From a virus, in IMG/VR virus record IMGVR_UViG_3300002460_000002, positions 31,155-95,154 of that record: a stretch of 64,000 bases of DNA. The stretch is one strand, 5' to 3'. The notes beneath the pieces were generated by a model. That model worked only from the letters and a program-made list of their open reading frames with translations. It made no database searches and was not told the DNA's origin. Shown piece by piece: positions 1 to 64,000 of this stretch (its first letter is position 1; each line of letters starts with the position of its first letter). Both the position numbers and the translations under genes were made by a program.

Positions 1-325
1 TGCTCGGTGCCTGTGTTCCTGGATTCATCACGTCTGAGACCATCCCTTCATCCACCTGGTTTCCGAAAATCACGGCCCACTTGTCTTGTTCCCCGCCCTC
101 CATGTCGGCGACGGTGAACTCGAACGCACCGGGCCCGTCTGTCCGCGCGACCTCGTCCATCATCTTGAACACGTCGTCAACCTTCTCAACCTTGACGCCG
201 TTGCGGATCATTTTGTTGTTGCCGACGCCCTTCTGGCGCTTCACACAAGTGAGACGAGGATCCGCCATCGGAATGATCTTGGCGGGATCCGGCAACGACT
301 TCAGTTTGATTGGTTCGGCGCTCAT
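1..325 (-). CDS. Unknown protein, C-terminal end outside window
   Basis: A minus-strand frame opens at an ATG at 325 and stays open through position 1, giving at least 108 residues. The C-terminus is lost at the window edge. The protein is soluble and of mixed charge with a short basic stretch near residues 28-45; no membrane segment or known motif is visible. I do not recognise the family. It is divergent from the gene starting at 374, so a two-way promoter probably lies in 326-373. Consistent coding-type third positions support it being real. Confidence 0.7.
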   Translation of the reverse strand, partial: MSAEPIKLKSLPDPAKIIPMADPRLTCVKRQKGVGNNKMIRNGVKVEKVDDVFKMMDEVARTDGPGAFEFTVADMEGGEQDKWAVIFGNQVDEGMVSDVMNPGTQAPS

Positions 326-373
326 CACCGTAAACTCTTGCATGAGAGAACGTTTTTTGGCAAGGTCTCAATT

Positions 374-799
374 GTGAGCGGCAACGGCGATGACGTCCCA
401 GACGACAAAAACCCGAAGGAGCGCGAGCTTCTCAACTCCGGCTGGAAACCGATCACGGTCACCGGCGGCGGAGGCCCCGACGGCGTCAAGGGCCTGGTTC
501 AGCAGGTCACAGGGATCCAGACGAAGCCGTGCAACATGTGCCGGTCATGGGAAAAAAACGATCGTCGCATCCGAGAGGTCGTGCACGCGGCGAAGAACAT
601 TGTGCTTCTTCCCGACGGCACGATGAAGCACAAGATCGATCTCGATGTACCCGATCGTCAGACACAGACTTTCAACATCAACGATTTCGGTTGGTGTCGG
701 TACTGGACCCAGCTCGCGCAGCAGCTTGCCAGTTGCGAGATGTGGACCCCAACGCGCACCGTTTCCGACCTCATGAGGAAACTACCATCTCAACGTTGA
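374..799 (+). CDS. Unknown Cys-containing small protein
   Basis: This 141-residue protein starts at GTG 374; an in-frame ATG far upstream would run antisense through the neighbouring gene and was discarded. A CNMC pair near residue 52 and further cysteines near the C-terminus, together with several tryptophans, could make a zinc-binding fold. The middle is rich in Arg, Lys and Asp. No enzymatic motif is visible and the family is not recognised. Its stop overlaps the TTG start of the next gene, so the two are probably translated together. Confidence 0.75.
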   Translation: MSGNGDDVPDDKNPKERELLNSGWKPITVTGGGGPDGVKGLVQQVTGIQTKPCNMCRSWEKNDRRIREVVHAAKNIVLLPDGTMKHKIDLDVPDRQTQTFNINDFGWCRYWTQLAQQLASCEMWTPTRTVSDLMRKLPSQR

Positions 800-1155
800 G
801 ATTAAACATCGAGCACTTGGTGATCCTGGGACTGCTGTGCGCCTCGGTGCATTGGCTGATCGCGCGCTCTCTGATCTTCGAGTGGCTTTGGTCGCGTGTG
901 ACGGGGTGGGGCCAGAGGTTGTTGAGCTGCCCAGCCTGCTGCGGGTTCTGGATTGCTCTCGCGCTAGGGGTAGCAGGGGTGCGGCCGGTGACGGGGTTGA
1001 GATGGTGGGTGGAAGTGACTGCGGCCGGGCTCTTGGGGGTGTACCTGACGCCAGTAGTAGAGGGTACGCTGTTGTGGGGCCTTGCAAGGTCATCTATGGT
1101 CATGACTACCGATGACACTACACCGGTAGTCACATATGGCAATGACGATACGTGA
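796..1155 (+). CDS. DUF1360-like membrane protein
   Basis: The start is TTG 796, overlapping the upstream stop as TTGA. The 119-residue product has three hydrophobic segments (about residues 6-26, 48-68 and 76-98). Between the first two lies a loop with the motif SCPACCGFW. A Cys-x-x-Cys followed by Gly-Phe-Trp next to a membrane helix is typical of DUF1360 proteins, which occur in phages and bacteria and whose function is unknown. Assignment is by this motif only. It is probably an inner-membrane protein co-expressed with the preceding gene. Confidence 0.75.
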   Translation: MRLNIEHLVILGLLCASVHWLIARSLIFEWLWSRVTGWGQRLLSCPACCGFWIALALGVAGVRPVTGLRWWVEVTAAGLLGVYLTPVVEGTLLWGLARSSMVMTTDDTTPVVTYGNDDT

Positions 1156-1171
1156 CCATCGGGGGTAAAGC

Positions 1172-1420
1172 GTGCCTATTCGGTCACCGGCCTGCTTTGA
1201 AATGCTCGCGACGCTAGAAGAGCACCAAGTCCTCACGGCGCGTGAAATGGCCGACATCCTCGACATCCCCATACGCGCCGTCGCAAGACGTTTTTGGCGC
1301 GCGCGTCGCTACGGGCATCCACTAGTGAAGCGAAACCGAAAAACCGGCCGCCACTGGTTAACTGAAGCTGGCGCCATCCGTCTGGCTTGGTACCGTCTCA
1401 ACTCTGAGAACGATAATTGA
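1172..1420 (+). CDS. Small winged-helix DNA-binding protein
   Basis: The 82-residue protein starts at GTG 1172 after a GGGGGTAA Shine-Dalgarno-like stretch. Residues about 10-60 look like a helix-turn-helix followed by a basic wing (LTAREMADILDIPIRAVARR, then Arg/Lys-rich segments). It is likely a transcription factor acting on nearby phage promoters. Its stop codon is part of the -35 box of the promoter for the ATPase gene at 1454, so it may regulate that gene; this is inference from position. Confidence 0.75.
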   Translation: MPIRSPACFEMLATLEEHQVLTAREMADILDIPIRAVARRFWRARRYGHPLVKRNRKTGRHWLTEAGAIRLAWYRLNSENDN

Positions 1421-1446
1421 CACATCTGTAGTCGCTCTGCTACAGG
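1417..1446 (+). promoter_or_regulatory. Sigma70-type promoter with operator-like inverted repeat
   Basis: TTGACA at 1417-1422 and TACAGG at 1441-1446 are 18 bases apart. The spacer and -10 contain the inverted repeat CTGTAG (1426-1431) / CTACAG (1440-1445), which could be an operator. The GTG start of the ATPase gene is only 7 bases past the -10 box, so the mRNA would be leaderless or nearly so. Confidence 0.55.
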
Positions 1447-1453
1447 TGTAGTC

Positions 1454-3181
1454 GTGAAGACGATCCACCTCGCCGATGGGCTTGATCTGCCGGCTGCGCA
1501 GGCCGCGGCCCAGCGCTACAGCTTTTTCGGCAAACCCGGATCCGGGAAATCAAACGCGCTCGGGGTGCTGATTGAAGGCCTCCTCGATGCCGGCGAGCAG
1601 GTCATCATCTTCGACCCGGCATCGATCCATTGGTCGTATCGCGTCGGGCGCGACGGGAAAAAACCTGCCCACAACATCGCCGTCATCGGTGGCGAACACG
1701 GCGACATGCCCCTGGTCCCGTCTTCTGGTGGACTCTTGGCCGACGCTCTTGCCGCTAGCTCGACATCAGCCGTCATTGATTCGTCCGACCTGACACTCGG
1801 GGATCAACGTCGTCTCGTCACTGACTTTTTCGAGCGGTTCTTCCAGGCCAAGAAGCGACACCGAACACCGGTGCTGGTCGTTCTTGAAGAAGCGCATGAG
1901 TACATCCCGCAGAACGTCCAACCCGGCGAAGCGCGAATGTTCGGCGCGATCCAACGCGCAGCAAAGATCGGCCGCAACTACGGCATCGGCCTTGCCACTG
2001 TTGACCACCGGCCGCAGGAGGTCAACAAATCGATCGTAAACCTCTCCGAGTTCATGGCCAACTTCCAGCTGGTCGGCGCGCACGAGCGTAAAGCCGTGAA
2101 GGAATGGATCACAAACAACGATCCAGAGCGTGCCGGGCTCGAGAACGAGTTACCGACGTTGCCCCGCGGCACCGCACAGGTCTACTCCCCGACGTGGTTG
2201 AAGGTGTACGGAAAATTCGCGTTTCCTCTCAAGCAAACCTTCGATGCTGGCAAGACTCCCGAACGTGGCGCAGCCCAGGTCAAGCTCAAACCGATCGACA
2301 TCGCGGGGTTGCGCACGTCGATGGAGACCGTCGAGAAAGAAGCTGAAGCCAACAATCCAAAGGTGCTGCAGAAGCGCATCGTCGAGCTAGAAAAGCAACT
2401 GGCCGCGAAACCTACCGCCGCAACAAAAACCGTCGAAGTCATCAAGGAGGTGCACGTGATTCCCCCGAAACTGAAAGCTGATCTAAAGGCGGTTCGCGCG
2501 AGTCTCATCAAGATCACGCACAATCTTGAGCAGACGATGACCGTCATCCACGAAAGTGCGGCGAAGCTCGAAAAAATCGACGGCGGAAGTTTCGGTGGTG
2601 AATACTTAGAGACGCGACCGCATCCGGCCCAGGTCTCGCCACAGAAACGTTTCGTGGCACCGGTACGACGTCCTGAATCTACTGACGGAGTGAAGCTGAA
2701 GTACGGTTGTATCAAGATGATCAACGCCATCGCCACCAGCAAGACTGGCACTCGCACCGCCTCTCAGATCGCGACACTCACCGGAATCAAAGTCACCGGT
2801 AGTACGTTCGCGAACTACAAGTCGTCCCTGGTAACCGGTGGTTACGTCGAAATCCTCGGAAATGAATGGGTACTGACTACGGCCGGTGACCGGCTCAAAA
2901 ACACTGAACACGTTCCTGAAACCAACGAAGACCTCCTCACCTATTGGCGCCCTAAACTTAAAGCTGGTGCGCACAAGCTTCTCCATTACATCGTGCAAGA
3001 GGTTGGCGCCGGAAAAACCATCGAAAAAGAGGAATGGGCTTCGGCAGTTTCCAAACACGACGGTGAACCGCTCAACCCCGACGGCAGCACGCTGGCAAAC
3101 TACATCTCGTTGCTGGTCACGAACGGCTTGGTCGTCAAAACCGGCCGTGGTGAGTTCACGCCCGGGGACGTGTTCACATGA
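1454..3181 (+). CDS. HerA/DUF87-type P-loop ATPase with tandem winged helices
   Basis: This 575-residue protein has a Walker A motif GKPGSGKS at residues 26-33 and a Walker B VLVVLEEAH at 140-148, in an N-terminal RecA-like ATPase domain of about 270 residues resembling the HerA/FtsK helicase-translocase core (DUF87). A coiled linker follows (about 290-370). The last 160 residues hold two similar winged-helix units (about 413-485 and 494-575), each with a 'GSTFANY/GSTLANY' segment. HerA-type ATPases move DNA or protein-DNA complexes. Here it could act in replication, in recombination or as a packaging motor. The GTG start follows a promoter directly, without a Shine-Dalgarno site. Confidence 0.85.
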   Translation: MKTIHLADGLDLPAAQAAAQRYSFFGKPGSGKSNALGVLIEGLLDAGEQVIIFDPASIHWSYRVGRDGKKPAHNIAVIGGEHGDMPLVPSSGGLLADALAASSTSAVIDSSDLTLGDQRRLVTDFFERFFQAKKRHRTPVLVVLEEAHEYIPQNVQPGEARMFGAIQRAAKIGRNYGIGLATVDHRPQEVNKSIVNLSEFMANFQLVGAHERKAVKEWITNNDPERAGLENELPTLPRGTAQVYSPTWLKVYGKFAFPLKQTFDAGKTPERGAAQVKLKPIDIAGLRTSMETVEKEAEANNPKVLQKRIVELEKQLAAKPTAATKTVEVIKEVHVIPPKLKADLKAVRASLIKITHNLEQTMTVIHESAAKLEKIDGGSFGGEYLETRPHPAQVSPQKRFVAPVRRPESTDGVKLKYGCIKMINAIATSKTGTRTASQIATLTGIKVTGSTFANYKSSLVTGGYVEILGNEWVLTTAGDRLKNTEHVPETNEDLLTYWRPKLKAGAHKLLHYIVQEVGAGKTIEKEEWASAVSKHDGEPLNPDGSTLANYISLLVTNGLVVKTGRGEFTPGDVFT

Positions 3182-3375
3182 GCGACACCTTCACCACCGT
3201 CAGGATCAAGATCGGCAGCCATGAAAAAGCCCGGGAGATCGCCCAGTACGCGATGAAGAACGGTTGGGCCTCCCTCAACGCGACTTCCGACGATCGCGCT
3301 TCAATCTCCTCGGTGATCGCCGTCGCGATCGAGTGTCTGCACGAGCGCTTGAAGAAAGGACCGACCGCACCATGA
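3178..3375 (+). CDS. Small unknown protein
   Basis: A 65-residue protein whose ATG overlaps the stop of the HerA-like ATPase gene (ATGA). It starts with a short beta-like stretch (TTVRIKI) followed by two helices, a pattern seen in small ribbon-helix-helix-like or adaptor proteins, but no diagnostic residues are visible. The tight coupling suggests it works with the ATPase or is a small regulator. The function is unknown. Confidence 0.75.
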   Translation: MSDTFTTVRIKIGSHEKAREIAQYAMKNGWASLNATSDDRASISSVIAVAIECLHERLKKGPTAP

Positions 3376-3785
3376 CCGACCCCGTCGACAACCTACTTTC
3401 TCAACCGGTCACGATCCTGAATTCGTTTCTCGCCCAGGCGAAGGCCGCGCACATGGCCGTGGTGGTCTTCGCCGGCTTCGTGGAGAACAACGCAGCCAGG
3501 TTCATCTCTAAACACACCTTGAACGAAGGAACCGAAAAAGCCTTCCTCGGGAAGTTCCTGGCGACGGACGAGCACGCGGTGGACGCCGCGGCGATTGCCA
3601 TCGCCAAAAGCTTCGGCGGCATACTTGGCAAGATGGGACCACCGCTAGGAGGTGATTTTGTTTGGAGCGACCTCAGCGACGACCAAAAAGAGCGCCTTCA
3701 AGCAGCCGCCCGCGCCGCCATCGAAGCCGCCCGCAGTCCTGAGCGCTCGAAAATTATCGGGCCTGGGGGTAAAGTACCATCATGA
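3372..3785 (+). CDS. Unknown mainly helical protein
   Basis: The 137-residue product starts at ATG 3372 inside an ATGA overlap. It is predicted largely helical and Ala-rich, with a mildly hydrophobic Gly-containing stretch near residues 80-97 and a short basic tail. There is no clear membrane helix or catalytic motif. It belongs to the compact operon 1172-4042 together with the ATPase. The family is not recognised. Confidence 0.75.
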   Translation: MTDPVDNLLSQPVTILNSFLAQAKAAHMAVVVFAGFVENNAARFISKHTLNEGTEKAFLGKFLATDEHAVDAAAIAIAKSFGGILGKMGPPLGGDFVWSDLSDDQKERLQAAARAAIEAARSPERSKIIGPGGKVPS

Positions 3786-4042
3786 TCTCCCCCGAACTCA
3801 CCCAGCTCCTCGGCATGATCGAAGCCGAATTTCAGAAACGCGGCTTGGTCTCCTACGTCCTCGCCGTGCACGACACGCCGGTTGATCTCGCAGGCAAGCG
3901 CAAGATCGATCCAACCACGACCAAGCCGTTCAACGAAGTTGCATTCCGCTCCAGCAACCCCGGCGTCATGCGGCCGTTCGTCGCGCAGAAACTCGAACTC
4001 GAAGATCCGTCGAACACGGTGCAGTGGGGCGGCGGGCGCTAG
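3782..4042 (+). CDS. Unknown small soluble protein
   Basis: An 86-residue protein, ATG overlapping the previous stop, last gene of the left plus-strand operon. The sequence is an N-terminal helix followed by short strands and a glycine-rich tail (WGGGR). No motif is recognised. It is convergent with the minus-strand gene ending at 4064, leaving only about 20 bases between them. Confidence 0.75.
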   Translation: MISPELTQLLGMIEAEFQKRGLVSYVLAVHDTPVDLAGKRKIDPTTTKPFNEVAFRSSNPGVMRPFVAQKLELEDPSNTVQWGGGR

Positions 4043-4063
4043 ATCGGCGCAACGTTGATGCCC

Positions 4064-4348
4064 CTAAATGTCTTTCGTTAACCCGTACAAAACCTCACCC
4101 GCGCGCAGCATGGCATCTGCGCAAACAGCCTCTTTCCCGTTAACGCGCATCATTCCATCTCGACGAATCTCCCAGATGCCGTCCTGCCACACGCAAAGGC
4201 GCCAGCGGTTGACAACGGCGCACAGGTGCCAGGGATCAGCGTAGGTATCCCATTTAATTGTAATGCCGTGTAATCGGGTGTACGTGCTGATGGCGCCCGG
4301 CATTTTTCGTTTTCGTGCCGGCGCCTTTTTGGTCTTGTCTTTGCTCAT
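4064..4348 (-). CDS. Unknown small protein, minus-strand operon
   Basis: A 94-residue protein with a very basic N-terminus (Lys/Arg-rich first 16 residues) followed by a Trp-rich, probably beta-rich body (ITIKWDTYADPWHL, WRLCVWQDGIWEI). Such Trp-rich phage proteins are common but uncharacterised; no function can be assigned. It is the last gene of the minus-strand operon headed by the RHH protein at 4940. Confidence 0.75.
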   Translation of the reverse strand: MSKDKTKKAPARKRKMPGAISTYTRLHGITIKWDTYADPWHLCAVVNRWRLCVWQDGIWEIRRDGMMRVNGKEAVCADAMLRAGEVLYGLTKDI

Positions 4349-4372
4349 CTGTTTTTCCTTCTCATCGTCGCA

Positions 4373-4609
4373 TCAAACAGGCTTCGCCCACTTCTCCCAC
4401 AACTCGACCATGAACGCCGAGATCTCCTCGCGCTCGGCCTGGGTCAGCAACGGCTCGCGCCGATCCACGTCCGGGTCGAAGATTTCAACCTCGCCGTCGT
4501 ACCCCTGAAACAGATCGCGGCTTCCGTCCGCCGAGATGCCGAGGATCCCACGGTTGGCTTTGATCTCGCGACCGGTCGCCAACTCGAAAACACCTTTTCG
4601 GGATTTCAT
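4373..4609 (-). CDS. Unknown small acidic protein
   Basis: A 78-residue acidic protein whose ATG overlaps the stop of the upstream gene at 4606-4609. The N-terminal half looks like beta strands (a GREIKANRGILGISADGS stretch reminiscent of a small sensor or beta-sandwich fold), followed by a helix ending in AKPV. No recognisable family. Co-transcribed with its neighbours in the RHH-headed operon. Confidence 0.75.
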   Translation of the reverse strand: MKSRKGVFELATGREIKANRGILGISADGSRDLFQGYDGEVEIFDPDVDRREPLLTQAEREEISAFMVELWEKWAKPV

Positions 4610-4809
4610 GTGTGAAACTCCTTCAACTCCTCATACGCACGAATCATCGCCACAAGATCTCCCTCGACCAACGCCTTCGTTGCGTCATCGAGCGCCTTAC
4701 GCATCATCGTGAGTGCGAATGTGCCTGCGAGACCGATCTCCATGTAGGCCGGCATGACCTTGTCGCGAACCCGCGCCATCTCGGCCGGAAGAGCTTCACC
4801 CAGGTTCAT
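4606..4809 (-). CDS. Small helical unknown protein
   Basis: A 67-residue all-helical protein directly downstream of the ribbon-helix-helix gene, with ATGA overlaps at both ends. No active-site motif is visible. The RHH-plus-small-partner arrangement resembles toxin-antitoxin pairs, but this partner has no sign of a toxin fold, so I leave the function open. Confidence 0.72.
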   Translation of the reverse strand: MNLGEALPAEMARVRDKVMPAYMEIGLAGTFALTMMRKALDDATKALVEGDLVAMIRAYEELKEFHT

Positions 4810-4940
4810 GCCTTCTTGACCTTCTGCTTCGGGATCGCCTTGTCTAGCGCCACTTCCACGACGTCCTGGATCGTCTGCCCTGACTCGGCCGCGTGCACCC
4901 GGATGCGGTGGTGCAGCTCGGGGTCGACCCGCACGGCCAT
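4806..4940 (-). CDS. Ribbon-helix-helix DNA-binding protein
   Basis: This short gene encodes 44 residues from ATG 4940 (49 if GTG 4955 is used). The pattern is a beta strand (MAVRVDPEL), a helix (HHRIRVHAAESG) and a second helix (TIQDVVEVALDKAI), the classic Arc/CopG/ParD ribbon-helix-helix fold that binds DNA as a dimer of dimers. Three direct 8-bp repeats lie immediately upstream (4959-4982), which suits an RHH operator. It probably represses its own operon and perhaps the divergent endolysin gene at 5013. The upstream GTG is an equally possible start. Confidence 0.8.
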   Translation of the reverse strand: MAVRVDPELHHRIRVHAAESGQTIQDVVEVALDKAIPKQKVKKA

Positions 4941-4958
4941 GATTTTCTTTTCCACTGG

Positions 4959-4982
4959 GTTAGCTTGTTAGCATGTTAGACG
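4959..4982. promoter_or_regulatory. Three 8-bp direct repeats, probable RHH operator
   Basis: GTTAGCTT (4959-4966), GTTAGCAT (4967-4974) and GTTAGACG (4975-4982) sit head to tail between the divergent RHH gene and the M15 peptidase gene. Spaced 8-bp half-sites are typical of ribbon-helix-helix operators. The last repeat overlaps a possible -35 box (4976-4981) for the peptidase gene. Confidence 0.6.
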
Positions 4983-5012
4983 CCTGCGTGTCAACCGTGG
5001 TACCTTCCCCAC

Positions 5013-5618
5013 ATGCGAACCACCGACCTCTCGCTCCTACACCCGATGATGCGCGCGGCCTCACTCGAACTTGAGTCTGCCCTCGCCCGCGAAAAGATCC
5101 CGATGCGCCGTTTCGAGGGCTGGCGCGCGCCGCGGGACCAGGCCGACATCTACTTCTCCGGCCGCGTCCCTGGCTTCGGTGTGCCGGGCAAGTTCAAGAC
5201 CTTCGCCAAACCCTGGAACGGCCGGCACCAGTATGGTCTCGCGGAAGACTGGGTTTTCTTCGTCCACGGCGTTTGGACCTGGGTTGAGCCCGAAAAAAGC
5301 ATGTGGGACCGGTACCACGTGATCGCCCAGACCCTCGACCTGACGCCCCTAAAGTTCGAGCAACCCCACGTTCAGATTTCCGGCCTACAGACATCCGAGC
5401 TTCGCGCCGGCCACTACCCTCCGCTCGGGGACCACACCTGGGAAGCCAACTTGACGGCCGCGATCCGGCTCTGGGGCCCGGAGACCCGGCTCGAGCACGG
5501 AATCACGTTTCAAGGGGCCCCGCCTGCACCAGAAGGCGACGATGCGGAGCGGCCGGACATCGAGGTGCCCGCGGGTCTGGTCTACGACGAAGAGGCAGGG
5601 GTTTGTAGGCCAGCGTAG
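5013..5618 (+). CDS. M15-family peptidase (endolysin)
   Basis: The 201-residue protein matches the VanY/L-alanoyl-D-glutamate peptidase layout of phage endolysins. 'RRFEGWRAPRDQADIYFSGR' covers residues 32-51, GRHQYGLAED gives zinc ligands His72 and Asp79, and PHVQ gives the third ligand His119. It would cut the peptide stem of peptidoglycan for host lysis. The C-terminal 60 residues are an acidic, Pro-rich extension. No signal peptide is visible, so a holin or other export route is needed. A poor -10-like TACCTT at 5001-5006 lies 6 bases before the ATG and no Shine-Dalgarno site is seen. Confidence 0.9.
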   Translation: MRTTDLSLLHPMMRAASLELESALAREKIPMRRFEGWRAPRDQADIYFSGRVPGFGVPGKFKTFAKPWNGRHQYGLAEDWVFFVHGVWTWVEPEKSMWDRYHVIAQTLDLTPLKFEQPHVQISGLQTSELRAGHYPPLGDHTWEANLTAAIRLWGPETRLEHGITFQGAPPAPEGDDAERPDIEVPAGLVYDEEAGVCRPA

Positions 5619-5684
5619 GTTCTAAGGCTTCTATGTCGCCGTCTCGGCAAAAAGATACGGTGCGCGCGCTGTTTCTCGAAGATT

Positions 5685-6038
5685 TCAGCAATTCGTGACT
5701 TCCCCAGCACGAATGAAGCCGTGCCAACCCGGCCCCCACGTGCCGCCCGGCTCTAAACACTCTCCCTTCAACAACACGCTGCTCGACCCCGCGACCAGCG
5801 TCAGGTCATCGAAGCCGGTGCCTTGAAACTCCCAGCGGCCCGGCACCGGCGTGGTCGTCTGCGGCACGTGCGGTCGCCAGCAGATCACGGAGTGCGTTCC
5901 TACAGGGCCTTTGTTCGCGAGGATACACTTCGGGCACAAGAAGATGATTCCGTCAGCCTCGGTGAAGGTGACGCCTCTCTGGAAAGTCTTGTCGTCGAGA
6001 CGCTTGAGGAAGCTGGGCTCAAGAGCGGTGAGGCGCAT
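5685..6038 (-). CDS. DUF6527-like protein
   Basis: Starting at ATG 6038 the product has 117 residues. It contains FLCPKC near residue 33, a HSVICW segment, 'GRWEFQGTGFDDLTL' and a terminal HGFIRAGEV. This series of motifs is that of the DUF6527 family found in phages and mobile elements, where Cys/His residues probably bind zinc. The molecular function is unknown. The reading frame continues upstream into GC repeats encoding low-complexity Gly/Ala/Arg, which I regard as non-coding. It is convergent with the endolysin gene. Confidence 0.8.
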   Translation of the reverse strand: MRLTALEPSFLKRLDDKTFQRGVTFTEADGIIFLCPKCILANKGPVGTHSVICWRPHVPQTTTPVPGRWEFQGTGFDDLTLVAGSSSVLLKGECLEPGGTWGPGWHGFIRAGEVTNC

Positions 6039-6105
6039 GAGGTAGGGTACCACTGCGGTGACGGTGAAGGCTAACGTCGGCCCACCACGCCGCGCCGCGC
6101 TCGGC

Positions 6106-6275
6106 GGCGACGGCGGCGGTCCAGTACGGGCTCTAGCGCGCGGCGACGGCGGTCCAGTACGGGCTCTAGCGCTCGGCGCCGACGGCGGTCTAGGTAGTTG
6201 GCTGGCGCCGACGGCGCACCGGTGTGGGTAGTAGGCCCGGCCCAGCCCAGCCCGGCCCAGCCCGGCCCGGCCCAG
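6106..6275. repeat. GC-rich tandem repeats
   Basis: Two copies of a 33-bp unit built around CCAGTACGGGCTCTAGCG start at 6121 and 6154, and a third degenerate copy follows (6181-6215). They are followed at about 6235-6275 by a run of GGCCC/AGCCC five-base units. The stretch lies between the DUF6527-like gene and the iteron array and appears non-coding. Confidence 0.7.
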
Positions 6276-6312
6276 CGCCCGCCAACTTACCCACACCCCG
6301 TTACCAAAGAAA

Positions 6313-6339
6313 AAGGCCCATCACTTTCGTGTGGGCCTT
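6313..6339 (-). terminator. Hairpin terminator read on the minus strand
   Basis: AAGGCCCA (6313-6320) pairs with TGGGCCTT (6332-6339), and an inner CAC/GTG pair closes a TTTC loop. On the minus strand the stem is followed by TTTTTCTTT, as in an intrinsic terminator. It would stop leftward transcription coming from the iteron region before the DUF6527-like gene. Confidence 0.7.
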
Positions 6340-6406
6340 CCCCTTACCCTTGCCAGAGTGAGGTCAACCTAACGCACCTCTACTGGGCTTGCAACCACAA
6401 AAATTG

Positions 6407-6865
6407 TTAACGCAGTACAACGATCGCATAACGCAGTACAATGATCGTAACGCGGTACAATAGCGCAGTACAACATAAAATCGAAATAGCCCTGCCTGAT
6501 CAGGAGACCTGCACCTATCTCAATTGAGTTAACCTTACGCAGTACAGCAGGTAACACGGTACAGGGGGGGTGTGCCAATATTACTTAGAAGGATCGTTGT
6601 TTAAAAAATTTATGTACCACCGTAGCTTGTTGACTACCTAAAGTTGTACTGCGTTAAATTTTCCCTTATTCTTCAATGATATTCTATATTGACTCGGTAC
6701 AACACAATTTCTTATGTTGTACTGAGTTAATTTATTAGATAATAAAATCATAGAGTTAACGCGGTAAACCTTCTCAGTGCATTAATGGTACCGGCAGAGT
6801 AAAGCTGTACTGCGTTATCGTTAGCACCTATCTGAATTGAGTTCGCCCTGGTTAACGCGGTACAC
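6407..6865. repeat. Iteron-like array, candidate origin or operator region
   Basis: About twelve copies of a 14-bp motif, consensus TTAACGCRGTACAA, lie in a locally AT-rich non-coding stretch. Plus-orientation copies start at 6407, 6428, 6447, 6460, 6534, 6551, 6689, 6756 and 6852; inverted copies start at 6644, 6717 and 6805. Two copies of GCACCTATCT-(C/G)AATTGAGTT are at 6511-6530 and 6824-6843. The array lies just upstream of the primase and helicase genes, where iterons of a replication origin, or a cluster of repressor sites, would be expected. No ORF worth calling lies in 6039-6971. Confidence 0.75.
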
Positions 6866-6927
6866 CTTCTCAACGTGTTAACTGAATTGTACAGGTGTCA
6901 CGCCTAAAAGCAGTTTTTCTGTTTTTC

Positions 6928-6955
6928 TTGACTCGTTTACGGGCTTGAGTGTACT
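6928..6955 (+). promoter_or_regulatory. Possible promoter for the replication operon
   Basis: TTGACT (6928-6933) and TGTACT (6950-6955) are 16 bases apart and precede the primase-like gene by 16 bases. The -10 box is only a four-of-six match, so this is a tentative call. Confidence 0.35.
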
Positions 6956-6971
6956 TTCTGCTGCCCTTGCC

Positions 6972-7481
6972 ATGAAAATCAGCTTTTTTCCCGAGATCAC
7001 CAACAATGAGCCCGTGCCCTTGGAAATCACCTGGGACGGGTTCGTGGAGAGCCTTAAAAAGCACACTTTTACCTACACTGACAAGCTCAAGGTCCCGGCC
7101 TTCTCGCCAGCCGAGTACCCAGACGGCGCGCGGCGCGCGCGGGCCAACGTCAAGTGCGTGCACTTCGGGGTGCTGGACCTCGACAAGCTCACGGACGCGC
7201 AGATGGACGTGCTGCGTGGGAAGCTGGATGGTACCGAGTACGTCTACTACACGACGTGGTCCCACCAGAAGAATTTTCCGCTCTGGTGTGGCCGATTGAT
7301 CGTGCCTTTTTCCCGTCCGGTTCTGTTGTCTGAGTGGGACCTTTTCTGGCCGCGGTTGAACCGGCGATTTGGTGGTCTAGGGGATTCTGCGTGCAAAGAT
7401 CCTTCGCGTCTCTACTTCTATCCCGCGGCGCCGGATGGAACTCAGGGGATGGAAATTTTTGATCACCAGGTGGAGCAGTGA
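6972..7481 (+). CDS. AEP-type primase domain protein
   Basis: The 169-residue product starts at ATG 6972 (an in-frame TTG at 6945 is possible). It contains VHFGVLDLDKL with Asp69/Asp71, a WSHQK segment with His98, a GRLIVPFSRP segment, and 'CKDPSRLYFYPA' (about 141-152). These match, in order, the catalytic acidic, His and Arg/Asp elements of archaeo-eukaryotic-type primase or prim-pol domains found in phage replication proteins. It would make primers for DNA synthesis. The SF3 helicase follows with a GTGA overlap; in many phages the two domains are one protein, so this is a split version. Confidence 0.75.
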   Translation: MKISFFPEITNNEPVPLEITWDGFVESLKKHTFTYTDKLKVPAFSPAEYPDGARRARANVKCVHFGVLDLDKLTDAQMDVLRGKLDGTEYVYYTTWSHQKNFPLWCGRLIVPFSRPVLLSEWDLFWPRLNRRFGGLGDSACKDPSRLYFYPAAPDGTQGMEIFDHQVEQ

Positions 7482-9355
7482 TCAATGTTGACGAGTTGCT
7501 GCGAGAGCAGCTACGGGTTGACGACGTTGCGGTCGAGAGCGTGTCGCGCAAAGAGGTAGAGGCGCAGGTCAAGAGCTTGAAGCGGCGCAAGTCCGTGCAT
7601 TACCAGAAAATGGGCTGGTGCCTGGAGCAGGTTCTTGCGGGAGAGCCGTTCGCGGAAGAAGGGGACCGAGACGAAACGATTTTTCAGTTGACCAGCATCT
7701 TGGTCGAGACCTGGCCCCGCGCGGACGCGCATGGCTTGGCGGGGTATTTCACCCAATCGATCGCGAAGATGATGGTGGCGGCACCGAAGTGTCCGACGGT
7801 GGACGAAGTAGAAAAGAAGATCCGAAGGCACCAAGAGTCGCAACTAGAAACAGAAGCTGCAAAAGAAAATGAGTACACCCAGGCCAGGGCCCTGGAGATC
7901 CGCCGAGCCTTCGCCAACGGAAGAAGTCATCCGTACACCGAAGAGGAGTTGAATGGCTTCGCGAGCGAGGCGGGGATCTCCCGCGATGCGTTCAATAGGA
8001 GATGGTTGGTGCAGCGAGGGCGGACTTTCTACCTGTACTTCAACGGGTCGTACCTACCGCCGGTGACGGATGCGGACGTGGCTGTGGCTGCGGTTCGAGA
8101 CTTGGCGCCTGCGCATTCGGCCGGCGTGGATTTGTTCAAGGTTGGCGCCCGTGGGGAGATCTCTCTCAAGAACTCGGCGGACATGATGAGGGATTACGGC
8201 ACCGTCGCGTCGAACATCGTTGTGGACATGACTGCTCAGGTCGCGCACTTCGATGACGCGACCAGGACGTTCATCGAGGCGCCGTGTCCGTTGCGGAAAT
8301 TGAAACCGACGTACGATCCCGAGGTGGATGAGTGGATGACCTGGATGGCCGGTCCTCAAAACTACGAGACGCTGGTGAACTGGATCGCGGTTGTGACGAA
8401 GCTGGAGGAGGCGTGCGCGGCCTTGTACTTGTGCGGGGTGCCGGGCTCAGGGAAAACTTTGTTTGCTGAGGGGTTGGCGAGGTTGTGGACCGAAGAGAAG
8501 CCGACACCGCTGGAAGAAGCGATGGGGCCCTTCAATCAGACCATCATGACGTGTCCGTTGGTGTTGGCTGACGAAATGATCCCGCGGGATTTTCGAGGCA
8601 GGGCGCGGACAGCGGAGCTTAGGCAATTTATCCAAGCCCGAAGCAGGCCGCTGTCGCGCAAGCACATAGCGAATGCATCGCTGCGGGGGGCGGTGAGGTT
8701 GATCATCACGGCGAACAACCAAGACCTGCTCACGTCAAACGAATCTCTTACTACCAACGACATCCAGGCGATCGTCGACAGAATCATCTACATCGAGTGC
8801 CCGGTGAATTCAGCGCGGTACTTGAAGACCGTGAACACCCGGAGCTTCGTGACGGAGAATCGGATCGCGAAGCATGCGTTGTGGTTGGCTGAAAACCGGG
8901 TTGTTCAAAGTGGTCGACGGTTTCTCGTAGAAGGTTCAGATTCGTCGCTGCACCGGACCTTGACGACGTCGTCGGGGCTGCGGTCGGCGGTGTGTAACTG
9001 GTTGGTGTCGTACTTGTTGTCACCAAAGAATGTGGATTCCACGAAGAAATTACTGGTGCGGAGACACGAAGGGATGCTGCTCGTGACGTCCCGCGGGGTT
9101 TCAACGGGGTGGAACACGTACCCAACTAACGAGCCGTCGCCGACCGCGGGTCGAGTGAGTCAGGCGTTAGCGGGGTTGAGTAAGGCTGCGAAAGTGAGCT
9201 TGCGGGATGGGGAGGGCCGGCGGACGCACTACTGGGTGATCGACCCACAGAATCTGATCACGTGGGCGGACCGGAACGGGTTCGCGACCGATGAAGTCAT
9301 CGTGGAGGCGCTGCAGGCGAAAGAAAGTTCGGGAGCGATGGCGGTTTTTCATTGA
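7478..9355 (+). CDS. Superfamily 3 / D5-like replicative helicase
   Basis: The 625-residue protein has Walker A GVPGSGKT at residues 320-327, Walker B PLVLADE at about 360-366 and a sensor-like 'RLIITANN' at about 407-414, followed by an Arg-containing segment. This order is that of SF3 helicases (poxvirus D5 / phage primase-helicase C-terminal domain). The N-terminal 300 residues probably include the D5_N-type linker region. With the preceding primase it would unwind and prime the origin. The start is GTG 7478, overlapping the previous stop. Confidence 0.87.
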   Translation: MINVDELLREQLRVDDVAVESVSRKEVEAQVKSLKRRKSVHYQKMGWCLEQVLAGEPFAEEGDRDETIFQLTSILVETWPRADAHGLAGYFTQSIAKMMVAAPKCPTVDEVEKKIRRHQESQLETEAAKENEYTQARALEIRRAFANGRSHPYTEEELNGFASEAGISRDAFNRRWLVQRGRTFYLYFNGSYLPPVTDADVAVAAVRDLAPAHSAGVDLFKVGARGEISLKNSADMMRDYGTVASNIVVDMTAQVAHFDDATRTFIEAPCPLRKLKPTYDPEVDEWMTWMAGPQNYETLVNWIAVVTKLEEACAALYLCGVPGSGKTLFAEGLARLWTEEKPTPLEEAMGPFNQTIMTCPLVLADEMIPRDFRGRARTAELRQFIQARSRPLSRKHIANASLRGAVRLIITANNQDLLTSNESLTTNDIQAIVDRIIYIECPVNSARYLKTVNTRSFVTENRIAKHALWLAENRVVQSGRRFLVEGSDSSLHRTLTTSSGLRSAVCNWLVSYLLSPKNVDSTKKLLVRRHEGMLLVTSRGVSTGWNTYPTNEPSPTAGRVSQALAGLSKAAKVSLRDGEGRRTHYWVIDPQNLITWADRNGFATDEVIVEALQAKESSGAMAVFH

Positions 9356-9411
9356 CCGAGGAAATGAGATGGCGCATAGATGCAATCAACGATCTCGTCT
9401 CGTGGGATTGA
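9352..9411 (+). CDS. Possible 19-residue leader or mini-gene
   Basis: A TTG at 9352 overlaps the helicase stop (TTGA), and the frame runs 19 codons to TGA 9409-9411. The peptide begins MTEEMRWRID and looks protein-like. It could be a translational bridge across the 80-base gap to the next gene. Weak evidence: the length is too short to judge. Confidence 0.3.
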   Translation: MTEEMRWRIDAINDLVSWD

Positions 9412-9434
9412 TAGAAGGTAGAAGGACCTGACCT

Positions 9435-10799
9435 GTGCTAGGTGAAGATCTATTTCCAGACCCTGACGGCGATTACATCTCGCCGAGTCAGATTGAATCC
9501 TGGCGACTGTGTCGCAGGAAGTGGGCATGGAACAAGATCGACAAGATCCAAGGCCTAGGGAACGTCGCGGCCGAGAAGGGGACCATCATCCACGAGGTGT
9601 TGGAAGCCTGGTTGAAGGATGGGCGGGCTATCGATCCGGATGAAGTTCGGACGTTGAGTGATGGAACGATGTTTAAGCCGGGGCCGATCGCGGCTGCGGG
9701 GTTGAAGCATCTACCGATGCCGAAGACGTGCGGCACCGAGCGTTTCATCCATGTGAAAACGCAAAAGGCGAAGTACCACGGGTACATCGACTGGGACCTG
9801 AAGGGCGACGTGCCGGTGGTTGGTGATCACAAAAGCACGTCGGATTTCAAGTGGGCCAAGACCGAAGACGATCTGAGGAAAGACCCCCAGGCGACGATCT
9901 ATGCGGCGGCGATCATGGCCGAGACCGGCGCCGTGCAGGTCGAGTTGCGGTGGGTGTACTACCAGACGAAGGGCGCCGCGAAGTCGAAGAAGGTGTCGTT
10001 GGTGGTGTTGAAGGAAGACGTCGAGCGGAACTTTGATGAGCTGGACGTGACCGCGTTGGAAATCAACGAGGCGCGGCGGACGGCGAAGACGGCGCTGGAT
10101 CTCGAGCCGAACGTGCGCGCTTGTGACAACTTCGGCGGGTGTCAGTACCGGGAGAACTGCAATCTTTCGTCGACGGATCGGATCAAGGGTTTGATGGCCC
10201 AGGAGAGCCTGGCCGAGAAGATGGAAAAACGGAAACACGGGATTGAAACCAACGAAAAGGAGACAGACATGGAAACTCTGGCAGAGAAGATGAAACGACG
10301 GGCGGCGGAGAGTGCGGGGAAAACTCCTGCGCCGGTGAACGGGGCAAGTGCGAGCGGTGGGGCCGAGAAGATGGCCGGGGCGACTCTGGGGAAGGGGATC
10401 AACCCGCCCGAGGGCTCGACGACGCGGGAAGCGGTACCGCTGGCACTGGTGCCGCCCGCGGGTGAAGCAGTGGCAGTGCCTCCGGCGGCAAGGAAGAATC
10501 GTTTGTCGAGGCCGGCGGCGGTGGGGGCGACACCGGCGGGGACACTGGCAACGGGACCAGTGGTACCGACTTCGACCGCGCCGGTTGCGGGGGCGACGAC
10601 AGATGCGTCGGCGAGGGCCGGGATCACGGTCATCGCGGTGGCGAAGCTGGGTATGGTGCCGTTCACATTGTACGTGAACTGCGTCCCGTCGAAGTTCAAG
10701 GGACTGATCATGTGCGTGAACACGCAGACGCCCGAAGGGGTGGCGGCGCTCGGGGTGTTGGAGTCGTTGGCGACCGACGTGGTGAGGGCGATCGGGTAA
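9435..10799 (+). CDS. PD-(D/E)XK nuclease, Cas4/RecB-like
   Basis: This 454-residue protein begins ISPSQIESWRLCRRKW (Cys26), followed by KGTIIHEVLE (49-57), GYIDWDL with Asp119, and GDHKS with Asp131 and Lys133. Three cysteines follow (230, 236, 242). This is the arrangement of Cas4/AddB-type PD-(D/E)XK exonucleases with a four-Cys iron-sulfur cluster. The last 170 residues are a low-complexity Ala/Pro/Gly-rich tail, then a short ordered end. It probably processes DNA ends during phage recombination and replication. The start is GTG 9435 after a purine-rich stretch. Confidence 0.85.
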   Translation: MLGEDLFPDPDGDYISPSQIESWRLCRRKWAWNKIDKIQGLGNVAAEKGTIIHEVLEAWLKDGRAIDPDEVRTLSDGTMFKPGPIAAAGLKHLPMPKTCGTERFIHVKTQKAKYHGYIDWDLKGDVPVVGDHKSTSDFKWAKTEDDLRKDPQATIYAAAIMAETGAVQVELRWVYYQTKGAAKSKKVSLVVLKEDVERNFDELDVTALEINEARRTAKTALDLEPNVRACDNFGGCQYRENCNLSSTDRIKGLMAQESLAEKMEKRKHGIETNEKETDMETLAEKMKRRAAESAGKTPAPVNGASASGGAEKMAGATLGKGINPPEGSTTREAVPLALVPPAGEAVAVPPAARKNRLSRPAAVGATPAGTLATGPVVPTSTAPVAGATTDASARAGITVIAVAKLGMVPFTLYVNCVPSKFKGLIMCVNTQTPEGVAALGVLESLATDVVRAIG

Positions 10800-11116
10800 T
10801 GGCGTTACTACATTTTCATTCGGCGCATCTTCCTGTAGCAGAGTTTACTTATAGTGCAGGAGAGGCACGAAGGGCATTAGAACAGGGTTGTTTTTATTGC
10901 AGTAAGAAATTCAATCCTGAAGTAGCGGCGGTCTTGTGGAGTGGGAACGGGGCAGAATGCTTGTACCTACACGCTACTTGTGTGAGCCCTCTTTTCATAC
11001 GTTTGGCGCGTGATGTTCTTGAATGGGAAAACGTTTTTGCTCATGGCACAAGGCGTTTAGACCAAACAGAAATGGCGGGATGCGTAGATTTACGAGACGG
11101 GAATCCTGTTTATTAA
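10799..11116 (+). CDS. Small zinc-finger-like protein of atypical base composition
   Basis: The 105-residue product starts at ATG 10799, overlapping the nuclease stop (TAATG). It contains CFYCSKKF and LYLHATC, a CxxC...HxxC pattern likely to bind zinc. The gene is visibly more AT-rich than its neighbours, with codons such as TTA, ATA and AGA that they rarely use, which suggests recent acquisition. The function is unknown; a nucleic-acid-binding role is plausible. Confidence 0.8.
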   Translation: MALLHFHSAHLPVAEFTYSAGEARRALEQGCFYCSKKFNPEVAAVLWSGNGAECLYLHATCVSPLFIRLARDVLEWENVFAHGTRRLDQTEMAGCVDLRDGNPVY

Positions 11117-11119
11117 CAA

Positions 11120-12973
11120 ATGAGCATCCTCGCGAACATGCTCTCCCGTGTGGGTAAGTCCGAGCAGGACTTCAAGCCCAACACGCACATGGGCAAGATC
11201 TTCCGCCGACGCGGCGTGACCCGGTCGAGTGAACTCGATCGCGTTCACAATCTGCCGCGTCGGCAGTGGGAAGATTCGCAGTCAATCCACGCGGAGTTGA
11301 CGGCGTGGTTGAAGAGACCAAGGGGAACGATGGAGTTGCGACCGGTGCAGGCCGCGGCGTTGTCGGACCTGCACGACTTCGGGGGGTTGTTGGCCCCCGT
11401 TCGCGTGGGTGGTGGCAAGACCCTCTGCAGCTTGCTCGCGGCCGAAGTGGTGGGAGCGAAGCGGCCGTTGCTTTTGATCCCGGCGAAGTTGAAGCGCAAG
11501 ACCCAGATCGAGATCCGACGGTACGCAGAGCACTGGCGCTTCAAACCCCCGGAGATCGTGACCTATGAGTGGCTCGGTCGTGTCCAGGCCGACGATGAAA
11601 AAGATGAAGACGGAGAGGTTACGAAATCCGGATTTCTCCGACGGTACGCGCCGGACCTGATTATCGCTGATGAAGTTCACAAACTCCGAGGGAAAAAAAG
11701 TGCGGTGACCCGGCGCGTGTCCCGGTACATGGACGAATTTAGTCCGAAGTTCGTCGCGATGTCCGGCACGATCACGAAGCGGTCGATCAAAGACTACGCC
11801 CACATCGCGGAGTGGTGCCTGCGGCGGGTCGCACCGGTGCCGTTGACCTGGCCGGTCTTGTCTGAGTGGGCGGATGCTCTCGATGAGAAGGTCAGGCCGG
11901 AGAATCGTCTGGCGCCGGGGGCGTTGCTATTGCTCTGCAACCCGGAAGAGATTAGCACCATCCAGAAAGATTCGCTTGGGTCGCTCCGCAAGGCGTACCG
12001 GCGCCGGCTCGTGGAAACCCCCGGGGTTATCGCGACCAGCGAGACATTCGTGGACTGTTCCCTGGTGATCTCGGCGGTGGAGCTGGTGTTGGGCCCGAAG
12101 ATCGACGCCGCGTTCGATCACATGAAGATGTACTGGGAGACGCCCGACGGCTGGCCGATTTCAGATGCTGTCTCATTGTGGAGACATGCTAGAGAAATGG
12201 CTTGTGGTTTCTGCTATCGATGGGACCCTTATGCGCCACAACTGTGGCTGTCTGCACGCAAGGAGTGGTGCGCGGCGGTGCGGGAGATCATCAAGCACAA
12301 GGACCTCGACAGTGAGTTGCAAGTCGCGAACGCGATCGTGCAGGGGCGTGTTGAAGATCCCGAGTCGAAGCGTCTGGACAAGGAAGGTCGGTTCATCGGC
12401 GGCACCGTCTACGAGAACTGGATTGCGATCAAGAACACGTTCGTGCCGAACACCGTGCCGGTTTGGATCGACGACGGCACACTGAAGTTCTGTGCAAACT
12501 GGATGAAGACCCACAACGGCATCGTCTGGGTGGAGCACGTCGTGTTCGGCGAGCGGCTCGCAGAGATGACCGGACGACCATTTTTCCATCGTAAGGGGGA
12601 AGATAACCAGCGGCGTTTGATCGACGAGACGACGCCGGCAGAGGGCTCCATCATCGCGTCGATTGCGAGCAATTGTGAAGGCCGAAACCTGCAAGCCTGG
12701 TCGGAGAATCTGATCGTGTCCCTGCCCCCGACGGGGAGCACTTTCGAGCAGCTCTTGGGTCGGGAGCATCGAGACGGCCAGCTTGCGGACGAAGTCTCGT
12801 TCGACGTGATCTTGGCCTGCATCCAGCAGTGGAGCGGGTTTCAGCAGGCCCTGGCGGATTCCAAGTACATTCAGGATTCGACGGGGCAGTTGCAAAAACT
12901 TCAGTATGCGGACGTGGACGTTCCAAGTCCGTCGGAAATGGCCACCCGCACTGGTGCGCGGTGGACCGCGTAG
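11120..12973 (+). CDS. Superfamily 2 DEVH helicase
   Basis: A 617-residue SF2 helicase with Walker A VGGGKT (96-101), motif II DEVH (184-187), motif III SGT, and motif VI 'LLGREHRDGQ' at about 545-554. The spacing suits a SNF2/DEAD-like phage helicase that remodels or unwinds DNA. It lies between the Cas4-like nuclease and the polymerase, so a role in replication or recombination is likely. ATG 11120 begins four bases after the preceding stop. Confidence 0.88.
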   Translation: MSILANMLSRVGKSEQDFKPNTHMGKIFRRRGVTRSSELDRVHNLPRRQWEDSQSIHAELTAWLKRPRGTMELRPVQAAALSDLHDFGGLLAPVRVGGGKTLCSLLAAEVVGAKRPLLLIPAKLKRKTQIEIRRYAEHWRFKPPEIVTYEWLGRVQADDEKDEDGEVTKSGFLRRYAPDLIIADEVHKLRGKKSAVTRRVSRYMDEFSPKFVAMSGTITKRSIKDYAHIAEWCLRRVAPVPLTWPVLSEWADALDEKVRPENRLAPGALLLLCNPEEISTIQKDSLGSLRKAYRRRLVETPGVIATSETFVDCSLVISAVELVLGPKIDAAFDHMKMYWETPDGWPISDAVSLWRHAREMACGFCYRWDPYAPQLWLSARKEWCAAVREIIKHKDLDSELQVANAIVQGRVEDPESKRLDKEGRFIGGTVYENWIAIKNTFVPNTVPVWIDDGTLKFCANWMKTHNGIVWVEHVVFGERLAEMTGRPFFHRKGEDNQRRLIDETTPAEGSIIASIASNCEGRNLQAWSENLIVSLPPTGSTFEQLLGREHRDGQLADEVSFDVILACIQQWSGFQQALADSKYIQDSTGQLQKLQYADVDVPSPSEMATRTGARWTA

Positions 12974-13007
12974 AAGACCAAACAAAAGAAAGAAGAGGGT
13001 AGAAGTC

Positions 13008-13439
13008 ATGGGTTTGTTTTCAGGCATTCGGGACGCGAAGGTTGGCGCCGGGGGGGTGTACTTCCTGGCGGGTTTGTACAAGGTCGAGATCATCAAGGTC
13101 ATGACCTTGAACAGCAGGAAGAAGGAAGATCTGTTCATCGTTGAAGCCAAGATCTTGGAGAGCGACAACAACGAGCGTCGTGCGGGGTCACAGTGTTCCT
13201 GGGTCGTGAACCTCAAGCAGGACGCGGCGCTGGGCAACATCAAGGGCTTCATCGCGGCGTCAAACGATATCGACCCGAGCAATGAAGATGAGGTCAACAA
13301 CGAGGTGACGGAGGACGCGGTCGAGTTCGCTTGCTCGAACGATAATCCGTTGAAGGGCGCGGTTCTGCGACTGGAGTGTGTCGCGATCAAGACCCGTGCC
13401 GGTGGAGATTTCACGCTGCACAAGTGGGCACCGCTGTAG
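13008..13439 (+). CDS. Unknown protein, possible ssDNA-binding role
   Basis: ATG 13008 gives 143 residues after a clear GAAGAGGG ribosome-binding site; an ATG 102 bases upstream would overlap the helicase gene in another frame. The protein is beta-rich with a conserved-looking GVYFLAGLYKVEI opening and an acidic C-terminal half. Its place just before the DNA polymerase and its small OB-like profile suggest a single-strand-binding or DUF669-like protein, but no motif proves it. Confidence 0.75.
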   Translation: MGLFSGIRDAKVGAGGVYFLAGLYKVEIIKVMTLNSRKKEDLFIVEAKILESDNNERRAGSQCSWVVNLKQDAALGNIKGFIAASNDIDPSNEDEVNNEVTEDAVEFACSNDNPLKGAVLRLECVAIKTRAGGDFTLHKWAPL

Positions 13440-13458
13440 TCAACCTGGAGTCCTGTCC

Positions 13459-15441
13459 TTGACCCCTCTGGCCCTCGACACCGAAACCGCTCTGATCAAG
13501 ATCGGTTTGCTCGCGCCGCCGTTGACTTGCGTCAGCTGGGCGGACGGCGAGCATGTTGGGCTGGAGTGGGTCGGGGATACAGGGCCTTGTTATAGGCTCG
13601 TTCGAGAGAGTTTGGAAACGGACACGCTCTTCATCGGTCTCAACATCGCGTACGACTTCGGCGTGATCGGGGCAGAGTGGCCGAACCTGCTCCCGTTGAT
13701 CTTCGCGGCGTACGAGAGCGACCGAGTGACGGACGTCGGTCTTCGGCAGAAGTTGATCGACATCGCGAAGGGCCAGTTTCGAGGCTACACCGACGGAATG
13801 ACGGAGGTGTACACCTCGCACGAATACTCCCTGGCGAAGCTGGTCGAGCGACATTTCAAGATGCAGATGGACAAGTCCACGCATCGGCTCGGTTTCGGTG
13901 AACTCAGAAACGTTCACCCGAACCAGTGGCCGGCAGGTGCTGCAGAGTACGCGATGGGGGACGCGCAGATGACCATGAAGCTGTGGCAGTTGCAGGAGTC
14001 AACAGATGCCGGACTTCTGCAAGACCAGTTTAGGCAGGCGCGTGCGGCCTGGGGCCTGCACTTGATCTCGTGCTGGGGCATCAAGACATCGGCGCCGAAC
14101 ATCGAGAGATTCAAGATCAAAACGGTGGCGGATCACGCAGCGGCCTTGAAGGTTTGCAAAGAGAAGGGGTTGGTACGGCCTGGAGGAACACGAGACACGA
14201 AGAAGGCCCGGACGCTCATGGTCCAGGTCATGGAGCAGCTGGGAGAGCCGACGAAGAAGACCGAAGCCTTCATCGATCTTCGCCGGAAACGAGACAAGCA
14301 CGAGTTGTTGACTCCGAAGGATGAAAAAAATCTGGAGGATCCGTTGTTCGGGATCTCCGTCGATGAAGAGGCGTGCGAGGCGTCGTTGGATCCGACGTTG
14401 GTCGCGTACTCCAAGGTCACGAGCTTGACGACGGTCGTGGACACGCACATCCCCGCACTCGAGAACGGGATCAAGTACCCAATTCAGCCGCGGTTCGATT
14501 CGTTGGTGGAGACCGGTCGAACGTCGTGCAAGGGCCACGACGGGCGCCAGCCGACGAACGGCTACCAGCTCCAGAACGTCCGCCGGCTTCCGGGCATCCG
14601 GGAGTGCTTCGAGGCCCGACCAGGAACCGTGTACGTCGAGGCGGATTTTTCCGGTCTGGAACTTCACACCTGGGCGCAGACGTGCTTGTGGGCGGTCGGA
14701 GAAAGCCGGATGGCGGCGGCGTTGAACGCCAAGATTGACCCGCATCTGGTGATCGCCTCGACCATGCTCGGGACTTCGTATGACGAAGCGAAGGCGAGGT
14801 ACAAGGCCGGAGATGAAGAGGTGGCCGGGCCTGACGGGACTCGGCAGTTCGGCAAGATCGGGAACTTCGGTTTCCAGGGCGGCATGGGAGAGAAAACTTT
14901 CCGGGCATGGGCGCGGGTCCAGTACAAGACCAATTTTTCGGAAGAGCAGACGCACTTCATCAAAGAGTCGTGGAAGCAGACCTGGCCGGAGCAAGAGGCG
15001 TATTTCAAGTGGATCCAAGTTCAATGTGAGCAAGGCGGTGGGTACGCGACGATCGAGCAGTGGTTGAGCAAGCGCGTGCGCGGTTTAGTTTCGTTCACGG
15101 TCGCGGCCAACGGGTATTTTCAGGCGCTCGGTGCAGACGCAGCCAAGGCGGCATTGTTTGCGGTGCAGAGGGAATGCTACGTCGATGAATCGTCGCCGCT
15201 GTTCGGGAGCAGAGCGGTTAACTTTGTCCACGATTCTGTGTGTCTAGAAGTTGAAGATGACCTGCACAAGTACAACGCCGCAGCGAAACGACTCGTCGAG
15301 GTGATGATCGAAGAAGGTACGAAGTGGCTACCGGATGTGCCGCCGCGGGCCGAGGTGACGGTTTCACGTAATTGGAGCAAGTTAGCCAAGCAGGTGAAGA
15401 ACGCGGAGGGGTTGTTGATCCCGTGGGAGTACACGCCTTGA
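13459..15441 (+). CDS. Family A DNA polymerase with 3'-5' exonuclease
   Basis: The start is TTG 13459, eight bases after a GGAG site, giving 660 residues. The exonuclease domain opens at the very N-terminus with LALDTET (Asp7, Glu9) and has a later YAMGDAQMT motif. Polymerase motif A is VEADFSGLELH (Asp396), motif B is RQFGKIGNFGFQGG (462-475, Lys466), and motif C is VNFVHDSV (His591, Asp592). This is a T7-like PolA without a 5' nuclease domain, and the main replicative enzyme of this phage. The stop overlaps the start of the resolvase gene (TTGA). Confidence 0.95.
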   Translation: MTPLALDTETALIKIGLLAPPLTCVSWADGEHVGLEWVGDTGPCYRLVRESLETDTLFIGLNIAYDFGVIGAEWPNLLPLIFAAYESDRVTDVGLRQKLIDIAKGQFRGYTDGMTEVYTSHEYSLAKLVERHFKMQMDKSTHRLGFGELRNVHPNQWPAGAAEYAMGDAQMTMKLWQLQESTDAGLLQDQFRQARAAWGLHLISCWGIKTSAPNIERFKIKTVADHAAALKVCKEKGLVRPGGTRDTKKARTLMVQVMEQLGEPTKKTEAFIDLRRKRDKHELLTPKDEKNLEDPLFGISVDEEACEASLDPTLVAYSKVTSLTTVVDTHIPALENGIKYPIQPRFDSLVETGRTSCKGHDGRQPTNGYQLQNVRRLPGIRECFEARPGTVYVEADFSGLELHTWAQTCLWAVGESRMAAALNAKIDPHLVIASTMLGTSYDEAKARYKAGDEEVAGPDGTRQFGKIGNFGFQGGMGEKTFRAWARVQYKTNFSEEQTHFIKESWKQTWPEQEAYFKWIQVQCEQGGGYATIEQWLSKRVRGLVSFTVAANGYFQALGADAAKAALFAVQRECYVDESSPLFGSRAVNFVHDSVCLEVEDDLHKYNAAAKRLVEVMIEEGTKWLPDVPPRAEVTVSRNWSKLAKQVKNAEGLLIPWEYTP

Positions 15442-15926
15442 ACCTTCTCTCGATCGATCCCGGGCTCGTGTGCTGTGGCTGGGCAATCTGGCGGGACAGT
15501 CAGCTTTTTCGGTGCGGCCTCTCACGCACGAAAGGGAAAACACTCGAATTCCGAATCCAAGTTCATGCGAAGACGTTTCACAGAATGAGTCTAATGGCTC
15601 ATGTATTGGTGATTGAGAAGCCGGAGATCTACCAGCAGCGGTTCTTGAAGGGAGACCCGAGAGATCTAGCCAATCTCGCAGCCGTGGTCGGGGGCATCGT
15701 CGCTGCGTTTCCTTCAGGTGACGCGCGCATGGTCTACCCAAAGGCTTGGAAGGGACAAATTCCGAAAGAAGTGTCCGAGCGGCGGACTCTATCGAAGCTG
15801 TCCGAAATAGAAAAACAGGTTTTGAAAAAACCGCAGGTTTTCGGGGCGCCAACCACGGCGCCGTCGAGCCTGCTTCACAACATGATGGATGCAGTCGGTC
15901 TTGGTCTCTATTTTCTTCAACGGTAG
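15438..15926 (+). CDS. RuvC-like Holliday junction resolvase
   Basis: A 162-residue RNase H-fold protein starting at TTG 15438, which overlaps the polymerase stop. It shows LLSIDPG (Asp7), VIEKPE (Glu60) and HNMMDAVGL near the C-terminus (His147, Asp151), the acidic catalytic set of RuvC-type resolvases. It would cut branched DNA during recombination and before packaging. The size is normal for a phage RuvC homologue. Confidence 0.88.
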   Translation: MNLLSIDPGLVCCGWAIWRDSQLFRCGLSRTKGKTLEFRIQVHAKTFHRMSLMAHVLVIEKPEIYQQRFLKGDPRDLANLAAVVGGIVAAFPSGDARMVYPKAWKGQIPKEVSERRTLSKLSEIEKQVLKKPQVFGAPTTAPSSLLHNMMDAVGLGLYFLQR

Positions 15927-15935
15927 AGGGAGCAC

Positions 15936-16796
15936 ATGGAATTCAAACACAACAATCACAGGATAGCGGGAAAGTGTCACGTCTCAACTTGTGCCGCAGC
16001 GACGGCCGCAATCGCGGACGGTAAGACTTTCTTCTCGAAGAGGGCTCCGATGATTGAGCTTTGCGAGGAGCACTTGTTCACGGCCCAGGACATGGCCAAG
16101 CAGCAAGGGCAAGAGCTGGTGTGGAAAGAGTATGTAGCGGCAGTCGTAGGTGTAGATCTGACAGGGGTTACTGAAAAGACGCCAGATACCTCTCTCGTCC
16201 CCGTCGAGAAGGTCAAGGCCGAGCTGGTCCAGGAAGTCACTCAGGCGGAGCAGGCCTTGACCCAGATCCGGACCTTCACGATCGAAACCAAGGAAGATCT
16301 CGAGTTCGCCGCGGAGATCCTCACCGACACCAAGCAGAGCATCAAGCGTCTGGACGACAAGCGGAAAGAGATCACGGACCCGATGAACAAGGCCCTGAAG
16401 GCAGCCAACGCGCTCTTCAAGCCGGCCATCACGTTCTACGAGGAGTGTGAGAGGCTCATCAAGTCTAAGATCGTCGAGGCCCACAAGAAAGCCGAGGATG
16501 CAGCCCGGATCGCGCTCGAAAGCGCGGGCGCTGCGGCAGTTGAAGGGGACGCAGGGGCGTTGACGACTGCGTTGCAGGTGCACGATGCCGCGGTGGAGTT
16601 TCCGGCCGCCGATGGTCTCCAGTACCGCACGTCGTGGAAGTTCGAGATCATGGACGAGGCGTTGATCCCGCGCGAGTACATGACGCCGAACCTGGCGTTG
16701 ATCAAGGGCGTGGTTACACACAAGAAGGGCGCGACCGAGATCCCAGGCGTCCGGGTGTACGAGGACAAGATCGTGGCGAGTGTAGGGTCGGCATGA
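15936..16796 (+). CDS. Phage coiled-coil protein with N-terminal zinc-like motif
   Basis: The 286-residue protein has a Cys/His pattern near the N-terminus (CHVSTC, then CEEH), a long helical region from about residue 90 to 200, and a C-terminal domain with 'WKFEIMDEALIPREYM' and 'IPGVRVYEDKIVA'. This C-terminal signature is shared by many siphophage proteins encoded among replication and recombination genes, whose function is unknown. It is co-transcribed with the resolvase. Confidence 0.8.
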   Translation: MEFKHNNHRIAGKCHVSTCAAATAAIADGKTFFSKRAPMIELCEEHLFTAQDMAKQQGQELVWKEYVAAVVGVDLTGVTEKTPDTSLVPVEKVKAELVQEVTQAEQALTQIRTFTIETKEDLEFAAEILTDTKQSIKRLDDKRKEITDPMNKALKAANALFKPAITFYEECERLIKSKIVEAHKKAEDAARIALESAGAAAVEGDAGALTTALQVHDAAVEFPAADGLQYRTSWKFEIMDEALIPREYMTPNLALIKGVVTHKKGATEIPGVRVYEDKIVASVGSA

Positions 16797-17353
16797 TCCC
16801 CCAGCATTCCTCTGTCTCGAACGAGCACTATACTCCGGCGCATGTCGTGGAGGCGGCCCGGGGTTTGCTCGGAAGGTTTGATCTTGACCCGGCGTCGTGC
16901 TTGGCCGCGAACGAAACCGTGCAGGCTGAGAAGATCTTCACGATCGAGGACGACGGTCTGAATCAGCCTTGGTTCGGAAAGGTTTTCCTGAATCCTCCAG
17001 GGGGCAAGTTGAAGCTGGTTGACGGCCGGTGGGTGCCCGTCGCCAAGGGGCCAGGGACATCCAGCATGCAGGTGTGGTGGAACAAGTTAGCAACCGAGTG
17101 GGAGAGTGGAAACGTCAAGGAAGCATTCTTCGTCGGGTTTACTCTCGAAGTTTTGCGATTGTCCCAGCGGTGCCTTCGACCCGTTCAAGACTTTCCGCGG
17201 TGCTACCCGGTGGAGCGGCTTTGTTTCGTCGGTGCTGACCCGACGCATGCAAACGTGCTCGTGTACCTGCCGCCGGATGAAGATGAAACGCATGTTGAGA
17301 GAATGGACGAAGCCTTTTCAGGAATCGGTGTTTGCGAAGGAGGACGACGGTGA
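16793..17353 (+). CDS. Phage-type DNA N6-adenine methyltransferase
   Basis: Starting at ATG 16793 (ATGA overlap), the 186-residue product carries the family's N-terminal signature (EHYTP, FDLDPASCLAANETV) and the catalytic-loop motif VFLNPPGG (NPP at 67-69). This is the compact phage-type adenine methyltransferase family that methylates DNA at N6 of adenine, giving protection or marking replicated DNA. It is one of three DNA methyltransferases in the window. Confidence 0.88.
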   Translation: MIPQHSSVSNEHYTPAHVVEAARGLLGRFDLDPASCLAANETVQAEKIFTIEDDGLNQPWFGKVFLNPPGGKLKLVDGRWVPVAKGPGTSSMQVWWNKLATEWESGNVKEAFFVGFTLEVLRLSQRCLRPVQDFPRCYPVERLCFVGADPTHANVLVYLPPDEDETHVERMDEAFSGIGVCEGGRR

Positions 17354-17940
17354 CTTCAATCCTAGGCCCAGGGCGCTTCTGGTCCATCCACAGAAAAGTG
17401 TTTGATGCTCTTCATCCAGAGCTTTCAGATCTCGATGTACTGAACCTGGAAGACATCGCGATCAGCCTCGGGAACATCTGCCGGTTCGGGGGTCATCTCA
17501 GAATTTTTTATTCGGTAGCTTGTCATTCTCGTTTTGTCGCGCGCATCCTCCAGGCCCGTCGTTTTCCGAACGAGGTTGCGTTCGCAGGCCTGGTTCACGA
17601 CGTCGTCGAAATCATTACAGGGGATGTGATCAGCCCCATGAAACCGGTGTTCGGGGAGGGCCTGAAAGAAGTTGAAAACTTGTGGACACCTGTCGTCGAG
17701 AAGTGGTTTGGTCTGCCGGAGGGAGCGACGAAGGCCCCTGAAGTGAAGGATGCTGACCTGACCGCGTACTACATCGAGAACAAGATCTTGCGTGGTTGGG
17801 AGGGGCAGCACGTCGATCATCTGGAAGACATTGCTCTTCCGATAGCAGCTCTGGCGTATGCCGATCTGTTGCACACTCCGCTGCTACCGCAACCTGCAGG
17901 TCAAGAGTGGTACCTGGAAGTTAAGAGGCGCAGATCATGA
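17350..17940 (+). CDS. HD-domain phosphohydrolase
   Basis: GTG 17350 overlaps the methyltransferase stop. The 196-residue product has YSVACHSRF (His59), GLVHDVVEI (His83-Asp84) and a later Asp in VKDADL, the H...HD...D metal site of HD hydrolases. The layout is close to YfbR-like deoxyribonucleoside 5'-monophosphatases. In this operon it may adjust nucleotide pools for replication. Confidence 0.85.
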   Translation: MTSILGPGRFWSIHRKVFDALHPELSDLDVLNLEDIAISLGNICRFGGHLRIFYSVACHSRFVARILQARRFPNEVAFAGLVHDVVEIITGDVISPMKPVFGEGLKEVENLWTPVVEKWFGLPEGATKAPEVKDADLTAYYIENKILRGWEGQHVDHLEDIALPIAALAYADLLHTPLLPQPAGQEWYLEVKRRRS

Positions 17941-18122
17941 TCCCCTCCACCTGGCTCAACATCGGCCGTGTCATCCAAACTGTGCGCAAGGGCGACCTCA
18001 TCTCCATCGAGGTCCAGGGCGGCTTCGTCCGCAAACCCGCGCCGTGCGCCGGCCTCATGATCGAAGACAGAAACCAAATCACGATGTTCGTCCCGGACGA
18101 ACTAGGAGTTTTGAAAAAGTGA
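17937..18122 (+). CDS. Small beta-rich unknown protein
   Basis: A 61-residue protein, ATG overlapping the HD gene stop. The sequence alternates short strands (VRKGDLISIEVQGG, NQITMFVPDE), as in a small beta-barrel. No family is recognised. Confidence 0.7.
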   Translation: MIPSTWLNIGRVIQTVRKGDLISIEVQGGFVRKPAPCAGLMIEDRNQITMFVPDELGVLKK

Positions 18123-18238
18123 CGCCCCGAAGGTCTGTTAAACCGGGAAAGGCGCCCGACGGAGGCTGCGTCATTGTTGGCGTGGTCGGAGTTCCGTCGG
18201 GTGCCGGGCGACTTTGCAAGAAAAAGGAATCTACATGA
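18119..18238 (+). CDS. 39-residue coupled mini-gene containing a long inverted repeat
   Basis: GTG 18119 overlaps the preceding stop (GTGA), and the frame ends at TGA 18236-18238, overlapping the ATG of the next gene (ATGA). The small basic Gly/Val/Pro product (VTPRRSVKPGKAPDGG start) therefore fills an otherwise empty gap, and coupling at both ends supports translation. The DNA also contains a 13-bp inverted repeat (18151-18163 / 18193-18205) that may fold in the mRNA. Confidence 0.55.
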   Translation: MTPRRSVKPGKAPDGGCVIVGVVGVPSGAGRLCKKKEST

Positions 18239-19386
18239 CCACCATCCCCATCGAAGACGAAAAAGATCTCCGGTTGATCGCCGACATGGAGTTCGCCAAC
18301 GACACGTCGCCGGAGGAAAAAACACTCCTACGGAAGTGGACGAAGATGTTCGAGGAGGTTCGAGACGTCCGGCTCGAAATCACTCGCTGCAAGGAAATGA
18401 TCCAGGACAAGACTCTTCCGGGAGTGTTGTCTTCATGGCTAACAGATCCGTCGCTCGCCGCACACATCAAAGGCGAAGAAGTCCGCGCCGACAAGATCGA
18501 CGCCGAGATGAAGCCGTTGTGGGCCGAGTACGAGGTGTTGCGTGACAGGATGGTGCCGGTGCGGAGGGAGAAAGCAGAGCGGGTACAGAAGTTGTTGATG
18601 AATCACGGGGTTCAAAGAGCACAAGAGATCATCGACAACGGTTGTACAGGGTTGTTTCGTCTGTTTTTGCCTTCTGATGAGGAAGGACCAATCGGATTTG
18701 CGAGTGGTATCCATTCAAGTCTTCAAGAAGGGAAAGAAGAGACCGCGATCGAAACCGTCAGATTCGTCCGCGAGAACATGGGTGGCGCCCGCGTTTCTCT
18801 CCCGTGTTACGTTGGTCCCGATCGTTACTGCTTGATCCACCAGACGATCGGCGGTCTTCAGTTTGGACAGAAGGCGTTGCACGCGGACCAAGTTCGCTAC
18901 ATCTCTCGCGACCTGACCCCGGAGGAAAAAGGCCACGTTAACCTGGTTGAGAACGTGCGACGGCGCGAGGGGAACATGCGCGACGGCAAGGCGATCTTGA
19001 CCGGGCAACGGGTTCCTGATGATCTCGGCATCGAGAGTCTGTCGCCTCAAGACGCGGCCTTCAAGAGACAGATGGATGCCGCGGGTGTTTCGTCTCCGGG
19101 GGTGGTCGTACCAGAAGTTCCACCTTTCACCTGCCCCGAGCACGGCGCAATCTCGTGGGGGTGTCGGTACTGTCTCGCCCAGGCGTTGGTCAACGGGCCG
19201 TTGGAGGTTGAAATTACCGCGCAGGCCACGATCGCGACGATTGAGGGCCAAGGCACAGGCCCGCTTCAGACCGTGGCCGCGAGTGGTATGGCCGCATACC
19301 TGGAGAATCTCGATGCCGGCGGCGCCCACGAGGTCAAGGTCTACGCCAAGGTGGCATCGTTCCGACGCAAGCTCGCGATGGACTGA
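18235..19386 (+). CDS. Unknown protein, coiled coil plus zinc-ribbon-like segment
   Basis: The 383-residue product starts at ATG 18235, which has a good AAAAAGGA site. The first 130 residues are helical. A Cys set in 'CPEHGAISWGCRYCLAQA' near residue 300 looks like a zinc ribbon. The terminal 60 residues include a basic amphipathic end. The family is not recognised. It sits between HD/nucleotide genes and ThyX. Confidence 0.78.
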   Translation: MTTIPIEDEKDLRLIADMEFANDTSPEEKTLLRKWTKMFEEVRDVRLEITRCKEMIQDKTLPGVLSSWLTDPSLAAHIKGEEVRADKIDAEMKPLWAEYEVLRDRMVPVRREKAERVQKLLMNHGVQRAQEIIDNGCTGLFRLFLPSDEEGPIGFASGIHSSLQEGKEETAIETVRFVRENMGGARVSLPCYVGPDRYCLIHQTIGGLQFGQKALHADQVRYISRDLTPEEKGHVNLVENVRRREGNMRDGKAILTGQRVPDDLGIESLSPQDAAFKRQMDAAGVSSPGVVVPEVPPFTCPEHGAISWGCRYCLAQALVNGPLEVEITAQATIATIEGQGTGPLQTVAASGMAAYLENLDAGGAHEVKVYAKVASFRRKLAMD

Positions 19387-19387
19387 C

Positions 19388-19558
19388 GTGAAATCAACTT
19401 GCTCTGTCTTCTCGTCCTCTCTTCTGGAATTCGCGCGTTGCGCGTCTCCGGCGGATTGGACGTTATTGCTCTTGATCGTGTTGATCACGACTGGACCCAT
19501 CATTGCTTTGTGCGTGCGGATTGCGCGGAAAGGGAGCACCGGTGGAACTGACCGCTGA
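19388..19558 (+). CDS. Small single-pass membrane protein
   Basis: GTG 19388 gives 56 residues with one strong transmembrane segment (WTLLLLIVLITTGPIIALCV, about 24-43) and a basic C-terminal tail. It lies in the 246-base gap before the P-loop protein gene. Short size and a weak start site make it tentative. Confidence 0.5.
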   Translation: MKSTCSVFSSSLLEFARCASPADWTLLLLIVLITTGPIIALCVRIARKGSTGGTDR

Positions 19559-19632
19559 AGGCTACCCCGCGTCAGGGTCGTGCAATTCGTGGTTGTCGGC
19601 GGGGAGAACAAACAAAATGTGGAAGGAGCAAC

Positions 19633-19845
19633 ATGGGCATCACTATCACGGTTAAGGGACCGCATAACTCAGGCAAGACGACGGCGGCCAACCTCATCAA
19701 GATGTTTCTGGAGGAGAATGGCTACCAGGACGTGAAAGTGGAAGACGTGCCGCCGATGCCGGTAGATCAGAAGCCGCAGTTCTGGGATCGGTTCACGAAG
19801 AATCGAGAGCGGTCGGTGCGGATCAAAGTTGAGCTGGAGGAATAG
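19633..19845 (+). CDS. Small P-loop nucleotide-binding protein
   Basis: A 70-residue protein with a clean Walker A GPHNSGKT at residues 9-16 after a first beta strand, ending in basic and acidic residues. It is about the size of a P-loop half domain, too short to be a full kinase, and such stand-alone P-loop mini-proteins recur in phages. It has a strong GGAAGGAG ribosome-binding site and directly precedes ThyX. Confidence 0.8.
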   Translation: MGITITVKGPHNSGKTTAANLIKMFLEENGYQDVKVEDVPPMPVDQKPQFWDRFTKNRERSVRIKVELEE

Positions 19846-19847
19846 TC

Positions 19848-20846
19848 ATGGCTTTTGAATGCAAGATCGCGGCTGACAGCTTGGCACCTTGCGGGGCGCG
19901 CTTGACGACATTCATCGTCACGTACCCCCGAGCAATTCACTCAGAGATCATGACGCACAGGATCTTGACGAAGTCGTCGGCGTCATCGCGCGCGATTCCG
20001 ACGGAGAAGCTAATCGAGCGTGTGAAGATGGATCCCTGGATTCCAGACTACATCGGAGCGAATCAAAAGGGCATGCAGCCGGGTGAAGAGTTGAGCGGAA
20101 TTGATCGAACGGCAGCGGTAGTGGAATGGTTGCAGGCGCGCAACCGTGCGGTCGAGCATGCGCGCAATCTAATCACGCTGAAGGTTCACAAGGGAGTCAT
20201 CAACCGCCTGCTCGAACCCTGGATGTGGATCACGGTCATCATCTCTGGCACCGAGTGGGAAAATTTCTTCGGCCTGCGTTGTCACGAAGCTGCCGAGCCG
20301 CATTTTCAGCACATCGCTCGGATGATGAAAACTGCGCGGGACGCGTCGGTGCCGAAGAAACTTGGTCTAGAAGAGTGGCACTTGCCGTTGATTTTTCAGG
20401 AAGACTGGGATGCGGTGTTGTCTCAGGAGACGGAAAAAAGAACGAAACGAGAAGAAATGACGGAAAAAGCAGAAGCGTTATTGATCAAGGTCTCCGTCGG
20501 TCGTTGTGCTCGCGTCTCGTATCTGAACCACGAAGGCAAGCGCGACCTACAAGCCGACATCGAGCTTCACGATCGTCTGATGGTCCAGCGACCGTTGCAC
20601 GCCGCGCCGGCAGAACACGTTGTGCAGGCGATGGATTGGCCGGAGTGGTTCCGAAGGTCTTCGCTCGGTGATTTCACACCCGCAGAGGTTCGGACTCGGT
20701 ATCTCAAGCAGGACGCGACCTTTGGACATCTTGAAAAAGCACAGGTTGCCGTCGTGCTTGATGAGATGCAGTCCGGCAACTATCTAGGCTTCAAGCAGTA
20801 CCGCAAGACCCTGGTCGACGAACACATCGGAGGCTTGATGCCATGA
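19848..20846 (+). CDS. thyX: Flavin-dependent thymidylate synthase
   Basis: The 332-residue protein carries the ThyX signature in the divergent form seen in phages: 'THRILTKSSASSRAIP' (36-51) in place of the standard RHRxxS motif, and a WENFFGLRCHEAAEPHFQ segment for substrate binding. ThyX makes dTMP from dUMP with FAD and methylenetetrahydrofolate. With the dCMP deaminase downstream it supplies thymidylate for phage DNA. Confidence 0.88.
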   Translation: MAFECKIAADSLAPCGARLTTFIVTYPRAIHSEIMTHRILTKSSASSRAIPTEKLIERVKMDPWIPDYIGANQKGMQPGEELSGIDRTAAVVEWLQARNRAVEHARNLITLKVHKGVINRLLEPWMWITVIISGTEWENFFGLRCHEAAEPHFQHIARMMKTARDASVPKKLGLEEWHLPLIFQEDWDAVLSQETEKRTKREEMTEKAEALLIKVSVGRCARVSYLNHEGKRDLQADIELHDRLMVQRPLHAAPAEHVVQAMDWPEWFRRSSLGDFTPAEVRTRYLKQDATFGHLEKAQVAVVLDEMQSGNYLGFKQYRKTLVDEHIGGLMP

Positions 20847-21085
20847 AAACAGAATTCAAGATAGGTGTGTACGAGCACTATAAGGGAGGCAAGTACCTGG
20901 TACTCGGCCTTGCTGGCTCTTCTGATGAGGCGACGGACGGTCAATTGATGGTCGTCTACGTCTGTCTGTACACCGACAAGGGAGGACCGTACATGCGGGT
21001 GCGGTCGTTTAAAGAATTTACCGAGCCGGTTAGTACCGAGAAATATTTTGGGCCGCGCTTTCGGTACATCGGAGACGGGACATGA
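20843..21085 (+). CDS. DUF1653-family protein
   Basis: An 80-residue beta-rich protein, ATG overlapping thyX. The pattern YEHYKGGKYLVLGLA, then 'MVVYVCLYTDKGGPYMRVR' and a final PRFRYI is that of DUF1653, a family of small proteins often linked to nucleotide or RNA metabolism genes; its function is unknown. Confidence 0.82.
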   Translation: MKTEFKIGVYEHYKGGKYLVLGLAGSSDEATDGQLMVVYVCLYTDKGGPYMRVRSFKEFTEPVSTEKYFGPRFRYIGDGT

Positions 21086-21504
21086 CCCGTCCTTCCTTCG
21101 AGCACATCCACATGGAGATGGCGAAGCTCATCGCCAGGCGGTCGACGTGCGCCCGTCTCCAGGTTGGTTGCGTGATCACGTCGTCTGACTACTGGAAAGT
21201 GCTTGCTGTGGGGTACAACGGCAACGCTGCCGGTCTTCCGAACGGTTGCGATTCCGAAACTCCTGGCTCTTGTGGTTGCGTACATTCAGAAACGAACGCA
21301 CTCGTAAAATGTGACTGCCCCCGGTCGACGGAGAAGATCATCTTCGTTACCGACCTCCCGTGCAAGATGTGCGCGAAGTTGATCGTGAACCTCGGCAACG
21401 TCAAGAAGGTGTACTACGGCCGAGACTACCGACTGCGTGAGGGTGAAGAGGTTTTGAAACAGGCAGGAATTTCAATCGAGAAATTTGAGGGAGATCCAAC
21501 ATGA
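21082..21504 (+). CDS. Deoxycytidylate (dCMP) deaminase
   Basis: A 140-residue zinc deaminase: CVHSETNA gives the zinc His68 and catalytic Glu70, and LPCKMC gives Cys94 and Cys97. Length and layout fit dCMP deaminase (ComEB/T4 Cd type), which makes dUMP for ThyX. Additional Cys residues at about 56-66 resemble the structural zinc of phage enzymes. Overlaps at both ends (ATGA) place it in the thyX operon. Confidence 0.9.
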   Translation: MTRPSFEHIHMEMAKLIARRSTCARLQVGCVITSSDYWKVLAVGYNGNAAGLPNGCDSETPGSCGCVHSETNALVKCDCPRSTEKIIFVTDLPCKMCAKLIVNLGNVKKVYYGRDYRLREGEEVLKQAGISIEKFEGDPT

Positions 21505-21917
21505 ATGAGCAAGAGCGAACGTTCGTAAGAGAAGCGGCACCCCGAGGCGAGTTGATGATTCTTCCGCACATCTCAGCAGACCGCGACTTCCGCGCCTGCA
21601 TGGAGGCGTGTGACAAGCTGTTGACCCAGAAAGGCGCCGACTACGAAGTGAAGGCGTTGACCGCGAAGGAGCAGGAAGATCGCGACCGGCAGCGTGTGAG
21701 CAACTTCTACGCCGAGGCCGCGTCCCTTGGGCTCACGCCGTTCCAGGTGCTTGGGGTGTACATGCACAAGCACCAGCGTGCGATCGATAAGTTTCTCGCG
21801 ACGGGCTCGGTTGCGAGTGAGCCGATCGAAACGCGAATTTTCGACAACATAAATTACCTGTTGCTGGCTTACAAACTTTGCAAGGTTGAGGAGCGTGCGA
21901 AGGCCGGCACTCCGTGA
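21501..21917 (+). CDS. DUF1599-like nucleotide-modification-associated protein
   Basis: The 138-residue protein has QKGADYEVK, RQRVSNFYAEAASLGL, YMHKHQRAIDKF, 'SEPIETRIFDNINYLLL'. This series fits the DUF1599 / nucleotide modification associated domain 1 family, found beside base-modification genes in phages. Its precise role is unknown. Position after dCMP deaminase supports a nucleotide-related function. Confidence 0.8.
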   Translation: MNEQERTFVREAAPRGELMILPHISADRDFRACMEACDKLLTQKGADYEVKALTAKEQEDRDRQRVSNFYAEAASLGLTPFQVLGVYMHKHQRAIDKFLATGSVASEPIETRIFDNINYLLLAYKLCKVEERAKAGTP

Positions 21918-22189
21918 CCCGCGCTCTCGTCCGCTACATCCCCCCACCGAAAGGTCCCATCATGCCCGTCCAAGTCTGTACCCACTGCAAGCGCCCGACC
22001 GGGGCGCACTACCGGGTGACCCGGTTCGACGCCTCTTCAAATGAGAAGGGCTCGGTGGTAGTCTGTTCGTTGCTTTGCCTCCTCAACTGGGTGTACGCAT
22101 ACAGCACGGCTCAGGGTCTGCAGTTGGCCCAGGGGGTCAGCAACGCCTTCCAGCAGGTGGTAGAGGCTTTCCGAGGGCTGAAAAAGTGA
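21914..22189 (+). CDS. Small zinc-finger-like protein
   Basis: A 91-residue product from GTG 21914 (GTGA overlap), with strongly coding-type third positions from this start. ATG 21962, with an AAAGG site, is the alternative. It contains CTHCKRP and CSLLC, a likely four-Cys zinc site, then an amphipathic helix. Function unknown; perhaps RNA- or DNA-binding given the RRM neighbour. Confidence 0.75.
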   Translation: MTRALVRYIPPPKGPIMPVQVCTHCKRPTGAHYRVTRFDASSNEKGSVVVCSLLCLLNWVYAYSTAQGLQLAQGVSNAFQQVVEAFRGLKK

Positions 22190-22428
22190 CCCGGCTCTTC
22201 GTCGGCAACCTGCACTACGACGCCACGGAGAAAGACTTGCAGGAGTATTTCGAGTCGTTGACCTGCACCGTTGCCAGCGTGAAGATCATCATCGACAAGG
22301 AGACCACTCGCAGCAAGGGTTACGGCTTCGTCGAGGTGAAGGAAACCTTGGAAGAGGCGCTCCGGTTGACCGAAAACACGGTCTTCTTCAATCGGCCGCT
22401 CCGGGTCGAGGCTGGCAACCGGAAGTAA
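22186..22428 (+). CDS. RRM-type RNA-binding protein
   Basis: GTG 22186 overlaps the preceding stop. The 80-residue protein is a single RNA recognition motif: RNP2 is LFVGNL (4-9) and RNP1 is KGYGFVEV (44-51), with the usual beta-alpha-beta spacing. Stand-alone RRM proteins are known in some bacteria (for example cyanobacteria) but are unusual in phages. It would bind single-stranded RNA, possibly phage mRNA. It is the last gene of the replication/nucleotide operon. Confidence 0.9.
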   Translation: MTRLFVGNLHYDATEKDLQEYFESLTCTVASVKIIIDKETTRSKGYGFVEVKETLEEALRLTENTVFFNRPLRVEAGNRK

Positions 22429-22455
22429 GGCGCGACGCCTACATATAGTGCGTGC

Positions 22456-22484
22456 TTGACGGCGTGAAGCATTGGACCTAGGAT
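22456..22484 (+). promoter_or_regulatory. Leaderless-type promoter
   Basis: TTGACG (22456-22461), a 17-base spacer and TAGGAT (22479-22484) lie so that the ATG of the next gene begins only 7 bases after the -10 box. No Shine-Dalgarno sequence is seen. Confidence 0.6.
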
Positions 22485-22490
22485 GGCTGC

Positions 22491-22922
22491 ATGATCTTGG
22501 GCCAGACAGCGAATCGAATGTCCGATTTTACGCGTCCTCAAGACGCCAATTTCTACAACCCGACGCTGATGAAGACGGCTTTTTACAGCCACTTCACCCC
22601 GTTCCGACAGCACTTGCTGCCGATGGCGTCGTTCCGGCCGAACCTGCCGGGGTTGCCGGGAAGGATGCGGCCGGTGCCGACGCAACAGTCGTTCGCGCCG
22701 GGTGTTCCATCCGCACCGACGATGCTGAAGGGCTTCGGTCATGCTCCGGGCGTTTCACCGTTCGCGTTCATGGACACCGACCCATCGCGCACGATGCGCT
22801 CGGGTGCCTGGATGTCGGTGACTCCCGGTGGTGTTCGTCAGGGCGTCACGCAGTCCGGTCAGTTCCTGACTCGCCAGATGACCGGGTACGGCCCCGGCTT
22901 CCGCCCCGCCGGTCAGTTTTAG
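22491..22922 (+). CDS. Proline/glycine/methionine-rich protein, possibly virion-associated
   Basis: The 143-residue product starts at ATG 22491 (ATG 22518 is an alternative). It has no hydrophobic segment and is unusually rich in Pro, Gly, Phe and Met (for example NLPGLPGRMRPVPTQQSF). This suggests an extended structural or linker protein. It starts a new block of small virion-like genes with its own promoter. Confidence 0.75.
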   Translation: MILGQTANRMSDFTRPQDANFYNPTLMKTAFYSHFTPFRQHLLPMASFRPNLPGLPGRMRPVPTQQSFAPGVPSAPTMLKGFGHAPGVSPFAFMDTDPSRTMRSGAWMSVTPGGVRQGVTQSGQFLTRQMTGYGPGFRPAGQF

Positions 22923-22930
22923 GAGCCGCT

Positions 22931-23185
22931 TTGCGGTATCCGAATCCCGACAACATCGTACGGTACGGCGGCGGAATGCCGCAATACGTGCCTTATTTGA
23001 CGACGCAGGCCGGGGCGCCTGGTGTTCCGATCCACGACCACCGCGGGTACATCGACGTGAACAAGAACGGCGTGACCGACACCGTGGCGTCGCACTACCA
23101 CAACATCCGAGCCGGCCGAATCGTGCCGAGCGACCGCGACGGGCACACACACAAGATGACCTGGTTGCCGACGGGAGCTGGGTGA
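22931..23185 (+). CDS. Small His-containing unknown protein
   Basis: TTG 22931 is five bases after an AGGAG site, giving 84 residues. Several histidines (IHDHRG, ASHYHN, DGHTHKM) could bind a metal. The family is not recognised. Co-transcribed with the preceding gene. Confidence 0.72.
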   Translation: MRYPNPDNIVRYGGGMPQYVPYLTTQAGAPGVPIHDHRGYIDVNKNGVTDTVASHYHNIRAGRIVPSDRDGHTHKMTWLPTGAG

Positions 23186-23403
23186 TGGCGAAGTGGTACG
23201 CGGTCTCCACGGGTAGCGGATTCGTTGTCGGGAAGACAAGTCGTCCCGCAGGCGGCCGGTACGCCTTCGGTCCGTACCGCAGCAAGAAAAAAGCGTGTGA
23301 GGTCGGTTGTTATCAGGGTCAGGCTCGTACGCCGCGGGGATGTCCGGTAAATGCGTGCGCGCATCCGACGTTTTCAGGTGCTCGTCGCCGGAGGAAACGT
23401 TGA
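23185..23403 (+). CDS. Small basic Cys-containing protein with Arg-rich tail
   Basis: A 72-residue protein from ATG 23185. It has four cysteines in the second half and ends ARRRRKR. The DNA for the tail (CGCCGGAGGAAACG) also provides the Shine-Dalgarno site for the next gene. First member of a series of small genes with this type of junction. Function unknown. Confidence 0.75.
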   Translation: MAKWYAVSTGSGFVVGKTSRPAGGRYAFGPYRSKKKACEVGCYQGQARTPRGCPVNACAHPTFSGARRRRKR

Positions 23404-23597
23404 TGAAAAAACGCCGTCGCCGTCGAATCCACCTGGGTGAAGTCTCCAAAAAGGACTTCATCTCGATCGCCGACGTTCTCTGCCGGAACAGCGCTTCGTC
23501 GGCCGTCGTCAGCGGGCTTGCACACTACTTCGGCAGCCAGAATCCGCGCTTCGACCAGAATCGTTTCGTCGCTGCCACATCGAAGTGCCGAGCGTAA
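23403..23597 (+). CDS. Small basic protein of a recurrent phage family
   Basis: ATG 23403 overlaps the previous stop. The 64-residue product begins MKKRRRRRIHLGEVSKKDF and contains 'YFGSQNPRFDQNRFVAAT'. I have the impression of a recurrent small phage protein but cannot name it. The basic N-terminus suggests nucleic-acid contact. Confidence 0.75.
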   Translation: MKKRRRRRIHLGEVSKKDFISIADVLCRNSASSAVVSGLAHYFGSQNPRFDQNRFVAATSKCRA

Positions 23598-23600
23598 TCC

Positions 23601-24038
23601 ATGTCCGCCAACCTTTTTAGAAATCAGCCTCTGACGGTCAGCTTCGTCGCGTCGAAGCCGTTTTCGATCGTCGGCAACAAGATCGTCCTCGATTGGACGT
23701 TGGTTGTGGCGACCGGTACCACTCAGGTCAGGTGGTACTTCGAGTTCTGTGGTCCGCGCCAGGACGCCGACGATCCGAATGATGCCGCGACGACGTGGTT
23801 CCGTGAGGTTGACGAAGTTGATGCCGGCAACGGTGTAGTGAGCATGGCCCAGGTCATTCGGTCGTTGCATGTCAACGGCGGAACCACGGGCTTGACCGTC
23901 GGGACGCACAACATCCACATGGAGTTCGAGCGGATCGCAGCCTTCGGTCGGATCCAGCTCGAGTTGATCACCGGTGCCGGTACTGTCATCGCGACGGTAG
24001 ATGAAGAGCTTGGAAGCACGCCGCAGTCGTCCTCGTAG
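23601..24038 (+). CDS. Beta-rich protein, possibly structural
   Basis: A 145-residue protein without Cys-rich or membrane parts, built of alternating beta strands (for example TTQVRWYFEF, GTHNIHMEFERI, GRIQLELITG). Such an immunoglobulin-like or jelly-roll profile would suit a head decoration, neck or baseplate protein, but no family is recognised. Confidence 0.75.
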   Translation: MSANLFRNQPLTVSFVASKPFSIVGNKIVLDWTLVVATGTTQVRWYFEFCGPRQDADDPNDAATTWFREVDEVDAGNGVVSMAQVIRSLHVNGGTTGLTVGTHNIHMEFERIAAFGRIQLELITGAGTVIATVDEELGSTPQSSS

Positions 24039-24068
24039 TTGACCGGGACGGCCTCGGGGGCGTATCGT
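24039..24068 (+). promoter_or_regulatory. Leaderless-type promoter
   Basis: TTGACC (24039-24044) and TATCGT (24063-24068) are 18 bases apart, and the ATG of the next gene starts 7 bases after the -10 box. No ribosome-binding site is present. Confidence 0.55.
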
Positions 24069-24075
24069 AGCCCTC

Positions 24076-24546
24076 ATGGAAGTCTTCTCGATCTCCGGCT
24101 GGGGTGGCGGTCTTGGTGCCGCGTCCTGCCCGGCCGGCTGGGTCGTGACCCCGAACGGGAATTGTGGAGGCTCTGCAGCCGCCGGCTACAAGCACCCGCA
24201 GGCGACGGCACTGCAACAGGCGCTCAACACGAAAGGCGCCGGTCTCGTCGTCGACGGTGTGATCGGACCGCTGACAGCCACCGCAGTCAACCGCGCGCTG
24301 GGTGTGAATTTGGCGTTGTCGGATGTCGCCGCCCAGGCCGCGCTTCTCACCAACCGGGTGTTGACCACAGGCGCGACTTCGATCGCACCCGTGATCAAAC
24401 CTTCGGTGGCGATCGGCCCGGCGGTAATCACACCGCTGCCGGTCCAGGTCATGCCCGGGGAGTTGCCGCGCGGCGGGGGCTGGGCCCTGGTCGCGTTGAA
24501 CGCGATGGTAGCCGGTGTCGGAGCGTACTTCATCACCACGAGGTAA
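24076..24546 (+). CDS. Peptidoglycan-binding-like protein with C-terminal membrane anchor
   Basis: The 156-residue product has a segment 'LQQALNTKGAGLVVDGVIG' followed by PLTATAVNRAL (about 47-76), the repeat typical of PG_binding_1 domains. A Pro/Val-rich linker then leads to a hydrophobic C-terminal helix (WALVALNAMVAGVGAYFI). It may attach a virion or lysis component to the cell wall. Assignment is by repeat similarity only. Confidence 0.75.
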   Translation: MEVFSISGWGGGLGAASCPAGWVVTPNGNCGGSAAAGYKHPQATALQQALNTKGAGLVVDGVIGPLTATAVNRALGVNLALSDVAAQAALLTNRVLTTGATSIAPVIKPSVAIGPAVITPLPVQVMPGELPRGGGWALVALNAMVAGVGAYFITTR

Positions 24547-24549
24547 AAC

Positions 24550-24984
24550 ATGGCGAAGCGTCGTCGGACAAATTTCGGCTCATCAAGTGTTGGTAGTTGG
24601 CTGTTGTGGATTGGCGGCGGTATCGCAGCGGTTGTTGTTGTTGGATTGGCGATGGTGGCCAGAGCCAAAGCCAGTACGCGATCTGCCGCGATTGCGCCGA
24701 CAGTTCCATCGCAGAGCCCGTATCTCCGGAAAGACGTCGGGTTCAACCAAGTCTGGCAACTGCCGCCGATCCCGGGACAAGCGATGACCACGGCGTGTTT
24801 CTCGACGCCCGATGGCATCACATCGTCGTGTGTGGTGCATCAAGCGGGACAGGGAATCGCCGCGGCGAACGTCCCGCCCGGGATGGGCCCGAACACGCGG
24901 CACACGAACGAGGTTCTTGTAGTCCAGGCCGCGGCGCTCGGGTTCAAGCCCGATCCGTTGCAGCCGGGATGGATTCGCGCGTGA
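24550..24984 (+). CDS. Single-pass membrane protein with basic N-terminus
   Basis: A 144-residue protein beginning MAKRRRTNFG, then a transmembrane segment (about 18-38, WLLWIGGGIAAVVVVGLAMV) and a soluble remainder with two cysteines. The topology suggests an N-in, C-out inner-membrane or virion membrane-like protein. Function unknown. Confidence 0.78.
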   Translation: MAKRRRTNFGSSSVGSWLLWIGGGIAAVVVVGLAMVARAKASTRSAAIAPTVPSQSPYLRKDVGFNQVWQLPPIPGQAMTTACFSTPDGITSSCVVHQAGQGIAAANVPPGMGPNTRHTNEVLVVQAAALGFKPDPLQPGWIRA

Positions 24985-25280
24985 AGCGTCAGCGAAAAAC
25001 ATCGCTCGGGCACTCACCGAAAGAGCACGCGCGCAGGGCGAAGCTCACAGGCCGTCGCGTGATCGAGTACGCGACCCAGGCCACGTACTACGCCAAGCAG
25101 CAGAATTGCTCGACGGCGTTCAAGAAGTACGAGACCGCCCTCGAAATGACCGGCGCCATGACGGCCAACATGCTCGCCGTGGGTAGGGGCTTGTCGTTCA
25201 ATCGCTCGCGCGCGGCGGTCAAGTTGGCCGAAGCGCGCCGCGCGCTCGGGGACAAGTGCATTTACTTGGGAGGCCGATGA
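24981..25280 (+). CDS. Small basic helical protein
   Basis: GTG 24981 overlaps the previous stop; 99 residues, strongly basic at the N-terminus and helical throughout, with a TPR-like feel (ATYYAKQQNCSTAFKKYETA). The family is not recognised. Ends GGR just before the next coupled start. Confidence 0.74.
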   Translation: MKRQRKTSLGHSPKEHARRAKLTGRRVIEYATQATYYAKQQNCSTAFKKYETALEMTGAMTANMLAVGRGLSFNRSRAAVKLAEARRALGDKCIYLGGR

Positions 25281-25582
25281 TGGCTCTCGGCTCTGGTCGC
25301 ATCTATCACGCCAAGGGTGCGCGTGCGGTGTACAAACTCGCGATGAAGGGCTTCGACGACACGATTGCAGAAGCCACGTCGGGGGCTTGCATGAAGGCTC
25401 ATGATGCGTTGGCGGTCGCGAACCAGGATTTCGGGTCGTTCTTCACCGAGTTCAAGCATGCCGTGGGATCGGCGACTCGTCACAGTTTTAGCCCCATGGG
25501 CGCACCCCGTATGCGTGCGGCGCTTTCCAGCAAACGCTCACAGGCGCAGAATGTGTTCGCGAAGAAATGCGTGGTGCGGTGA
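25277..25582 (+). CDS. Unknown small basic protein
   Basis: A 101-residue protein, ATG 25277 overlapping the previous stop and preceded by a GGGAGG site. It is mixed helical with a Ser/Arg-rich C-terminal third. No motif is visible. Confidence 0.73.
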   Translation: MMALGSGRIYHAKGARAVYKLAMKGFDDTIAEATSGACMKAHDALAVANQDFGSFFTEFKHAVGSATRHSFSPMGAPRMRAALSSKRSQAQNVFAKKCVVR

Positions 25583-25794
25583 TGCCCAAGCGCAAGTCTC
25601 GTCGTGATCCTGCCGTGGCCTGCCGCTGGGTAGTCGAAGCCGATTACAGCACCGGCGTGAATCTCGGTACGCGTCGAGGCTGGCAGAGAATTTATTGCGC
25701 ACGTTCCAAAAAGAAGGCTCAGGGCGACGCGCGCAAGTGGCATGGCGACACCAAGATGGTTACACGAGTGTCGCGCAATCCGGAGGGGCGTTGA
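25582..25794 (+). CDS. Small basic protein of the Arg-tail cluster
   Basis: ATG 25582 (coupled) gives 70 residues starting MPKRKSRRDPAV and with an SKKKA segment also seen in the 23185 gene product. The final codons NPEGR are CCGGAGGGGCG and form the ribosome-binding site of the next gene. Function unknown. Confidence 0.74.
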   Translation: MPKRKSRRDPAVACRWVVEADYSTGVNLGTRRGWQRIYCARSKKKAQGDARKWHGDTKMVTRVSRNPEGR

Positions 25795-26171
25795 TGTCAT
25801 CTTTCCGCACACCGAAAGGTTGTGTCGTGAAATGGGTCGAGCTTCACGCCAAGGGGGAGCACGTGGACTTGAGCATGGACTGCGGCGGTGGTGGTCGTGG
25901 ATCTTTTCCGTCACCGGATGGGGGCACGAGCAACTATCCGAAGGCGCGCGTGAAAGGTGTCCGGCGTGTTCATGTTCCAGGTACGAGCGTCAGCATCGGC
26001 GGCAACTTCATGGGAAATTGGGGTCATCTTCCCGACGTCGGTGTCGTGCGTCTCGATTTCGTGTTGAGCCCGCGGCATGTGACATGTCGGAAGAAAGAGA
26101 AGGATACCGAGTTGTCGTGTGTGATTCATGACGGCAAGACGGTGTTGTCCGGCGGCCGGAGGAAGCGCTGA
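25794..26171 (+). CDS. Beta-rich Cys-containing protein of the Arg-tail cluster
   Basis: The 125-residue product starts at ATG 25794. It contains Gly-rich turns (DCGGGGRGSF) and Cys residues at both ends of the body, and ends GGRRKR. The tail DNA CGGAGGAAGCGC again contains the Shine-Dalgarno site of the following gene. Function unknown. Confidence 0.74.
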   Translation: MSSFRTPKGCVVKWVELHAKGEHVDLSMDCGGGGRGSFPSPDGGTSNYPKARVKGVRRVHVPGTSVSIGGNFMGNWGHLPDVGVVRLDFVLSPRHVTCRKKEKDTELSCVIHDGKTVLSGGRRKR

Positions 26172-26446
26172 TGGCCAAGGATCTTCGTTGGGGGCATTTA
26201 GTACAGCCTCGCGAGCTTGTTTGTATCCGCAAAGGAACTTCGGTCATCCGTAAAGTTCGCGGAAGATGGGTCAAAACCAAGCCCGTGGTTCTGGAAAAAA
26301 CTGTGTGCGGTCGTGCGCACGGCGAAGCAGTAAGCTATTCGTGGGGCGGTCAGGGAATGGGCGTGGTTACAGTGAAGCGCCAGCAGTACGCTGTGCGGCC
26401 TAAAGATCTTTTCGTAGCTGGTCGAATTCCTGGAAGGCGTCGGTGA
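26171..26446 (+). CDS. Small protein, paralogue of the 26941 gene product
   Basis: A 91-residue protein. It shares with the 26941-27195 product the frame VCIRKG...RGRW...VCG.A...WGG.G..V..VK...YAVRP..LF, so the two are paralogues. It ends PGRRR. The conserved pair of cysteines and the Trp-Gly-Gly turn suggest a compact beta fold. Function unknown. Confidence 0.77.
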   Translation: MAKDLRWGHLVQPRELVCIRKGTSVIRKVRGRWVKTKPVVLEKTVCGRAHGEAVSYSWGGQGMGVVTVKRQQYAVRPKDLFVAGRIPGRRR

Positions 26447-26640
26447 TGGCCTACCTCGTTTTCAAGAACGGCAAGAAGATCTCCTCCGGTGTTTCAGGCC
26501 GGGCGGCTCCGTACGTCTGGACGAAGCGTGAGGTCGATCGCCTGCGGCGTGGTTCGGGCTGCTTCAAAGTCGCGAACACGCGCACGCAGCGGGTTTTTCA
26601 CGTCGGCGCCTCGTGCAAGCGCCGTCGGAGGTCGCGTTAG
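26446..26640 (+). CDS. Very small basic protein with Arg-rich tail
   Basis: ATG 26446 (an adjacent GTG 26443 is also possible) gives 64 residues ending CKRRRRSR. It is beta-rich in the first half with two cysteines near the C-terminus. The tail codons carry CGGAGG just before the next start. Function unknown. Confidence 0.74.
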   Translation: MAYLVFKNGKKISSGVSGRAAPYVWTKREVDRLRRGSGCFKVANTRTQRVFHVGASCKRRRRSR

Positions 26641-26641
26641 C

Positions 26642-26941
26642 ATGACCATCCGTCTCATCGCCAAAGGCCCGTTGAAGTCTGTCAAGCGCGCGGCCAGCCG
26701 TTATGGCGTTGCAGCGCGCTGCCGAAACTACGGCGGCCAGATCAATCCACCGTACCTGGGACAGCGCAACGAGGTTTCTTGTGAAGCACCCTGCACGGCC
26801 GCGATCAAGGTGAACCACTGGTACGCGGAGCGTGCTACCACCAAAAGAGGCCGTGGGAACACACCCGGCACGTTGCTTTATTTTGATGTGCGGCAGTGTG
26901 CGACTTTGGGTGGCGCTAGTCGTCGTCGGAGGAAACGCTAA
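26642..26941 (+). CDS. Small Cys-containing protein, paralogue of the 38814 and 39101 products
   Basis: ATG 26642 gives 99 residues beginning MTIRLIAKGPLKSVKRAA. The sequence is clearly homologous to the 38814-39104 product (shared NYGG.INPP, RNEV.C.APCTA, KRGRGNTPGTLL, CATLGGA) and more distantly to the 39101 product. It ends RRRRKR. The first 20 residues look like a basic amphipathic beta-alpha unit. Function unknown. Confidence 0.8.
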   Translation: MTIRLIAKGPLKSVKRAASRYGVAARCRNYGGQINPPYLGQRNEVSCEAPCTAAIKVNHWYAERATTKRGRGNTPGTLLYFDVRQCATLGGASRRRRKR

Positions 26942-27195
26942 TGCCTGTTCAGTTCTTCTGCATCCGGCCGGGCCCGGCGTTCGAGAGATCGCACGGCCGA
27001 TGGAAGCACGTGACGCTGCCAAAAGCAGTCTGCGGTCAAGCACGCTCAGGTTTCATCCGTGGTGGCTGGGGAGGAATGTCCGTGGCCGTGATCAAGGTGC
27101 GAGGGAAAGAGTACGCGGTACGGCCGGGAAAATCACTCTTCGCTCCGAAGCGCGGTTTGTCAGGCGCCGGTCGACGTCGTCGGAGGGCACGCTGA
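26941..27195 (+). CDS. Small protein, paralogue of the 26171 gene product
   Basis: The 84-residue product starts at ATG 26941, overlapping the previous stop. FCIRPG, AVCGQA, GGWGGMSVAVIK and YAVRPGKSLF match the 26171 paralogue at the same places. It ends GRRRRRAR, encoded by CGTCGTCGGAGGGCACGC, which also provides the next ribosome-binding site. Confidence 0.77.
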   Translation: MPVQFFCIRPGPAFERSHGRWKHVTLPKAVCGQARSGFIRGGWGGMSVAVIKVRGKEYAVRPGKSLFAPKRGLSGAGRRRRRAR

Positions 27196-27473
27196 TGGCC
27201 AAAACCAAAAAAGATCCGCCCGACTGCCGTATCTCCTCCGGTTTTCCGGATCAGAGACTCATTTTCAAATCTCGATCTGGCAATCACGCTTTGTGGGCGT
27301 ACCGGCGTTCTGATACTGGAAAGGAGAGTGTAGTGGCCCTCAACTGCCTATCCGGCTTCACAGATTATCCGATTAGATATGATGACGGGGGCGTAGGCTG
27401 GGATCGTCCAGAGGCGTTTCCTGCGTCTTTTCGTAAGAGCGTCCAGAGGTTGTTCGGCCGGAGGCGACGCTAA
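27195..27473 (+). CDS. Small unknown protein with Arg-rich tail
   Basis: A 92-residue protein from ATG 27195, starting MAKTKKDPPDC and ending FGRRRR. It contains two cysteines and aromatic residues but no known motif. It is coupled to both neighbours by ATGA-type overlaps and the CGGAGG tail cassette. Confidence 0.73.
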   Translation: MAKTKKDPPDCRISSGFPDQRLIFKSRSGNHALWAYRRSDTGKESVVALNCLSGFTDYPIRYDDGGVGWDRPEAFPASFRKSVQRLFGRRRR

Positions 27474-27661
27474 TGGCCAAACCCACTTGCAAAGTAGTCT
27501 TCGGCCACGACAGGGTTGGTCCGTTCGCGATGAGCGTCAGGGTGTGGCCATCGGGTGTCATTCAACGCGAGACCAGCAACGCGATCAACTTCCCGCGCGG
27601 GACTCGTCTGACGGTGCGGAAGCGCCAGGCCGCGCGTCGGGCGTTGTGTGGAGGTCGGTGA
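27473..27661 (+). CDS. Very small basic protein
   Basis: A 62-residue basic protein (ATG overlapping the previous stop), likely all beta in its first half and ending CGGR, encoded by GGAGGTCGG, the next gene's ribosome-binding site. Function unknown. Confidence 0.7.
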   Translation: MAKPTCKVVFGHDRVGPFAMSVRVWPSGVIQRETSNAINFPRGTRLTVRKRQAARRALCGGR

Positions 27662-27855
27662 TGAAGGGCAACCTGTCGCGTGCAGAAGTCCGAAAGCTTT
27701 CGCGCGCGTTGAAGTCACAAGGCTTGAAGTTGCCGCGTGCCGGTTGGTGCACACGATTGAATGCGCCGGTTGGTGATGTGCACGGACGCCTTCGTCCGGA
27801 AGTTTGCCGCGACAGGCACGGGTACTACTACGTCGGCGACAAGGGGTACGCGTGA
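27661..27855 (+). CDS. Very small basic unknown protein
   Basis: ATG 27661 gives a 64-residue product with an N-terminal helix (LSRAEVRKLSRALKSQGLKL) and two cysteines. There is no Arg-rich end here. Coupled to the preceding gene. Function unknown. Confidence 0.7.
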   Translation: MKGNLSRAEVRKLSRALKSQGLKLPRAGWCTRLNAPVGDVHGRLRPEVCRDRHGYYYVGDKGYA

Positions 27856-27890
27856 TGAAAAAATTCTGCGCGCCGTCGGAGGTGTCGTAG
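27855..27890 (+). CDS. 11-residue mini-cistron, remnant of a junction cassette
   Basis: ATG 27855 overlaps the preceding stop and reads MKKFCAPSEVS before TAG, ending directly at the next ATG. It contains the same CGCCGTCGGAGG element as the Arg-tail junctions but in another frame, so it probably is a leftover gene end that keeps the ribosome-binding site. Confidence 0.4.
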   Translation: MKKFCAPSEVS

Positions 27891-28001
27891 ATGAAGCGCA
27901 TCGGCACCAACCTCCTCGCCGGTCTCGGCCTCTTCGCCGCCGGTGCGCTCGTGCACCTAGGCTGGGCCCTGGGTGGGTACCTCATCAAGCGGTTGTTCTG
28001 A
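27891..28001 (+). CDS. 36-residue single-pass membrane protein
   Basis: ATG 27891 directly follows the mini-cistron stop; the product MKRIGTNLLAGLGLFAAGAL... is a short membrane peptide with a basic N-terminus and a KRLF end. Its size resembles small holin- or antiholin-like or virion membrane peptides, but the role is unknown. Its stop overlaps the next start. Confidence 0.65.
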   Translation: MKRIGTNLLAGLGLFAAGALVHLGWALGGYLIKRLF

Positions 28002-28225
28002 TGTCACAAGAAGACCCACCGCGGCTGTCAGCACCTCTCCCCGAGCGCCGGCAGGGCATGAACCGCGGCATGCACGTCGCGCTTTTTCTGGCGGGTGGTG
28101 CCTTCCAGGCGATCTCGGCGTTCGAGGCGCCTTGGGTCGCAGATTACCGGGCGGGGCTTCTCGTGTTCGCGGGCGTGCTGCTCTCGGCTGCCAACGTCCG
28201 CGGCGCTCTCGGCCGTCGTTCTTGA
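28001..28225 (+). CDS. Two-helix membrane protein
   Basis: The 74-residue product starts at ATG 28001 (coupled). A polar N-terminus is followed by two hydrophobic segments (about 24-42 and 50-66) and a basic end. The layout is compatible with a class II holin, and the short membrane peptide encoded just before it would then be a partner. This is inference only. Confidence 0.68.
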   Translation: MSQEDPPRLSAPLPERRQGMNRGMHVALFLAGGAFQAISAFEAPWVADYRAGLLVFAGVLLSAANVRGALGRRS

Positions 28226-28251
28226 CACGCCGCACCGCGCGCAAGTATCAT
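28222..28251 (+). promoter_or_regulatory. Leaderless-type promoter
   Basis: Perfect TTGACA (28222-28227), 18-base spacer, TATCAT (28246-28251); the ATG of the next gene starts 8 bases after the last base of the -10 box. The -35 overlaps the end of the preceding gene. Confidence 0.65.
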
Positions 28252-28258
28252 CTATGAG

Positions 28259-28801
28259 ATGGATTCGTGGCCAAAACTCCGACCGCTTCTCGTCGTGACG
28301 GGGGCGCTTTCGTTTCGGCAGGTCGGTGAGGCCCAGAAGAGTGACCGCAACACAGCCACGGTCATCGTGGCCAAGTTCCGACGCCGACTCGCGCGGATCG
28401 CCTTGTTCGAGACCCCGTTCGGCACCATCGTGCTCGCGGCCCGGCTCAAGGAAGCGCGCAAACTGTTCCGGGACACGACCCACGAGGTCACCGGTTACAA
28501 TACCGGCCGCACCTGCCAGCTCGACAATTTCCTCTTGTGGGAGCGCCTGGAAGGCAACCGCCGCGTCGCCGTCGAGGGTTGGGTGCTCGCGAACAGAGAT
28601 GTCGATCGTGTTGAAGAGGCGCTTGAGCCTACCGACAACGGCGCTAGTCTAGCGGCCGAGCCGACAACGATTGAACTGCCGCATGCACCCGCTGGCCTTG
28701 TTCCGGCCGCCCCGCCCCTTCATGCACTTGGAGAGGGAGGTCTTGCAGTGGCCGGGGGCCCTGGAAGCACCGAGAGCAGCACCGGAGAGACGACGCTTTG
28801 A
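28259..28801 (+). CDS. Unknown protein with possible HTH N-terminal domain
   Basis: The 180-residue product begins MDSWPKLRPLLVVTGALS. Residues about 15-60 (LSFRQVGEAQKSDRNTATVIVAKFRRRL) read like a helix-turn-helix with a basic recognition helix. The C-terminal 60 residues are a Pro/Ala/Gly-rich linker. A regulator is plausible. It is expressed from its own promoter and has no Shine-Dalgarno site. Confidence 0.7.
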   Translation: MDSWPKLRPLLVVTGALSFRQVGEAQKSDRNTATVIVAKFRRRLARIALFETPFGTIVLAARLKEARKLFRDTTHEVTGYNTGRTCQLDNFLLWERLEGNRRVAVEGWVLANRDVDRVEEALEPTDNGASLAAEPTTIELPHAPAGLVPAAPPLHALGEGGLAVAGGPGSTESSTGETTL

Positions 28802-28825
28802 CATGGTCCGAGAGTAGCCCGGTCG

Positions 28826-29116
28826 TCAAGAAATTACCAGTACCTGCTCAAACATCTTGGTGATCTCGGCGTCGTTGACCGCACCTTCGAGTCGGATCAT
28901 GCGCCCGCGGGAGGTGATGCCGATCGTGGTCGGTGTTGCGCGAACCCTGTATTGATTGGCGTAACGTCGGGCGTTCGCGTCTCGGGCAACATCACCCAGG
29001 TGCACGGGGATCTTCCGGCCAGCGAGCCGTGAAGCGATCGGGCCGAAGCGCTTCTTGTACTCCTTGCAGAAGTGACAATTTTCAGCGACGAAGACCAGGA
29101 CGCGGGGGCCGTTCAT
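28826..29116 (-). CDS. Thioredoxin-fold protein
   Basis: The 96-residue product (or 98 from ATG 29122) has the redox motif CHFC at residues 14-17 after a first beta strand and a cis-Pro loop RATPTT, as in thioredoxin/glutaredoxin. It probably reduces disulfides in the cytoplasm or delivers electrons to a phage enzyme; no ribonucleotide reductase is present here. A TAAACT -10-like box (29123-29128, minus strand) ends 6 bases before ATG 29116, so that start fits a leaderless mRNA. Confidence 0.85.
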   Translation of the reverse strand: MNGPRVLVFVAENCHFCKEYKKRFGPIASRLAGRKIPVHLGDVARDANARRYANQYRVRATPTTIGITSRGRMIRLEGAVNDAEITKMFEQVLVIS

Positions 29117-29147
29117 ACTCATAGTTTACCGCAACTGAAGTGAAAAG

Positions 29148-29343
29148 TACCCCTGACGGGATTTGAACCCGCATCACACGCGCAAGAAAACTTCTTTGGA
29201 AACGCGCTTCCCTTCCAAACTCTCTCGAACCTGGTTCGGTGCATCCGCAACCACTGTTTTCTCCGACTCGTCAGTCGTCACGTGGGCCAGTTACGGCGCC
29301 GGTTCCGTTTTTCCGGTGGATATCCTCTTTTTCCTACAGGGGT
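29148..29343 (-). ncRNA. Structured tRNA-like RNA with split acceptor stem
   Basis: On the minus strand a T-arm (GCGGG TTCAAAT CCCGT, 29172-29156) is followed by CAGGGGT (29155-29149). Its exact partner ACCCCTG lies at 29343-29337, followed by TA and a D-arm-like stem GGA/TCC with GG and A in the loop. The 125 or so bases between contain several hairpins (for example CGACT/AGTCG, CGAAC/GTTCG, TTTGGAA/TTCCAAA) and no recognisable anticodon arm. CCA is not encoded. It may be an intron-bearing tRNA, a reduced tmRNA-like RNA or a new tRNA-like RNA. The T-arm is certain; the rest is inference. Confidence 0.45.
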
Positions 29344-29347
29344 ATGA

Positions 29348-29569
29348 ATGACATTGTCACGACAAACTATTCGTGACAAGCTCTTTCTCATGCCCGCGAA
29401 ACTCGCTCCTCATGAAGAGACTGTTGTGGTTCAGTTCAAGATCCCGGCGACGTTGAAGCGTAAGGCGGCGAAGCTGGCGAAGGAATCGGGCGACGGGGAC
29501 GTGTCGCACTGGATCCGTCGGCAGATTCACAACGCGTGGAAGGCTGCGGAAGCGCAAGAAGAGCGTTAA
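29348..29569 (+). CDS. Ribbon-helix-helix-like DNA-binding protein
   Basis: ATG 29348 after AGGGG gives 73 residues; ATG 29390 (59 residues) is the alternative start. The core VVVQFKIPATLKRKAAKLAK...VSHWIRRQIHNAW is a beta strand and two helices, as in Arc/CopG-like repressors. An exact 9-bp inverted repeat covers 29354-29379 near the start and would suit autoregulation. Convergent with the lipoprotein gene, whose stop it overlaps. Confidence 0.75.
   Translation: MTLSRQTIRDKLFLMPAKLAPHEETVVVQFKIPATLKRKAAKLAKESGDGDVSHWIRRQIHNAWKAAEAQEER
29354..29379. promoter_or_regulatory. Inverted repeat, probable operator
   Basis: TTGTCACGA (29354-29362) and TCGTGACAA (29371-29379) are perfect inverted 9-mers separated by 8 bases. 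They lie at the start of the RHH gene and may be its operator. If ATG 29390 is the true start the repeat lies just upstream of it. Confidence 0.6.
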
Positions 29570-29826
29570 CGCCCGGTCCCGCACTTGTCGACGGTATCGC
29601 AGTCCAGCGCCGTCGACATGCATTGTAGATCGAGAGTGATCATGCCGCTGCTACGGGCGTTCATACAGACGTCTTCGCAGCTAACCCCGTGTGGAGTTGG
29701 TTTTCCGGCTTCGCAGCCGAGAGCGCGCATGCGATCACAAGCCATCGCGCAGGTTGGACCCGGCGCGGTTTCCGGTCCGGTCTTGCACGTCGAAAGCAGA
29801 ACGGCGATCAAGATGAACGACTTCAC
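29566..29826 (-). CDS. Cys-rich lipoprotein
   Basis: The 86-residue product has a short signal peptide ending LLSTC, a lipobox-like site (Thr at -1 is slightly unusual), then a body with eight more cysteines (CAMACDRM, GCEAG, SCEDVC, LQCM, DCDTVDKC). It should be exported and lipidated, with disulfide bonds. Phage lipoproteins often block superinfection at the cell surface; that function is inference. Coupled (ATGA) with the upstream protease gene. Confidence 0.82.
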   Translation of the reverse strand: MKSFILIAVLLSTCKTGPETAPGPTCAMACDRMRALGCEAGKPTPHGVSCEDVCMNARSSGMITLDLQCMSTALDCDTVDKCGTGR

Positions 29827-30572
29827 GCGCTGTACCTCGCGGCTTTTTCGACGATCCAGAGGTCACCGGTTTCTGACCACTTGATGTAGTCGGCCGAGAA
29901 GAGAATGAAGCCGGCGTTTCCGAAATTTTCGCCCCATGAGTTGACGATGCGAATCGCGTCTCCTGCGTGGTCTACGGCTGTCAGCAGGTGTCCACCTCCC
30001 CAGGCTTCACCAACCGGAGGATCGAGCGGAATGCCGAACGGAGCTGTGCCAAATGTTCTAGCGATCTGTGTGCCGAACACAACAAGATGACGTGTAGCCA
30101 GCGCGCGCTTCACGGCATCTACCCGGGCCGAGCCGGTCTCGAAAATGCGTCTGTAGCTCGTGGGGGCTTTCTGATCGTAGGCGGCTCTGAGTGCTCGCGC
30201 GCTTGGATCTGCATTTAGAGGTTCGTCGTATGGCCAGATCTCTTCAGGGCAGAATCCGATCTTGTTCAGCGCATCGAAGCAGGATCGGATGTACGTGCCC
30301 TCGTCCGCGTCACCCTGATGATTTGCGTTTCGGGCGAGCCTGTAGAGCATCCGACGAGACAGAAGAGGCGGATTCAACGCCCCCTGCAAGACGTGGTTGG
30401 CCCTGATAGCTTGGGCGATTCCGTTCGCGGTGCAGTCTTGATTGGTCTGGGCAAGAATGGAAAGGATCAAGTCGCCGTTGCTGGACGACGCCGGCACCGG
30501 TCCTGCACCAAACAGCTCCGAGGCTGAATGGTCCCGCGGGTCGTGCGGGTCTTTGAGCCAGCCTAACCTCAT
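29823..30572 (-). CDS. Papain-like (C1 family) cysteine peptidase
   Basis: The 249-residue product has the papain-type order: NQDCTANGIAQAI with Cys47, GGGHLLTAVDHAG with His195 and VNSWGENFGNAGF with Asn211. The region before Cys47 is short, and no propeptide or signal peptide is evident. It could process structural proteins, degrade a host target or act as a lysis or ejection factor; the context (lipoprotein, RadC) does not decide. A TAAAGT box 6 bases before the ATG is a possible leaderless start. Confidence 0.85.
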   Translation of the reverse strand: MRLGWLKDPHDPRDHSASELFGAGPVPASSSNGDLILSILAQTNQDCTANGIAQAIRANHVLQGALNPPLLSRRMLYRLARNANHQGDADEGTYIRSCFDALNKIGFCPEEIWPYDEPLNADPSARALRAAYDQKAPTSYRRIFETGSARVDAVKRALATRHLVVFGTQIARTFGTAPFGIPLDPPVGEAWGGGHLLTAVDHAGDAIRIVNSWGENFGNAGFILFSADYIKWSETGDLWIVEKAARYSA

Positions 30573-31105
30573 GCGGGTACTTTACCACGGCGCTTGCGAG
30601 GCACACTACCTGGCGCAGCTTCACCAAAATCAACGAGACCGTGCAGACTCTTGCAGGATTCTCCCCCTACGATGACGTGATCAAGAACCGGGATCCCGAT
30701 GAGACGGCCTGCGTCGATCAAGCGCTTCGTCAAGGTGATGTCGCTAGAAGACGGTTCGGGATTTCCCGAGGGGTGATTATGCGACACTATTACACTCGAA
30801 GCGTTGGAGAGAATCGCGCCTTTGAATAACTCCCGCGGGTTGACTTCGACCGATCCAACGGCACCTTTGGAGACCTCCTCGAATCCTACGACGCGATGAC
30901 TAACGTCCAGGTGAAGGGCGTAGAAACTCTCGCGGTCGGCCGCGCCGATCTTCTTTTCGCGGAAGAAAGCACAAGCGTCGTCTCCGTTTTTCACTGTTTG
31001 TGAGAGGGGGGCCTGCTTGGTCATGCAGAGCCGAACTGTCGAGTTGGGCCCGACCGGGCCGCAGCTTGTCTCTGTTCCCGGGTCCGTCTTCTTGCGAGGC
31101 GCCAC
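30569..31105 (-). CDS. RadC-like JAMM-motif protein
   Basis: The product has 178 residues from GTG 31105, or 151 from ATG 31024, which looks equally natural. It contains the JAB1/MPN metal motif VSHNHPSGNPEPSSSD (His109, His111, Ser114, Asp122 in the long form) of RadC-family proteins. RadC was linked to DNA repair, but its real role is unclear. In mobile elements it often accompanies restriction or anti-restriction genes. Its start lies close to the divergent peptide deformylase start. Confidence 0.85.
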   Translation of the reverse strand: MAPRKKTDPGTETSCGPVGPNSTVRLCMTKQAPLSQTVKNGDDACAFFREKKIGAADRESFYALHLDVSHRVVGFEEVSKGAVGSVEVNPRELFKGAILSNASSVIVSHNHPSGNPEPSSSDITLTKRLIDAGRLIGIPVLDHVIVGGESCKSLHGLVDFGEAAPGSVPRKRRGKVPA

Positions 31106-31127
31106 GGTGTCAGGATACCATGACCCA

Positions 31128-31610
31128 GTGGTCAGGAAAATCCTGCGGTACCCCGAAGCGCGGCTGAAGGAAGAATCGTGGCCGGTGACCGATTTCGCGG
31201 CACTGCCTGCGCTGGTTATCGACTTGGTGGAAACGATGGGCTCTGTGAAAGGACTTGGGTTGGCTGCGATTCAGATCGGAATTCCGTTACGGGTGTTCGT
31301 GATTCACCCCGAGCTATCGCTGACCAATCAAGTATTCGTGAACCCTGAAATCGTGTCTGGTAACGGGGCTACTTTCGATGAAGAAGGCTGTCTTTCGTTC
31401 CCGAAAATTCGCGTGCAGATCCAGCGAAAAGAGCACGTGCGGATGAAGGCCAAGGATTCAATCGGCACGGAATTCGTGGTTGACGCCGATGGTCTGTTAG
31501 CTCGGGCGTTGCAGCACGAGATTGATCACCTGGATGGGCGCCTGTTGACCGACTACGTGAGTTCGTCACGATGTGGTCGAATCAGGCAACAGCTTTTGCG
31601 CGGCGGTTGA
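31128..31610 (+). CDS. def: Peptide deformylase
   Basis: GTG 31128 gives 160 residues, normal for the family, with the characteristic opening VRKILRYPEARLKEES. All three motifs are present: GLGLAAIQ (42-49), EGCLS (86-90, metal Cys88) and QHEIDH (His130 and His134 ligands, Glu131 catalytic). It removes formyl groups from new proteins. Phage PDFs are known and may help fast production of phage proteins. The reading frame is open further upstream, antisense to radC, and I regard that part as non-coding. Confidence 0.9.
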   Translation: MVRKILRYPEARLKEESWPVTDFAALPALVIDLVETMGSVKGLGLAAIQIGIPLRVFVIHPELSLTNQVFVNPEIVSGNGATFDEEGCLSFPKIRVQIQRKEHVRMKAKDSIGTEFVVDADGLLARALQHEIDHLDGRLLTDYVSSSRCGRIRQQLLRGG

Positions 31611-31747
31611 GTCGAAGTTTTGGGACTCCTACGGGATTTTTGTGCCCTCGTGGTTTAGGGCAACGGGGTAGACGTCCGAGCCGTTTTGGGCGACGCACCA
31701 GGGGAAGCTTGCCATCGGGGTAGAAAACCTGCAAGAATGCCTCCCAG

Positions 31748-33967
31748 ATGTCTCTCGCCAACCAGGTCGTAGAGTCCTTCAACAACGCTGCTGGCGTCAC
31801 GTTGTCTCGCGGCATGATCGTGCGCGGAACGACCGGAGTCCGGCAGACGGTGCTGGCCCAGGCCGACACGTTGGCGCATCTGGCATCGATTATCGGCGTC
31901 GCCAACAACGGGACGGGGCCGACCGGGCTTTACTTCGCGACCGTGGCTGGCGAGGTCGAGGTTTTGCTCGAGACTGGTCTGACACCTACAGCGACGCAGA
32001 TCGTGTACGTGTCTGCTTCCGTAGCCGGACGTGGGACGACGGCGGCTCCGACTCTGGCAATTCCGATGGGAGTGATCACAGACGCGTCTTCATACTCTCT
32101 CAGCGGCCGGGTGATGGTTTCGCTGTTCGCGTTATTTGCGTCTAACGCGACGCCAGCCCCACCGTGGGACCCGACCCTGGTCCGGTACTGGTTCATCGAC
32201 AACGAGAACGGCAACGACGCGAATGTCGGCTACATCGATGCCGCGGCATTGACGATCTTCACACCAGCGCAAACCAGTCCGGTGGCACTCAGAACATCAG
32301 AAGAGATGCGGAAACGGCTCCCGCGCTTCGGACAGGCACTTAGTACGGTCGCACTCTACAAGCCGCGTTCCGACAACGGCAACTACCTGAACAAGGCTGG
32401 AGCCAGTGACTACTTGGACACCGGGTATGCTGGGTACGCGTACATCGCGTTTCGCGCATCGGATCTCACAAACAGTGTGAATGATCGATCTGACATGGCG
32501 GGCGTTACAAGCTCCGCCGGTCCGAATGCGGATGGTTCGTGGACAGCGACCGGTATGGTCGGCTATACGATCACGAATGGTGCAGGTGTCCTTCCCGCGA
32601 CCGACACGGTTGCCGGACTCAAAGTCGAGTACCAAGGCAACGTCACGGCGGGTCTCCGCAATATCGGAAACACAGTTGTTGATCGAACCGGTGCTACGCT
32701 ACTTGATACCGGTGTAGGTACGACACTGGCAGCCCTTGCCAACGGAGATCAATACTACCTTCGCGCGCCTGGTGTGAGGTTTACTCGTCCTGTGATTCCG
32801 TTCGGCGGCCTCAACGGGCCCAACAACTACAATGGGCAGTTTCCGGTGTGCGGGATGCGTTGGACGGGCACCATCGGCGTGTCTGGAAGTCCGGTCGGGG
32901 TGAATTTTCAACCGGTTTTCAACCGATTCGATGCTGATACGTATCTCGTTTCCGCACCGGAGTTTACTGCGCCGCTTTCTTATTATTTGGAGGATGGCGC
33001 TACCACCGTCTCGACTTTTTGCACGATCGACGCACGGGCAATCTTCAACGCGTACATCAACGGTAAATCGAATCTGTCGATGCCGGCGTTTCACAGCACT
33101 ACCGATCTGTTGTTCGGTAGCAGCGATTTCTCTATTTTCAATTCTGGATATTCGACGCTCGCGCCCACTGTTACAAATGTTCGAGGGTCAGTTGGGACAA
33201 ACGCCAGCAACACGATAGGCGCGCAGTTTGCTGTTGCCGCCAATCTGTTCCGTCCAACACGATTTATTGCCGGTATTGCATTGAATGGGTATGCAGGATT
33301 CGTGCTCTCGATCGATCATGGAGGGGCAACCAACGGGATTGTTTTCGGGCGCGATTGTAATTTTACGATTGGCTCCGGGGGCGCACAGCCGCAAGGAACT
33401 TCGGGAACTTCGGCTCTTGCGGGTGTGTCGTCTGTTGGATCAACGGTTGTCGTTGTAGGCACTGCCGCCGTCGGTACAACGCAAGATGTACTTTTGGCCG
33501 GTTCGGTAGTCGCGACGTTCGCGAGCCTTGCGACGTCACCACAGATGGATGCCCAGAACAACACGGTTCAAGGATCCGCTGGAGCGCCGGTCAAGAAGAC
33601 CGTCTTGAAGTTTTCTGGTGTGTTCGTCGGTGCGGCTGGCGCCAAGACAGATTTTTTGGCCGATTCGGGTCCGTTCGCTGGTGCAGTTCTTGATGCTGTT
33701 GTAGTCAACTATCCAATGCCGGCCTGCCGCGTGCGCAATTTGCGGATACAAGCAAGTTCAAACCCGCTCGGCGCCAATCTCGTCGTGAGGGTACTCAAGA
33801 ATGGTGCGGCCACCGGTATCACTGCGACCATCACAACCGGATCCACCGCACTTTTTTCAGACTTGACGAACGAGGGACAATTCGCCGCTGGTGACAGACT
33901 CGATATTGACATGACGGAGACCGGCGCCGGAACCGCGCTTCTCGCGGCATCGTTGGAGTGCTACTAG
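31748..33967 (+). CDS. Fibre/spike-type structural protein A
   Basis: The 739-residue product begins MSLANQVVESFNNAAGVTLS. Its first about 130 residues are nearly identical to those of the next gene product. After that both become beta-rich, Gly/Ala/Thr/Asn-rich, repetitive proteins of different sequence. A shared N-terminus with different C-termini is typical of tail fibre or tailspike proteins that attach to the virion by the same anchor. The C-terminal third looks like beta-strand repeats ending in a compact domain. Weak TTGCCA/AAGAAT promoter boxes precede the ATG and no Shine-Dalgarno site is seen. Confidence 0.8.
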   Translation: MSLANQVVESFNNAAGVTLSRGMIVRGTTGVRQTVLAQADTLAHLASIIGVANNGTGPTGLYFATVAGEVEVLLETGLTPTATQIVYVSASVAGRGTTAAPTLAIPMGVITDASSYSLSGRVMVSLFALFASNATPAPPWDPTLVRYWFIDNENGNDANVGYIDAAALTIFTPAQTSPVALRTSEEMRKRLPRFGQALSTVALYKPRSDNGNYLNKAGASDYLDTGYAGYAYIAFRASDLTNSVNDRSDMAGVTSSAGPNADGSWTATGMVGYTITNGAGVLPATDTVAGLKVEYQGNVTAGLRNIGNTVVDRTGATLLDTGVGTTLAALANGDQYYLRAPGVRFTRPVIPFGGLNGPNNYNGQFPVCGMRWTGTIGVSGSPVGVNFQPVFNRFDADTYLVSAPEFTAPLSYYLEDGATTVSTFCTIDARAIFNAYINGKSNLSMPAFHSTTDLLFGSSDFSIFNSGYSTLAPTVTNVRGSVGTNASNTIGAQFAVAANLFRPTRFIAGIALNGYAGFVLSIDHGGATNGIVFGRDCNFTIGSGGAQPQGTSGTSALAGVSSVGSTVVVVGTAAVGTTQDVLLAGSVVATFASLATSPQMDAQNNTVQGSAGAPVKKTVLKFSGVFVGAAGAKTDFLADSGPFAGAVLDAVVVNYPMPACRVRNLRIQASSNPLGANLVVRVLKNGAATGITATITTGSTALFSDLTNEGQFAAGDRLDIDMTETGAGTALLAASLECY

Positions 33968-33983
33968 CGAAAAGAGTTTTCGC
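33967..33983 (+). promoter_or_regulatory. Hairpin immediately before the fibre B start codon
   Basis: GCGAAAA (33967-33973) and TTTTCGC (33977-33983) form a perfect stem with a 3-base loop, ending directly at GTG 33984. It may control initiation or be a processing site. It is too AT-rich and short to be a strong terminator. Confidence 0.5.
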
Positions 33984-36350
33984 GTGTCTCTCGCCAATCA
34001 GGTCGTAGAGTCCTTCAACAACGCTGCTGGCGTCACGTTATCCAGGGGCATGATCGTCCAAGGGACGACCGGTGCTCGACAGACGTTGTTGGCTCAAGCT
34101 AATACGTCAGCCAACTTGGCGTCGATCATCGGCGTCGCGAACAACCAGACCGGGCCGGGCGGGCGCTACTTCGCAACCATTGCGGGTGAAGTAGAGGTTT
34201 TGCTCGAGACTGGATTGACCCCGACCGCGACGCAGATCGTGTACGTGTCTGCTTCCGTGGCCGGACGTGGGACGACAGCGGCGCCGGTGCTGGCGGTTTC
34301 GATCGGCATGATCACGGACGCGTCTTCGTATTCGCTCAGCGGCCGGGTGATGGTTTCGTTGTTCGCGCCGAATGCGACGTCAAGCATGAATTGGGATCCG
34401 AATTCGGTTCGTTACATGGCGGTCAGCTATGCGAACGGAAGCGATTCCAATTTAGGTTACTCCGACGTTTCAATGGCTGCTGCAGGCGCTGTTGCACTCA
34501 AAACACTGACGGCGCTCACAACTAAGTTGCCCGTCATCGGGGCGGGTCGGAAAGTCGTCATTGCGATCGAATCACGTGCGGCCGGAGCCAACTACCTCAA
34601 GCCAGACGGATTGACCAACGATGATTTGCTGCTGCTTGGCATCTACGGCTACGAAAAGATGTTAGTGCGCGGAACGATCACTGACGCGACCGCCGGATCG
34701 GTGGCCTTCGCCAATACCGCGGCCGACAAGCTCATGGCCGGGTTCATCCGTGCGCCGGGGACGAACACAGCTGGGTACAACGTCACCGTCAACACATCAA
34801 ATCGGCAGAAGACCGTCCAGCTTGCTGGTGGCGGCGCGGTGGCTCTTGCTACCAACTACACGTTCAGGTCGTTTCGGATCCGATTTGACTCGGCGACGAC
34901 AACAGCGGGGCTCCGCAACGTCACGCGGCAGCTTTCGTTGGTGAGCGGCGCCGGAAACGTGTTTCATCTCGATGAGGATCTGCCAGCCGTGCCGGTGACC
35001 GGAAATTCCGGTGACGTTTTCTACATTGAGGCCGCAGGGGTTTCGGTAGCATCACTCAAGACCAGCATTCAGAACGTGCACAACTTCACAGTGAATCTGA
35101 CCGGGGATACTTCACGGGTAGGCGCCACGACGATCGTCGGCATCAAACAGACCTTGACTGGGAGTCCTGCATCGTTCGGTGCCTTTTCGATGAAAGGCGT
35201 CGGTGACGTACTTGAAATGTGTGGTGTATGGGGCAACGCCGCGATTCAGGTCGTCACAGGACAGTACATGGTTGCGATGACTCCGTTTTACAACGACGAA
35301 ACGGAAACGTTGATCCGGGTCGGATGCGGTTTCAAGAGTGACGCCGCGTTGGCGACTTCGATCGGCGACTTGTTCGACGGCACACAAGTCGCCAATCTAG
35401 ACATGACCTCGTCGTCTTTTTCGGCGTCGGTCGGTTGTCAGGTTGTTGGATGTCATTACCCCAACATCGGTATGGGTTGTTCGTTCAATTGTCTTCTCGT
35501 GAATTCGTGTGGATGGGACACGACAGAGAGCGCGATTGCTAACTCCATCGGCATTGCATCTTCAGCAACGAAGAAGCCGCCATTGGTAGATGGTACCGAC
35601 GGAAACTTGAAGGCTTTCAGCATCGAAGACTCTCAAGTTACGCTTCGGCTTATTGAGTGCATCAACGCGGGTTCACTTCCGGCGATACGCGCTTCTGGTA
35701 CTAGTGTGCGCTTGGATATCGCTGGGCCGTTTGGATCGACCGGCAACAACGCTCATGGTTTTGAAATTGTTGATAGTTTCGGTGGTTCGTTCTTTTTTAC
35801 GTCAGCCACGACGGTCACAGGTGCGCTGGGTGACATCAATCTTGCTGGCACCGTGACGGCTACCTACGCCGGATTGCTTCTCACGAATGTGGTTGATGAT
35901 AACAGCAACGAGGTCGAGGGCGCAGGCGGGCATGTGGTGTCGGCTTGCAAACGCGTCGTCAACAAATCAGGCGTCGCGCTCACGGTTGGCGCCTTGGTTC
36001 GTAGTAATGGAACGACCAATCAAGTCACCAGCGCTTTTGGTAACGATGCTGCGGCCGGAAACTCCAATGTTGTCGGTGTCATGATCACGTCTCCTGCTAA
36101 CGATGCAAACGGCCACATGGCCTGTGCTGACGCGCCGGTCTGTAACTTTGATGGTGTACCGACCATAGGTGCCATTGCATATTTGTCACCGACGACGACG
36201 CGCACGTTGACGACGACGATTCCAGCACTTGCTGCGAACAACAACAAACTTCGTGTTGGCCGTGTCATTCAAGCTATCGGCGCCGGCAACGACGCACGGG
36301 TGGCTTGGCACCCGGAAAATCTTGCTGTCGTGGCCGACGGCGCGGCCTAG
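33984..36350 (+). CDS. Fibre/spike-type structural protein B
   Basis: The start is GTG 33984. The 788-residue product repeats the N-terminal anchor of fibre A almost exactly for about 130 residues. It then diverges into a beta-rich region containing many Gly/Asn turns, consistent with a beta-helix receptor-binding or depolymerase-type spike (residues about 250-640). A C-terminal module of about 130 residues follows (RVVNKSGVALTVGALV, DGVPTIGAIAYLSP, RVGRVIQAIGAGNDARV), resembling a small beta domain found in other phage structural proteins. It ends convergent with the gene at 36347. Confidence 0.8.
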   Translation: MSLANQVVESFNNAAGVTLSRGMIVQGTTGARQTLLAQANTSANLASIIGVANNQTGPGGRYFATIAGEVEVLLETGLTPTATQIVYVSASVAGRGTTAAPVLAVSIGMITDASSYSLSGRVMVSLFAPNATSSMNWDPNSVRYMAVSYANGSDSNLGYSDVSMAAAGAVALKTLTALTTKLPVIGAGRKVVIAIESRAAGANYLKPDGLTNDDLLLLGIYGYEKMLVRGTITDATAGSVAFANTAADKLMAGFIRAPGTNTAGYNVTVNTSNRQKTVQLAGGGAVALATNYTFRSFRIRFDSATTTAGLRNVTRQLSLVSGAGNVFHLDEDLPAVPVTGNSGDVFYIEAAGVSVASLKTSIQNVHNFTVNLTGDTSRVGATTIVGIKQTLTGSPASFGAFSMKGVGDVLEMCGVWGNAAIQVVTGQYMVAMTPFYNDETETLIRVGCGFKSDAALATSIGDLFDGTQVANLDMTSSSFSASVGCQVVGCHYPNIGMGCSFNCLLVNSCGWDTTESAIANSIGIASSATKKPPLVDGTDGNLKAFSIEDSQVTLRLIECINAGSLPAIRASGTSVRLDIAGPFGSTGNNAHGFEIVDSFGGSFFFTSATTVTGALGDINLAGTVTATYAGLLLTNVVDDNSNEVEGAGGHVVSACKRVVNKSGVALTVGALVRSNGTTNQVTSAFGNDAAAGNSNVVGVMITSPANDANGHMACADAPVCNFDGVPTIGAIAYLSPTTTRTLTTTIPALAANNNKLRVGRVIQAIGAGNDARVAWHPENLAVVADGAA

Positions 36351-36892
36351 GTCTTCGACTTCAGAAAGAACTCATCAACTGTGACCGTGATCGTCTTGGC
36401 GCGATCGACGGTCTCTTTGCTGAAGGTTGGCTCGGACACAAGCTGGTCAAATGCCGCCCCGGCGATGTCCTTGGTGATTGCGCACATGCGTTCAAGCCAT
36501 TCGACGGCGTCTTCACGGGTGGTCCGGCGAACGGTGTTGACGTAGTTGCGTAGGATGTTTTTGCATGCATTGATCTTTGCTTGCAGCGCTGCGGTAGCTT
36601 CTCGATCGGCGTTTTCCTGTGCTTGTCGGATTGCCTGAGCCGTGCGCTCGGTTTCTTCGGCTTCCGCCTTGACCCGGGCTTCTTCCTCGACCCGGGCGGC
36701 TTCGGCTGCTGCGGCAGCTTGCGCTTCGGCATCAGCCGCGGCGGTCGCTTCAGCCATCACTGGGTCCACGTCACCGATCGGAGCATCAGCAGCGCGCTCT
36801 TCGCCTGCCCCTTCGACCGGCGGAACCCCCGGCATCGTCGGCTCTTCCGTGGTTTCCCGAGTTGGTTCAGCGGATCGTCGTTGTCGTGCCAT
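36347..36892 (-). CDS. Ala/Glu-rich coiled-coil protein
   Basis: The 181-residue product has a Pro/Glu-rich start, then a long Ala/Glu/Arg coiled coil (about 55-115) and a helical C-terminus with NILRNYVNTVRRTTREDAVE. No membrane segment is seen. It probably acts as a scaffold or partner of the neighbouring TolA-like protein. The family is not recognised. Confidence 0.78.
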   Translation of the reverse strand: MARQRRSAEPTRETTEEPTMPGVPPVEGAGEERAADAPIGDVDPVMAEATAAADAEAQAAAAAEAARVEEEARVKAEAEETERTAQAIRQAQENADREATAALQAKINACKNILRNYVNTVRRTTREDAVEWLERMCAITKDIAGAAFDQLVSEPTFSKETVDRAKTITVTVDEFFLKSKT

Positions 36893-36934
36893 GTCCGGCA
36901 GTATCCGCCAAGCCCGAGCCTGACGTCAAGCCAC

Positions 36935-38083
36935 CTAGCAGATCCGAAACGCGGGCTCACCGAACGGCCCGGACAACGGCTTGTACGAGCCGGTCTGGTA
37001 GTCGACTTCGCGCTTGGCGGCGTCCACGGCGGCGGCAGTCGAAGCTTTGATGACTGCGGCGGAGTTCGCCCAGTACATGCTCGGTTCACCCAATGAAGTC
37101 GCCGCCGGCACCGGGGCTGCCCCTGGCTGCAAAACGGACCCTTTTGCGAAAGCCGACGCGATCACGTTCAGGGCCTGTTGCGCCGTCAGCGTCACGCCCT
37201 TCTTTTTCTTGTACTCATCGCGCGCGTAGTTCACGGCCTTCACGTATGCGTCGTCGACCAGCTTGAGCTTGGTCGGGTCGAGCACCGTGGTCACGGTCGC
37301 TTTCGGCTTCGGAGGAGTGGGGGGCGCGGTCTTCGGGGGAATGACGGCGATCGGAGGAGGCGGGATGAATTGCTGTGGCGGTGGTGGCAGAGTCATCGGC
37401 GGCCGTGGCGGGATTGATTGCTGTGGAGGTGGCGGGACGTAAACCGGCGGCGGAGGCGGCGGGACGCGCCGTGCCTCTTTTTGAATTTCTTCGGCAGCCT
37501 GTTGATCGGCGACCAGCGCAGCGCGCGCCGCGGCGGCAGCTTCGTCAGCGCGACGCTGGGCTTCAGCCGCGGCTTGCTGCTTCTCCAGGGATGCGATGGC
37601 GGCGTCGGACCGGGCCTTGGCCGCGTCTGCTTGTTGTTGGGTCGCTGCGGCTTGTCGGGCATTGGCCTGGGCGTTCGCGAGCGCGGCAGCGGCTTCAGCC
37701 TTTGCGACGGCTTCTCGTGCGGTGGCAGCCTGGGCGGCATTTTGGGCGTTTGCGAGCTGTTGCCGGGCGTTCGCGAGTGCGTTGCCGGCGGCGGCGGCGT
37801 CTCCTCGGGCCTGGTTCGCGAGTTGGGCATTGGCGGCGGCTGCGCGGGCGTTGGCATCGGCGGTTGCCAGGGCGGCACGTTCGCGGCCGGCCGCAGCCTG
37901 GGCAGCGGCAGCGGCATCACCAGCACGTTTGTTGGCGGCACCGGCGGCTTTTCGGTACTCTCCGGCTTCGGATTCTGCGGCGCTGGCCCGGCGCGCGAAG
38001 TAGATCAAGAGCGCGGTGAGACCTCCTCCCACGCCAAGACCGATCAGGAGCTTGCCGCCTCTTTTGGCGTCTCGGAGTGCCAC
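36935..38083 (-). CDS. Membrane-anchored Ala-rich coiled-coil protein, TolA-like architecture
   Basis: From GTG 38083 the product has 382 residues: a short cytoplasmic start, a membrane helix (KLLIGLGVGGGLTALLIYFA), a 165-residue Ala/Gln/Arg coiled coil, a Pro-rich segment of about 60 residues and a C-terminal domain of about 130. This anchor-rod-knob layout resembles TolA/TonB-type envelope-spanning proteins. No homology is claimed; low-complexity parts mislead searches. Possible roles are virion injection or envelope interference. The upstream part of the frame overlaps the phosphatase gene and is not counted. Confidence 0.75.
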   Translation of the reverse strand: MALRDAKRGGKLLIGLGVGGGLTALLIYFARRASAAESEAGEYRKAAGAANKRAGDAAAAAQAAAGRERAALATADANARAAAANAQLANQARGDAAAAGNALANARQQLANAQNAAQAATAREAVAKAEAAAALANAQANARQAAATQQQADAAKARSDAAIASLEKQQAAAEAQRRADEAAAAARAALVADQQAAEEIQKEARRVPPPPPPVYVPPPPQQSIPPRPPMTLPPPPQQFIPPPPIAVIPPKTAPPTPPKPKATVTTVLDPTKLKLVDDAYVKAVNYARDEYKKKKGVTLTAQQALNVIASAFAKGSVLQPGAAPVPAATSLGEPSMYWANSAAVIKASTAAAVDAAKREVDYQTGSYKPLSGPFGEPAFRIC

Positions 38084-38100
38084 ACCGAGAGGATCGCCTT

Positions 38101-38556
38101 CTACGGTGACGCCGTCAAGTCGTGTATGGTGTTCCGGTCCGGGATACTGCGCAAATACATCGTGAATGCAGGGTTGATGAGGGCTCCCAGCCGGTAAGCC
38201 TGGACCCTTCTCACGGCCTCGTAGCCGGAGACCCCGGTCAGCATCGTAAGCATGATGGCGACGACCAGACCGGAGCGGTTGATGCCCTGGTTGCAACACA
38301 CGAGGATGCGGGCGCCTTTTCGGTGTTCGGCGAGCGCGAGTTTCGCGGCTCGAGTCGCTTCGACCGTCGGCACGGTGTAGGAATCATCCATCGGCGCGTG
38401 GATCACGTGGACGCCGGGGTAGTGTTCGGCCGGGTGCTGACGCTCTTGCGCGCAAAGAACCAGGACGTTGGCGCCGGCTTGTTGAACGAACGGGCCCGGG
38501 GCGGGGTGAGAGCCTTGCCAGATCCGTGTAGTGATGCGGTTTGCGTCGAGTTTCAC
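38101..38556 (-). CDS. Dual-specificity-type protein phosphatase
   Basis: GTG 38556 gives 151 residues with the catalytic loop CCNQGINRSG (C88-x5-R94) and an Asp pair (57-58) in APMDDSY that could be the general acid. This is the cysteine-based tyrosine or dual-specificity phosphatase fold. In phages such enzymes act on host proteins or RNA ends; the substrate here is unknown. The start lies 20 bases from the divergent gene at 38577, inside a shared promoter region. Confidence 0.85.
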   Translation of the reverse strand: MKLDANRITTRIWQGSHPAPGPFVQQAGANVLVLCAQERQHPAEHYPGVHVIHAPMDDSYTVPTVEATRAAKLALAEHRKGARILVCCNQGINRSGLVVAIMLTMLTGVSGYEAVRRVQAYRLGALINPAFTMYLRSIPDRNTIHDLTASP

Positions 38557-38570
38557 GGTGGGAGTATACT
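38541..38570 (+). promoter_or_regulatory. Leaderless-type promoter, divergent region
   Basis: TTGCGT (38541-38546), 18-base spacer and TATACT (38565-38570). The ATG of the plus gene begins 7 bases after the -10 box. AGTATACT is palindromic, so the same -10 region may serve both directions. Confidence 0.55.
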
Positions 38571-38576
38571 GGCGCC

Positions 38577-38810
38577 ATGATCTTTGGTCTACCCCCAGGG
38601 CATCATCCACACCGTCGGCATCGTTACGGGGGCGGTGGTTTTCGACGCGTGGGTGGTGGGTTCGGACCGCGGTACGACTACGGCACTTACATCGAGCCGA
38701 TCTACGTGCCGGTGGCGGTCCCGTCGTGCATGCCTGATTCGACGCCGCGGTTGCCACCGTGCGCGGGGACTTGGGTTCGGCGCGGGAACAACTTCTGTTG
38801 CGAGGTGTAA
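38577..38810 (+). CDS. Small Gly/His/Arg-rich protein with C-terminal Cys pair
   Basis: ATG 38577 gives a 77-residue product rich in His, Arg and Gly at the start (GHHPHRRHRYGGGGFRR) and with Pro/Cys pairs later, ending NFCCEV. Such composition may bind metal or nucleic acid. Function unknown. It leads the plus-strand island at 38.6-40.4 kb. Confidence 0.68.
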   Translation: MIFGLPPGHHPHRRHRYGGGGFRRVGGGFGPRYDYGTYIEPIYVPVAVPSCMPDSTPRLPPCAGTWVRRGNNFCCEV

Positions 38811-38813
38811 CCG

Positions 38814-39104
38814 GTGACTATCCGTCTCTTCGCCAAAGGCCCACTCAAGAGCGTCAAGCGCGCTGCCGCACGGTACGGCATTCCCGTAAAGTGCGTCAAT
38901 TACGGAGGTCGGATCAACCCTCCGTCACAACGCAATGAAGTTATATGCAGCGCGCCTTGCACTGCTGGAACCAGAGTTCGTCACTGGTTCAACGAGTTGA
39001 GCACCGTCAAGAGGGGTCGCGGAAATACGCCGGGGACGTTGCTGAATTTCGTTACAGAGGGGTGCGCGACTTTGGGCGGGGCTCACCGGAGACGATACAG
39101 ATGA
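38814..39104 (+). CDS. Small Cys-containing protein, paralogue of the 26642 product
   Basis: GTG 38814 gives 96 residues beginning VTIRLFAKGPLKSVKRAAARYG. About 60 percent of positions match the 26642-26941 product by eye, including VICSAPCTA, GRGNTPGTLL and CATLGGA, and it ends HRRRYR. This shows duplication across about 12 kb. Function unknown. Confidence 0.8.
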   Translation: MTIRLFAKGPLKSVKRAAARYGIPVKCVNYGGRINPPSQRNEVICSAPCTAGTRVRHWFNELSTVKRGRGNTPGTLLNFVTEGCATLGGAHRRRYR

Positions 39105-39349
39105 CCATCAAAGTCGTGATCAAAGGCTCCAAACGAATTGCGCGTCGCGCGGCTGCCAAACACGGAGCATCAGTGAAAAGGTGCACGGATCGGCATTTAG
39201 TGAGTACGACCGAGTGTGAAGTTTCTTGTGCGAAGTTTGACGCTGTTGATGCTTGGTACCGTGTGCGTGTTCGATCGCATCCAGCAAAACTAGATCGAGG
39301 TCTTCCTTCTGGACAGATTGTGTATTACCGGGCGAACTGCAAGCGATGA
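39101..39349 (+). CDS. Small Cys-containing protein, divergent third paralogue
   Basis: ATG 39101 overlaps the previous stop. The 82-residue product begins MTIKVVIKGSKRIARRAAAKHG, the same opening as the two related genes, and keeps ECEVSCAKF and a final NCKR, but the middle is different. A third copy of the same family, presumably by tandem duplication. Confidence 0.75.
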   Translation: MTIKVVIKGSKRIARRAAAKHGASVKRCTDRHLVSTTECEVSCAKFDAVDAWYRVRVRSHPAKLDRGLPSGQIVYYRANCKR

Positions 39350-39528
39350 AGACCGAACTTCCTCCCGATCTGCTGGCTGCCCTGCGGCATCCCGACGTGC
39401 GGCTTGATTGCGAAACCGACGTCATGAAGCTGCTGCGCCGGCACATCTGGACGCCGGATCCGGTGTTGCCATTTGATCAGTTCAACTGGGCGCAGGCCGA
39501 GTCGAACACACCGAGTTCAGACACGTGA
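39346..39528 (+). CDS. Small helical unknown protein
   Basis: A 60-residue product from ATG 39346 (coupled), helical at the N-terminus (LPPDLLAALRHPDVRL) and ending in a disordered, Ser/Thr-rich tail. The family is not recognised. Confidence 0.68.
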   Translation: MKTELPPDLLAALRHPDVRLDCETDVMKLLRRHIWTPDPVLPFDQFNWAQAESNTPSSDT

Positions 39529-39531
39529 GCA

Positions 39532-39870
39532 ATGGTGAAATCCTGCAAGATCGATCTCCCTGTCGTCTCTCGCGACATCTGGCCCGACGGCACCAAGATC
39601 ACGTTCCACAAGATCCCACTGCCGTTCCGGCGCAAGCCCATCGTGCCGTCGAGCGCACCGTCGAAGACCGCGATCGTGCCTCTCGACCGTGTGTTCGCGT
39701 CGCAGACCCAGGCAACCGACGTCGGCCTGTGCAAGCCGATCACGGGTCTACCGTTCGTCTACCGTGAGCACGACGGCACGTTCACGGTGAGCGATGGGCA
39801 CCATCGGATCGTCCGGGCGTTGCTTCGAGGGCGAAAGCGGCTCAAAATGCGGGTGACGGACGTTCCATGA
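39532..39870 (+). CDS. ParB/Srx-like domain protein
   Basis: The 112-residue protein has the ParB-type nuclease-fold signature IVPLDRVFASQTQ and DGHHRIVRALLRG (88-100), preceded by a basic linker. ParB/Srx-like domains occur in phage DNA-binding and nuclease proteins. A CTP/ATP-binding or nuclease role is possible; the true substrate is unknown. A second ParB-domain protein is encoded at 51307. Confidence 0.75.
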   Translation: MVKSCKIDLPVVSRDIWPDGTKITFHKIPLPFRRKPIVPSSAPSKTAIVPLDRVFASQTQATDVGLCKPITGLPFVYREHDGTFTVSDGHHRIVRALLRGRKRLKMRVTDVP

Positions 39871-40409
39871 AACGCAAGCGAGGTTTCTTCCGCACCGCAG
39901 GTAAGCTCGCCGCCTACTCCGGTGTCGCCGTGCTTGGCCTAGTCGGTACGCGTTTCATCGCCGACCTCGCGGCTCGCGGGAACAAGAACCCGATCCCGCT
40001 CTGGGGTACCCTGCTCGGGACATGGTCGCTCGCAGCGCTGGCGACCTGGAAGTGGGGCGGGGCGTACTCGACCGCGGCCCTGGTCGGCTCCGGCGTCGCC
40101 GTCCTCGATGAAGGCTTCGCACACGCACTGAAAGCCGGCGGGTTCGGACCTAGGACCGGGATGGTGCTGCGGCCGGATGCGCTTTCAGGCGTGTGTCCGG
40201 TGCAGACACAGGGGCCGTTTCCCACGCCGTCCTTGTTCCGGCCGGCCGCGCGGGATGCCTGCGACGCGAACTTCTGGCGCGGCCGGTGGGTTGGCTGCAG
40301 GAAAGCCGACGGTACTATCGAGCGCCGGTGGTGCCACGATTCGTACGGCGGGGGACAGTGTTGCCCGGGACAGTACGTCGCGATGTCGGATTGGCCGGCG
40401 CGGGTTTGA
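39867..40409 (+). CDS. Membrane protein with Cys-rich C-terminus
   Basis: The ATG overlaps the preceding stop. The 180-residue product begins MKRKRGFF, has two or three hydrophobic segments up to about residue 85 and a C-terminal half with six cysteines (SGVCPVQ, DACDANF, GCRKADG, WCHDSYGGGQCCPG). It probably spans the inner membrane with an oxidised domain outside. Function unknown. Confidence 0.76.
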   Translation: MKRKRGFFRTAGKLAAYSGVAVLGLVGTRFIADLAARGNKNPIPLWGTLLGTWSLAALATWKWGGAYSTAALVGSGVAVLDEGFAHALKAGGFGPRTGMVLRPDALSGVCPVQTQGPFPTPSLFRPAARDACDANFWRGRWVGCRKADGTIERRWCHDSYGGGQCCPGQYVAMSDWPARV

Positions 40410-40412
40410 CAG

Positions 40413-40592
40413 TCACTCAGTCCGCGTTTTATCTCGTAGAAGTTCGTCTAACTCACGTTTCGCCATGACGCCCGCGTAAGTTCCTGCATAGATTTGTGAA
40501 CGCTTGCGTAGCTTCGCTAAAGAATGGGCTCGTCGGTTTTTGCGATAACGGCGTTCATTTTCTTCTAGCTGAAAACTTTTCCATTGTCCCAT
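40413..40592 (-). CDS. Small basic helical protein
   Basis: ATG 40592 gives a 59-residue, very basic, helical product (ENERRYRKNRRAHSLAKLRKR). It could bind nucleic acid. The last gene in a long minus-strand gene set that begins at 43725. Confidence 0.65.
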   Translation of the reverse strand: MGQWKSFQLEENERRYRKNRRAHSLAKLRKRSQIYAGTYAGVMAKRELDELLRDKTRTE

Positions 40593-40596
40593 ACGA

Positions 40597-40914
40597 TCAA
40601 GCTTTGCTCCGCGCGATCCCGTACAACGTCTCGAGTTCGTTCTTCGTGACCGCCGGCCAGATCTTCGCGGCGTTGCGCCGGGCCACGTAGTCGATGATCT
40701 CGTTCGCGCGGGTCTGGAGCCGTGCGGAGACGGGTTTGTCACTACCGCGGATCAAGAACATCAGGGTCTTGAAATGTCCGAAGGTAGCCGAGAGCTGGTC
40801 CGCCGGTGCCGGTGGGAGGGGAGGCGGGCTCTGTGCGCTGGCGAGCGCGGCCAGGCCGAGGAGGGCGCCGACGCCGACGACGGTACCGATGGCGAGGGAA
40901 GTGCCGAGCTTCAT
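40597..40914 (-). CDS. Secreted or periplasmic protein with signal peptide
   Basis: ATG 40914 gives 105 residues with a signal peptide (MKLGTSLAIGTVVGVGALLG, cut probably after ALASA) and a helical mature part. It has a GCAGGA site and overlaps the stop of the preceding gene. Function unknown. Confidence 0.76.
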   Translation of the reverse strand: MKLGTSLAIGTVVGVGALLGLAALASAQSPPPLPPAPADQLSATFGHFKTLMFLIRGSDKPVSARLQTRANEIIDYVARRNAAKIWPAVTKNELETLYGIARSKA

Positions 40915-41060
40915 CAGAGTCCTGCTGCTAGACCAAAGATTGTCGAGAGAAAATGAGGAGAGATGCGTTTTCGTGGCGGGTGAAGTCCGTACCGAAACGG
41001 ACCCCAGTACCATCGGGGGATGTCACCGTAGTCGTTCACCCATTTTTTCGCGTAGCCCAT
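40914..41060 (-). CDS. Small aromatic-rich protein
   Basis: ATG 41060 gives 48 residues, Trp/Tyr-rich (KKWVNDYGDIPRWYWGPFRYG). The stop overlaps the start of the signal-peptide protein (TGATG). Too short to assign. Confidence 0.6.
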   Translation of the reverse strand: MGYAKKWVNDYGDIPRWYWGPFRYGLHPPRKRISPHFLSTIFGLAAGL

Positions 41061-41062
41061 GG

Positions 41063-41245
41063 TCAGTCCTGCTTCCGGTAGCAACTGTTGAGCTGCTTCT
41101 TCAGCTTCTTCGGCGCGCTCTGGCCGGTGCGCAGCTTGATCTGCTTCAACCAGTAGTCCGCGTGGCGGCAGTCGTTGCGCTGGATCGCCTTTCGGGCCGC
41201 GGTGAGCGCCTTCATCGTGAAGATGCGGGTGTTCTTGTCGGCCAT
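41063..41245 (-). CDS. Small basic helical protein
   Basis: A 60-residue basic helical product starting at ATG 41245; two Cys residues are present (NDCRHADYW, SCYRKQD). Function unknown. Neighbours on both sides are also small minus-strand genes. Confidence 0.68.
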   Translation of the reverse strand: MADKNTRIFTMKALTAARKAIQRNDCRHADYWLKQIKLRTGQSAPKKLKKQLNSCYRKQD

Positions 41246-41260
41246 GACATCCTGATGGTA

Positions 41261-41494
41261 TCAGTTTTTTGGCTCTTGATCGAGCGCCCGTAGCCGTTCC
41301 AGAGTTGTTACCGATCCTCCTCTGGATTGAGAATAAGCGTTCCTGATGTCCACCAGTTTTCGTATGTGATAGCCCGAGCGTCGGCTGCAAGAGTCGCCGA
41401 GACGGACAAATAGGCGATGGAGAATCCCACACCAGCGCATCCCACGCGTGAAGAAGGTTGTCGCGATCTCGTGGAAACGAAAGCGAATCATCAT
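41261..41494 (-). CDS. Small basic unknown protein
   Basis: ATG 41494 overlaps the stop of the upstream gene. The 77-residue protein has a hydrophobic/aromatic start (ATTFFTRGMRWCGILHRLF) and a basic remainder. No family is recognised. Confidence 0.65.
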   Translation of the reverse strand: MMIRFRFHEIATTFFTRGMRWCGILHRLFVRLGDSCSRRSGYHIRKLVDIRNAYSQSRGGSVTTLERLRALDQEPKN

Positions 41495-41766
41495 GACGCC
41501 GCAGCCTTCCTACGCATCGTGTCCGACACGGTTGTGAGGTTGCGAAGTGTGTCCGTCGAACTCTTCGCGAAGTCTGCAGGCACGGTCGGAACGGGCTGGA
41601 AATCGGCGTCGATAATGAGGATCGTACCGCATCGGCAGATTACGAAGTCACCTCTGTTGCCTTTAGAGACGCCGTCCAGGTAGCGGCCGCCGGACAAAAC
41701 GAGACCGCACTTCTGACAGGCGCCGGGCTTGAGCGGGACACGGCGAGAGAGTTTTGGTGCGGTCAT
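41491..41766 (-). CDS. Zinc-ribbon-like small protein
   Basis: The 91-residue product contains CQKCG and CRCG separated by about 27 residues, a four-Cys zinc-ribbon pattern, in the first half; the rest is helical. Coupled at both ends. A nucleic-acid-binding or structural role is plausible. Confidence 0.75.
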   Translation of the reverse strand: MTAPKLSRRVPLKPGACQKCGLVLSGGRYLDGVSKGNRGDFVICRCGTILIIDADFQPVPTVPADFAKSSTDTLRNLTTVSDTMRRKAAAS

Positions 41767-42002
41767 GCGGTTTTCGTAATCTCGTGAGCCAGCGCTGCTT
41801 CCGCCATCAACATCGCGCTTTGTTTAGTCTGGCTCGATCCGGTCCACGGGTAGTGGTGAGAAAGGTTGTCTTCACTCATCTTGCGCACGATGTAGTTCCA
41901 AAACGTTCTACCTGCGAGGCCCTGCTTCGGCCACACCACCGCTTCCCAGCCGTTGACGTTGGTTTGCGTTCGGCGTGGCTCTTCTACCCAGACGATGTTC
42001 AA
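41763..42002 (-). CDS. Unknown small protein
   Basis: A 79-residue protein from ATG 42002 (coupled), with a WVEEPRRTQTNVNGWEAVVW opening, then helices. It has no recognisable motif. Part of the 43.7-40.4 kb minus-strand operon. Confidence 0.72.
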   Translation of the reverse strand: MNIVWVEEPRRTQTNVNGWEAVVWPKQGLAGRTFWNYIVRKMSEDNLSHHYPWTGSSQTKQSAMLMAEAALAHEITKTA

Positions 42003-42385
42003 GAGACAGGACCTCCACTGAAGCCGGGATCTGGAAATGGGATTGCGTCCTCATCCCTTTGATCCACTTGATTCAGCATCTCTTCGAGCGACGCGCGGTT
42101 TTCTTCCAGAGTTTCCGCCGGTGCGGAGATCACGTGTTGTAGCGACGTGATGTTCGGCCGCCCTGGCACGCTGTATCGGTTGGCGTAGATGTCGTCTTGC
42201 ACAAGGGTCAAGAGAGCCGAGACGACGTTCAGGCGCTCTTGTGGGGTCCACTGTTTTGAGATTTTCATGGTGTCCTCTTCGTTCGGGAGCGGTTTGAACA
42301 AGCCGGTGTCTGAGTCGAGCACGAGTTCCGGGTTCTCGATGAGACAGCCACCCCAGGGCGCGTTCTTGTCTTCGATGATTTTCAT
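41999..42385 (-). CDS. Unknown acidic helical protein
   Basis: ATG 42385 gives 128 residues, acidic overall; a second ATG at 42268 (MKISKQWT) has an in-frame GAAGAGGA site and could be used internally. The middle (TPQERLNVVSALLTLVQDD) is helical. No family is recognised. Coupled to the previous gene by ATGA. Confidence 0.72.
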   Translation of the reverse strand: MKIIEDKNAPWGGCLIENPELVLDSDTGLFKPLPNEEDTMKISKQWTPQERLNVVSALLTLVQDDIYANRYSVPGRPNITSLQHVISAPAETLEENRASLEEMLNQVDQRDEDAIPFPDPGFSGGPVS

Positions 42386-42702
42386 GGTCTGTGTTTTTTC
42401 AAGTACTCTTGAACCATGCGATCTGATTCCACTGCGGCTATTCGTCGGTGCTCTTCTGCTTTGTCGTTGTCCATGTGAGGCGGGAGTTGCACCGGAATTT
42501 TTCCCCACGACTCGCCGAAAGTACCATCGGGGCCGAAATGGATTCCCCAGGTGTAGTAAGTGAGTGCACCTCTTGGTGGGCAGTCGTCGGGTTTTCGCAA
42601 CTGAACGATGTAGTGGGGTTTGCCTGTTCGATCAGGAATCCATCGGTATTTCTTCCCGGCTTGGTTTAGTAGTGTCCGAACGTGGGCACAGTCTGTGGTC
42701 AT
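42382..42702 (-). CDS. Unknown Trp/Tyr-containing small protein
   Basis: ATG 42702 has a strong GGAGAAACA site and gives 106 residues; a coupled start at ATG 42765 is the alternative. The product has a KKYRWIPDRTGKPHYIVQL opening and a WGIHFGPDGTF segment, beta-rich then helical. Function unknown. Confidence 0.72.
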   Translation of the reverse strand: MTTDCAHVRTLLNQAGKKYRWIPDRTGKPHYIVQLRKPDDCPPRGALTYYTWGIHFGPDGTFGESWGKIPVQLPPHMDNDKAEEHRRIAAVESDRMVQEYLKKHRP

Positions 42703-42761
42703 TGTTTCTCCATGAGCCCGCGTCGGGCTTCGCGCGTGACACGGCGTTTGAATGCGGGGGG

Positions 42762-42992
42762 TCATGTTTTGTGTTTCATGATGGTGGAGAGAATCGTGAA
42801 CCCGTTGTTTTTAGACGGGATAATTCCGTCGAGTTCGTCGAAGGCTTGTGCAACATCAGCGGCTTCGTCCCAACCCTCTTTTCGGGCCTCGTCCGCATTC
42901 ATGCGACAACCGTCACCTACTGGGTCTACCAGATTGCGTTCTTTCTTCACGATGTCGAAGGCTCGTGAAGTCTTGTGTTCGATGAAACTCAT
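42762..42992 (-). CDS. Unknown small protein
   Basis: ATG 42992 (coupled to the upstream gene) gives 76 residues of mixed helix, with KTSRAFDIVKKERNLVDP and ADEARKEGWDEA. No motif. Middle of the minus-strand operon. Confidence 0.7.
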   Translation of the reverse strand: MSFIEHKTSRAFDIVKKERNLVDPVGDGCRMNADEARKEGWDEAADVAQAFDELDGIIPSKNNGFTILSTIMKHKT

Positions 42993-43237
42993 GTTGTTGC
43001 GATCTTGAGGCACTTCGGACACCAGTGTGACAAGCCATCTTTTGAGCCGTAGGTGGAAAGCGGGATCAAGGTGTCCCAGCCGACTTTGGCACCACACAGA
43101 GCAGGTGGCGCACCACCACCCAAAAACAACCCGTCAGCTTCGATGCGGCGGATGTGGTAGTTCCACGTCGACGTTTCTGTCTCTGCGATCACCAGATCCC
43201 CAGGGGCGAGGGTCTTCTTGGCTTGGGTAGTGTTCAT
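42989..43237 (-). CDS. Small beta-rich protein with Cys pair
   Basis: An 82-residue product with a beta-barrel-like start (LAPGDLVIAETETSTWNYHI) and a C-terminal HWCPKCLK. Possibly zinc-binding. The family is not recognised. Confidence 0.72.
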   Translation of the reverse strand: MNTTQAKKTLAPGDLVIAETETSTWNYHIRRIEADGLFLGGGAPPALCGAKVGWDTLIPLSTYGSKDGLSHWCPKCLKIATT

Positions 43238-43258
43238 GCGTCTTCCTTTTCAAAATTG

Positions 43259-43471
43259 TCAGAGTCTCTTCCTGAACATGTCACGCAACGACTTCACGAT
43301 TGACTCGAACGGCGCGGCTAGCGTGTCCGCGATGTCGGCCTGGATTTTGTCCATCTCCGCTTGGACGTCGGCTGTGCCTCCGCCTTCACTCGTGGTGGTT
43401 GTTTCGGTGATCACGGACTGATCTCCGTTCCGGACGGTTCGCACCACGCGGATGGTCTTGGTGACTTTCAT
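43259..43471 (-). CDS. Small amphipathic unknown protein
   Basis: ATG 43471 gives 70 residues: a beta strand start (KVTKTIRVVRTVRNG), Thr/Ser-rich linker and a helix ending FRKRL. Coupled to the RHH-like gene upstream by ATGA. Confidence 0.7.
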   Translation of the reverse strand: MKVTKTIRVVRTVRNGDQSVITETTTTSEGGGTADVQAEMDKIQADIADTLAAPFESIVKSLRDMFRKRL

Positions 43472-43725
43472 CAAGCCCCCTTCAACGCGTCCCGCATTCG
43501 CTGGTTCGCTTCGGCCCACCCCTGCATCTTTCCCTCTTCGTATCCGGCCTGGAAGTCGAGCGGCACACCGACGGACCGTCTGATGACGTTGCGCACGTGT
43601 TCCGCGAAGACCGGTCCCCCGTCGGCGCCGGCCGCCTGGAAGAGCGCAGCGGCGACTTTGTTGGGAAGACGGACGCACACCGCTTGGCTTACTTCCTTGC
43701 CGTGCGGTCCTCTGGGGCGGGGCAT
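43471..43725 (-). CDS. Arc/RHH-like regulator, head of minus-strand operon
   Basis: The 84-residue product has an Arc-type profile: basic N-terminus (MPRPRGPHGKEVSQAVCVRL), then helices with HVRNVIRRSVGV. It heads the operon that runs to 40413 and is likely autoregulating. A TAACAC-like -10 box is 7 bases before the ATG on the minus strand; the divergent plus gene begins at 43865. Confidence 0.68.
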   Translation of the reverse strand: MPRPRGPHGKEVSQAVCVRLPNKVAAALFQAAGADGGPVFAEHVRNVIRRSVGVPLDFQAGYEEGKMQGWAEANQRMRDALKGA

Positions 43726-43834
43726 ACTCGTAGTGTTACACCGCAGGAATCCAAAAGGCGAGCCGTTTTTAGGGTCGGACCGGTAGCCAGGGTAGATGCC
43801 GCACCGCGTAAGGCTACGCTACGTAACAAATTGA

Positions 43835-43863
43835 TTGACTAGAAGGGGGACATCTGGTTAATT
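43835..43863 (+). promoter_or_regulatory. Promoter with very short leader
   Basis: TTGACT (43835-43840) and TTAATT (43858-43863) with a 17-base spacer; ATG 43865 is 1 base and ATG 43874 is 10 b after the -10 box. ATG 43874 fits a leaderless mRNA better than ATG 43865. Confidence 0.45.
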
Positions 43864-43864
43864 G

Positions 43865-44197
43865 ATGATCAAGATGCCCCGAAAAAAGCCCGCCGTCAAG
43901 CCTTCAAAATCGAGCCGAAAAGCCGTGAAAACGGCTCTCAAGCGCGAATCCAGCGTCACGCCCGGGTTCGATTACACGTGGAACGGCCCGCCGCAGGCTG
44001 GGGCGGTCTGGTTCCGTCCGAGAGGTTACGTTGACGGAAAAATCAACCCTCCGGCAGAAACGCGGCATGTTCTCGATCGGACGTTAGGGGCCGGTGTGAT
44101 TTTCGTCTCGGGCAGGTACACGCGTTTTGCGTGGCGGCAGCGGTGCACTCTCGCCGAGTGGCAAAAGTGGGCAAAGGGCGCAAGGGAGAAGTCGTGA
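43865..44197 (+). CDS. Unknown basic protein
   Basis: The 110-residue product begins MIKMPRKKPAVKPSKSSRKA; ATG 43874 (107 residues) is the other start. The basic N-terminus precedes a Trp/Arg-rich body (WFRPRGYVDGKINPP, FAWRQRC). Possibly a nucleic-acid-binding or virion-associated protein. Function unknown. Confidence 0.72.
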   Translation: MIKMPRKKPAVKPSKSSRKAVKTALKRESSVTPGFDYTWNGPPQAGAVWFRPRGYVDGKINPPAETRHVLDRTLGAGVIFVSGRYTRFAWRQRCTLAEWQKWAKGAREKS

Positions 44198-44559
44198 AGA
44201 AGCCTCCGAAACCTCTCCCGCACGGCCGCGTGGTCGTGGGCGGTCTTTTGAGGCCGAAGCGCTGGACCGCAGCGTGGGCCAAGCGAGCGCGGGCTGCTGT
44301 GTCAGCTGAACACGAGTGGCGCAGAATAACGAGAGGTGCTCAACGGGTGAAAACGGTGCGTGTTGATGATTTGTTGCCGTTGGTGCAGGTACACGTTGAC
44401 GAAAACGGCCACTTTCGTAACGTAGGCGCTTCCGTAAACCTCGACGTCGTCGTTCTACGCAACTTCGGGAAGGTTCATCTCGCGCGTCGGTTCGCGGCGC
44501 GGGTCAACAAAGCGTTTGAGCGGCGGTTGCGTCGACTTGCGAGAAAGGCCACCCGATGA
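44194..44559 (+). CDS. Unknown very basic protein
   Basis: GTG 44194 overlaps the previous stop; 121 residues, strongly basic throughout, with Arg-rich helices at the C-terminus (RRFAARVNKAFERRLRRLAR). Function unknown. Coupled to the zinc-ribbon gene downstream. Confidence 0.72.
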   Translation: MKKPPKPLPHGRVVVGGLLRPKRWTAAWAKRARAAVSAEHEWRRITRGAQRVKTVRVDDLLPLVQVHVDENGHFRNVGASVNLDVVVLRNFGKVHLARRFAARVNKAFERRLRRLARKATR

Positions 44560-44828
44560 TCTGCCTCGCCTGCACGAACGAGTACATGCAAGGGACCGCC
44601 TGCCCTGCGTGTGGAGACTCGCGGGGGTTCAGGATGCCGGTCGAGATACTCGAATCGTACGTCGTAGAGGCGAAAAACAAGACAGCGGTCGAGAAGATTC
44701 TTAAGGGATTCGTCGTTGTCATTGAGAAGAACGCGAACTTCTTGGTGCTTCAACAAGGCACCAACCAGATCACGATCTGGAACCCGCTCGTGATCGTCAC
44801 GAAGTTGTACACGGGGGTGAAGGGATGA
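44556..44828 (+). CDS. Zinc-ribbon plus small-domain protein
   Basis: ATG 44556 (coupled) gives 90 residues with CLAC at the N-terminus and CPACGDS at about 17, a treble-clef-like zinc site, followed by a beta-rich part (EILKGFVVVIEKNANF, LVLQQG). Function unknown. Confidence 0.75.
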   Translation: MICLACTNEYMQGTACPACGDSRGFRMPVEILESYVVEAKNKTAVEKILKGFVVVIEKNANFLVLQQGTNQITIWNPLVIVTKLYTGVKG

Positions 44829-44983
44829 GAATGCGTCTCGAACTGGCTCGACTCAGAAAACTTGCAGAGAACGGCGCGTACGCGTTTGCTTTGTACGTAC
44901 GAACTCCGGGTGGATCTGATGTTTTGATTGATGGCCCGTGTGGGAGAACCGAAGCAGACACGATGTTAAAGATCGCGTCTTAA
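44825..44983 (+). CDS. 52-residue unknown protein
   Basis: ATG 44825 overlaps the preceding stop (ATGA) and the frame runs to TAA 44981-44983. The product (MRMRLELARLRKLAENGAYA start) has a helix and two strands with one Cys. Position and coupling make it likely to be translated; function unknown. Confidence 0.65.
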   Translation: MRMRLELARLRKLAENGAYAFALYVRTPGGSDVLIDGPCGRTEADTMLKIAS

Positions 44984-45021
44984 GCGAATGGGTACGCGAA
45001 GATCACGAAAACAAGGGATAA

Positions 45022-45732
45022 GTGACCCCCCTCCGCCCTTTCTTCTCGTACTACGGCTCGAAATGGCTTCTGGCGAAGCACTACCCCCAGCCGGAGCACG
45101 ACCTGATCATCGAGCCGTTCGCGGGAAGCGCTGGGTACGCGACCCGGTACCACGACCGCAACGTCGTGCTCTCGGACACGAATCCGATCATCGCGGGTGT
45201 CTGGAACTACCTGATCAAGTCCCGCGCGTCGACCATCATGAAGCTGCCGGCGCCGGTGGATTGTGTCGACGATCTCCACGCTTGTCAGGAAGCCCGGTGG
45301 TTGGTCGGCTTCTGGCTCGGGCGCGCGTCCCACGGACCAAGGCGTACGCTTTCAGCATGGGGACGTGACGGTAGATGGCCGATGTGTTTCTGGGGCGAAT
45401 CAATTCGCGAACGCATCGCCCGGCAGGTCGAGTACATCCGGCACTGGAAAGTTCACCACACGTCCTACGAGAATTTCTACCCGCCTGTGCTCAAACACGT
45501 GAAGGCAACCTGGTTCGTCGACCCGCCGTACGAGCGCCAAGGCAAGTATTACAACGGAGAGGCGCTCAACTATCCGGCGCTGGCCGAATGGTGCCGCGAG
45601 CGCCGCGGCCAGGTCATCGTCTGCGAGAACGAAGGCGCGAAGTGGCTTCCGTTCAAGCCCTTCCGCACAGCGCGCGCGAACTCAAGCCGGGGCAAGGGGC
45701 GGGTTTCGCACGAGGTGATCTGGACGTCATGA
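45022..45732 (+). CDS. Dam-like DNA adenine-N6 methyltransferase
   Basis: GTG 45022 with an AAGGGA site gives 236 residues. It has PFFSYYGSKW (6-15), the AdoMet motif EPFAGSAG (31-38), and catalytic FVDPPY (DPPY 167-170), the D12/Dam class order. It methylates adenine in DNA. It is followed by a cytosine methyltransferase whose start overlaps its stop, so the two form a modification pair for resisting restriction or marking phage DNA. Confidence 0.9.
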   Translation: MTPLRPFFSYYGSKWLLAKHYPQPEHDLIIEPFAGSAGYATRYHDRNVVLSDTNPIIAGVWNYLIKSRASTIMKLPAPVDCVDDLHACQEARWLVGFWLGRASHGPRRTLSAWGRDGRWPMCFWGESIRERIARQVEYIRHWKVHHTSYENFYPPVLKHVKATWFVDPPYERQGKYYNGEALNYPALAEWCRERRGQVIVCENEGAKWLPFKPFRTARANSSRGKGRVSHEVIWTS

Positions 45733-46721
45733 CCGCCTACTACAACGAAATCGAGCCGTACTGCGCCGAGTGGCTTCGGAACCTCATCAAGGCCGGGCAT
45801 ATTGCTCCGGGGGACGTGGACGATCGTGACATCAAAGAAGTTTCGGCGGCGGATCTTAAAGCGTACACGCAATGTCACTTCTTCACGGGCGTGGGAATTT
45901 GGTCCTACTCCCTCCGTCAAGCCGGATGGCCCGACGATCGACCGGTTTGGTCAGGGAGCGCACCTTGTCAGCCCTTCAGCGCGGCCGGGAAAAAGAAAGG
46001 GACCGCCGACAAGCGCCACCTCTGGCCCGACTTCTTCCGGCTCATCCGCGAGTGTCGCCCTGACGTTGTCTTTGGTGAACAAGTTTCGAGTAAGGACGGC
46101 CTCGCTTGGTTCGACGCTGTTTCGGCTGACTGTGAAGGAGCGGGTTACGCCATTGGGGCGCTTGATTCCTGCGCTGCGTGGGTCGGTGCTCCGCAACTCC
46201 GCCACCGTTTGTATTTCGTGGCCGAATCCAAGGGCGAGCGACGGCGAAAAGAACGTGAGGACGCTGGCCGGGGCGGAGGCGGAGGCGGAGAGGAGAGGTT
46301 GGAACAACGATCTGAACACGGCGGCGTTGGCGTCGTGGCCTGCACCGAAGGCGATCAGCGGCGGCCCGAACAGCAAGCGGGCGGAGCGCGGGGCGGGTGG
46401 TCCCGATCTGCAAGAAGTGGCGTCCTGGGCAACAACAACAACACGGGACCACAAGTCGGACCGCTCGCGGATGACGGACAGCGAGCTTTACGGATCGAAG
46501 GGCCGGCCGCTGGCGAGGCAGGTGTTGTCAGCGGTTTCTGGCGAGACGCCGACCTCATCTGGTGCCGGGACGGAAAGTACCGGCCTGTTGGATCCGGAAC
46601 ATTCCCGCTGGCTCCAAGCAATCCCGGCCGCGTGGGAAAATTGCGCGCCTACGGGAACAGCCTCGTCGCGGCGCACGCGGCGGAGTTCGTGAAGTCGTAC
46701 ATCGAGGTCACCCGTGGCTAA
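45729..46721 (+). CDS. C5 cytosine DNA methyltransferase (Dcm-like)
   Basis: ATG 45729 gives 330 residues. Motif I-like FTGVGIWS (52-59) is followed by GSAPCQPFS (motif IV, Cys80), GEQVS (in place of the usual ENV), QLRHRLYFV (motif VIII, 156-164), and near the C-terminus RAYGNSLV (motif X, about 306-313). The region 168-270 is Gly/Arg/Gln-rich and poorly ordered. The motif VI change from Asn to Gln may affect activity or specificity. A second frame remains open across most of the same DNA (see findings). Confidence 0.85.
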   Translation: MTAYYNEIEPYCAEWLRNLIKAGHIAPGDVDDRDIKEVSAADLKAYTQCHFFTGVGIWSYSLRQAGWPDDRPVWSGSAPCQPFSAAGKKKGTADKRHLWPDFFRLIRECRPDVVFGEQVSSKDGLAWFDAVSADCEGAGYAIGALDSCAAWVGAPQLRHRLYFVAESKGERRRKEREDAGRGGGGGGEERLEQRSEHGGVGVVACTEGDQRRPEQQAGGARGGWSRSARSGVLGNNNNTGPQVGPLADDGQRALRIEGPAAGEAGVVSGFWRDADLIWCRDGKYRPVGSGTFPLAPSNPGRVGKLRAYGNSLVAAHAAEFVKSYIEVTRG

Positions 46722-47355
46722 AGTCGTCGAATCCAAGTCCAAGAAAGACGTTCGAGACGTCCGGGCGTTCGAGGAAAAGCGCGTGCTCGCGATCCCCCAG
46801 GCTCTGCTCCTAGAGCAGACGCTGGCTCGGCAGATCACGAGCGGAGACTGGTCTTCACAGCAAGATGCTTTCGCCTTCCGAACCTTGCTTCGCACCGGCC
46901 TGCGCCGGTTCGAGTTCTGCAAGCTCCGTGTCGGCGACTTCGTCGGAGATCGGCTGCACGTGATCGGAAAAGGCAACCTCAGAGACTTCGTGCCGTTGCC
47001 GGAGCCCGCCGTCACGACATTGAGCCAGTGGTTGGTCGTCAAGCAAGAAAAGGGTGAGTCGGTCGAGTCTAAGGCGTTCCTTTTTCTCGGCCGCGGCGAC
47101 GGCCCGATGAGCTTTTCGCTCCTGCGGCTGCGCTGGAAGAAGATGTTGGCGCTCGCCGGGCTGAAGGATCATTACGGACTTCATACACTTCGGCACACGG
47201 CTGGGCTGTTGGTGTACGCCGCGACCGGCGACCTGGCCAAGACGGCGCGGTTCCTCCGGCACACCGACACGAAGACGACGGCCGACTTTTATCTGCACGT
47301 GGATGCGGATCAACTCCGAGCGGATCTATCGAAGATAGATGTGTGGAAGCTGTGA
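46714..47355 (+). CDS. Tyrosine recombinase (integrase-type, short)
   Basis: GTG 46714 overlaps the methyltransferase end. The 213-residue product has the catalytic set: TGLRRFE (Arg64), GKGN (Lys86), HTLRHTAG (His157, Arg160), His183 in LRHTDTKTT and Tyr193 in ADFYLH. Only a very short N-terminal part precedes the catalytic domain, so the usual arm-/core-binding domains are absent or tiny. It could act in integration, dimer resolution or DNA inversion. No att site is identified. Confidence 0.88.
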   Translation: MAKVVESKSKKDVRDVRAFEEKRVLAIPQALLLEQTLARQITSGDWSSQQDAFAFRTLLRTGLRRFEFCKLRVGDFVGDRLHVIGKGNLRDFVPLPEPAVTTLSQWLVVKQEKGESVESKAFLFLGRGDGPMSFSLLRLRWKKMLALAGLKDHYGLHTLRHTAGLLVYAATGDLAKTARFLRHTDTKTTADFYLHVDADQLRADLSKIDVWKL

Positions 47356-47549
47356 CCTGCCACTGGGGCATAGCCACCGAAGGCAGTCTGGGACTCTGCG
47401 GTAGCGCCGACGGAGCGCGCCGGACCACTCTTCGTCTCGTCAACTGCCAGTACTGCCAGAACATCATCGATCGGTATTTGTCTGAGATGGTCACTTTTCC
47501 CAAGGACGGAATACCGGAATTCAAGATTTTTGAGGAGGGAAGTACATGA
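47352..47549 (+). CDS. Small zinc-finger-like protein
   Basis: GTG 47352 overlaps the recombinase stop. The 65-residue product has TCHWG, GLCGSA and NCQYC, a likely four-ligand zinc site in a small beta-hairpin fold. Function unknown; DNA or protein interaction is likely. Confidence 0.72.
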   Translation: MTCHWGIATEGSLGLCGSADGARRTTLRLVNCQYCQNIIDRYLSEMVTFPKDGIPEFKIFEEGST

Positions 47550-47761
47550 TGATTCCCGCAGCCGCAATCGAGTTCAACGAAGGTGGCAACACTCTATGGG
47601 TACACGGTCCCGAAGGTGGAACCATTTTGCGGTTGAAGTTCTCCGGCAAGATCACGTCGAAGGTGTGCAAGGCGAGTCCGGTGCCGCATGCGGATGCGAT
47701 GTGCCTGGGGGATCTGGAGTTCTGCATTCCGAGGAAAAGGAAGAGGAGACCGCGACCATGA
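47546..47761 (+). CDS. Small beta-rich protein with basic tail
   Basis: ATG 47546 with a GAGGAGGGA site gives 71 residues. It has a beta-rich body and the tail PRKRKRRPRP; the codons for the tail (GGAAGAGGAGACCG) carry the ribosome-binding site of the next gene, as in the 26-kb cluster. Function unknown. Confidence 0.72.
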   Translation: MMIPAAAIEFNEGGNTLWVHGPEGGTILRLKFSGKITSKVCKASPVPHADAMCLGDLEFCIPRKRKRRPRP

Positions 47762-48096
47762 GCAATCCAGAGAATCAAGACAAGTGGGTCAAGAAATTCC
47801 CGAAGCCGGAAGGTGATCAACCACCGCATCCTGGAGAACCGCCGGTTTCGTTCGCGAGACCGGACTGGAAACAGCGCGATGATGAGTGGAATGCCAAACT
47901 AAAGGCATTCAACGGCTACGCCCAAGAGGCGCAACACTGGGTAGTTGCGGAGGCTCTCGATGAGTTGACACCGGCCTTGGAAGCAGACACTGCGACTCCG
48001 GTAGAACGAATTTGCTACGTGCTCGGAACCAGATACTTGACCGGTGAAGACGACGATGGAGGCATTTTTGGCTCTCTTTTCGGAGGCCGCCGGTGA
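47758..48096 (+). CDS. Unknown acidic protein
   Basis: ATG 47758 (coupled) gives 112 residues: a Pro-rich N-terminal part (KFPKPEGDQPPHPGEPP), a helical middle and an acidic GEDDDGG end. No motif recognised. Confidence 0.73.
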   Translation: MSNPENQDKWVKKFPKPEGDQPPHPGEPPVSFARPDWKQRDDEWNAKLKAFNGYAQEAQHWVVAEALDELTPALEADTATPVERICYVLGTRYLTGEDDDGGIFGSLFGGRR

Positions 48097-48548
48097 CCAA
48101 GTTCAAACCCGATTCCGAAGAGTCCCGTGCGTGGGTGCGGTTCATGGCCGCGGCGATGACCGACAACAAAGGCGCCGTGGGAGCGAACGCGATCATTGCC
48201 GACGCTGCACTCGAAGAGTATCAAAGGCGCCTCGATCTAGCGCCGGAAGCAGAAGACAGTGTTTTCGTTCCTGATCCCGTCGACGACCTACCGGACTGCA
48301 CTCCGACAGAGCACCAACCGTACTGCCGGCACTTCAAACTGGCCGAGCAAGAGCGCGTGATTCTGAAGTCGGCGTCGAAGGTTGACGGCGTCATCTACGC
48401 GGGAGCCAGTCCCCGAAAGGTGAAGCAGCGTGAGATCGCAGACCATCTCGTTACGCGCGGGTTGTTGACACAAGAGCGGCCTGGACGTGCGCGGTGGCAC
48501 GTAGATGAGTACGTGATCACCCCAGCCGGCCGGGAGGCGCTCAAGTGA
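48093..48548 (+). CDS. Unknown protein with winged-helix-like C-terminus
   Basis: The 151-residue product starts at GTG 48093 (coupled). It has an N-terminal helix bundle (AAMTDNKGAVGANAIIADAA) and a C-terminal segment REIADHLVTRGLLTQERPGR...YVITPAGREAL typical of a winged helix. A DNA-binding regulatory role is possible. Confidence 0.75.
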   Translation: MTKFKPDSEESRAWVRFMAAAMTDNKGAVGANAIIADAALEEYQRRLDLAPEAEDSVFVPDPVDDLPDCTPTEHQPYCRHFKLAEQERVILKSASKVDGVIYAGASPRKVKQREIADHLVTRGLLTQERPGRARWHVDEYVITPAGREALK

Positions 48549-48859
48549 AAACCATCTGGAAATACCGGCTCCCGGGAGGGCCGAAGGTCACCATCGGGAT
48601 GCCTCGCGGCGCCGTCGTCCTGACGGTGCAGGTACAAGACGGCGAGCCGATGCTCTGGGTCAAGGTTGACCCGAAGGGAAAACCAGTCAAACGCTTTTTC
48701 AGGGTCTTCGGAACCGGACACACGATTTCTGATGACAAGCTAGAATACGTCGGGACGTTTCAGATGCAGACGGCCAGCGACCTCTGGGACAATCCGGTAG
48801 GTGCTCCGGTGGAGATGGGCGCGAAGACGCTGGTCTTCCACGTGTTCGAGGACATCTAG
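48545..48859 (+). CDS. Conserved phage protein (DUF7352-like)
   Basis: The 104-residue product begins KTIWKYRLPGG and continues 'PRGAVVLTVQVQDGEPMLW', GTGHTI and LVFHVFED, a compact beta-rich family (DUF7352-type) seen in many phages of unknown function. Coupled at both ends. Confidence 0.75.
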   Translation: MKTIWKYRLPGGPKVTIGMPRGAVVLTVQVQDGEPMLWVKVDPKGKPVKRFFRVFGTGHTISDDKLEYVGTFQMQTASDLWDNPVGAPVEMGAKTLVFHVFEDI

Positions 48860-49185
48860 TGACCACCTCGATCGCAGGCTCTTGGGCAGCCAGGCTCGCC
48901 GGAAGCGCCGCGCTCCCGGTCAGTTCGGTCTGGTTAGCGCCGCTCGACTGCGCGACGCTGCAGCAGTTGATCAACGTTTATCCAAACTGGGTCCGGCCTG
49001 CCGAGGTCAGGGTCGAAAACACGCCGAAGTATTCGAGTTGCTACCGGCTCCGAAAGCTCTTCCTGCTCGGCATCGTCAAGCGCCGGCCGTACGCGTTTTC
49101 GGGTGGGATGCGGCGGCAGCACTGGGAATACAGATTCGTACCTGGGATGCTGAAATTGGTAGACGCGCGGTCGTTAGCATGTTAG
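48859..49185 (+). CDS. Unknown basic protein
   Basis: GTG 48859 overlaps the previous stop (TAGTG). The 108-residue product is basic with a middle Cys (SSCYRLRKLFLLGIVKRR), possibly a winged helix. Part of its C-terminal DNA resembles a tRNA-Leu 5' half (see rejected items). Function unknown. Confidence 0.72.
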   Translation: MTTSIAGSWAARLAGSAALPVSSVWLAPLDCATLQQLINVYPNWVRPAEVRVENTPKYSSCYRLRKLFLLGIVKRRPYAFSGGMRRQHWEYRFVPGMLKLVDARSLAC

Positions 49186-49188
49186 CAA
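49173..49188. promoter_or_regulatory. Two 8-bp repeats matching the RHH operator at 4959
   Basis: GTTAGCAT (49173-49180) and GTTAGCAA (49181-49188) repeat the unit found in three copies upstream of the RHH gene at 4940. They lie just upstream of the gene at 49208, so the same regulator may act here. Confidence 0.5.
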
Positions 49189-49207
49189 TGTAGCTAAGAA
49201 GAGACAA

Positions 49208-49477
49208 ATGGGAAAAGACAAACAGAAGAAGGCAGAGCGGGTCGAAGGGGCCAAGGACGCCAAGATCGCGAAGCTGGAAGCGGACCTGGTTGCTGCTCAG
49301 GCCATGCACATAGACAGGGCCCGAGCCTGGGAAGAAAAGACTTCCGACTTGGTGACCGAGATCGCCAAGCTGGAATTGGAGTTGAAAGAGGCGAGAGATC
49401 TGGTGCAGAGGATGCTTGAGCAGGCGCCCAAACCCAGTTCACCGCCCGATCCTGTCTCGTCTCCGGAGGTTGTTTGA
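49208..49477 (+). CDS. Coiled-coil protein
   Basis: An 89-residue, mostly coiled-coil product (KIAKLEADLVAAQAMH, AKLELELKEARDLVQRM) with basic start and Pro/Ser tail. Such small coiled coils occur in phages as scaffold or regulatory proteins. Function unknown. Confidence 0.74.
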   Translation: MGKDKQKKAERVEGAKDAKIAKLEADLVAAQAMHIDRARAWEEKTSDLVTEIAKLELELKEARDLVQRMLEQAPKPSSPPDPVSSPEVV

Positions 49478-49683
49478 TGGGCCGCTCAGCACACATCCGG
49501 GCCCGTCGTCGGCGTCGCGCTCGCCTCTCGGGGCGCTTGCAGGAAGAGCAGGGCGCCCGGTACATCACCCGGGTCGAGATGCGGGTTGCCGCCTGGAACA
49601 GCTTTACCGAGAGCAAGGAGCGTGAGAAGGCTGCTCGGGCGATGGAGTTGGTGAAGTACCCCGTGAGGAAGGCTCCACGGTGA
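49477..49683 (+). CDS. Small basic protein
   Basis: ATG 49477, overlapping the previous stop, gives 68 residues, very basic at the start (AHIRARRRRRARLSGRLQ). Helical after that. Possibly a DNA- or RNA-binding protein. Confidence 0.7.
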   Translation: MGRSAHIRARRRRRARLSGRLQEEQGARYITRVEMRVAAWNSFTESKEREKAARAMELVKYPVRKAPR

Positions 49684-49991
49684 CGCCTCCCAAGATCCAC
49701 CGCTACGCCGTCATTTCTCACAATAGACAACCTGACGGAACAGCAAAAACTACAATTCATCACCCCGACGGTACCAAGACCCACCCGCTCACCCCGACGG
49801 CGCTCGCCACGCTCCGGCAACTCACGGTGCATCCGATTCCTAAGTACAAGGTTAACCCAGGCCTGATCAGGCGGCTCGTACTCGAGAAGCTCGTGGAGGT
49901 AGCCGACCTGCCGTTTCAGTTCAAGAACGGCGTCCGGGACGTGCCGCACTTACGGATCACCGCGGTGGGGTGGAAAAGGGTTGGCGGGTGA
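49680..49991 (+). CDS. Small winged-helix-like protein
   Basis: GTG 49680 (coupled) gives 103 residues; LTPTALATLRQLTV and IRRLVLEKLVEVAD...LRITAVGWKRV look like a wHTH. DNA-binding regulator likely. Confidence 0.72.
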   Translation: MTPPKIHRYAVISHNRQPDGTAKTTIHHPDGTKTHPLTPTALATLRQLTVHPIPKYKVNPGLIRRLVLEKLVEVADLPFQFKNGVRDVPHLRITAVGWKRVGG

Positions 49992-50041
49992 ATAATCTAG
50001 GAATCAAAAACGTTAGTAGAAAATAAAAAAGGAGCCTCTCA

Positions 50042-50893
50042 ATGGAAACCACGATCGAAACAGAGCCTGTGAGTGTCCCGAAGAAAACAGTGACGACAAT
50101 GCCGGAACTGACCTCAGATCCGTCGAAGATCAAGATCCCGGGGCAGGAGTACCTGTGCTACGAGATTGAGTTGACGGGCATTCTGCCGGGCGTTCTCATG
50201 AATCGTCTGGATGAATCTGTGCTGTCGTTCCCCGGAGTGAGATCCATGGATCGGCCGGCGAAAGGAAACATCTCCAAGACGAAGCCACCCAAAGCCGCAG
50301 CTTCCAACATCGTCGCCAGCGGTGAAGCGGCGGAAGTGGCGCACGTCGACCTGAAAGCGGCCTATCGCGCGGCTCGGGGGGTTTCGTACCTCATGCCAGG
50401 TAGTGACACGCTCTGTTGCCCGGTCGACAATCTGCAAGCGATGCTGCTCGCCGCCGCGCGCCGATGGCCGGGTAGTGGACTTTTGCAAGCCGCCGGTGCC
50501 AGCTTGTTTTTTGAGGAGAACTACCTCCCGTTTCTTCATCCGACGAAGAACGAGCCCATGATTTTGAAACCGCAAGGTGAGGTGGATTTGGTCTATCACA
50601 CGCGGATGAAGGAGCCGACTCCGGACCCGTTGATCTTGGTCAAGCCTGCCAAGAGTTCCCGCGGAAACCGGATTCTCACCGCCCGGGTTTTCTTGTCGCA
50701 GTGGAGGCTGATTTTTCGTGTCCTCTACGATGCTGTCATGATCAGCAAGAAGGCTGCCGAGGAGATCCTGCTGCCGCAGCTTTGGACGTTCGGTGGCGGC
50801 CACATCGGTCTGATGTCCTGGCGTCCAGGGGCGGAAGCAGGGCCTGGTCCTCACGGAAGGTATCAGGTCACGAAGTATAAGTTCATCAAATAA
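50042..50893 (+). CDS. Large conserved-type phage protein of unknown function
   Basis: The 283-residue product has ATG 50042 with an AAAAAAGGAG site. Segments GILPGVLMNRL, 'SYLMPGSDTLCCPVDNL' and 'SRGNRILTARVFLSQWRL' followed by GGHIGLMSWRPG..GP.GRY match the overall order of a recurrent phage family whose members carry a 'TPLLMHN' motif and a C-terminal 'GIG.WRP..PYGRF' motif. Function unknown. It lies directly before the repeat array at 50945. Confidence 0.7.
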   Translation: METTIETEPVSVPKKTVTTMPELTSDPSKIKIPGQEYLCYEIELTGILPGVLMNRLDESVLSFPGVRSMDRPAKGNISKTKPPKAAASNIVASGEAAEVAHVDLKAAYRAARGVSYLMPGSDTLCCPVDNLQAMLLAAARRWPGSGLLQAAGASLFFEENYLPFLHPTKNEPMILKPQGEVDLVYHTRMKEPTPDPLILVKPAKSSRGNRILTARVFLSQWRLIFRVLYDAVMISKKAAEEILLPQLWTFGGGHIGLMSWRPGAEAGPGPHGRYQVTKYKFIK

Positions 50894-50944
50894 AACCCGT
50901 AGCGCACGGCAGTGCCGGTCGCGGTATTGTTCGGTCTCGCAAAC

Positions 50945-51306
50945 GCAAAGGAATTTTTTAAGGAACATAGTGTCGCCACGCTAAGCCGCGTTTTGCAGCG
51001 CAAGGCTTCGCCGAGTAAAAAGCAAAGGAAATTTTTAGTGGACAACGTTAAGCCACGCCTAGCGCGGCAAAGCTGAGAAGAAGCAAAGGTAATTTTTCGG
51101 TGTACAGCGCAAAGCGTCGTGATGCGAAGTACAGCGAGGTCCCGCGAATCAAAGGAAATATTTTAATACTAAAGCAAAGCTGTGCCGCGTTTCGCATAGC
51201 AAAGCCAGGTCACGTCGGGTAAAAGCAAAGGTAATTTTTCAATATGGCAATGAGGTGTCTGGCACGGTTATGCCGTGTTATGCACAAATACAGCAAAGGA
51301 AATTCT
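50945..51306 (+). repeat. Six-copy translation-initiation-like repeat array
   Basis: The motif AGCAAAGG(A/T)AATTTTT occurs at 50945, 51021, 51082, 51148, 51224 and 51292 (intervals 61-77 bases). The second to fifth or so are followed by start-codon-like triplets at about 2-4 bases (GTG 51038, GTG 51100, ATG 51244), each opening a short ORF, and the sixth is the ribosome-binding site of the ParB-domain gene at 51307. The segments between share GC-rich 'GCGCAAAGC/GCCGCG' words. The function may be translational control, a partition-like site or a small RNA. No other gene lies in 50894-51306. Confidence 0.7.
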
Positions 51307-52029
51307 ATGTTGATACTGTTGGAAGAAATCGAATGGGACGAGAACTTGTACCCGCGTGTCCAGGTGGACTGGAAGACGGAGTACGAGTACAGCGACGCGA
51401 TGAAGGCCGGAGATGTCTTTCCGCCAATCGAGGTGGTCAAGAAAGACGGGAAATATCTCGGCCTTGATGGACGGCACCGGTGGGGCGCAGCCAAGCGTCT
51501 GGGCCGGAAAGAAATCGAGGCGAAGGTCATCACGCTCGTTCAGAAGGAGTGGTTCGTCCACGCTGTCGCCTGCAACATCAAACATGGCAGGCGCCTTTCA
51601 ACTTTCGAGAAGGTCAAGATTGCGCAACGGCTACGTGAAAACTTCGGTGTTCCTGTGGGTCGAATCGCGAGCATTTTGGCGATGCCGAAGCTGAGTCTCA
51701 GCCGTTTATTGAACAGACGTCTCTCTGCACCTACCGGCGCCTTGGGTGGCGTCGATACCAAAAGCGGTTTGTTTACGCAATCCCAGATCGCGTTGAAGGC
51801 TCCTTTTCAACATCTTGCGGGGCGTGCGGTGGGCTCGGAAGTCGAAACAGCACAGTTACCTCAGAGTTCCCAAAGCCACGCCATTTTGCTGAACCAGGTT
51901 CTCGCGATCATGCAGGCCGATGCTTTCGACCTGGAAAACGAAGAAGTTCATGAGAAACTAGAACAGATTTTTGTTTGGTTGAGCGACAACACGGGCCGTA
52001 TCTACGGAAGATCTCGAAAACGCAAATGA
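51307..52029 (+). CDS. ParB-domain protein
   Basis: ATG 51307, directly after the last array repeat, gives 240 residues; ATG 51244 (261 residues) is in frame and also has a repeat-type ribosome-binding site. It has the ParB/Spo0J nuclease-fold signature, 'VFPPIEVVKKDGKYLGLDGR' followed by HRWGAAKRLG, and a second half with a helix-turn-helix-like VGRIASILAMPKLSLSRLLN. It could bind centromere-like sites, cut DNA or regulate genes. There is no ParA beside it. Confidence 0.85.
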   Translation: MLILLEEIEWDENLYPRVQVDWKTEYEYSDAMKAGDVFPPIEVVKKDGKYLGLDGRHRWGAAKRLGRKEIEAKVITLVQKEWFVHAVACNIKHGRRLSTFEKVKIAQRLRENFGVPVGRIASILAMPKLSLSRLLNRRLSAPTGALGGVDTKSGLFTQSQIALKAPFQHLAGRAVGSEVETAQLPQSSQSHAILLNQVLAIMQADAFDLENEEVHEKLEQIFVWLSDNTGRIYGRSRKRK

Positions 52030-52265
52030 AAACCTGGCTTCTCGTCGACCATGAAGGTGAGCCGCGCGACCGCTGGGAGTCGCGCGAGATGCCCATCACC
52101 GAAGCCTTCTTCCGAGCCGGGCGCAGTCCACAAAACCTCAAGGTCTGGCTCCACCGCGAGGGTGACGGTTTGTACGAAGCCGCCATCGGGACCGAGGAAG
52201 AGGTCACGGAGCTGTGGCCGCGGGGAGCGACGTTGGCGGAAGTGGCGCGGGAGGAGCGGACGTGA
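52026..52265 (+). CDS. Small unknown protein
   Basis: A 79-residue product, ATG overlapping the ParB gene stop. Trp/Arg-rich start (KTWLLVDHEGEPRDRWESRE), helical end. Function unknown. Confidence 0.72.
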   Translation: MKTWLLVDHEGEPRDRWESREMPITEAFFRAGRSPQNLKVWLHREGDGLYEAAIGTEEEVTELWPRGATLAEVAREERT

Positions 52266-52429
52266 TCACCCCCGACAAGCTCTTCCTCGTGATCAAGAAA
52301 ACCGTGCTCGGCCTCGGCATGAGCGACCTGATCGGCCTCGGCATGTCCAACCCCAAGAGCTACACGGACCTCTCGCCGGCCTTGAAGGCGGCGTTCGAGA
52401 AGGCCGCGGCGGAGTTGAACGAGAAATAA
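52262..52429 (+). CDS. Small unknown protein
   Basis: GTG 52262 (coupled) gives 55 residues: a helical product with KKTVLGLGMSDLIGLGMSN and AAAELNEK. No motif. Part of the same operon as the ParB-domain protein. Confidence 0.65.
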   Translation: MITPDKLFLVIKKTVLGLGMSDLIGLGMSNPKSYTDLSPALKAAFEKAAAELNEK

Positions 52430-52430
52430 A

Positions 52431-52730
52431 ATGGGAACCAAAAACAAGCCCGGGAAGTTTGACTGCTACAGCCACGCGGATCCAGACGAACCCATGTTCG
52501 TGTTGCTCGGACGTGATCCGATAGCGTCGGTACTCGTCGGTTTGTGGGTGAAGATCCGCCAAGAAATGGGCGAAACGAACGAAGAAAAGTTGATGGAGGC
52601 CGTGACTTGCGCCAGCGCACTTTCACATTGGGCACACAAGCTCGGCAAGAGTGACGCCGTAGATGCAGGACGAGAAGCCTACATTCGGGTGATCCACCGG
52701 CTCATCGAGGAAGCGGTTGAAGGGTTATGA
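52431..52730 (+). CDS. Recurrent small phage protein
   Basis: ATG 52431 gives 99 residues. FDCYSHADPDEPMFVLLGRD is the core of a family common in phages of unknown function. The rest is helical. Function unknown. Confidence 0.74.
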   Translation: MGTKNKPGKFDCYSHADPDEPMFVLLGRDPIASVLVGLWVKIRQEMGETNEEKLMEAVTCASALSHWAHKLGKSDAVDAGREAYIRVIHRLIEEAVEGL

Positions 52731-52921
52731 GCTGGTCGAAGCAACTCGAGAGCGGCGGAACGGTAGGGTTGGCGGCCGCGCCCGGCGTCTACGTCCGAGT
52801 CCGACCAATCGTATTGACCGTCGTAAAACCTAACGGCGTGTCAATGACCGTGTTGATCACTCCGAATGAACTGGTGGAATTCGCAAAAGAAGCCCTGAAC
52901 AGAACGAGGCCGTTAGGATGA
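52727..52921 (+). CDS. Small beta-rich unknown protein
   Basis: A 64-residue product, ATG overlapping the previous stop: SWSKQLESGGTVGLAAAPG start, then two beta strands and a helix. It shares the opening word 'KQLE.G.....A' with the next gene product, so the two may be distant paralogues. Confidence 0.68.
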   Translation: MSWSKQLESGGTVGLAAAPGVYVRVRPIVLTVVKPNGVSMTVLITPNELVEFAKEALNRTRPLG

Positions 52922-53151
52922 AAACTTACCCCTGCACCTACTGGACAAAGCAACTCGAGAACGGCCTCGGGATCACCTTGGCTACCGGCCACGAACAAGA
53001 TAGATCGGGAGCACACAAGACCCGGCTGATTCTCGACACGTTTGAAGTGTCGACGACGATAGAACTCTCCTTCGACGAGTTGCAGGAACTCGCGACAGAG
53101 ACCCAGCTTCTTGCAGACAAACTACGAAAACTGATCCAAAAGGAGCCCTAG
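52918..53151 (+). CDS. Small beta-rich unknown protein
   Basis: A 77-residue product, coupled to the previous gene. It has WTKQLENGLGITLATG near the N-terminus, similar to WSKQLESGGTVGLAAAPG of the 52727 gene product, and a helical C-terminus with FDELQELATETQLLADKLRK. Likely a duplicated small gene. Function unknown. Confidence 0.68.
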   Translation: MKTYPCTYWTKQLENGLGITLATGHEQDRSGAHKTRLILDTFEVSTTIELSFDELQELATETQLLADKLRKLIQKEP

Positions 53152-53152
53152 A

Positions 53153-53494
53153 ATGCCGAGCCTGAACCTGACGAAAGAAGACGTGAACAAGCAACTGGCC
53201 GATCTGCGCGAGAGCCTGGTCGCGAGCGTCGATCGGCGCATCACCGAGATCAAGGCCGACGTCGAGATGGTGACCAAGGTCCGGTCCGAAGGCGTACCTT
53301 TCCACGCAGATGCCGCGATTTCGACGGTGCACGACTTCGTGCTACATGAGAAGGACTGGCGCTGCATCGACAGCATCGAATTCGGTCTGAGCGGTCTGAG
53401 CGGCTGGGGCAGCTATCAAAACGTGATACAGTCGATCGAGCTTCCGGCCGGCCGCTACCGGGTCTTCATCCAGGTGCACAAGGTGCCGGAGTGA
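53153..53494 (+). CDS. Unknown mixed protein
   Basis: A 113-residue product: an N-terminal coiled coil (NKQLADLRESLVASVDRRITE) and a C-terminal beta-rich domain with FGLSGLSGWGSYQ and PAGRYRVFIQVHKV. Function unknown. Confidence 0.7.
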   Translation: MPSLNLTKEDVNKQLADLRESLVASVDRRITEIKADVEMVTKVRSEGVPFHADAAISTVHDFVLHEKDWRCIDSIEFGLSGLSGWGSYQNVIQSIELPAGRYRVFIQVHKVPE

Positions 53495-53802
53495 TCGACG
53501 CCAAGGCGCTGCGGGAGTTGCTGGCGAAGGCGCAGCCCGGCGCTTATACCTTGCACACTGGCGATGATGACGCCTACGACGCCTACGACGCCTACGAGGA
53601 GGCGAAAGACGCTGCGCTCGCTGCCCTGCCTGCGTTGCTCGACAGAATCAAGGCGTTGGAGGACTGCATAAAAATGGTGCGAGCGGTAGCCGTGGATCAG
53701 GCGCACATGCACGTCGTTAACCAAGACCCGCGTGAAGTTATGGCACGCATCGAAGGCATCATCAACGAGTGCAACCGCGCCCCGCTGAAAGGAACCCCAT
53801 GA
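53491..53802 (+). CDS. Helical protein with DAY tandem repeat
   Basis: GTG 53491 (coupled) gives 103 residues. The DNA 53569-53595 is three exact 9-bp copies (GACGCCTAC) coding DAY three times. The rest is helical, ending in ARIEGIINECNRAP. The repeat may change in copy number. Function unknown. Confidence 0.7.
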   Translation: MIDAKALRELLAKAQPGAYTLHTGDDDAYDAYDAYEEAKDAALAALPALLDRIKALEDCIKMVRAVAVDQAHMHVVNQDPREVMARIEGIINECNRAPLKGTP

Positions 53803-53984
53803 GCAAGTGCGTAACGTGCGGCGCTGATATTCCAACGCCGTCCGACGTGACGAACGTGACGATGAGAATCGTACCGAGCGAACAGCCCGAACCGACGCCC
53901 ATGCCGGGCGCCGGGAAGTGGATGGACGAAAACACGGTAACCATGACATGCGGGCCGTTTTGCTCCATGAAGTGTTTGCCATGA
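53799..53984 (+). CDS. Small zinc-ribbon-like protein
   Basis: ATG 53799 with AAAGGA gives 61 residues: KCVTCGADIPTPSD at the start and CGPFCSMKCLP at the end, two Cys pairs separated by about 45 residues, a likely zinc-ribbon. Function unknown. Confidence 0.72.
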   Translation: MSKCVTCGADIPTPSDVTNVTMRIVPSEQPEPTPMPGAGKWMDENTVTMTCGPFCSMKCLP

Positions 53985-54553
53985 CCTGCCCCGACTGCGA
54001 CACCGCCGCCCGGACGATAGCCATCCTCGAAGCCGCACTGGCCGAATGCAAATCGACCGCTGCGGACTACTTAGCCGCAACCGACGCGAGCATGGCGGGA
54101 CTTGCGGCGTACAACGAGAAACTGGAAACTGCACTTGCCGACGAGAAGGCCGCAGGGTTCTCGATGTCGGCGGACCTGGAACGGTTGCGAGGTTCGCTTA
54201 CGGAATGGCGCGCTGAACTTGCCGAGGCGCGAGCTACGATAGGCGAAATCGAAGTGGCCCATGGCGAAGCTGTCAAGCATTGGTGTGACGTGACTGCCCA
54301 TCGCACCGAATTGATGGGGTTGCTGGATGAATTCCTGAGATTACCCGAGCGGTTCATAGCCGACGACGGAACTCATTTCGAGAAGCGAGTCGACGCCGCG
54401 CTCGCCCGCATCAAGGGAGGGGCGGCACATGCGCGTTCGTGTCCCGCGTGCCCAGGGCGTAGCGATTGGGCCGTTGAGCGCGATCAAGCTGACGGCGTGC
54501 GTGGCGCTTGTAACTGCGCCCTCGCCGCCGCTCCGCGAACGGAGAAGCCGTGA
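53981..54553 (+). CDS. Coiled-coil protein with Cys pairs
   Basis: ATG 53981 (coupled) gives 190 residues: a CPDCD start, a long Ala-rich coiled coil (about 10-130), and a Cys-rich tail (SCPACPG, GACNCALA) ending AAAPRTEKP. The tail DNA CGCGAACGGAGAAGCC also provides the next ribosome-binding site, and is repeated at two later junctions. It carries ATCAAGGGAGGGGCG (about 54411-54425), repeated at 54780. Function unknown. Confidence 0.72.
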   Translation: MTCPDCDTAARTIAILEAALAECKSTAADYLAATDASMAGLAAYNEKLETALADEKAAGFSMSADLERLRGSLTEWRAELAEARATIGEIEVAHGEAVKHWCDVTAHRTELMGLLDEFLRLPERFIADDGTHFEKRVDAALARIKGGAAHARSCPACPGRSDWAVERDQADGVRGACNCALAAAPRTEKP

Positions 54554-54777
54554 CATACGCAGCCAAGCTCGCCATGGAGAGCGTGAAAATCTTCGGTGCC
54601 AGTTGCGACGTGCGCCACGCCGTGGACTGCGCCGTCGTGGAGGCCCTTGCCCATGCCGTCGATTGCATCGACCAACTGACAGCGCGTGGAGTTGTCGAGA
54701 GAGACAGCGCGCTCCAGTGCCAAGAGGTAATCCGCGAACTTTACGAATTACCGACGCGAACGGAGAAGCCGCGATGA
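54550..54777 (+). CDS. Small helical Cys-containing protein
   Basis: GTG 54550 (coupled) gives 75 residues, mostly helical with four Cys (GASCDVRHAVDCAVV, DCID, LQCQ), ending ELPTRTEKPR, with the same repeated junction DNA. Function unknown. Confidence 0.68.
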   Translation: MTYAAKLAMESVKIFGASCDVRHAVDCAVVEALAHAVDCIDQLTARGVVERDSALQCQEVIRELYELPTRTEKPR

Positions 54778-54797
54778 GCATCAAGGGAGGGGCGTAG
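54774..54797 (+). CDS. 7-residue mini-cistron (MSIKGGA), remnant of duplication
   Basis: ATG 54774 overlaps the preceding stop; the frame reads MSIKGGA before TAG, directly followed by the next ATG. It repeats the IKGGA end-of-body codons of the 53981 gene (ATCAAGGGAGGGGCG). It seems to be a left-over of duplication and keeps a GGGAGGGG ribosome-binding site. Confidence 0.45.
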   Translation: MSIKGGA

Positions 54798-55049
54798 ATG
54801 AAAAGCAAGCCGCGCATGCTCTGGTTCGTCTGCCGCACGTCCGTCGAGGGCGTGCCGCAGCTCATTCATTCCATGCATTCGCAGTCAACGGGATGGACCT
54901 ATTCGTCGCCAACGAAGGCGGGCGCGGTTCGCAAGTGGCGTTCCAGGATGCGAAAATACGCGAAGGAGTTTCTGGCGCTCTCGAAGGTCAAGATTGAAGT
55001 TGATGACGGCAGTGTCCGCGCCGCCGCCCCGCGAACGGAGAAGCCATGA
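54798..55049 (+). CDS. Small basic unknown protein
   Basis: ATG 54798 gives 83 residues: PRMLWFVCRTSVEGVPQ start, then basic helical part (RKWRSRMRKYAKEFLALSK), ending AAAPRTEKP. The end is the same as that of the 53981 gene product. Function unknown. Confidence 0.7.
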   Translation: MKSKPRMLWFVCRTSVEGVPQLIHSMHSQSTGWTYSSPTKAGAVRKWRSRMRKYAKEFLALSKVKIEVDDGSVRAAAPRTEKP

Positions 55050-55234
55050 GCGACGAAGAACAGCCGGAGCCGACCGACCTTTTGGACACCATCGCCACTC
55101 TCGCCCGGCAGAGGGACGAGGCGGTGAAGCTGGTGCGCAGGGGGATGGCGCGCGAGATTACTGGGGCGCGTGAATGGGCCAAGTCCCGCGACGCCCTGCT
55201 TGCCGAAGTTGACGCGACGAAAGGAAATACATGA
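55046..55234 (+). CDS. Small helical protein
   Basis: ATG 55046 overlaps the previous stop. 62 residues, helical, with DTIATLARQRDEAVKLVRRG and SRDALLAEVDAT. The 'IATL-RQRD' word also occurs in the 55430 gene product. Function unknown. Confidence 0.68.
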   Translation: MSDEEQPEPTDLLDTIATLARQRDEAVKLVRRGMAREITGAREWAKSRDALLAEVDATKGNT

Positions 55235-55440
55235 AACGCTGTGAAACCCTCGGTGGATTCGAGCTTGTACCATGCACAGGAATAGCCGAAGGCATGGACG
55301 ACAAAGGTGTCCTGGTTTGCCGACCGTGCGGACGCCATCGCAAGATGGAGGGTGGACTGTACATCGGCTGGTTCGTGGATCAGCCAACGCGCGACGCCGA
55401 AAGCCAAAAGAAGAGAGAGGGACGCGCTAATGGCCTGTGA
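55231..55440 (+). CDS. Small zinc-ribbon-like protein
   Basis: A 69-residue product, ATG coupled: RCETLGGFELVPC and VCRPCGRH form a possible zinc-ribbon; the tail is polar. It overlaps the next gene by 11 bases. Function unknown. Confidence 0.66.
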   Translation: MKRCETLGGFELVPCTGIAEGMDDKGVLVCRPCGRHRKMEGGLYIGWFVDQPTRDAESQKKREGRANGL

Positions 55441-55951
55441 GAAAACATGGTGTGGAACCAACTGCCTCGGCACGAACGGCCCCGGTCAATCCGCCGTTCT
55501 CGGCGTTGATTACGTGAGGGGCTGGTGGACAGAACTGTTTTGCTCTCTCGATTGTCGAAACCGCAGGTGGCCCCGGATGGAAGGCAGGTTTGATGCGGCA
55601 GGTAACGATATCAGAGACGACCGCATCGCCACCCTCACCCGCCAGCGGGACGCGCTCGCCGTGGAACTGCGCTATCTATCAACGGTTGATATGCGAGACA
55701 ATCCCTTGCGCTGTCCCGAGGCGGACTGGGAGGATGCCGAGTGCTGCGGCGAATGCGCTGCATGCAGATGCGCTGTGAAGGCCCGCGCCCTGCTGGCCGA
55801 AGTGGGCGCCGAAGAAAAACCGAAGCCGACCTACAACCCGCCGACGGTCACCCCCGTCGGCAACGTGAAAGATCTCGTCGGGCAGTCGGGAGCTTCAGAT
55901 CTCGACTGTTCCATGCTCCCTCCCAACTCCAAACCCCCATGGTGCCCATGA
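55430..55951 (+). CDS. Cys-rich unknown protein
   Basis: ATG 55430 gives 173 residues after an AGAGAGAGG site, in another frame from the gene before. It has many Cys (CEKTWCGTNC, FCSLDC, ECCGECAACRC), a middle with RIATLTRQRDALAVEL shared with the 55046 product, and a Pro-rich tail. The Cys clusters suggest zinc binding. Function unknown. Confidence 0.7.
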   Translation: MACEKTWCGTNCLGTNGPGQSAVLGVDYVRGWWTELFCSLDCRNRRWPRMEGRFDAAGNDIRDDRIATLTRQRDALAVELRYLSTVDMRDNPLRCPEADWEDAECCGECAACRCAVKARALLAEVGAEEKPKPTYNPPTVTPVGNVKDLVGQSGASDLDCSMLPPNSKPPWCP

Positions 55952-56298
55952 TACTGACCAAGCAAGGTATCCGAGATCTCGACAAGATGGTGCCGCGTGC
56001 GGCACCGGTGCCGATCAACCACACCTGCCGGCAGTGGCGCTGGTTCAACCCTCCGAAGAGCACATCGGTCGTGATCGACGGCGAAGAGGAAATTCAGGAA
56101 GCCGCGCCGGAGATCCGGTGCGTGATCTGCAAGAAGCTCTGGCACGGGAACGAGAAAGCACCGGTCGTGCCCCAGGTCGCGTCGCTGGAGAAGATCGCGC
56201 CGGGGTTGAAGAAGATCATGAAGGGGAAGAAACCGAAGGACGAAGAGGCGCTCACGAAACCCACGCTCAAGGGCGACCTCACGAACGCGCACCACTAG
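55948..56298 (+). CDS. Unknown Trp/Lys-rich protein
   Basis: ATG 55948 (coupled; 55939 is an alternative) gives 116 residues. It begins MILTKQGIRDLDKMV, has HTCRQWRWF and CVICKKLWHG, so a possible zinc site (Cys/His), then a basic helical end (KKIMKGKKPKDEEAL). Function unknown. Confidence 0.7.
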   Translation: MILTKQGIRDLDKMVPRAAPVPINHTCRQWRWFNPPKSTSVVIDGEEEIQEAAPEIRCVICKKLWHGNEKAPVVPQVASLEKIAPGLKKIMKGKKPKDEEALTKPTLKGDLTNAHH

Positions 56299-56315
56299 AC
56301 GTGGCCAAGCACTGC

Positions 56316-56345
56316 TTGCCCACCGTAGCCCATCTGCGGTATCCT
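56316..56345 (+). promoter_or_regulatory. Leaderless-type promoter
   Basis: TTGCCC (56316-56321), 18-base spacer, TATCCT (56340-56345). ATG 56353 begins 8 bases after the last base of the -10 box. No ribosome-binding site is visible. Confidence 0.55.
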
Positions 56346-56352
56346 GCCCTTG

Positions 56353-56763
56353 ATGCCTGAACGTGGCTCCGTTCCGACACCGATCTTAGACTCGCCGTCA
56401 GCCGCCATCAATCTAGGTCTCGGCGGTGATCTACGCGACGCAATGATCAAGCACGTTGAAGACGACTACCGGCTTCATGTCAGTATGCTCAAGCGTTTCG
56501 GCAAGTTAGACAACCTCCGGTACTACGCGATGGGGATCATCGCCGCTCTCGGGGCTCTCGTCGGTGTGGCGATCTTGTGGGGTCCCTGGGTCCTGAAACT
56601 CGCCGTCAAGGATGTAGTTGAGCCGGTCGTGCAGGAGCGCTCCCGCAGCGATAGAGACTACATCGGCGCCCGGCTGGATGCGTTCAAGGCTTCAGTCGAT
56701 CAATCTGTCAAACTGCACGAAACACGAATCGAAAAGCTAGAAACTCGACGGCCGCCACGGTAA
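56353..56763 (+). CDS. Single-pass membrane protein with coiled-coil ends
   Basis: The product has 136 residues with one transmembrane segment (about 58-80, YYAMGIIAALGALVGVAILW) and long charged helices on both sides. The start and end are helical, and it ends ETRRPPR. Possibly a holin/spanin-like or virion-linked protein; no motif supports either. Confidence 0.72.
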   Translation: MPERGSVPTPILDSPSAAINLGLGGDLRDAMIKHVEDDYRLHVSMLKRFGKLDNLRYYAMGIIAALGALVGVAILWGPWVLKLAVKDVVEPVVQERSRSDRDYIGARLDAFKASVDQSVKLHETRIEKLETRRPPR

Positions 56764-56996
56764 TGCCGTCTGAGGAAGTCTTCAGGGCCCGCAAGTACAC
56801 GCGCGTGGAACTGCGGCAGAAGGACGGGGAATTGGCCTGTGTGGTCTGGGTTCCACCAACCAAACACCCTCCTGACCTCTTGCAGTGGACAGATCGCCTG
56901 TTCATGAAAGAGTCACCAACCTGGTACCGGGAAGCTTCAGTGCACAAGGTCATATTCGAGGACGACACGCCTCCACCGGTGAGCGACGCGGGCTAG
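56763..56996 (+). CDS. Unknown small protein
   Basis: ATG 56763 overlaps the previous stop (TAATG). 77 residues, beta-rich with KYTRVELRQKDGELACVVWV and a Pro-rich end. It is convergent with the minus-strand gene at 56993-57538. Function unknown. Confidence 0.7.
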   Translation: MPSEEVFRARKYTRVELRQKDGELACVVWVPPTKHPPDLLQWTDRLFMKESPTWYREASVHKVIFEDDTPPPVSDAG

Positions 56997-57538
56997 GGCT
57001 TCTTTTTCGGCGCGAACTTCTCGGCCAGGTCCGCCAGCCGGCCGCGCTTCGGTTTCGGAACTTCCGAGACGATTTCGGGCTCTGGTGAGGCGATCTGAGG
57101 CTCTGGTGAAACGATCGGCACCTCCACTGGTACGGGTGGGTCTACCGGCACCGGTGCGGCCTCCTCAGCCAGTGCGGCCAAGACACCGGGCTGCGGCGGG
57201 ATTTCCTGCAGCTTCTCGTGAACTTCGATCGGCTCGGGAGTCGGAAGCTCTACCGGTACCGGCAGTGCGATGACGTCTGGTGCGGGCTTTTGCGCAGGTT
57301 TTAGAGAAGCAAAAAACAAGGAGACTCGGTACGCCGACGGCGGCGCGTAGAGCGACCGCGGTGATCGGGTTTTACGCAGGTACTGCAGCGAACCCGCCTG
57401 AAGTCTCTGGGGGCCCGTAAAATATTGAAGGCGTGTGGCAGGCGCCCCAGACGGTACGATAAAACCCTGCGTGGCGATCGAAAGTGGAACGGCGGGTACG
57501 AACCCATCGGTAGCTATGGCAAGGGGGGAGACGCTCAC
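56993..57538 (-). CDS. Pro/Glu/Val-rich protein
   Basis: The 181-residue product starts at ATG 57538 and has a beta-rich start (SPLAIATDGFVPAVPLSI) and a Pro/Glu/Val-rich extended C-terminal half (VELPTPEPIEVHEKLQ, VPVDPPVPVEVPIV), ending in lysines. Such extended, charged ends occur in virion and fibre-associated proteins. Function unknown. Confidence 0.73.
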   Translation of the reverse strand: MSVSPLAIATDGFVPAVPLSIATQGFIVPSGAPATRLQYFTGPQRLQAGSLQYLRKTRSPRSLYAPPSAYRVSLFFASLKPAQKPAPDVIALPVPVELPTPEPIEVHEKLQEIPPQPGVLAALAEEAAPVPVDPPVPVEVPIVSPEPQIASPEPEIVSEVPKPKRGRLADLAEKFAPKKKP

Positions 57539-58137
57539 GGCTGTCTCGTGACGGTAACGGTGCCGGCAGCGTCAACAATTGTTTGACTGACTTCTGCGCC
57601 CGCCGTTCGCGCTGTTGCGCTGACAACCAATGGCTTGGTGGGGTCCAATCCCATGAGTCTGTACAGCTCCAACAACCGCAAATCAACGCTACCGGAAGCA
57701 GGCGAACCGGCGGATGCAGCAAGTTTCATCGCGTCTCGGATCTGCTGTTGGGTGGGGGCGACGGTACCTCCCGTTGCCACCGTGATCGCCTGCACGGGCT
57801 GTTGGTAGAGGATCCTGACGATGAACGCCCCCAGCGTATCGACGAACGGATCCCCGCCACCGTCCACCAACAAAATTCCGGTCGTGATGTTTAGTGTGTG
57901 CGAGGCTTCTTGCGGCCGGACTCGCCAGCCGTTGAGCAAGAATAGGTAGGGCGGAATCTTGGTGCCGGCTCCGGTATCAATATCGTCGCCGCCGACTGAG
58001 TTGAAGGCCGGTAGAAACTGTGCGTTTCCTGTTGTCACCCAATCTTTCCAGCGAGAGAACATGTCGCGCACGTCGACAGTCGTCGTCCCTGATGTGAGGA
58101 TGATGAGCTTGTTTGGACCATCAAAAGTAAAGGCCAT
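57535..58137 (-). CDS. Tail/baseplate-type structural protein
   Basis: The 200-residue product has a beta-rich fold with MAFTFDGPNKLIILTSGTT start, GAFIVRILYQQPVQ and a C-terminal beta domain (TARTAGAEVSQTIVDAAGT). The order, with the two larger proteins encoded after it, suggests a virion structural module; the N-terminal part resembles phage tail or wedge-associated proteins. Coupled to the Pro/Glu-rich gene downstream. Confidence 0.7.
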   Translation of the reverse strand: MAFTFDGPNKLIILTSGTTTVDVRDMFSRWKDWVTTGNAQFLPAFNSVGGDDIDTGAGTKIPPYLFLLNGWRVRPQEASHTLNITTGILLVDGGGDPFVDTLGAFIVRILYQQPVQAITVATGGTVAPTQQQIRDAMKLAASAGSPASGSVDLRLLELYRLMGLDPTKPLVVSATARTAGAEVSQTIVDAAGTVTVTRQP

Positions 58138-58149
58138 GGGCGGTGCGTG

Positions 58150-59691
58150 CTACGGATTTAAGTACTGTCTATCCACCTGTTGACTGATCGGGAGGGCGGT
58201 GTCCGAAGTCGTGCTGAAATTCAGCAACCTCATGTTCTGGTAGCCGAGCGACAAGAGCGCGATGTCGATGGCCGTTCCAGAGGAAACGCTGAACTGATAG
58301 CTGCCTGTCGTCACGTTCTCTTGGCCATTCAGCTCTGTGGTTGTTCCCTGAGCATAGACTCTGACCTCGGTGGGGTTTTTGAGACCCGTCAGCGTGATGC
58401 TGACGTTGCTGTTCACAACCGTGCTGGCACCAGATCCGTTTCGGATGGTGGGGGTGCCGCCACCGCTCGTGACGTTGATGGTCACGAGACCGCCGCTGTT
58501 GTTGTAGATGGCCTCGTTTCCGGTTGAGCCGTCAACCGTCGCGTACCCGGTGAAAAGATTGCCGGGGAAAGTGTAGGTACCGGGAGTGGTCAGTTCGAGG
58601 GCGTGCTTGGTGCCTGATGAGACGAACTGGCAGCTTGAAATTTTTGATGGGTCATCGCTGATCATGGCCTTGACGGAATCCGCCGTACTGTCGACGATGC
58701 ACTTAGAGAACGTCGCTCCGGCCTGTGTTATGAGTTGGCACCGTCGGTACGTGGTGGTGGTGATGGTGGACGCCGCCAGGTACCCGAAGGTGCCCATGTC
58801 GGTGAAGACACACCCGATCTTGTTGATCGTGGCGTTGTTCGTCGCGATGAAGTTTCCACGCGCAGTGGTGCCGAGGGCCGTGATGGTGATGTTGGTCCAG
58901 TCGACCCGACTACTGGCGTTGCGGACCTCGAACAGGTTGAAGGATGAGATGACCTTCTGGGTGTCGGCGATGGCGATGATCCTATTGGAGTCTCGGAAGT
59001 CCACGATCGTCCCGGCAACCCCCATCAGGAAGTGCCCCTGTTGCAGATACAGTCCTCCTTGGATCTGCTGGAAGAGACCCCAGCGGTTCGTCGTGCTGTT
59101 GGCGACAGCTTCGGCACCGGCGAACGTCGCGTAGTTGCTCGCCTCCCCTTCCACGCTCTGGAGTGTTCCGCGGCCGTACCTGATGGCGTCGATACCGTAA
59201 GGATTTCCTTTACCGATGGCAGAGCCGGACTTGATGCGGGCCAGAGATCCAAAATACTGCAAGGTCGCCGACGGAGAGCCCACGGTGGCGTCGGCTGCCT
59301 GGGCGGCCGGGTCGAGCGGCATGCATATCCAAGCATCGAAAGGCTTGATGGTGTCGCCACCCTTGACGTACCAGACGTTGTAGGCGGTGGTGCTGCTGCC
59401 GATGATCATACGCAAACCGCCGTTGGCCTGCGTCTCCAGGGCGCCAGGCCCCCAGAAGTTCAACCAGGCGAAGTAGGCGCCGGGGCTCGGAATGGTGAGC
59501 CCTGAGCCTGCATTGCAGATGGCACCGCGGGTGGCATCCCCGGTCCAACCGGGTTTCGAGATGCAGATTCCGTTCTGGCAGAAGAAGTCGGTCTCGGCAG
59601 CGAGAGCGCCAGTACCAATGTTCGTCCAGTTCGTCGTTGCCTGCGCGAGGTCGATATCAACGAGGTCGGTTGTGTAGGCAGGCGCCGTCAT
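58150..59691 (-). CDS. Tail or baseplate-type beta-rich structural protein
   Basis: The 513-residue product is rich in Ser, Thr, Gly, Ala and Asn with long beta repeats. An early part (LVDIDLAQATTNWTNIGTG) and a middle right-handed beta-helix-like stretch (about 230-420) resemble receptor-binding or baseplate proteins. It ends QQVDRQYLNP, similar to APLERNYANP in the upstream protein. The start ATG 59691 has a GAGGG site. No enzymatic motif. Confidence 0.74.
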   Translation of the reverse strand: MTAPAYTTDLVDIDLAQATTNWTNIGTGALAAETDFFCQNGICISKPGWTGDATRGAICNAGSGLTIPSPGAYFAWLNFWGPGALETQANGGLRMIIGSSTTAYNVWYVKGGDTIKPFDAWICMPLDPAAQAADATVGSPSATLQYFGSLARIKSGSAIGKGNPYGIDAIRYGRGTLQSVEGEASNYATFAGAEAVANSTTNRWGLFQQIQGGLYLQQGHFLMGVAGTIVDFRDSNRIIAIADTQKVISSFNLFEVRNASSRVDWTNITITALGTTARGNFIATNNATINKIGCVFTDMGTFGYLAASTITTTTYRRCQLITQAGATFSKCIVDSTADSVKAMISDDPSKISSCQFVSSGTKHALELTTPGTYTFPGNLFTGYATVDGSTGNEAIYNNSGGLVTINVTSGGGTPTIRNGSGASTVVNSNVSITLTGLKNPTEVRVYAQGTTTELNGQENVTTGSYQFSVSSGTAIDIALLSLGYQNMRLLNFSTTSDTALPISQQVDRQYLNP

Positions 59692-59703
59692 GGCACGCCC
59701 TCA

Positions 59704-61596
59704 TTATGGATTGGCGTAATTTCGTTCGAGCGGGGCAACGAGCGAAACGGCGTTCGATGTGGACCTCTCTATCAGTCCTGTCGCGCGAACGTACTGTCCT
59801 GTGATCAAACCGATGGCTACAACCGTGATGTCAGCGTCGGTGCCGGGCGTGCGACCACCCTGACTATTACCATCGTAGTTGAAAGTCTTCTGGATGCTCC
59901 CGGCACCCGAAACAGTACCGGTCATATCGGCCCCGGCGTTGTCATCTACGATCACCGCGTTGACCTCGCCCCAGTCGTTGTCGGCCCCTGGAAGAGTCGT
60001 GAAGTAGACCCAGTACTTCGCGCTGGCATCAGCCACGAGGTTGGCGCCGAACTGCAAGTTCAGAACCGCGACGAACGGGAAGGTTCTGCTGGTATTCGTG
60101 TTGTCGTAGAACGTGAGACGGTTGGTATCCCCGCTCTCAAAGCCTTCGACGACAACGCCGCTTCCGCCGCCATTTGGATTTGTAGGCTGAGTACCGGAAG
60201 CAGCGCGGCCCAGAATCAGCGTGTCACCAACGAAGTTCATCAACTGATCGGCAACCTTGCCGGTCACGCTCTGGTCTGTTGAATCGATGTCGGCTGCTTG
60301 CCGCAGGAGATACTGGATCTTGGTGTATATCTTCTCGGCACTGGCCGGGACCGCAACCGGCGGGTAGATCGTGAATGACTGGTTGGATAGGGCGTTCGCG
60401 AACGTCGTCGTGATCGTGACTACGGTCGCGGTAGGGTTGCCGCTGATCACATACGTGCCCGCGTTGGCACCTTCGTGGATGATCAGTGTACCGCCCGCGA
60501 GCGGGTTGTTCTCGGTGGGTATTCCACCCTCGGCCGTCGTCAAAGTACTGCCTGCGGCCGAGGTGGAGCCGTCGACACCCGAGTGGGTTCCCACGTCCAC
60601 CACGATTCCGAAGTTGCGATCGGTGCCAGAATCGATGTCGCGCGAGAAGTTTTGATCGAAGTACCTGACCAGGATGAGGCTGTAGATCGTACCGACCGTT
60701 CCGCCGCTCGTGTAGGCTCCCGGATCGCTCGTGATGGGAATCGTAAAAGTGTCCGTATCGCTGACCGTCGCAACGCCGCGCACGTTGTAGCCCGTCGGAG
60801 TGACGCCTGTGATCCTGACGTAGTCTCCGGATGTCAACCCGTGAACGGCGCCGGTGTTGATCGTTGCGACACCGGCGGCCCACGAGGCACTTGTGATCGC
60901 GACAGCTGCCGCAACGTAGGCGTCCGTGTCTTCAATCTTGAGATCTGTCCCTGTCGAAGCGTCGAGGCCGAAGGTCTTCGGAGCCGTCAGTGTGGATTCG
61001 CCGTTGGCCAACGTACTCGACAGCGAGTAGATCTGACCTTGCTCACGATTGAACACCTTGATGTTCGTGACCCTGGAGAAACCGTCGGCGTAGTTTCCGT
61101 CTCCGTTCGGATCTGAGATGACCTGTACGGCTTGGTTGGCTGGCCCCGCCAGGACGAAGTTCGTCGCAGTACCCACCCCGCTGGCGCCATCAAGCTGGTA
61201 ATAGAGCTGATCGTTGCTCTCTGTCGTACCCGTGGTCTTGATCCCGGCCCAGTGCTGCGTGACGTTGCTGCTCCCGTTTCGCACGAGCCATCCGGCGTTT
61301 CGGATTAGGTTGCGCCCGGTGTCGTTGAAGAAGTCCCACCCTTCGACGAATTCGTAGAACTCGTCCGTGATCGGGACCATCGGAAACGGGAACGCCGCCA
61401 GGTTCTTCGTGTTCGGGTCGTTTTTCCATTCCTCTTTGAGAAACGAATACAACGCCTTGAGCGTCACGCCGTCCGTCGAGAGGTTGCCGACGATGACCAA
61501 CTTGACCGTCTTGGTCGCGGTGTTGATGTAGACCTCTTGTGAGCCGTCATCGGCGGCGGAGTCTTCTAGAAGGTCCGGATCTGTAATAAGCGCCAT
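59704..61596 (-). CDS. Large beta-rich virion structural protein
   Basis: The 630-residue product starts ALITDPDLLEDSAADDGSQ and contains 'KLVIVGNLSTDGVTLKALYSFLKEEW' in two pieces, PFPMVPITDEFYEFVEGW, NLIRNAGWLVRNGS. This opening is known to me from large phage structural (tail or baseplate) proteins. It ends APLERNYANP. The middle is Ser/Thr/Gly-rich beta sandwich. A GGAAGG site precedes ATG 61596. It is probably the main tail or baseplate component of this block. Confidence 0.78.
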   Translation of the reverse strand: MALITDPDLLEDSAADDGSQEVYINTATKTVKLVIVGNLSTDGVTLKALYSFLKEEWKNDPNTKNLAAFPFPMVPITDEFYEFVEGWDFFNDTGRNLIRNAGWLVRNGSSNVTQHWAGIKTTGTTESNDQLYYQLDGASGVGTATNFVLAGPANQAVQVISDPNGDGNYADGFSRVTNIKVFNREQGQIYSLSSTLANGESTLTAPKTFGLDASTGTDLKIEDTDAYVAAAVAITSASWAAGVATINTGAVHGLTSGDYVRITGVTPTGYNVRGVATVSDTDTFTIPITSDPGAYTSGGTVGTIYSLILVRYFDQNFSRDIDSGTDRNFGIVVDVGTHSGVDGSTSAAGSTLTTAEGGIPTENNPLAGGTLIIHEGANAGTYVISGNPTATVVTITTTFANALSNQSFTIYPPVAVPASAEKIYTKIQYLLRQAADIDSTDQSVTGKVADQLMNFVGDTLILGRAASGTQPTNPNGGGSGVVVEGFESGDTNRLTFYDNTNTSRTFPFVAVLNLQFGANLVADASAKYWVYFTTLPGADNDWGEVNAVIVDDNAGADMTGTVSGAGSIQKTFNYDGNSQGGRTPGTDADITVVAIGLITGQYVRATGLIERSTSNAVSLVAPLERNYANP

Positions 61597-61654
61597 TTTT
61601 GCCTTCCCGAAGCTGGGTTCCGTCCGAGCGTAACACAGCCCTGGACGTAGGTGG

Positions 61655-61660
61655 TATGCT
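61655..61660 (+). promoter_or_regulatory. -10 box of a leaderless-type promoter
   Basis: TATGCT (61655-61660) lies 7 bases before ATG 61668. The base string GCCCTT after it matches that of the promoter at 56340. The -35 region (TAACAC, 61631-61636) is weak. Confidence 0.4.
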
Positions 61661-61667
61661 GCCCTTT

Positions 61668-62084
61668 ATGGCCGATGGAGACAAGAATTCAGCGCTCAAC
61701 ACGCTGATCATCGTGCTGGGCGTCCTGGGTGGTGTCGCGCTCGGCGCCCTCATCTTGCGCTGGGCGTACCAGATGAGCCAAGGAGTTGCCGTGGCCCCGA
61801 TGAAAGGTGCAGGGCAGCAGGTCGCGGGGCCGATCGCGTACCACGTACAGGAAGCTAGGAGGTACTTGGCCGCGGCACAAGGAAGTCCGTCCCCGACCAT
61901 CGGCCTGACACATGCCTCGTACGCACTCACGCACTTGAACGCGCTTGAGCACCTGGGTGCGGGGATCCCGCGGCTCAAGGACCAGGCGCTCACGCTGCAG
62001 GACAGGTTCGCGGACGCGTTGACGCTGCAAGATCCAACGCTCGGGCAGATGATGACGCCGGGCACGTCGCCGAGGATGAACTAA
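61668..62084 (+). CDS. Single-pass membrane protein
   Basis: ATG 61668 gives 138 residues: MADGDKNSALN, then a transmembrane segment (about 11-33), and a helical soluble part (AYHVQEARRYLAAAQGSP, TLQDRFADALTLQD). It lies alone on the plus strand, embedded in a minus-strand structural block. Function unknown. Confidence 0.75.
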   Translation: MADGDKNSALNTLIIVLGVLGGVALGALILRWAYQMSQGVAVAPMKGAGQQVAGPIAYHVQEARRYLAAAQGSPSPTIGLTHASYALTHLNALEHLGAGIPRLKDQALTLQDRFADALTLQDPTLGQMMTPGTSPRMN

Positions 62085-62088
62085 ATCA

Positions 62089-62637
62089 TCACACCCACTT
62101 GAATACAACAAATTCTGACCCGGCACCAAGACCGAGAGCGAATTCGGCAGCGATGACCAGCGACGACACCGGTGTGGTCGTATCAATCCACATCCCAGCA
62201 AATTGATTCAACGCCGTCGATGTAGCTGAGGTTTCTTGTTGAGATTGCGCATTCGTCCCACGCCGAAAACCCGATTTAGCGAAAAAGTCCACGTTGAAGT
62301 GCATGACTAAACCATTACCAACAGAACCAATCGCCATTCCCAAAGTAGCGCCTTCATTCGCCGCAACAACACCGACGTTGCCTTGTAGGTACTGTCGCCG
62401 CTGATTCGCGGTGATTCCGTTCGGGCGCAAGTAAATCTCAGGATTTCCTGCGCTGCCTCCCTCAACTACAAGTCCTTTGACTGTGTAACCAAGGTCTGTC
62501 TCACCATCCAACCCGTCGGCGATAACAAGAGTTTGTTGAGAAGCGCCCGTCAGGATAGTGCGCCGTACAAACTTCATGCCCGGTGGTAAACCACTGGCAC
62601 CAAACCATCCAGACGGTACCGATCCTGCGCCGATCAT
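62089..62637 (-). CDS. Beta-rich virion-like protein
   Basis: ATG 62637 (coupled to the preceding gene) gives 182 residues. It is beta-rich with long strands (KFVRRTILTGASQQTLVIAD, NGLVMHFNVDFFAK) and somewhat more AT-rich than its neighbours. It could be a small decoration or minor tail protein. Function unknown. Confidence 0.74.
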   Translation of the reverse strand: MIGAGSVPSGWFGASGLPPGMKFVRRTILTGASQQTLVIADGLDGETDLGYTVKGLVVEGGSAGNPEIYLRPNGITANQRRQYLQGNVGVVAANEGATLGMAIGSVGNGLVMHFNVDFFAKSGFRRGTNAQSQQETSATSTALNQFAGMWIDTTTPVSSLVIAAEFALGLGAGSEFVVFKWV

Positions 62638-62816
62638 CGCCCGCAACCCTTCCCACGCACCCGCCGCACCGGCGGCGGCCGGCCGAGCCCGGGACGCTTC
62701 ACGCTCTTTTTCCCGCTCGACGCCGCAACACCAATCAAGGCGCCGAAAAACCCAAGTGCGGCCAGGCCCCCTGCGACAACGGCACCGGTGTTGGTTTTTT
62801 TCTCCGGCAGCGCCAT
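62634..62816 (-). CDS. Small single-pass membrane protein
   Basis: ATG 62816 with a GGAGGGG site gives 60 residues: charged start, a Gly/Ala-rich membrane helix (VVAGGLAALGFFGALIGVAA) and a basic tail of Arg/Lys/Pro. Coupled to both neighbours. Function unknown. Confidence 0.7.
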   Translation of the reverse strand: MALPEKKTNTGAVVAGGLAALGFFGALIGVAASSGKKSVKRPGLGRPPPVRRVRGKGCGR

Positions 62817-63586
62817 CAGTCGCCCCTCCGTAAGGCTCGCGCGAGTCCGTAACCACCAAGGCCACCGACGCCGAGTACCAGAGCCCACAGGCCCCAAGAC
62901 GAAGACGCCTTCGGTGCTTCACCGACGATGCCCTTGCAGGCTTGCACAGCGGCACCCGTCGACAACTTTCGATCTTTCATCATCCGCTCGACGCAATCCA
63001 GCTGCGTCGCCACCCACACGGCTTGAGCCTTCGCCGTCTCTACGGCCGCGAGAGGCCAGTTCTTGATGACCACGTACGCAAGCGACACCGTGGTTGCGCC
63101 AATCACGACGGCGATGGCGATCCAGATGAGAGGCGCAATACCAAACTGACCCAGCGTCGGTCCGTGCAAAGATCCCGACATCGGAGCGTTGCTCGGACAT
63201 CCAACCACGTTGTACACCGCCGGAATCAACGGTCGATTCCTCTTGGTCGTGGACATGACCGATCCGTCCGGGTTGTACATGTACTGCACGATTTCGTACT
63301 TCTGATTCTGCGCGAGGATCTGATCGAAAACAGATTGCGCGGCTTTCTGGTACGCCTTCACGCCCTCGTTGTGGTGTGTCTGGACATCACACGGAATGGC
63401 CGCGCCGTACACACGATCGATGCGCGAAGCTTGCGCCTGGAGCACCCGATACATCTCCGTGATCTGTGCGATGGCTGCGTCCCCGCGGACAGCGCCTGGC
63501 GGAAGCGTCGGCAACATCGGCGAAGTCCCGCTCGCGCCTTCGGCGCCGTCCCCCGCTGCGCTCAGGTATGACGTCAGGATCGTCAT
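62816..63586 (-). CDS. Membrane protein, probably virion or lysis associated
   Basis: The 256-residue product has helical polar N-terminal half (IAQITEMYRVLQAQASRIDR), a Tyr-rich middle (YEIVQYMYNPDGSV), two or three transmembrane segments (about 150-172 and 230-250) and ends RALRRGD. Topology unclear. Function unknown. Confidence 0.73.
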   Translation of the reverse strand: MTILTSYLSAAGDGAEGASGTSPMLPTLPPGAVRGDAAIAQITEMYRVLQAQASRIDRVYGAAIPCDVQTHHNEGVKAYQKAAQSVFDQILAQNQKYEIVQYMYNPDGSVMSTTKRNRPLIPAVYNVVGCPSNAPMSGSLHGPTLGQFGIAPLIWIAIAVVIGATTVSLAYVVIKNWPLAAVETAKAQAVWVATQLDCVERMMKDRKLSTGAAVQACKGIVGEAPKASSSWGLWALVLGVGGLGGYGLARALRRGD

Positions 63587-63592
63587 CCCGGA

Positions 63593-64000
63593 TCACGCTT
63601 TCGTTAGAGCTGCCCCGCGGCCGATCATGAGCGACGAGAATGCACCGGTGGCGGCCCCGAGCCCAGCGCCAATCGCACCGTCGCGCGCGCGGCTCCCACG
63701 AGACGAGAGTACGGCACCGAACAGCGCCCCAAGTAGACTTCCGCCGATGATCCCGAAGAAAAAGAACTTCATGAGCGTGGTCTCTTCAGACGGCGTCGCG
63801 CCCCCGAAGAAGCCGGTCGGGATCTTCACCAGGCGTCCATCGCGCTCGAACATCATGCCGTGCGGGGCGATGGTGGGATTCCCCCCCGGCTCTGTGTCCG
63901 GCACGCTCGGGCCCGCGGTGTACCTGACCCGACGTGGACTCGGTTGTCCGGGGTAGCCTGGAGACCCGCCGTTTGAATACCGGCGAAAATACCCGCTACC
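63593..64000 (-). CDS. Membrane protein, 5' end outside window
   Basis: The frame is open from 63593 to the right edge at 64000, so the start is not in the window; a GTG at 63904 would give 103 residues. The upstream part codes a Gly/Pro/Tyr/Arg-rich protein-like sequence (YFRRYSNGGSPGYPGQP), so the long form seems real. After it come two hydrophobic helices with Gly-zipper-like repeats (KFFFFGIIGGSLLGALFG, GAIGAGLGAATGAFS). Function unknown. Confidence 0.6.
   Translation of the reverse strand, partial: GSGYFRRYSNGGSPGYPGQPSPRRVRYTAGPSVPDTEPGGNPTIAPHGMMFERDGRLVKIPTGFFGGATPSEETTLMKFFFFGIIGGSLLGALFGAVLSSRGSRARDGAIGAGLGAATGAFSSLMIGRGAALTKA

Follow-up and report, generated by a model that had tools for sequence, protein, structure and literature searches.

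The 64,000-nucleotide stretch of DNA analyzed here (the window), which is part of a 96,328-base IMG/VR phage record, carries on its minus strand a 196-nt RNA gene that is built on the plan of a tRNA but lacks an anticodon. The RNA belongs to a family that is certainly real and widespread, with members in phages, in plasmids of Bacillaceae and Listeria, and at one conserved chromosomal locus of Peribacillus. The initial annotation of this locus had described acceptor halves that pair exactly over 7 bp, a TA followed by a D-arm-like hairpin, and a canonical T-arm, all of which are indeed present on the minus strand. It had also offered a new tRNA-like RNA as one of several readings, and this is the one that holds: the acceptor, D, T, and inner stems covary across the family, the core is invariant, and Rfam 15 has no such entry. 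The layout of the window copy is given in Table 1.

Table 1. Elements of the tRNA-like RNA gene in the window, listed from the 5' to the 3' end of the RNA below the whole gene.
Element	Position	Strand	Remarks
Whole tRNA-like RNA gene, 196 nt	29148..29343	-	5' end at 29343, base 73 (A) at 29148; 96.7 bits with held-out model
Acceptor stem 5' strand, ACCCCTG	29337..29343	-	7/7 pairs covary; 100% paired in family alignment
U8-A9	29335..29336	-	T8 invariant in family alignment
D-arm, D-arm-like GGAAAAAGAGGATATCC	29318..29334	-	3-bp stem GGA/TCC, GG in loop
Hairpin H1, CCGG-AAAAACGGAA-CCGG	29299..29316	-	Anticodon-arm position; constant loop, no U33; 4/4 pairs covary
Copy-specific insert between H1 and P2, two short hairpins	29263..29298	-	Missing in minimal 154-nt members
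P2 helix 5' strand, AGAAAAC	29256..29262	-	7 bp with 29185-29191
Core motif 1, TTGCGGATGCACCG	29237..29250	-	T, C, GA, and GCACC invariant
Core motif 2, AGGGAAGCGCGTT	29201..29213	-	AGGGAAGCG and GT invariant
P2 helix 3' strand, GTTTTCT	29185..29191	-	Partner of 29256-29262
T-arm, GCGGG-TTCAAAT-CCCGT	29156..29172	-	13.5 bits against T-arm of Rfam tRNA
Acceptor stem 3' strand, CAGGGGT, then A73 (29148)	29149..29155	-	No encoded CCA

ARAGORN at standard settings and Rfam 15 at gathering score returned nothing in the window, and a permissive cmscan recovered the T-arm only, at 13.5 bits. The folding energy of the window RNA alone is unremarkable (z of -1.69), so that the "four or more strong hairpins" read from the letters are not exceptional in energy; the consensus fold of the family lies only 1 kcal/mol above the MFE on this RNA, however. 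A scan for the two halves (a T-arm and a 7-bp partner followed by T), run under loose criteria on shuffles, gave zero or one loose match per 96 kb of shuffled sequence, and across six related genomes the window RNA was the single convincing match. R2, a covariance model from which the window sequence was left out, scores the RNA at 96.7 bits (E, 1.2e-28), whereas its second-best match in the window reaches 7.1 bits. The acceptor stem of this copy contains C3-G70, and within the core the GG of motif 2 pairs with the CC of motif 1, and CG with CG.

With a gap of 25 nt, the window RNA precedes a thioredoxin-like gene that is likewise on the minus strand; a scan of the RNA locus found no sigma-70 promoter. 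Directly upstream of the RNA, at the start of an open reading frame (ORF) on the plus strand (29348), positions 29354 to 29379 form a perfect 9-bp palindrome, TTGTCACGA-N8-TCGTGACAA, which may be an operator common to the RNA and this divergent ORF. Elsewhere in the window, positions 31017 to 31610 encode a phage peptide deformylase (Pfam Pep_deformylase, 146 bits), and two adjoining large proteins (31748 to 33967 and 33984 to 36350) are near identical over their N-terminal 130 residues or so and then diverge.

Blastn with the window against phages gave no DNA-level homologs, and loci sought through the proteins of close neighbors yielded none. An exact T-arm pattern had no match over the viral contigs, and no phage relative identified via DNA polymerase has a copy of the RNA. 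The closest of them shares the flanking thioredoxin-like gene; because the close relative G001 keeps the flanking genes without a copy, the RNA is dispensable. Running a pattern of both halves over 84,980 prokaryote genomes matched a single place, in Peribacillus sp. Bi96, where a 197-nt RNA has the identical plan and identical inner motifs. Blastn then identified 18 plasmid records from Cytobacillus, Peribacillus, Bacillus, Priestia, and Listeria, in which the RNA is unannotated and, in 17, near full length. Patterns made from the shared motifs matched 16, 20, 22, and 21 viral contigs in overlapping sets, about 60 viral contigs altogether; many of the IMG/VR contigs with the RNA are fragments. 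Cultured Streptomyces phages also have it (Kela, Alone3, Emma1919, GiJojo, and pSt2308 among others), and most of the matched places in them bear no annotated feature of any kind. A copy is found in 13 of 43 genomes of the Peribacillus family and is rare in the wider phylum around it (4 of 398).

Model R1 gives ordinary tRNAs up to about 40 bits, and members were counted only above about 55 bits. Blast matches in mycobacteriophages (E of 0.5, annotated as tRNA-Trp or tRNA-Pro) do not score at family level and were taken as ordinary tRNAs. Several copies drew attention individually. In one phage contig (G026, L085) the RNA is present twice, as two differing copies with about 5 kb between them. 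The copies in Listeria plasmids L043 and L059 are identical to that in L042 until the last acceptor base (CAGAGGA versus CAGAGGC), as if the 3' end of the RNA were a recombination junction. Among Cytobacillus plasmids, the copy L046 is identical to L041 except for 16 nt deleted from its core region, and it is possibly decaying.

The 60 distinct members reduce to 36 representatives of less than 90% identity, whose lengths range from 154 to 278 nt, one mis-parsed case being excluded. Because of this range, and because the indels are not multiples of three, a reading frame conserved across the family, such as the open 35-codon one noted in the window copy, is unlikely. An alignment of 26 sequences has the order acceptor (7 bp), T8-A9, D-arm, H1, P2 helix, core motifs, and T-arm, with the core motifs TT-CRGA-GCACC and AGGGAAGCGYGTT (as RNA, UU-CRGA-GCACC and AGGGAAGCGYGUU). 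Plasmid and Peribacillus copies keep AAAA in the H1 loop and have ACATTGTAG or a similar sequence in place of ACGGA. For the 26 aligned sequences RNAalifold gives a structure of 28 pairs, 22 of which show double changes, and 95.7% of the cells are paired. Covariation of the acceptor halves in homologs, which the initial annotation had set as a test, is found in all seven acceptor pairs; all four H1 pairs and all four P2 pairs covary as well, and the strongly covarying stems are the acceptor, D, T, H1, and P2. Double-change cells number 159, compared with 43 ± 5 in shuffles (none of 500 reaches the observed count) and 14 to 41 in slid structures. Similarly, the best P2 helix has a family mean of 5.62 with each member's own partner strand versus 4.66 ± 0.16 with shuffled partners from other members. 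About 30 nucleotides around the internal loop are invariant, and the distal hairpin loop is constant, across 26 diverse sequences. We conclude that an invariant core is held in a tRNA-like frame at the place where a tRNA carries its anticodon, and that the frame is under selection. A weak in-order likeness to the family core in E. coli 23S rRNA (positions 1141 to 1201, L206; ATGCACCGAA ... GTAGGGGAGCG) was rejected: a few per cent of shuffles match, two invariant positions are missed, and R2 scores the segment at 8.3 bits (E, 0.7).

The acceptor stem is mismatch-free in 35 of the 36 representatives, among which 31 distinct 5' strands occur, and 25 have A as base 73. CCA is encoded directly after base 73 in 6 of the 36, versus 0.6 expected (binomial probability of about 2e-5). 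Because the CCA falls exactly at this position, the ends of the RNA are probably matured like those of a tRNA, through RNase P cleavage and the addition of CCA. The RNA lies between tRNA genes in Streptomyces phages and is also found within tRNA arrays of metagenomic phages. The Peribacillus RNA occupies one chromosomal locus in about eleven genomes (about ten besides Bi96; L190-L198, L200, L201), with a gene for an HTH regulator upstream and an antisense N-acetylmuramoyl-L-alanine amidase gene downstream. Its promoter is of the sigma-A type (TTCACA-N17-TATAAT), and the leader is about ten bases long.

The acceptor stem, U8, D-arm, T-arm, and position in tRNA arrays are all features of phage tRNAs, ordinary or intron bearing, but the family has no anticodon arm, and P2 and the core stand between its D- and T-arms. 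An intron-bearing tRNA, one of the identities first considered, would be a tRNA gene split by a new small intron and spliced to a decoding tRNA. Apart from the array location, this reading draws on ARAGORN in intron mode, which reports a tRNA-Pro(cgg) with a 100-nt intron in the window; that prediction lacks U33, however, and the same mode yields two spurious matches in the relative G001. Nor do the presumed exons join into a normal anticodon arm with a 7-nt loop, U33, and an anticodon. H1, which occupies the position, is a closed, covarying stem, and because its loop is a constant AAA(A)CGG of lineage-variable size without U33, no anticodon can be assembled, still less a variable one. Further, the acceptor sequences of the members are unrelated, though the supposed anticodon would be identical in all of them, and we regard a spliced tRNA as very unlikely. 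A reduced tmRNA, also suggested at the outset, is more improbable still. The likeness to tmRNA (ssrA) consists of tRNA-like ends with a free acceptor, an inserted domain, and the absence of an anticodon, but the family is half the size and has another core. The Rfam tmRNA models match neither the window nor the members tested, in which Rfam 15 at gathering score recovers neighboring tRNAs only. ARAGORN below its usual threshold (40%) reports "tag not identified," and G3:U70, the alanine identity pair of tmRNA, occurs in only 2 of 26 members. In addition, Streptomyces BE2 phages have a separate tmRNA (PMC13191466). We give practically no credence to the idea that the halves pair by chance around a ribosome-binding site belonging to the plus-strand ORF at 29348. 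CAGGGGT is well spaced ahead of the ATG of that ORF and may additionally be its ribosome-binding site, but the suggestion that it serves solely as one is contradicted by the covariation of the acceptor stem, with its 31 distinct sequences, and the homology found by the held-out model excludes chance.

Two further readings accept the family and differ in what the core does. In one, the RNA is a partner of Ro (TROVE) in an RNP, that is, a non-permuted Y RNA in which P2 and the core form the Ro-binding stem. TROVE/Ro genes are present in 16 of 39 RNA-bearing records, from roughly eleven lineages and with all 8 of the cultured Streptomyces phages that were searched among them, compared with 87 of 50,697 phage records (0.17%) in a background obtained with one Ro query, and in G018 and G015 the Ro gene lies within about 1 kb of the RNA. 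Bacterial Y RNA also mimics tRNA, and in YrlA the two termini make up the Ro-binding stem (PMC8394870), whereas all members of the new family have theirs in the acceptor stem. YrlA is likewise noncoding, mimics the D- and T-arms, occurs in phages beside Ro genes, and co-occurs with the family, but it is circularly permuted (T-arm, capped acceptor, D-arm) with no free CCA end, while the family has the normal order, free acceptor ends, an inserted conserved core, and many carriers without Ro. Wang et al. are said to have described, in 2018, a tRNA-like part of YrlA without a free end. In a scan for permuted tRNA-like RNAs, of the phage Ro genes checked, most had copies next to them whose topology and position, the sole criteria used, are YrlA-like; such phages therefore own both RNAs. 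Nine Ro-bearing phages outside the family have no family-level match, and no Ro gene was found in the window phage, two RNA-bearing plasmids, or eight Peribacillus-family genomes. Because many carriers are without Ro and nine Ro phages are without the RNA, the link reflects a preference for a type of genome and does not make Ro the partner of the RNA, which is favored in phages rich in tRNAs and RNA repair. The RNA and Ro may both merely follow large tRNA-rich genomes, and we judge a Ro partnership unlikely. The other reading, a ribozyme or ligand-binding RNA that uses the tRNA frame just for processing and stability, strikes us as improbable to a similar degree: the invariant nucleotides and constant distal loop are as in catalytic or ligand-binding RNAs, but neither a self-cleavage site nor a regulated gene is apparent, and the neighboring genes vary between hosts.

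The circularly permuted tRNA-like arrays beside phage Ro/TROVE genes occur in several copies per phage and have a recurring GGTTACTTC motif. They were located at L156 (W08:25700-26420), L157 (W07:9300-10020), L146 (VanLee), L150 (Atuin), L155 (a Microcystis phage), L107 (G018), and L104 (G009), and are apparently unannotated YrlA Y RNAs.

The reading we favor, and hold to be moderately probable, is that of a free-standing noncoding RNA of an undescribed family on a tRNA frame, which is matured like a tRNA, does not decode, and acts as a scaffold or decoy that displays its core to a partner. In phages the RNA would be transcribed with its neighbors, in tRNA arrays or, in the window, upstream of the thioredoxin-like gene, and in Peribacillus from its own sigma-A type promoter. 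RNase P would take off the 5' leader, and the tRNA machinery of the host would trim the 3' end and add CCA. The elbow of D-loop and T-loop would produce a stable, protected, tRNA-shaped body, in which the position of the anticodon and variable arms is taken by a module of H1, with its constant loop, followed by P2, with its invariant internal loop. Since the acceptor sequence is free, the RNA would neither decode nor be charged by one particular synthetase. Its core would be the working site and would bind a protein. The RNA would mimic a tRNA yet offer no anticodon loop to be cut, and it may serve mobile elements in tRNA damage, repair, or defense by acting as a scaffold or decoy; this role is a tentative assignment, to which we give clearly less than an even chance, whereas our confidence in the family and its tRNA frame is much higher. 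The tRNA-scaffold RNAs of biotechnology (Ponchon and Dardel) likewise hold a foreign RNA inside a stabilizing tRNA frame, but they are artificial, their insert replaces the anticodon stem, and they have no sequence relation to the family.

Within the literature on tRNA-like phage RNAs outside subscription journals, we found no description of this family, and an earlier one is possible. To our knowledge, the well-characterized classes of bacterial RNA that mimic tRNA are tmRNA and YrlA only. Each of these opened new biology, and here a further class would join them. That the family is a third natural class, which phages and plasmids have spread and which is fixed at a chromosomal locus of Peribacillus, with a core that binds a protein or is catalytic in conflicts over tRNA or the ribosome, is a proposal we regard as evenly poised. 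The class was overlooked by ARAGORN, by Rfam, and by the annotation of the records, yet it is present in cultured Streptomyces phages, in Listeria and Bacillus plasmids, and in Peribacillus chromosomes. The RNA also offers an entry point, at the level of a gene, to the question of why large phages rich in tRNAs have RNA-repair and Ro systems.
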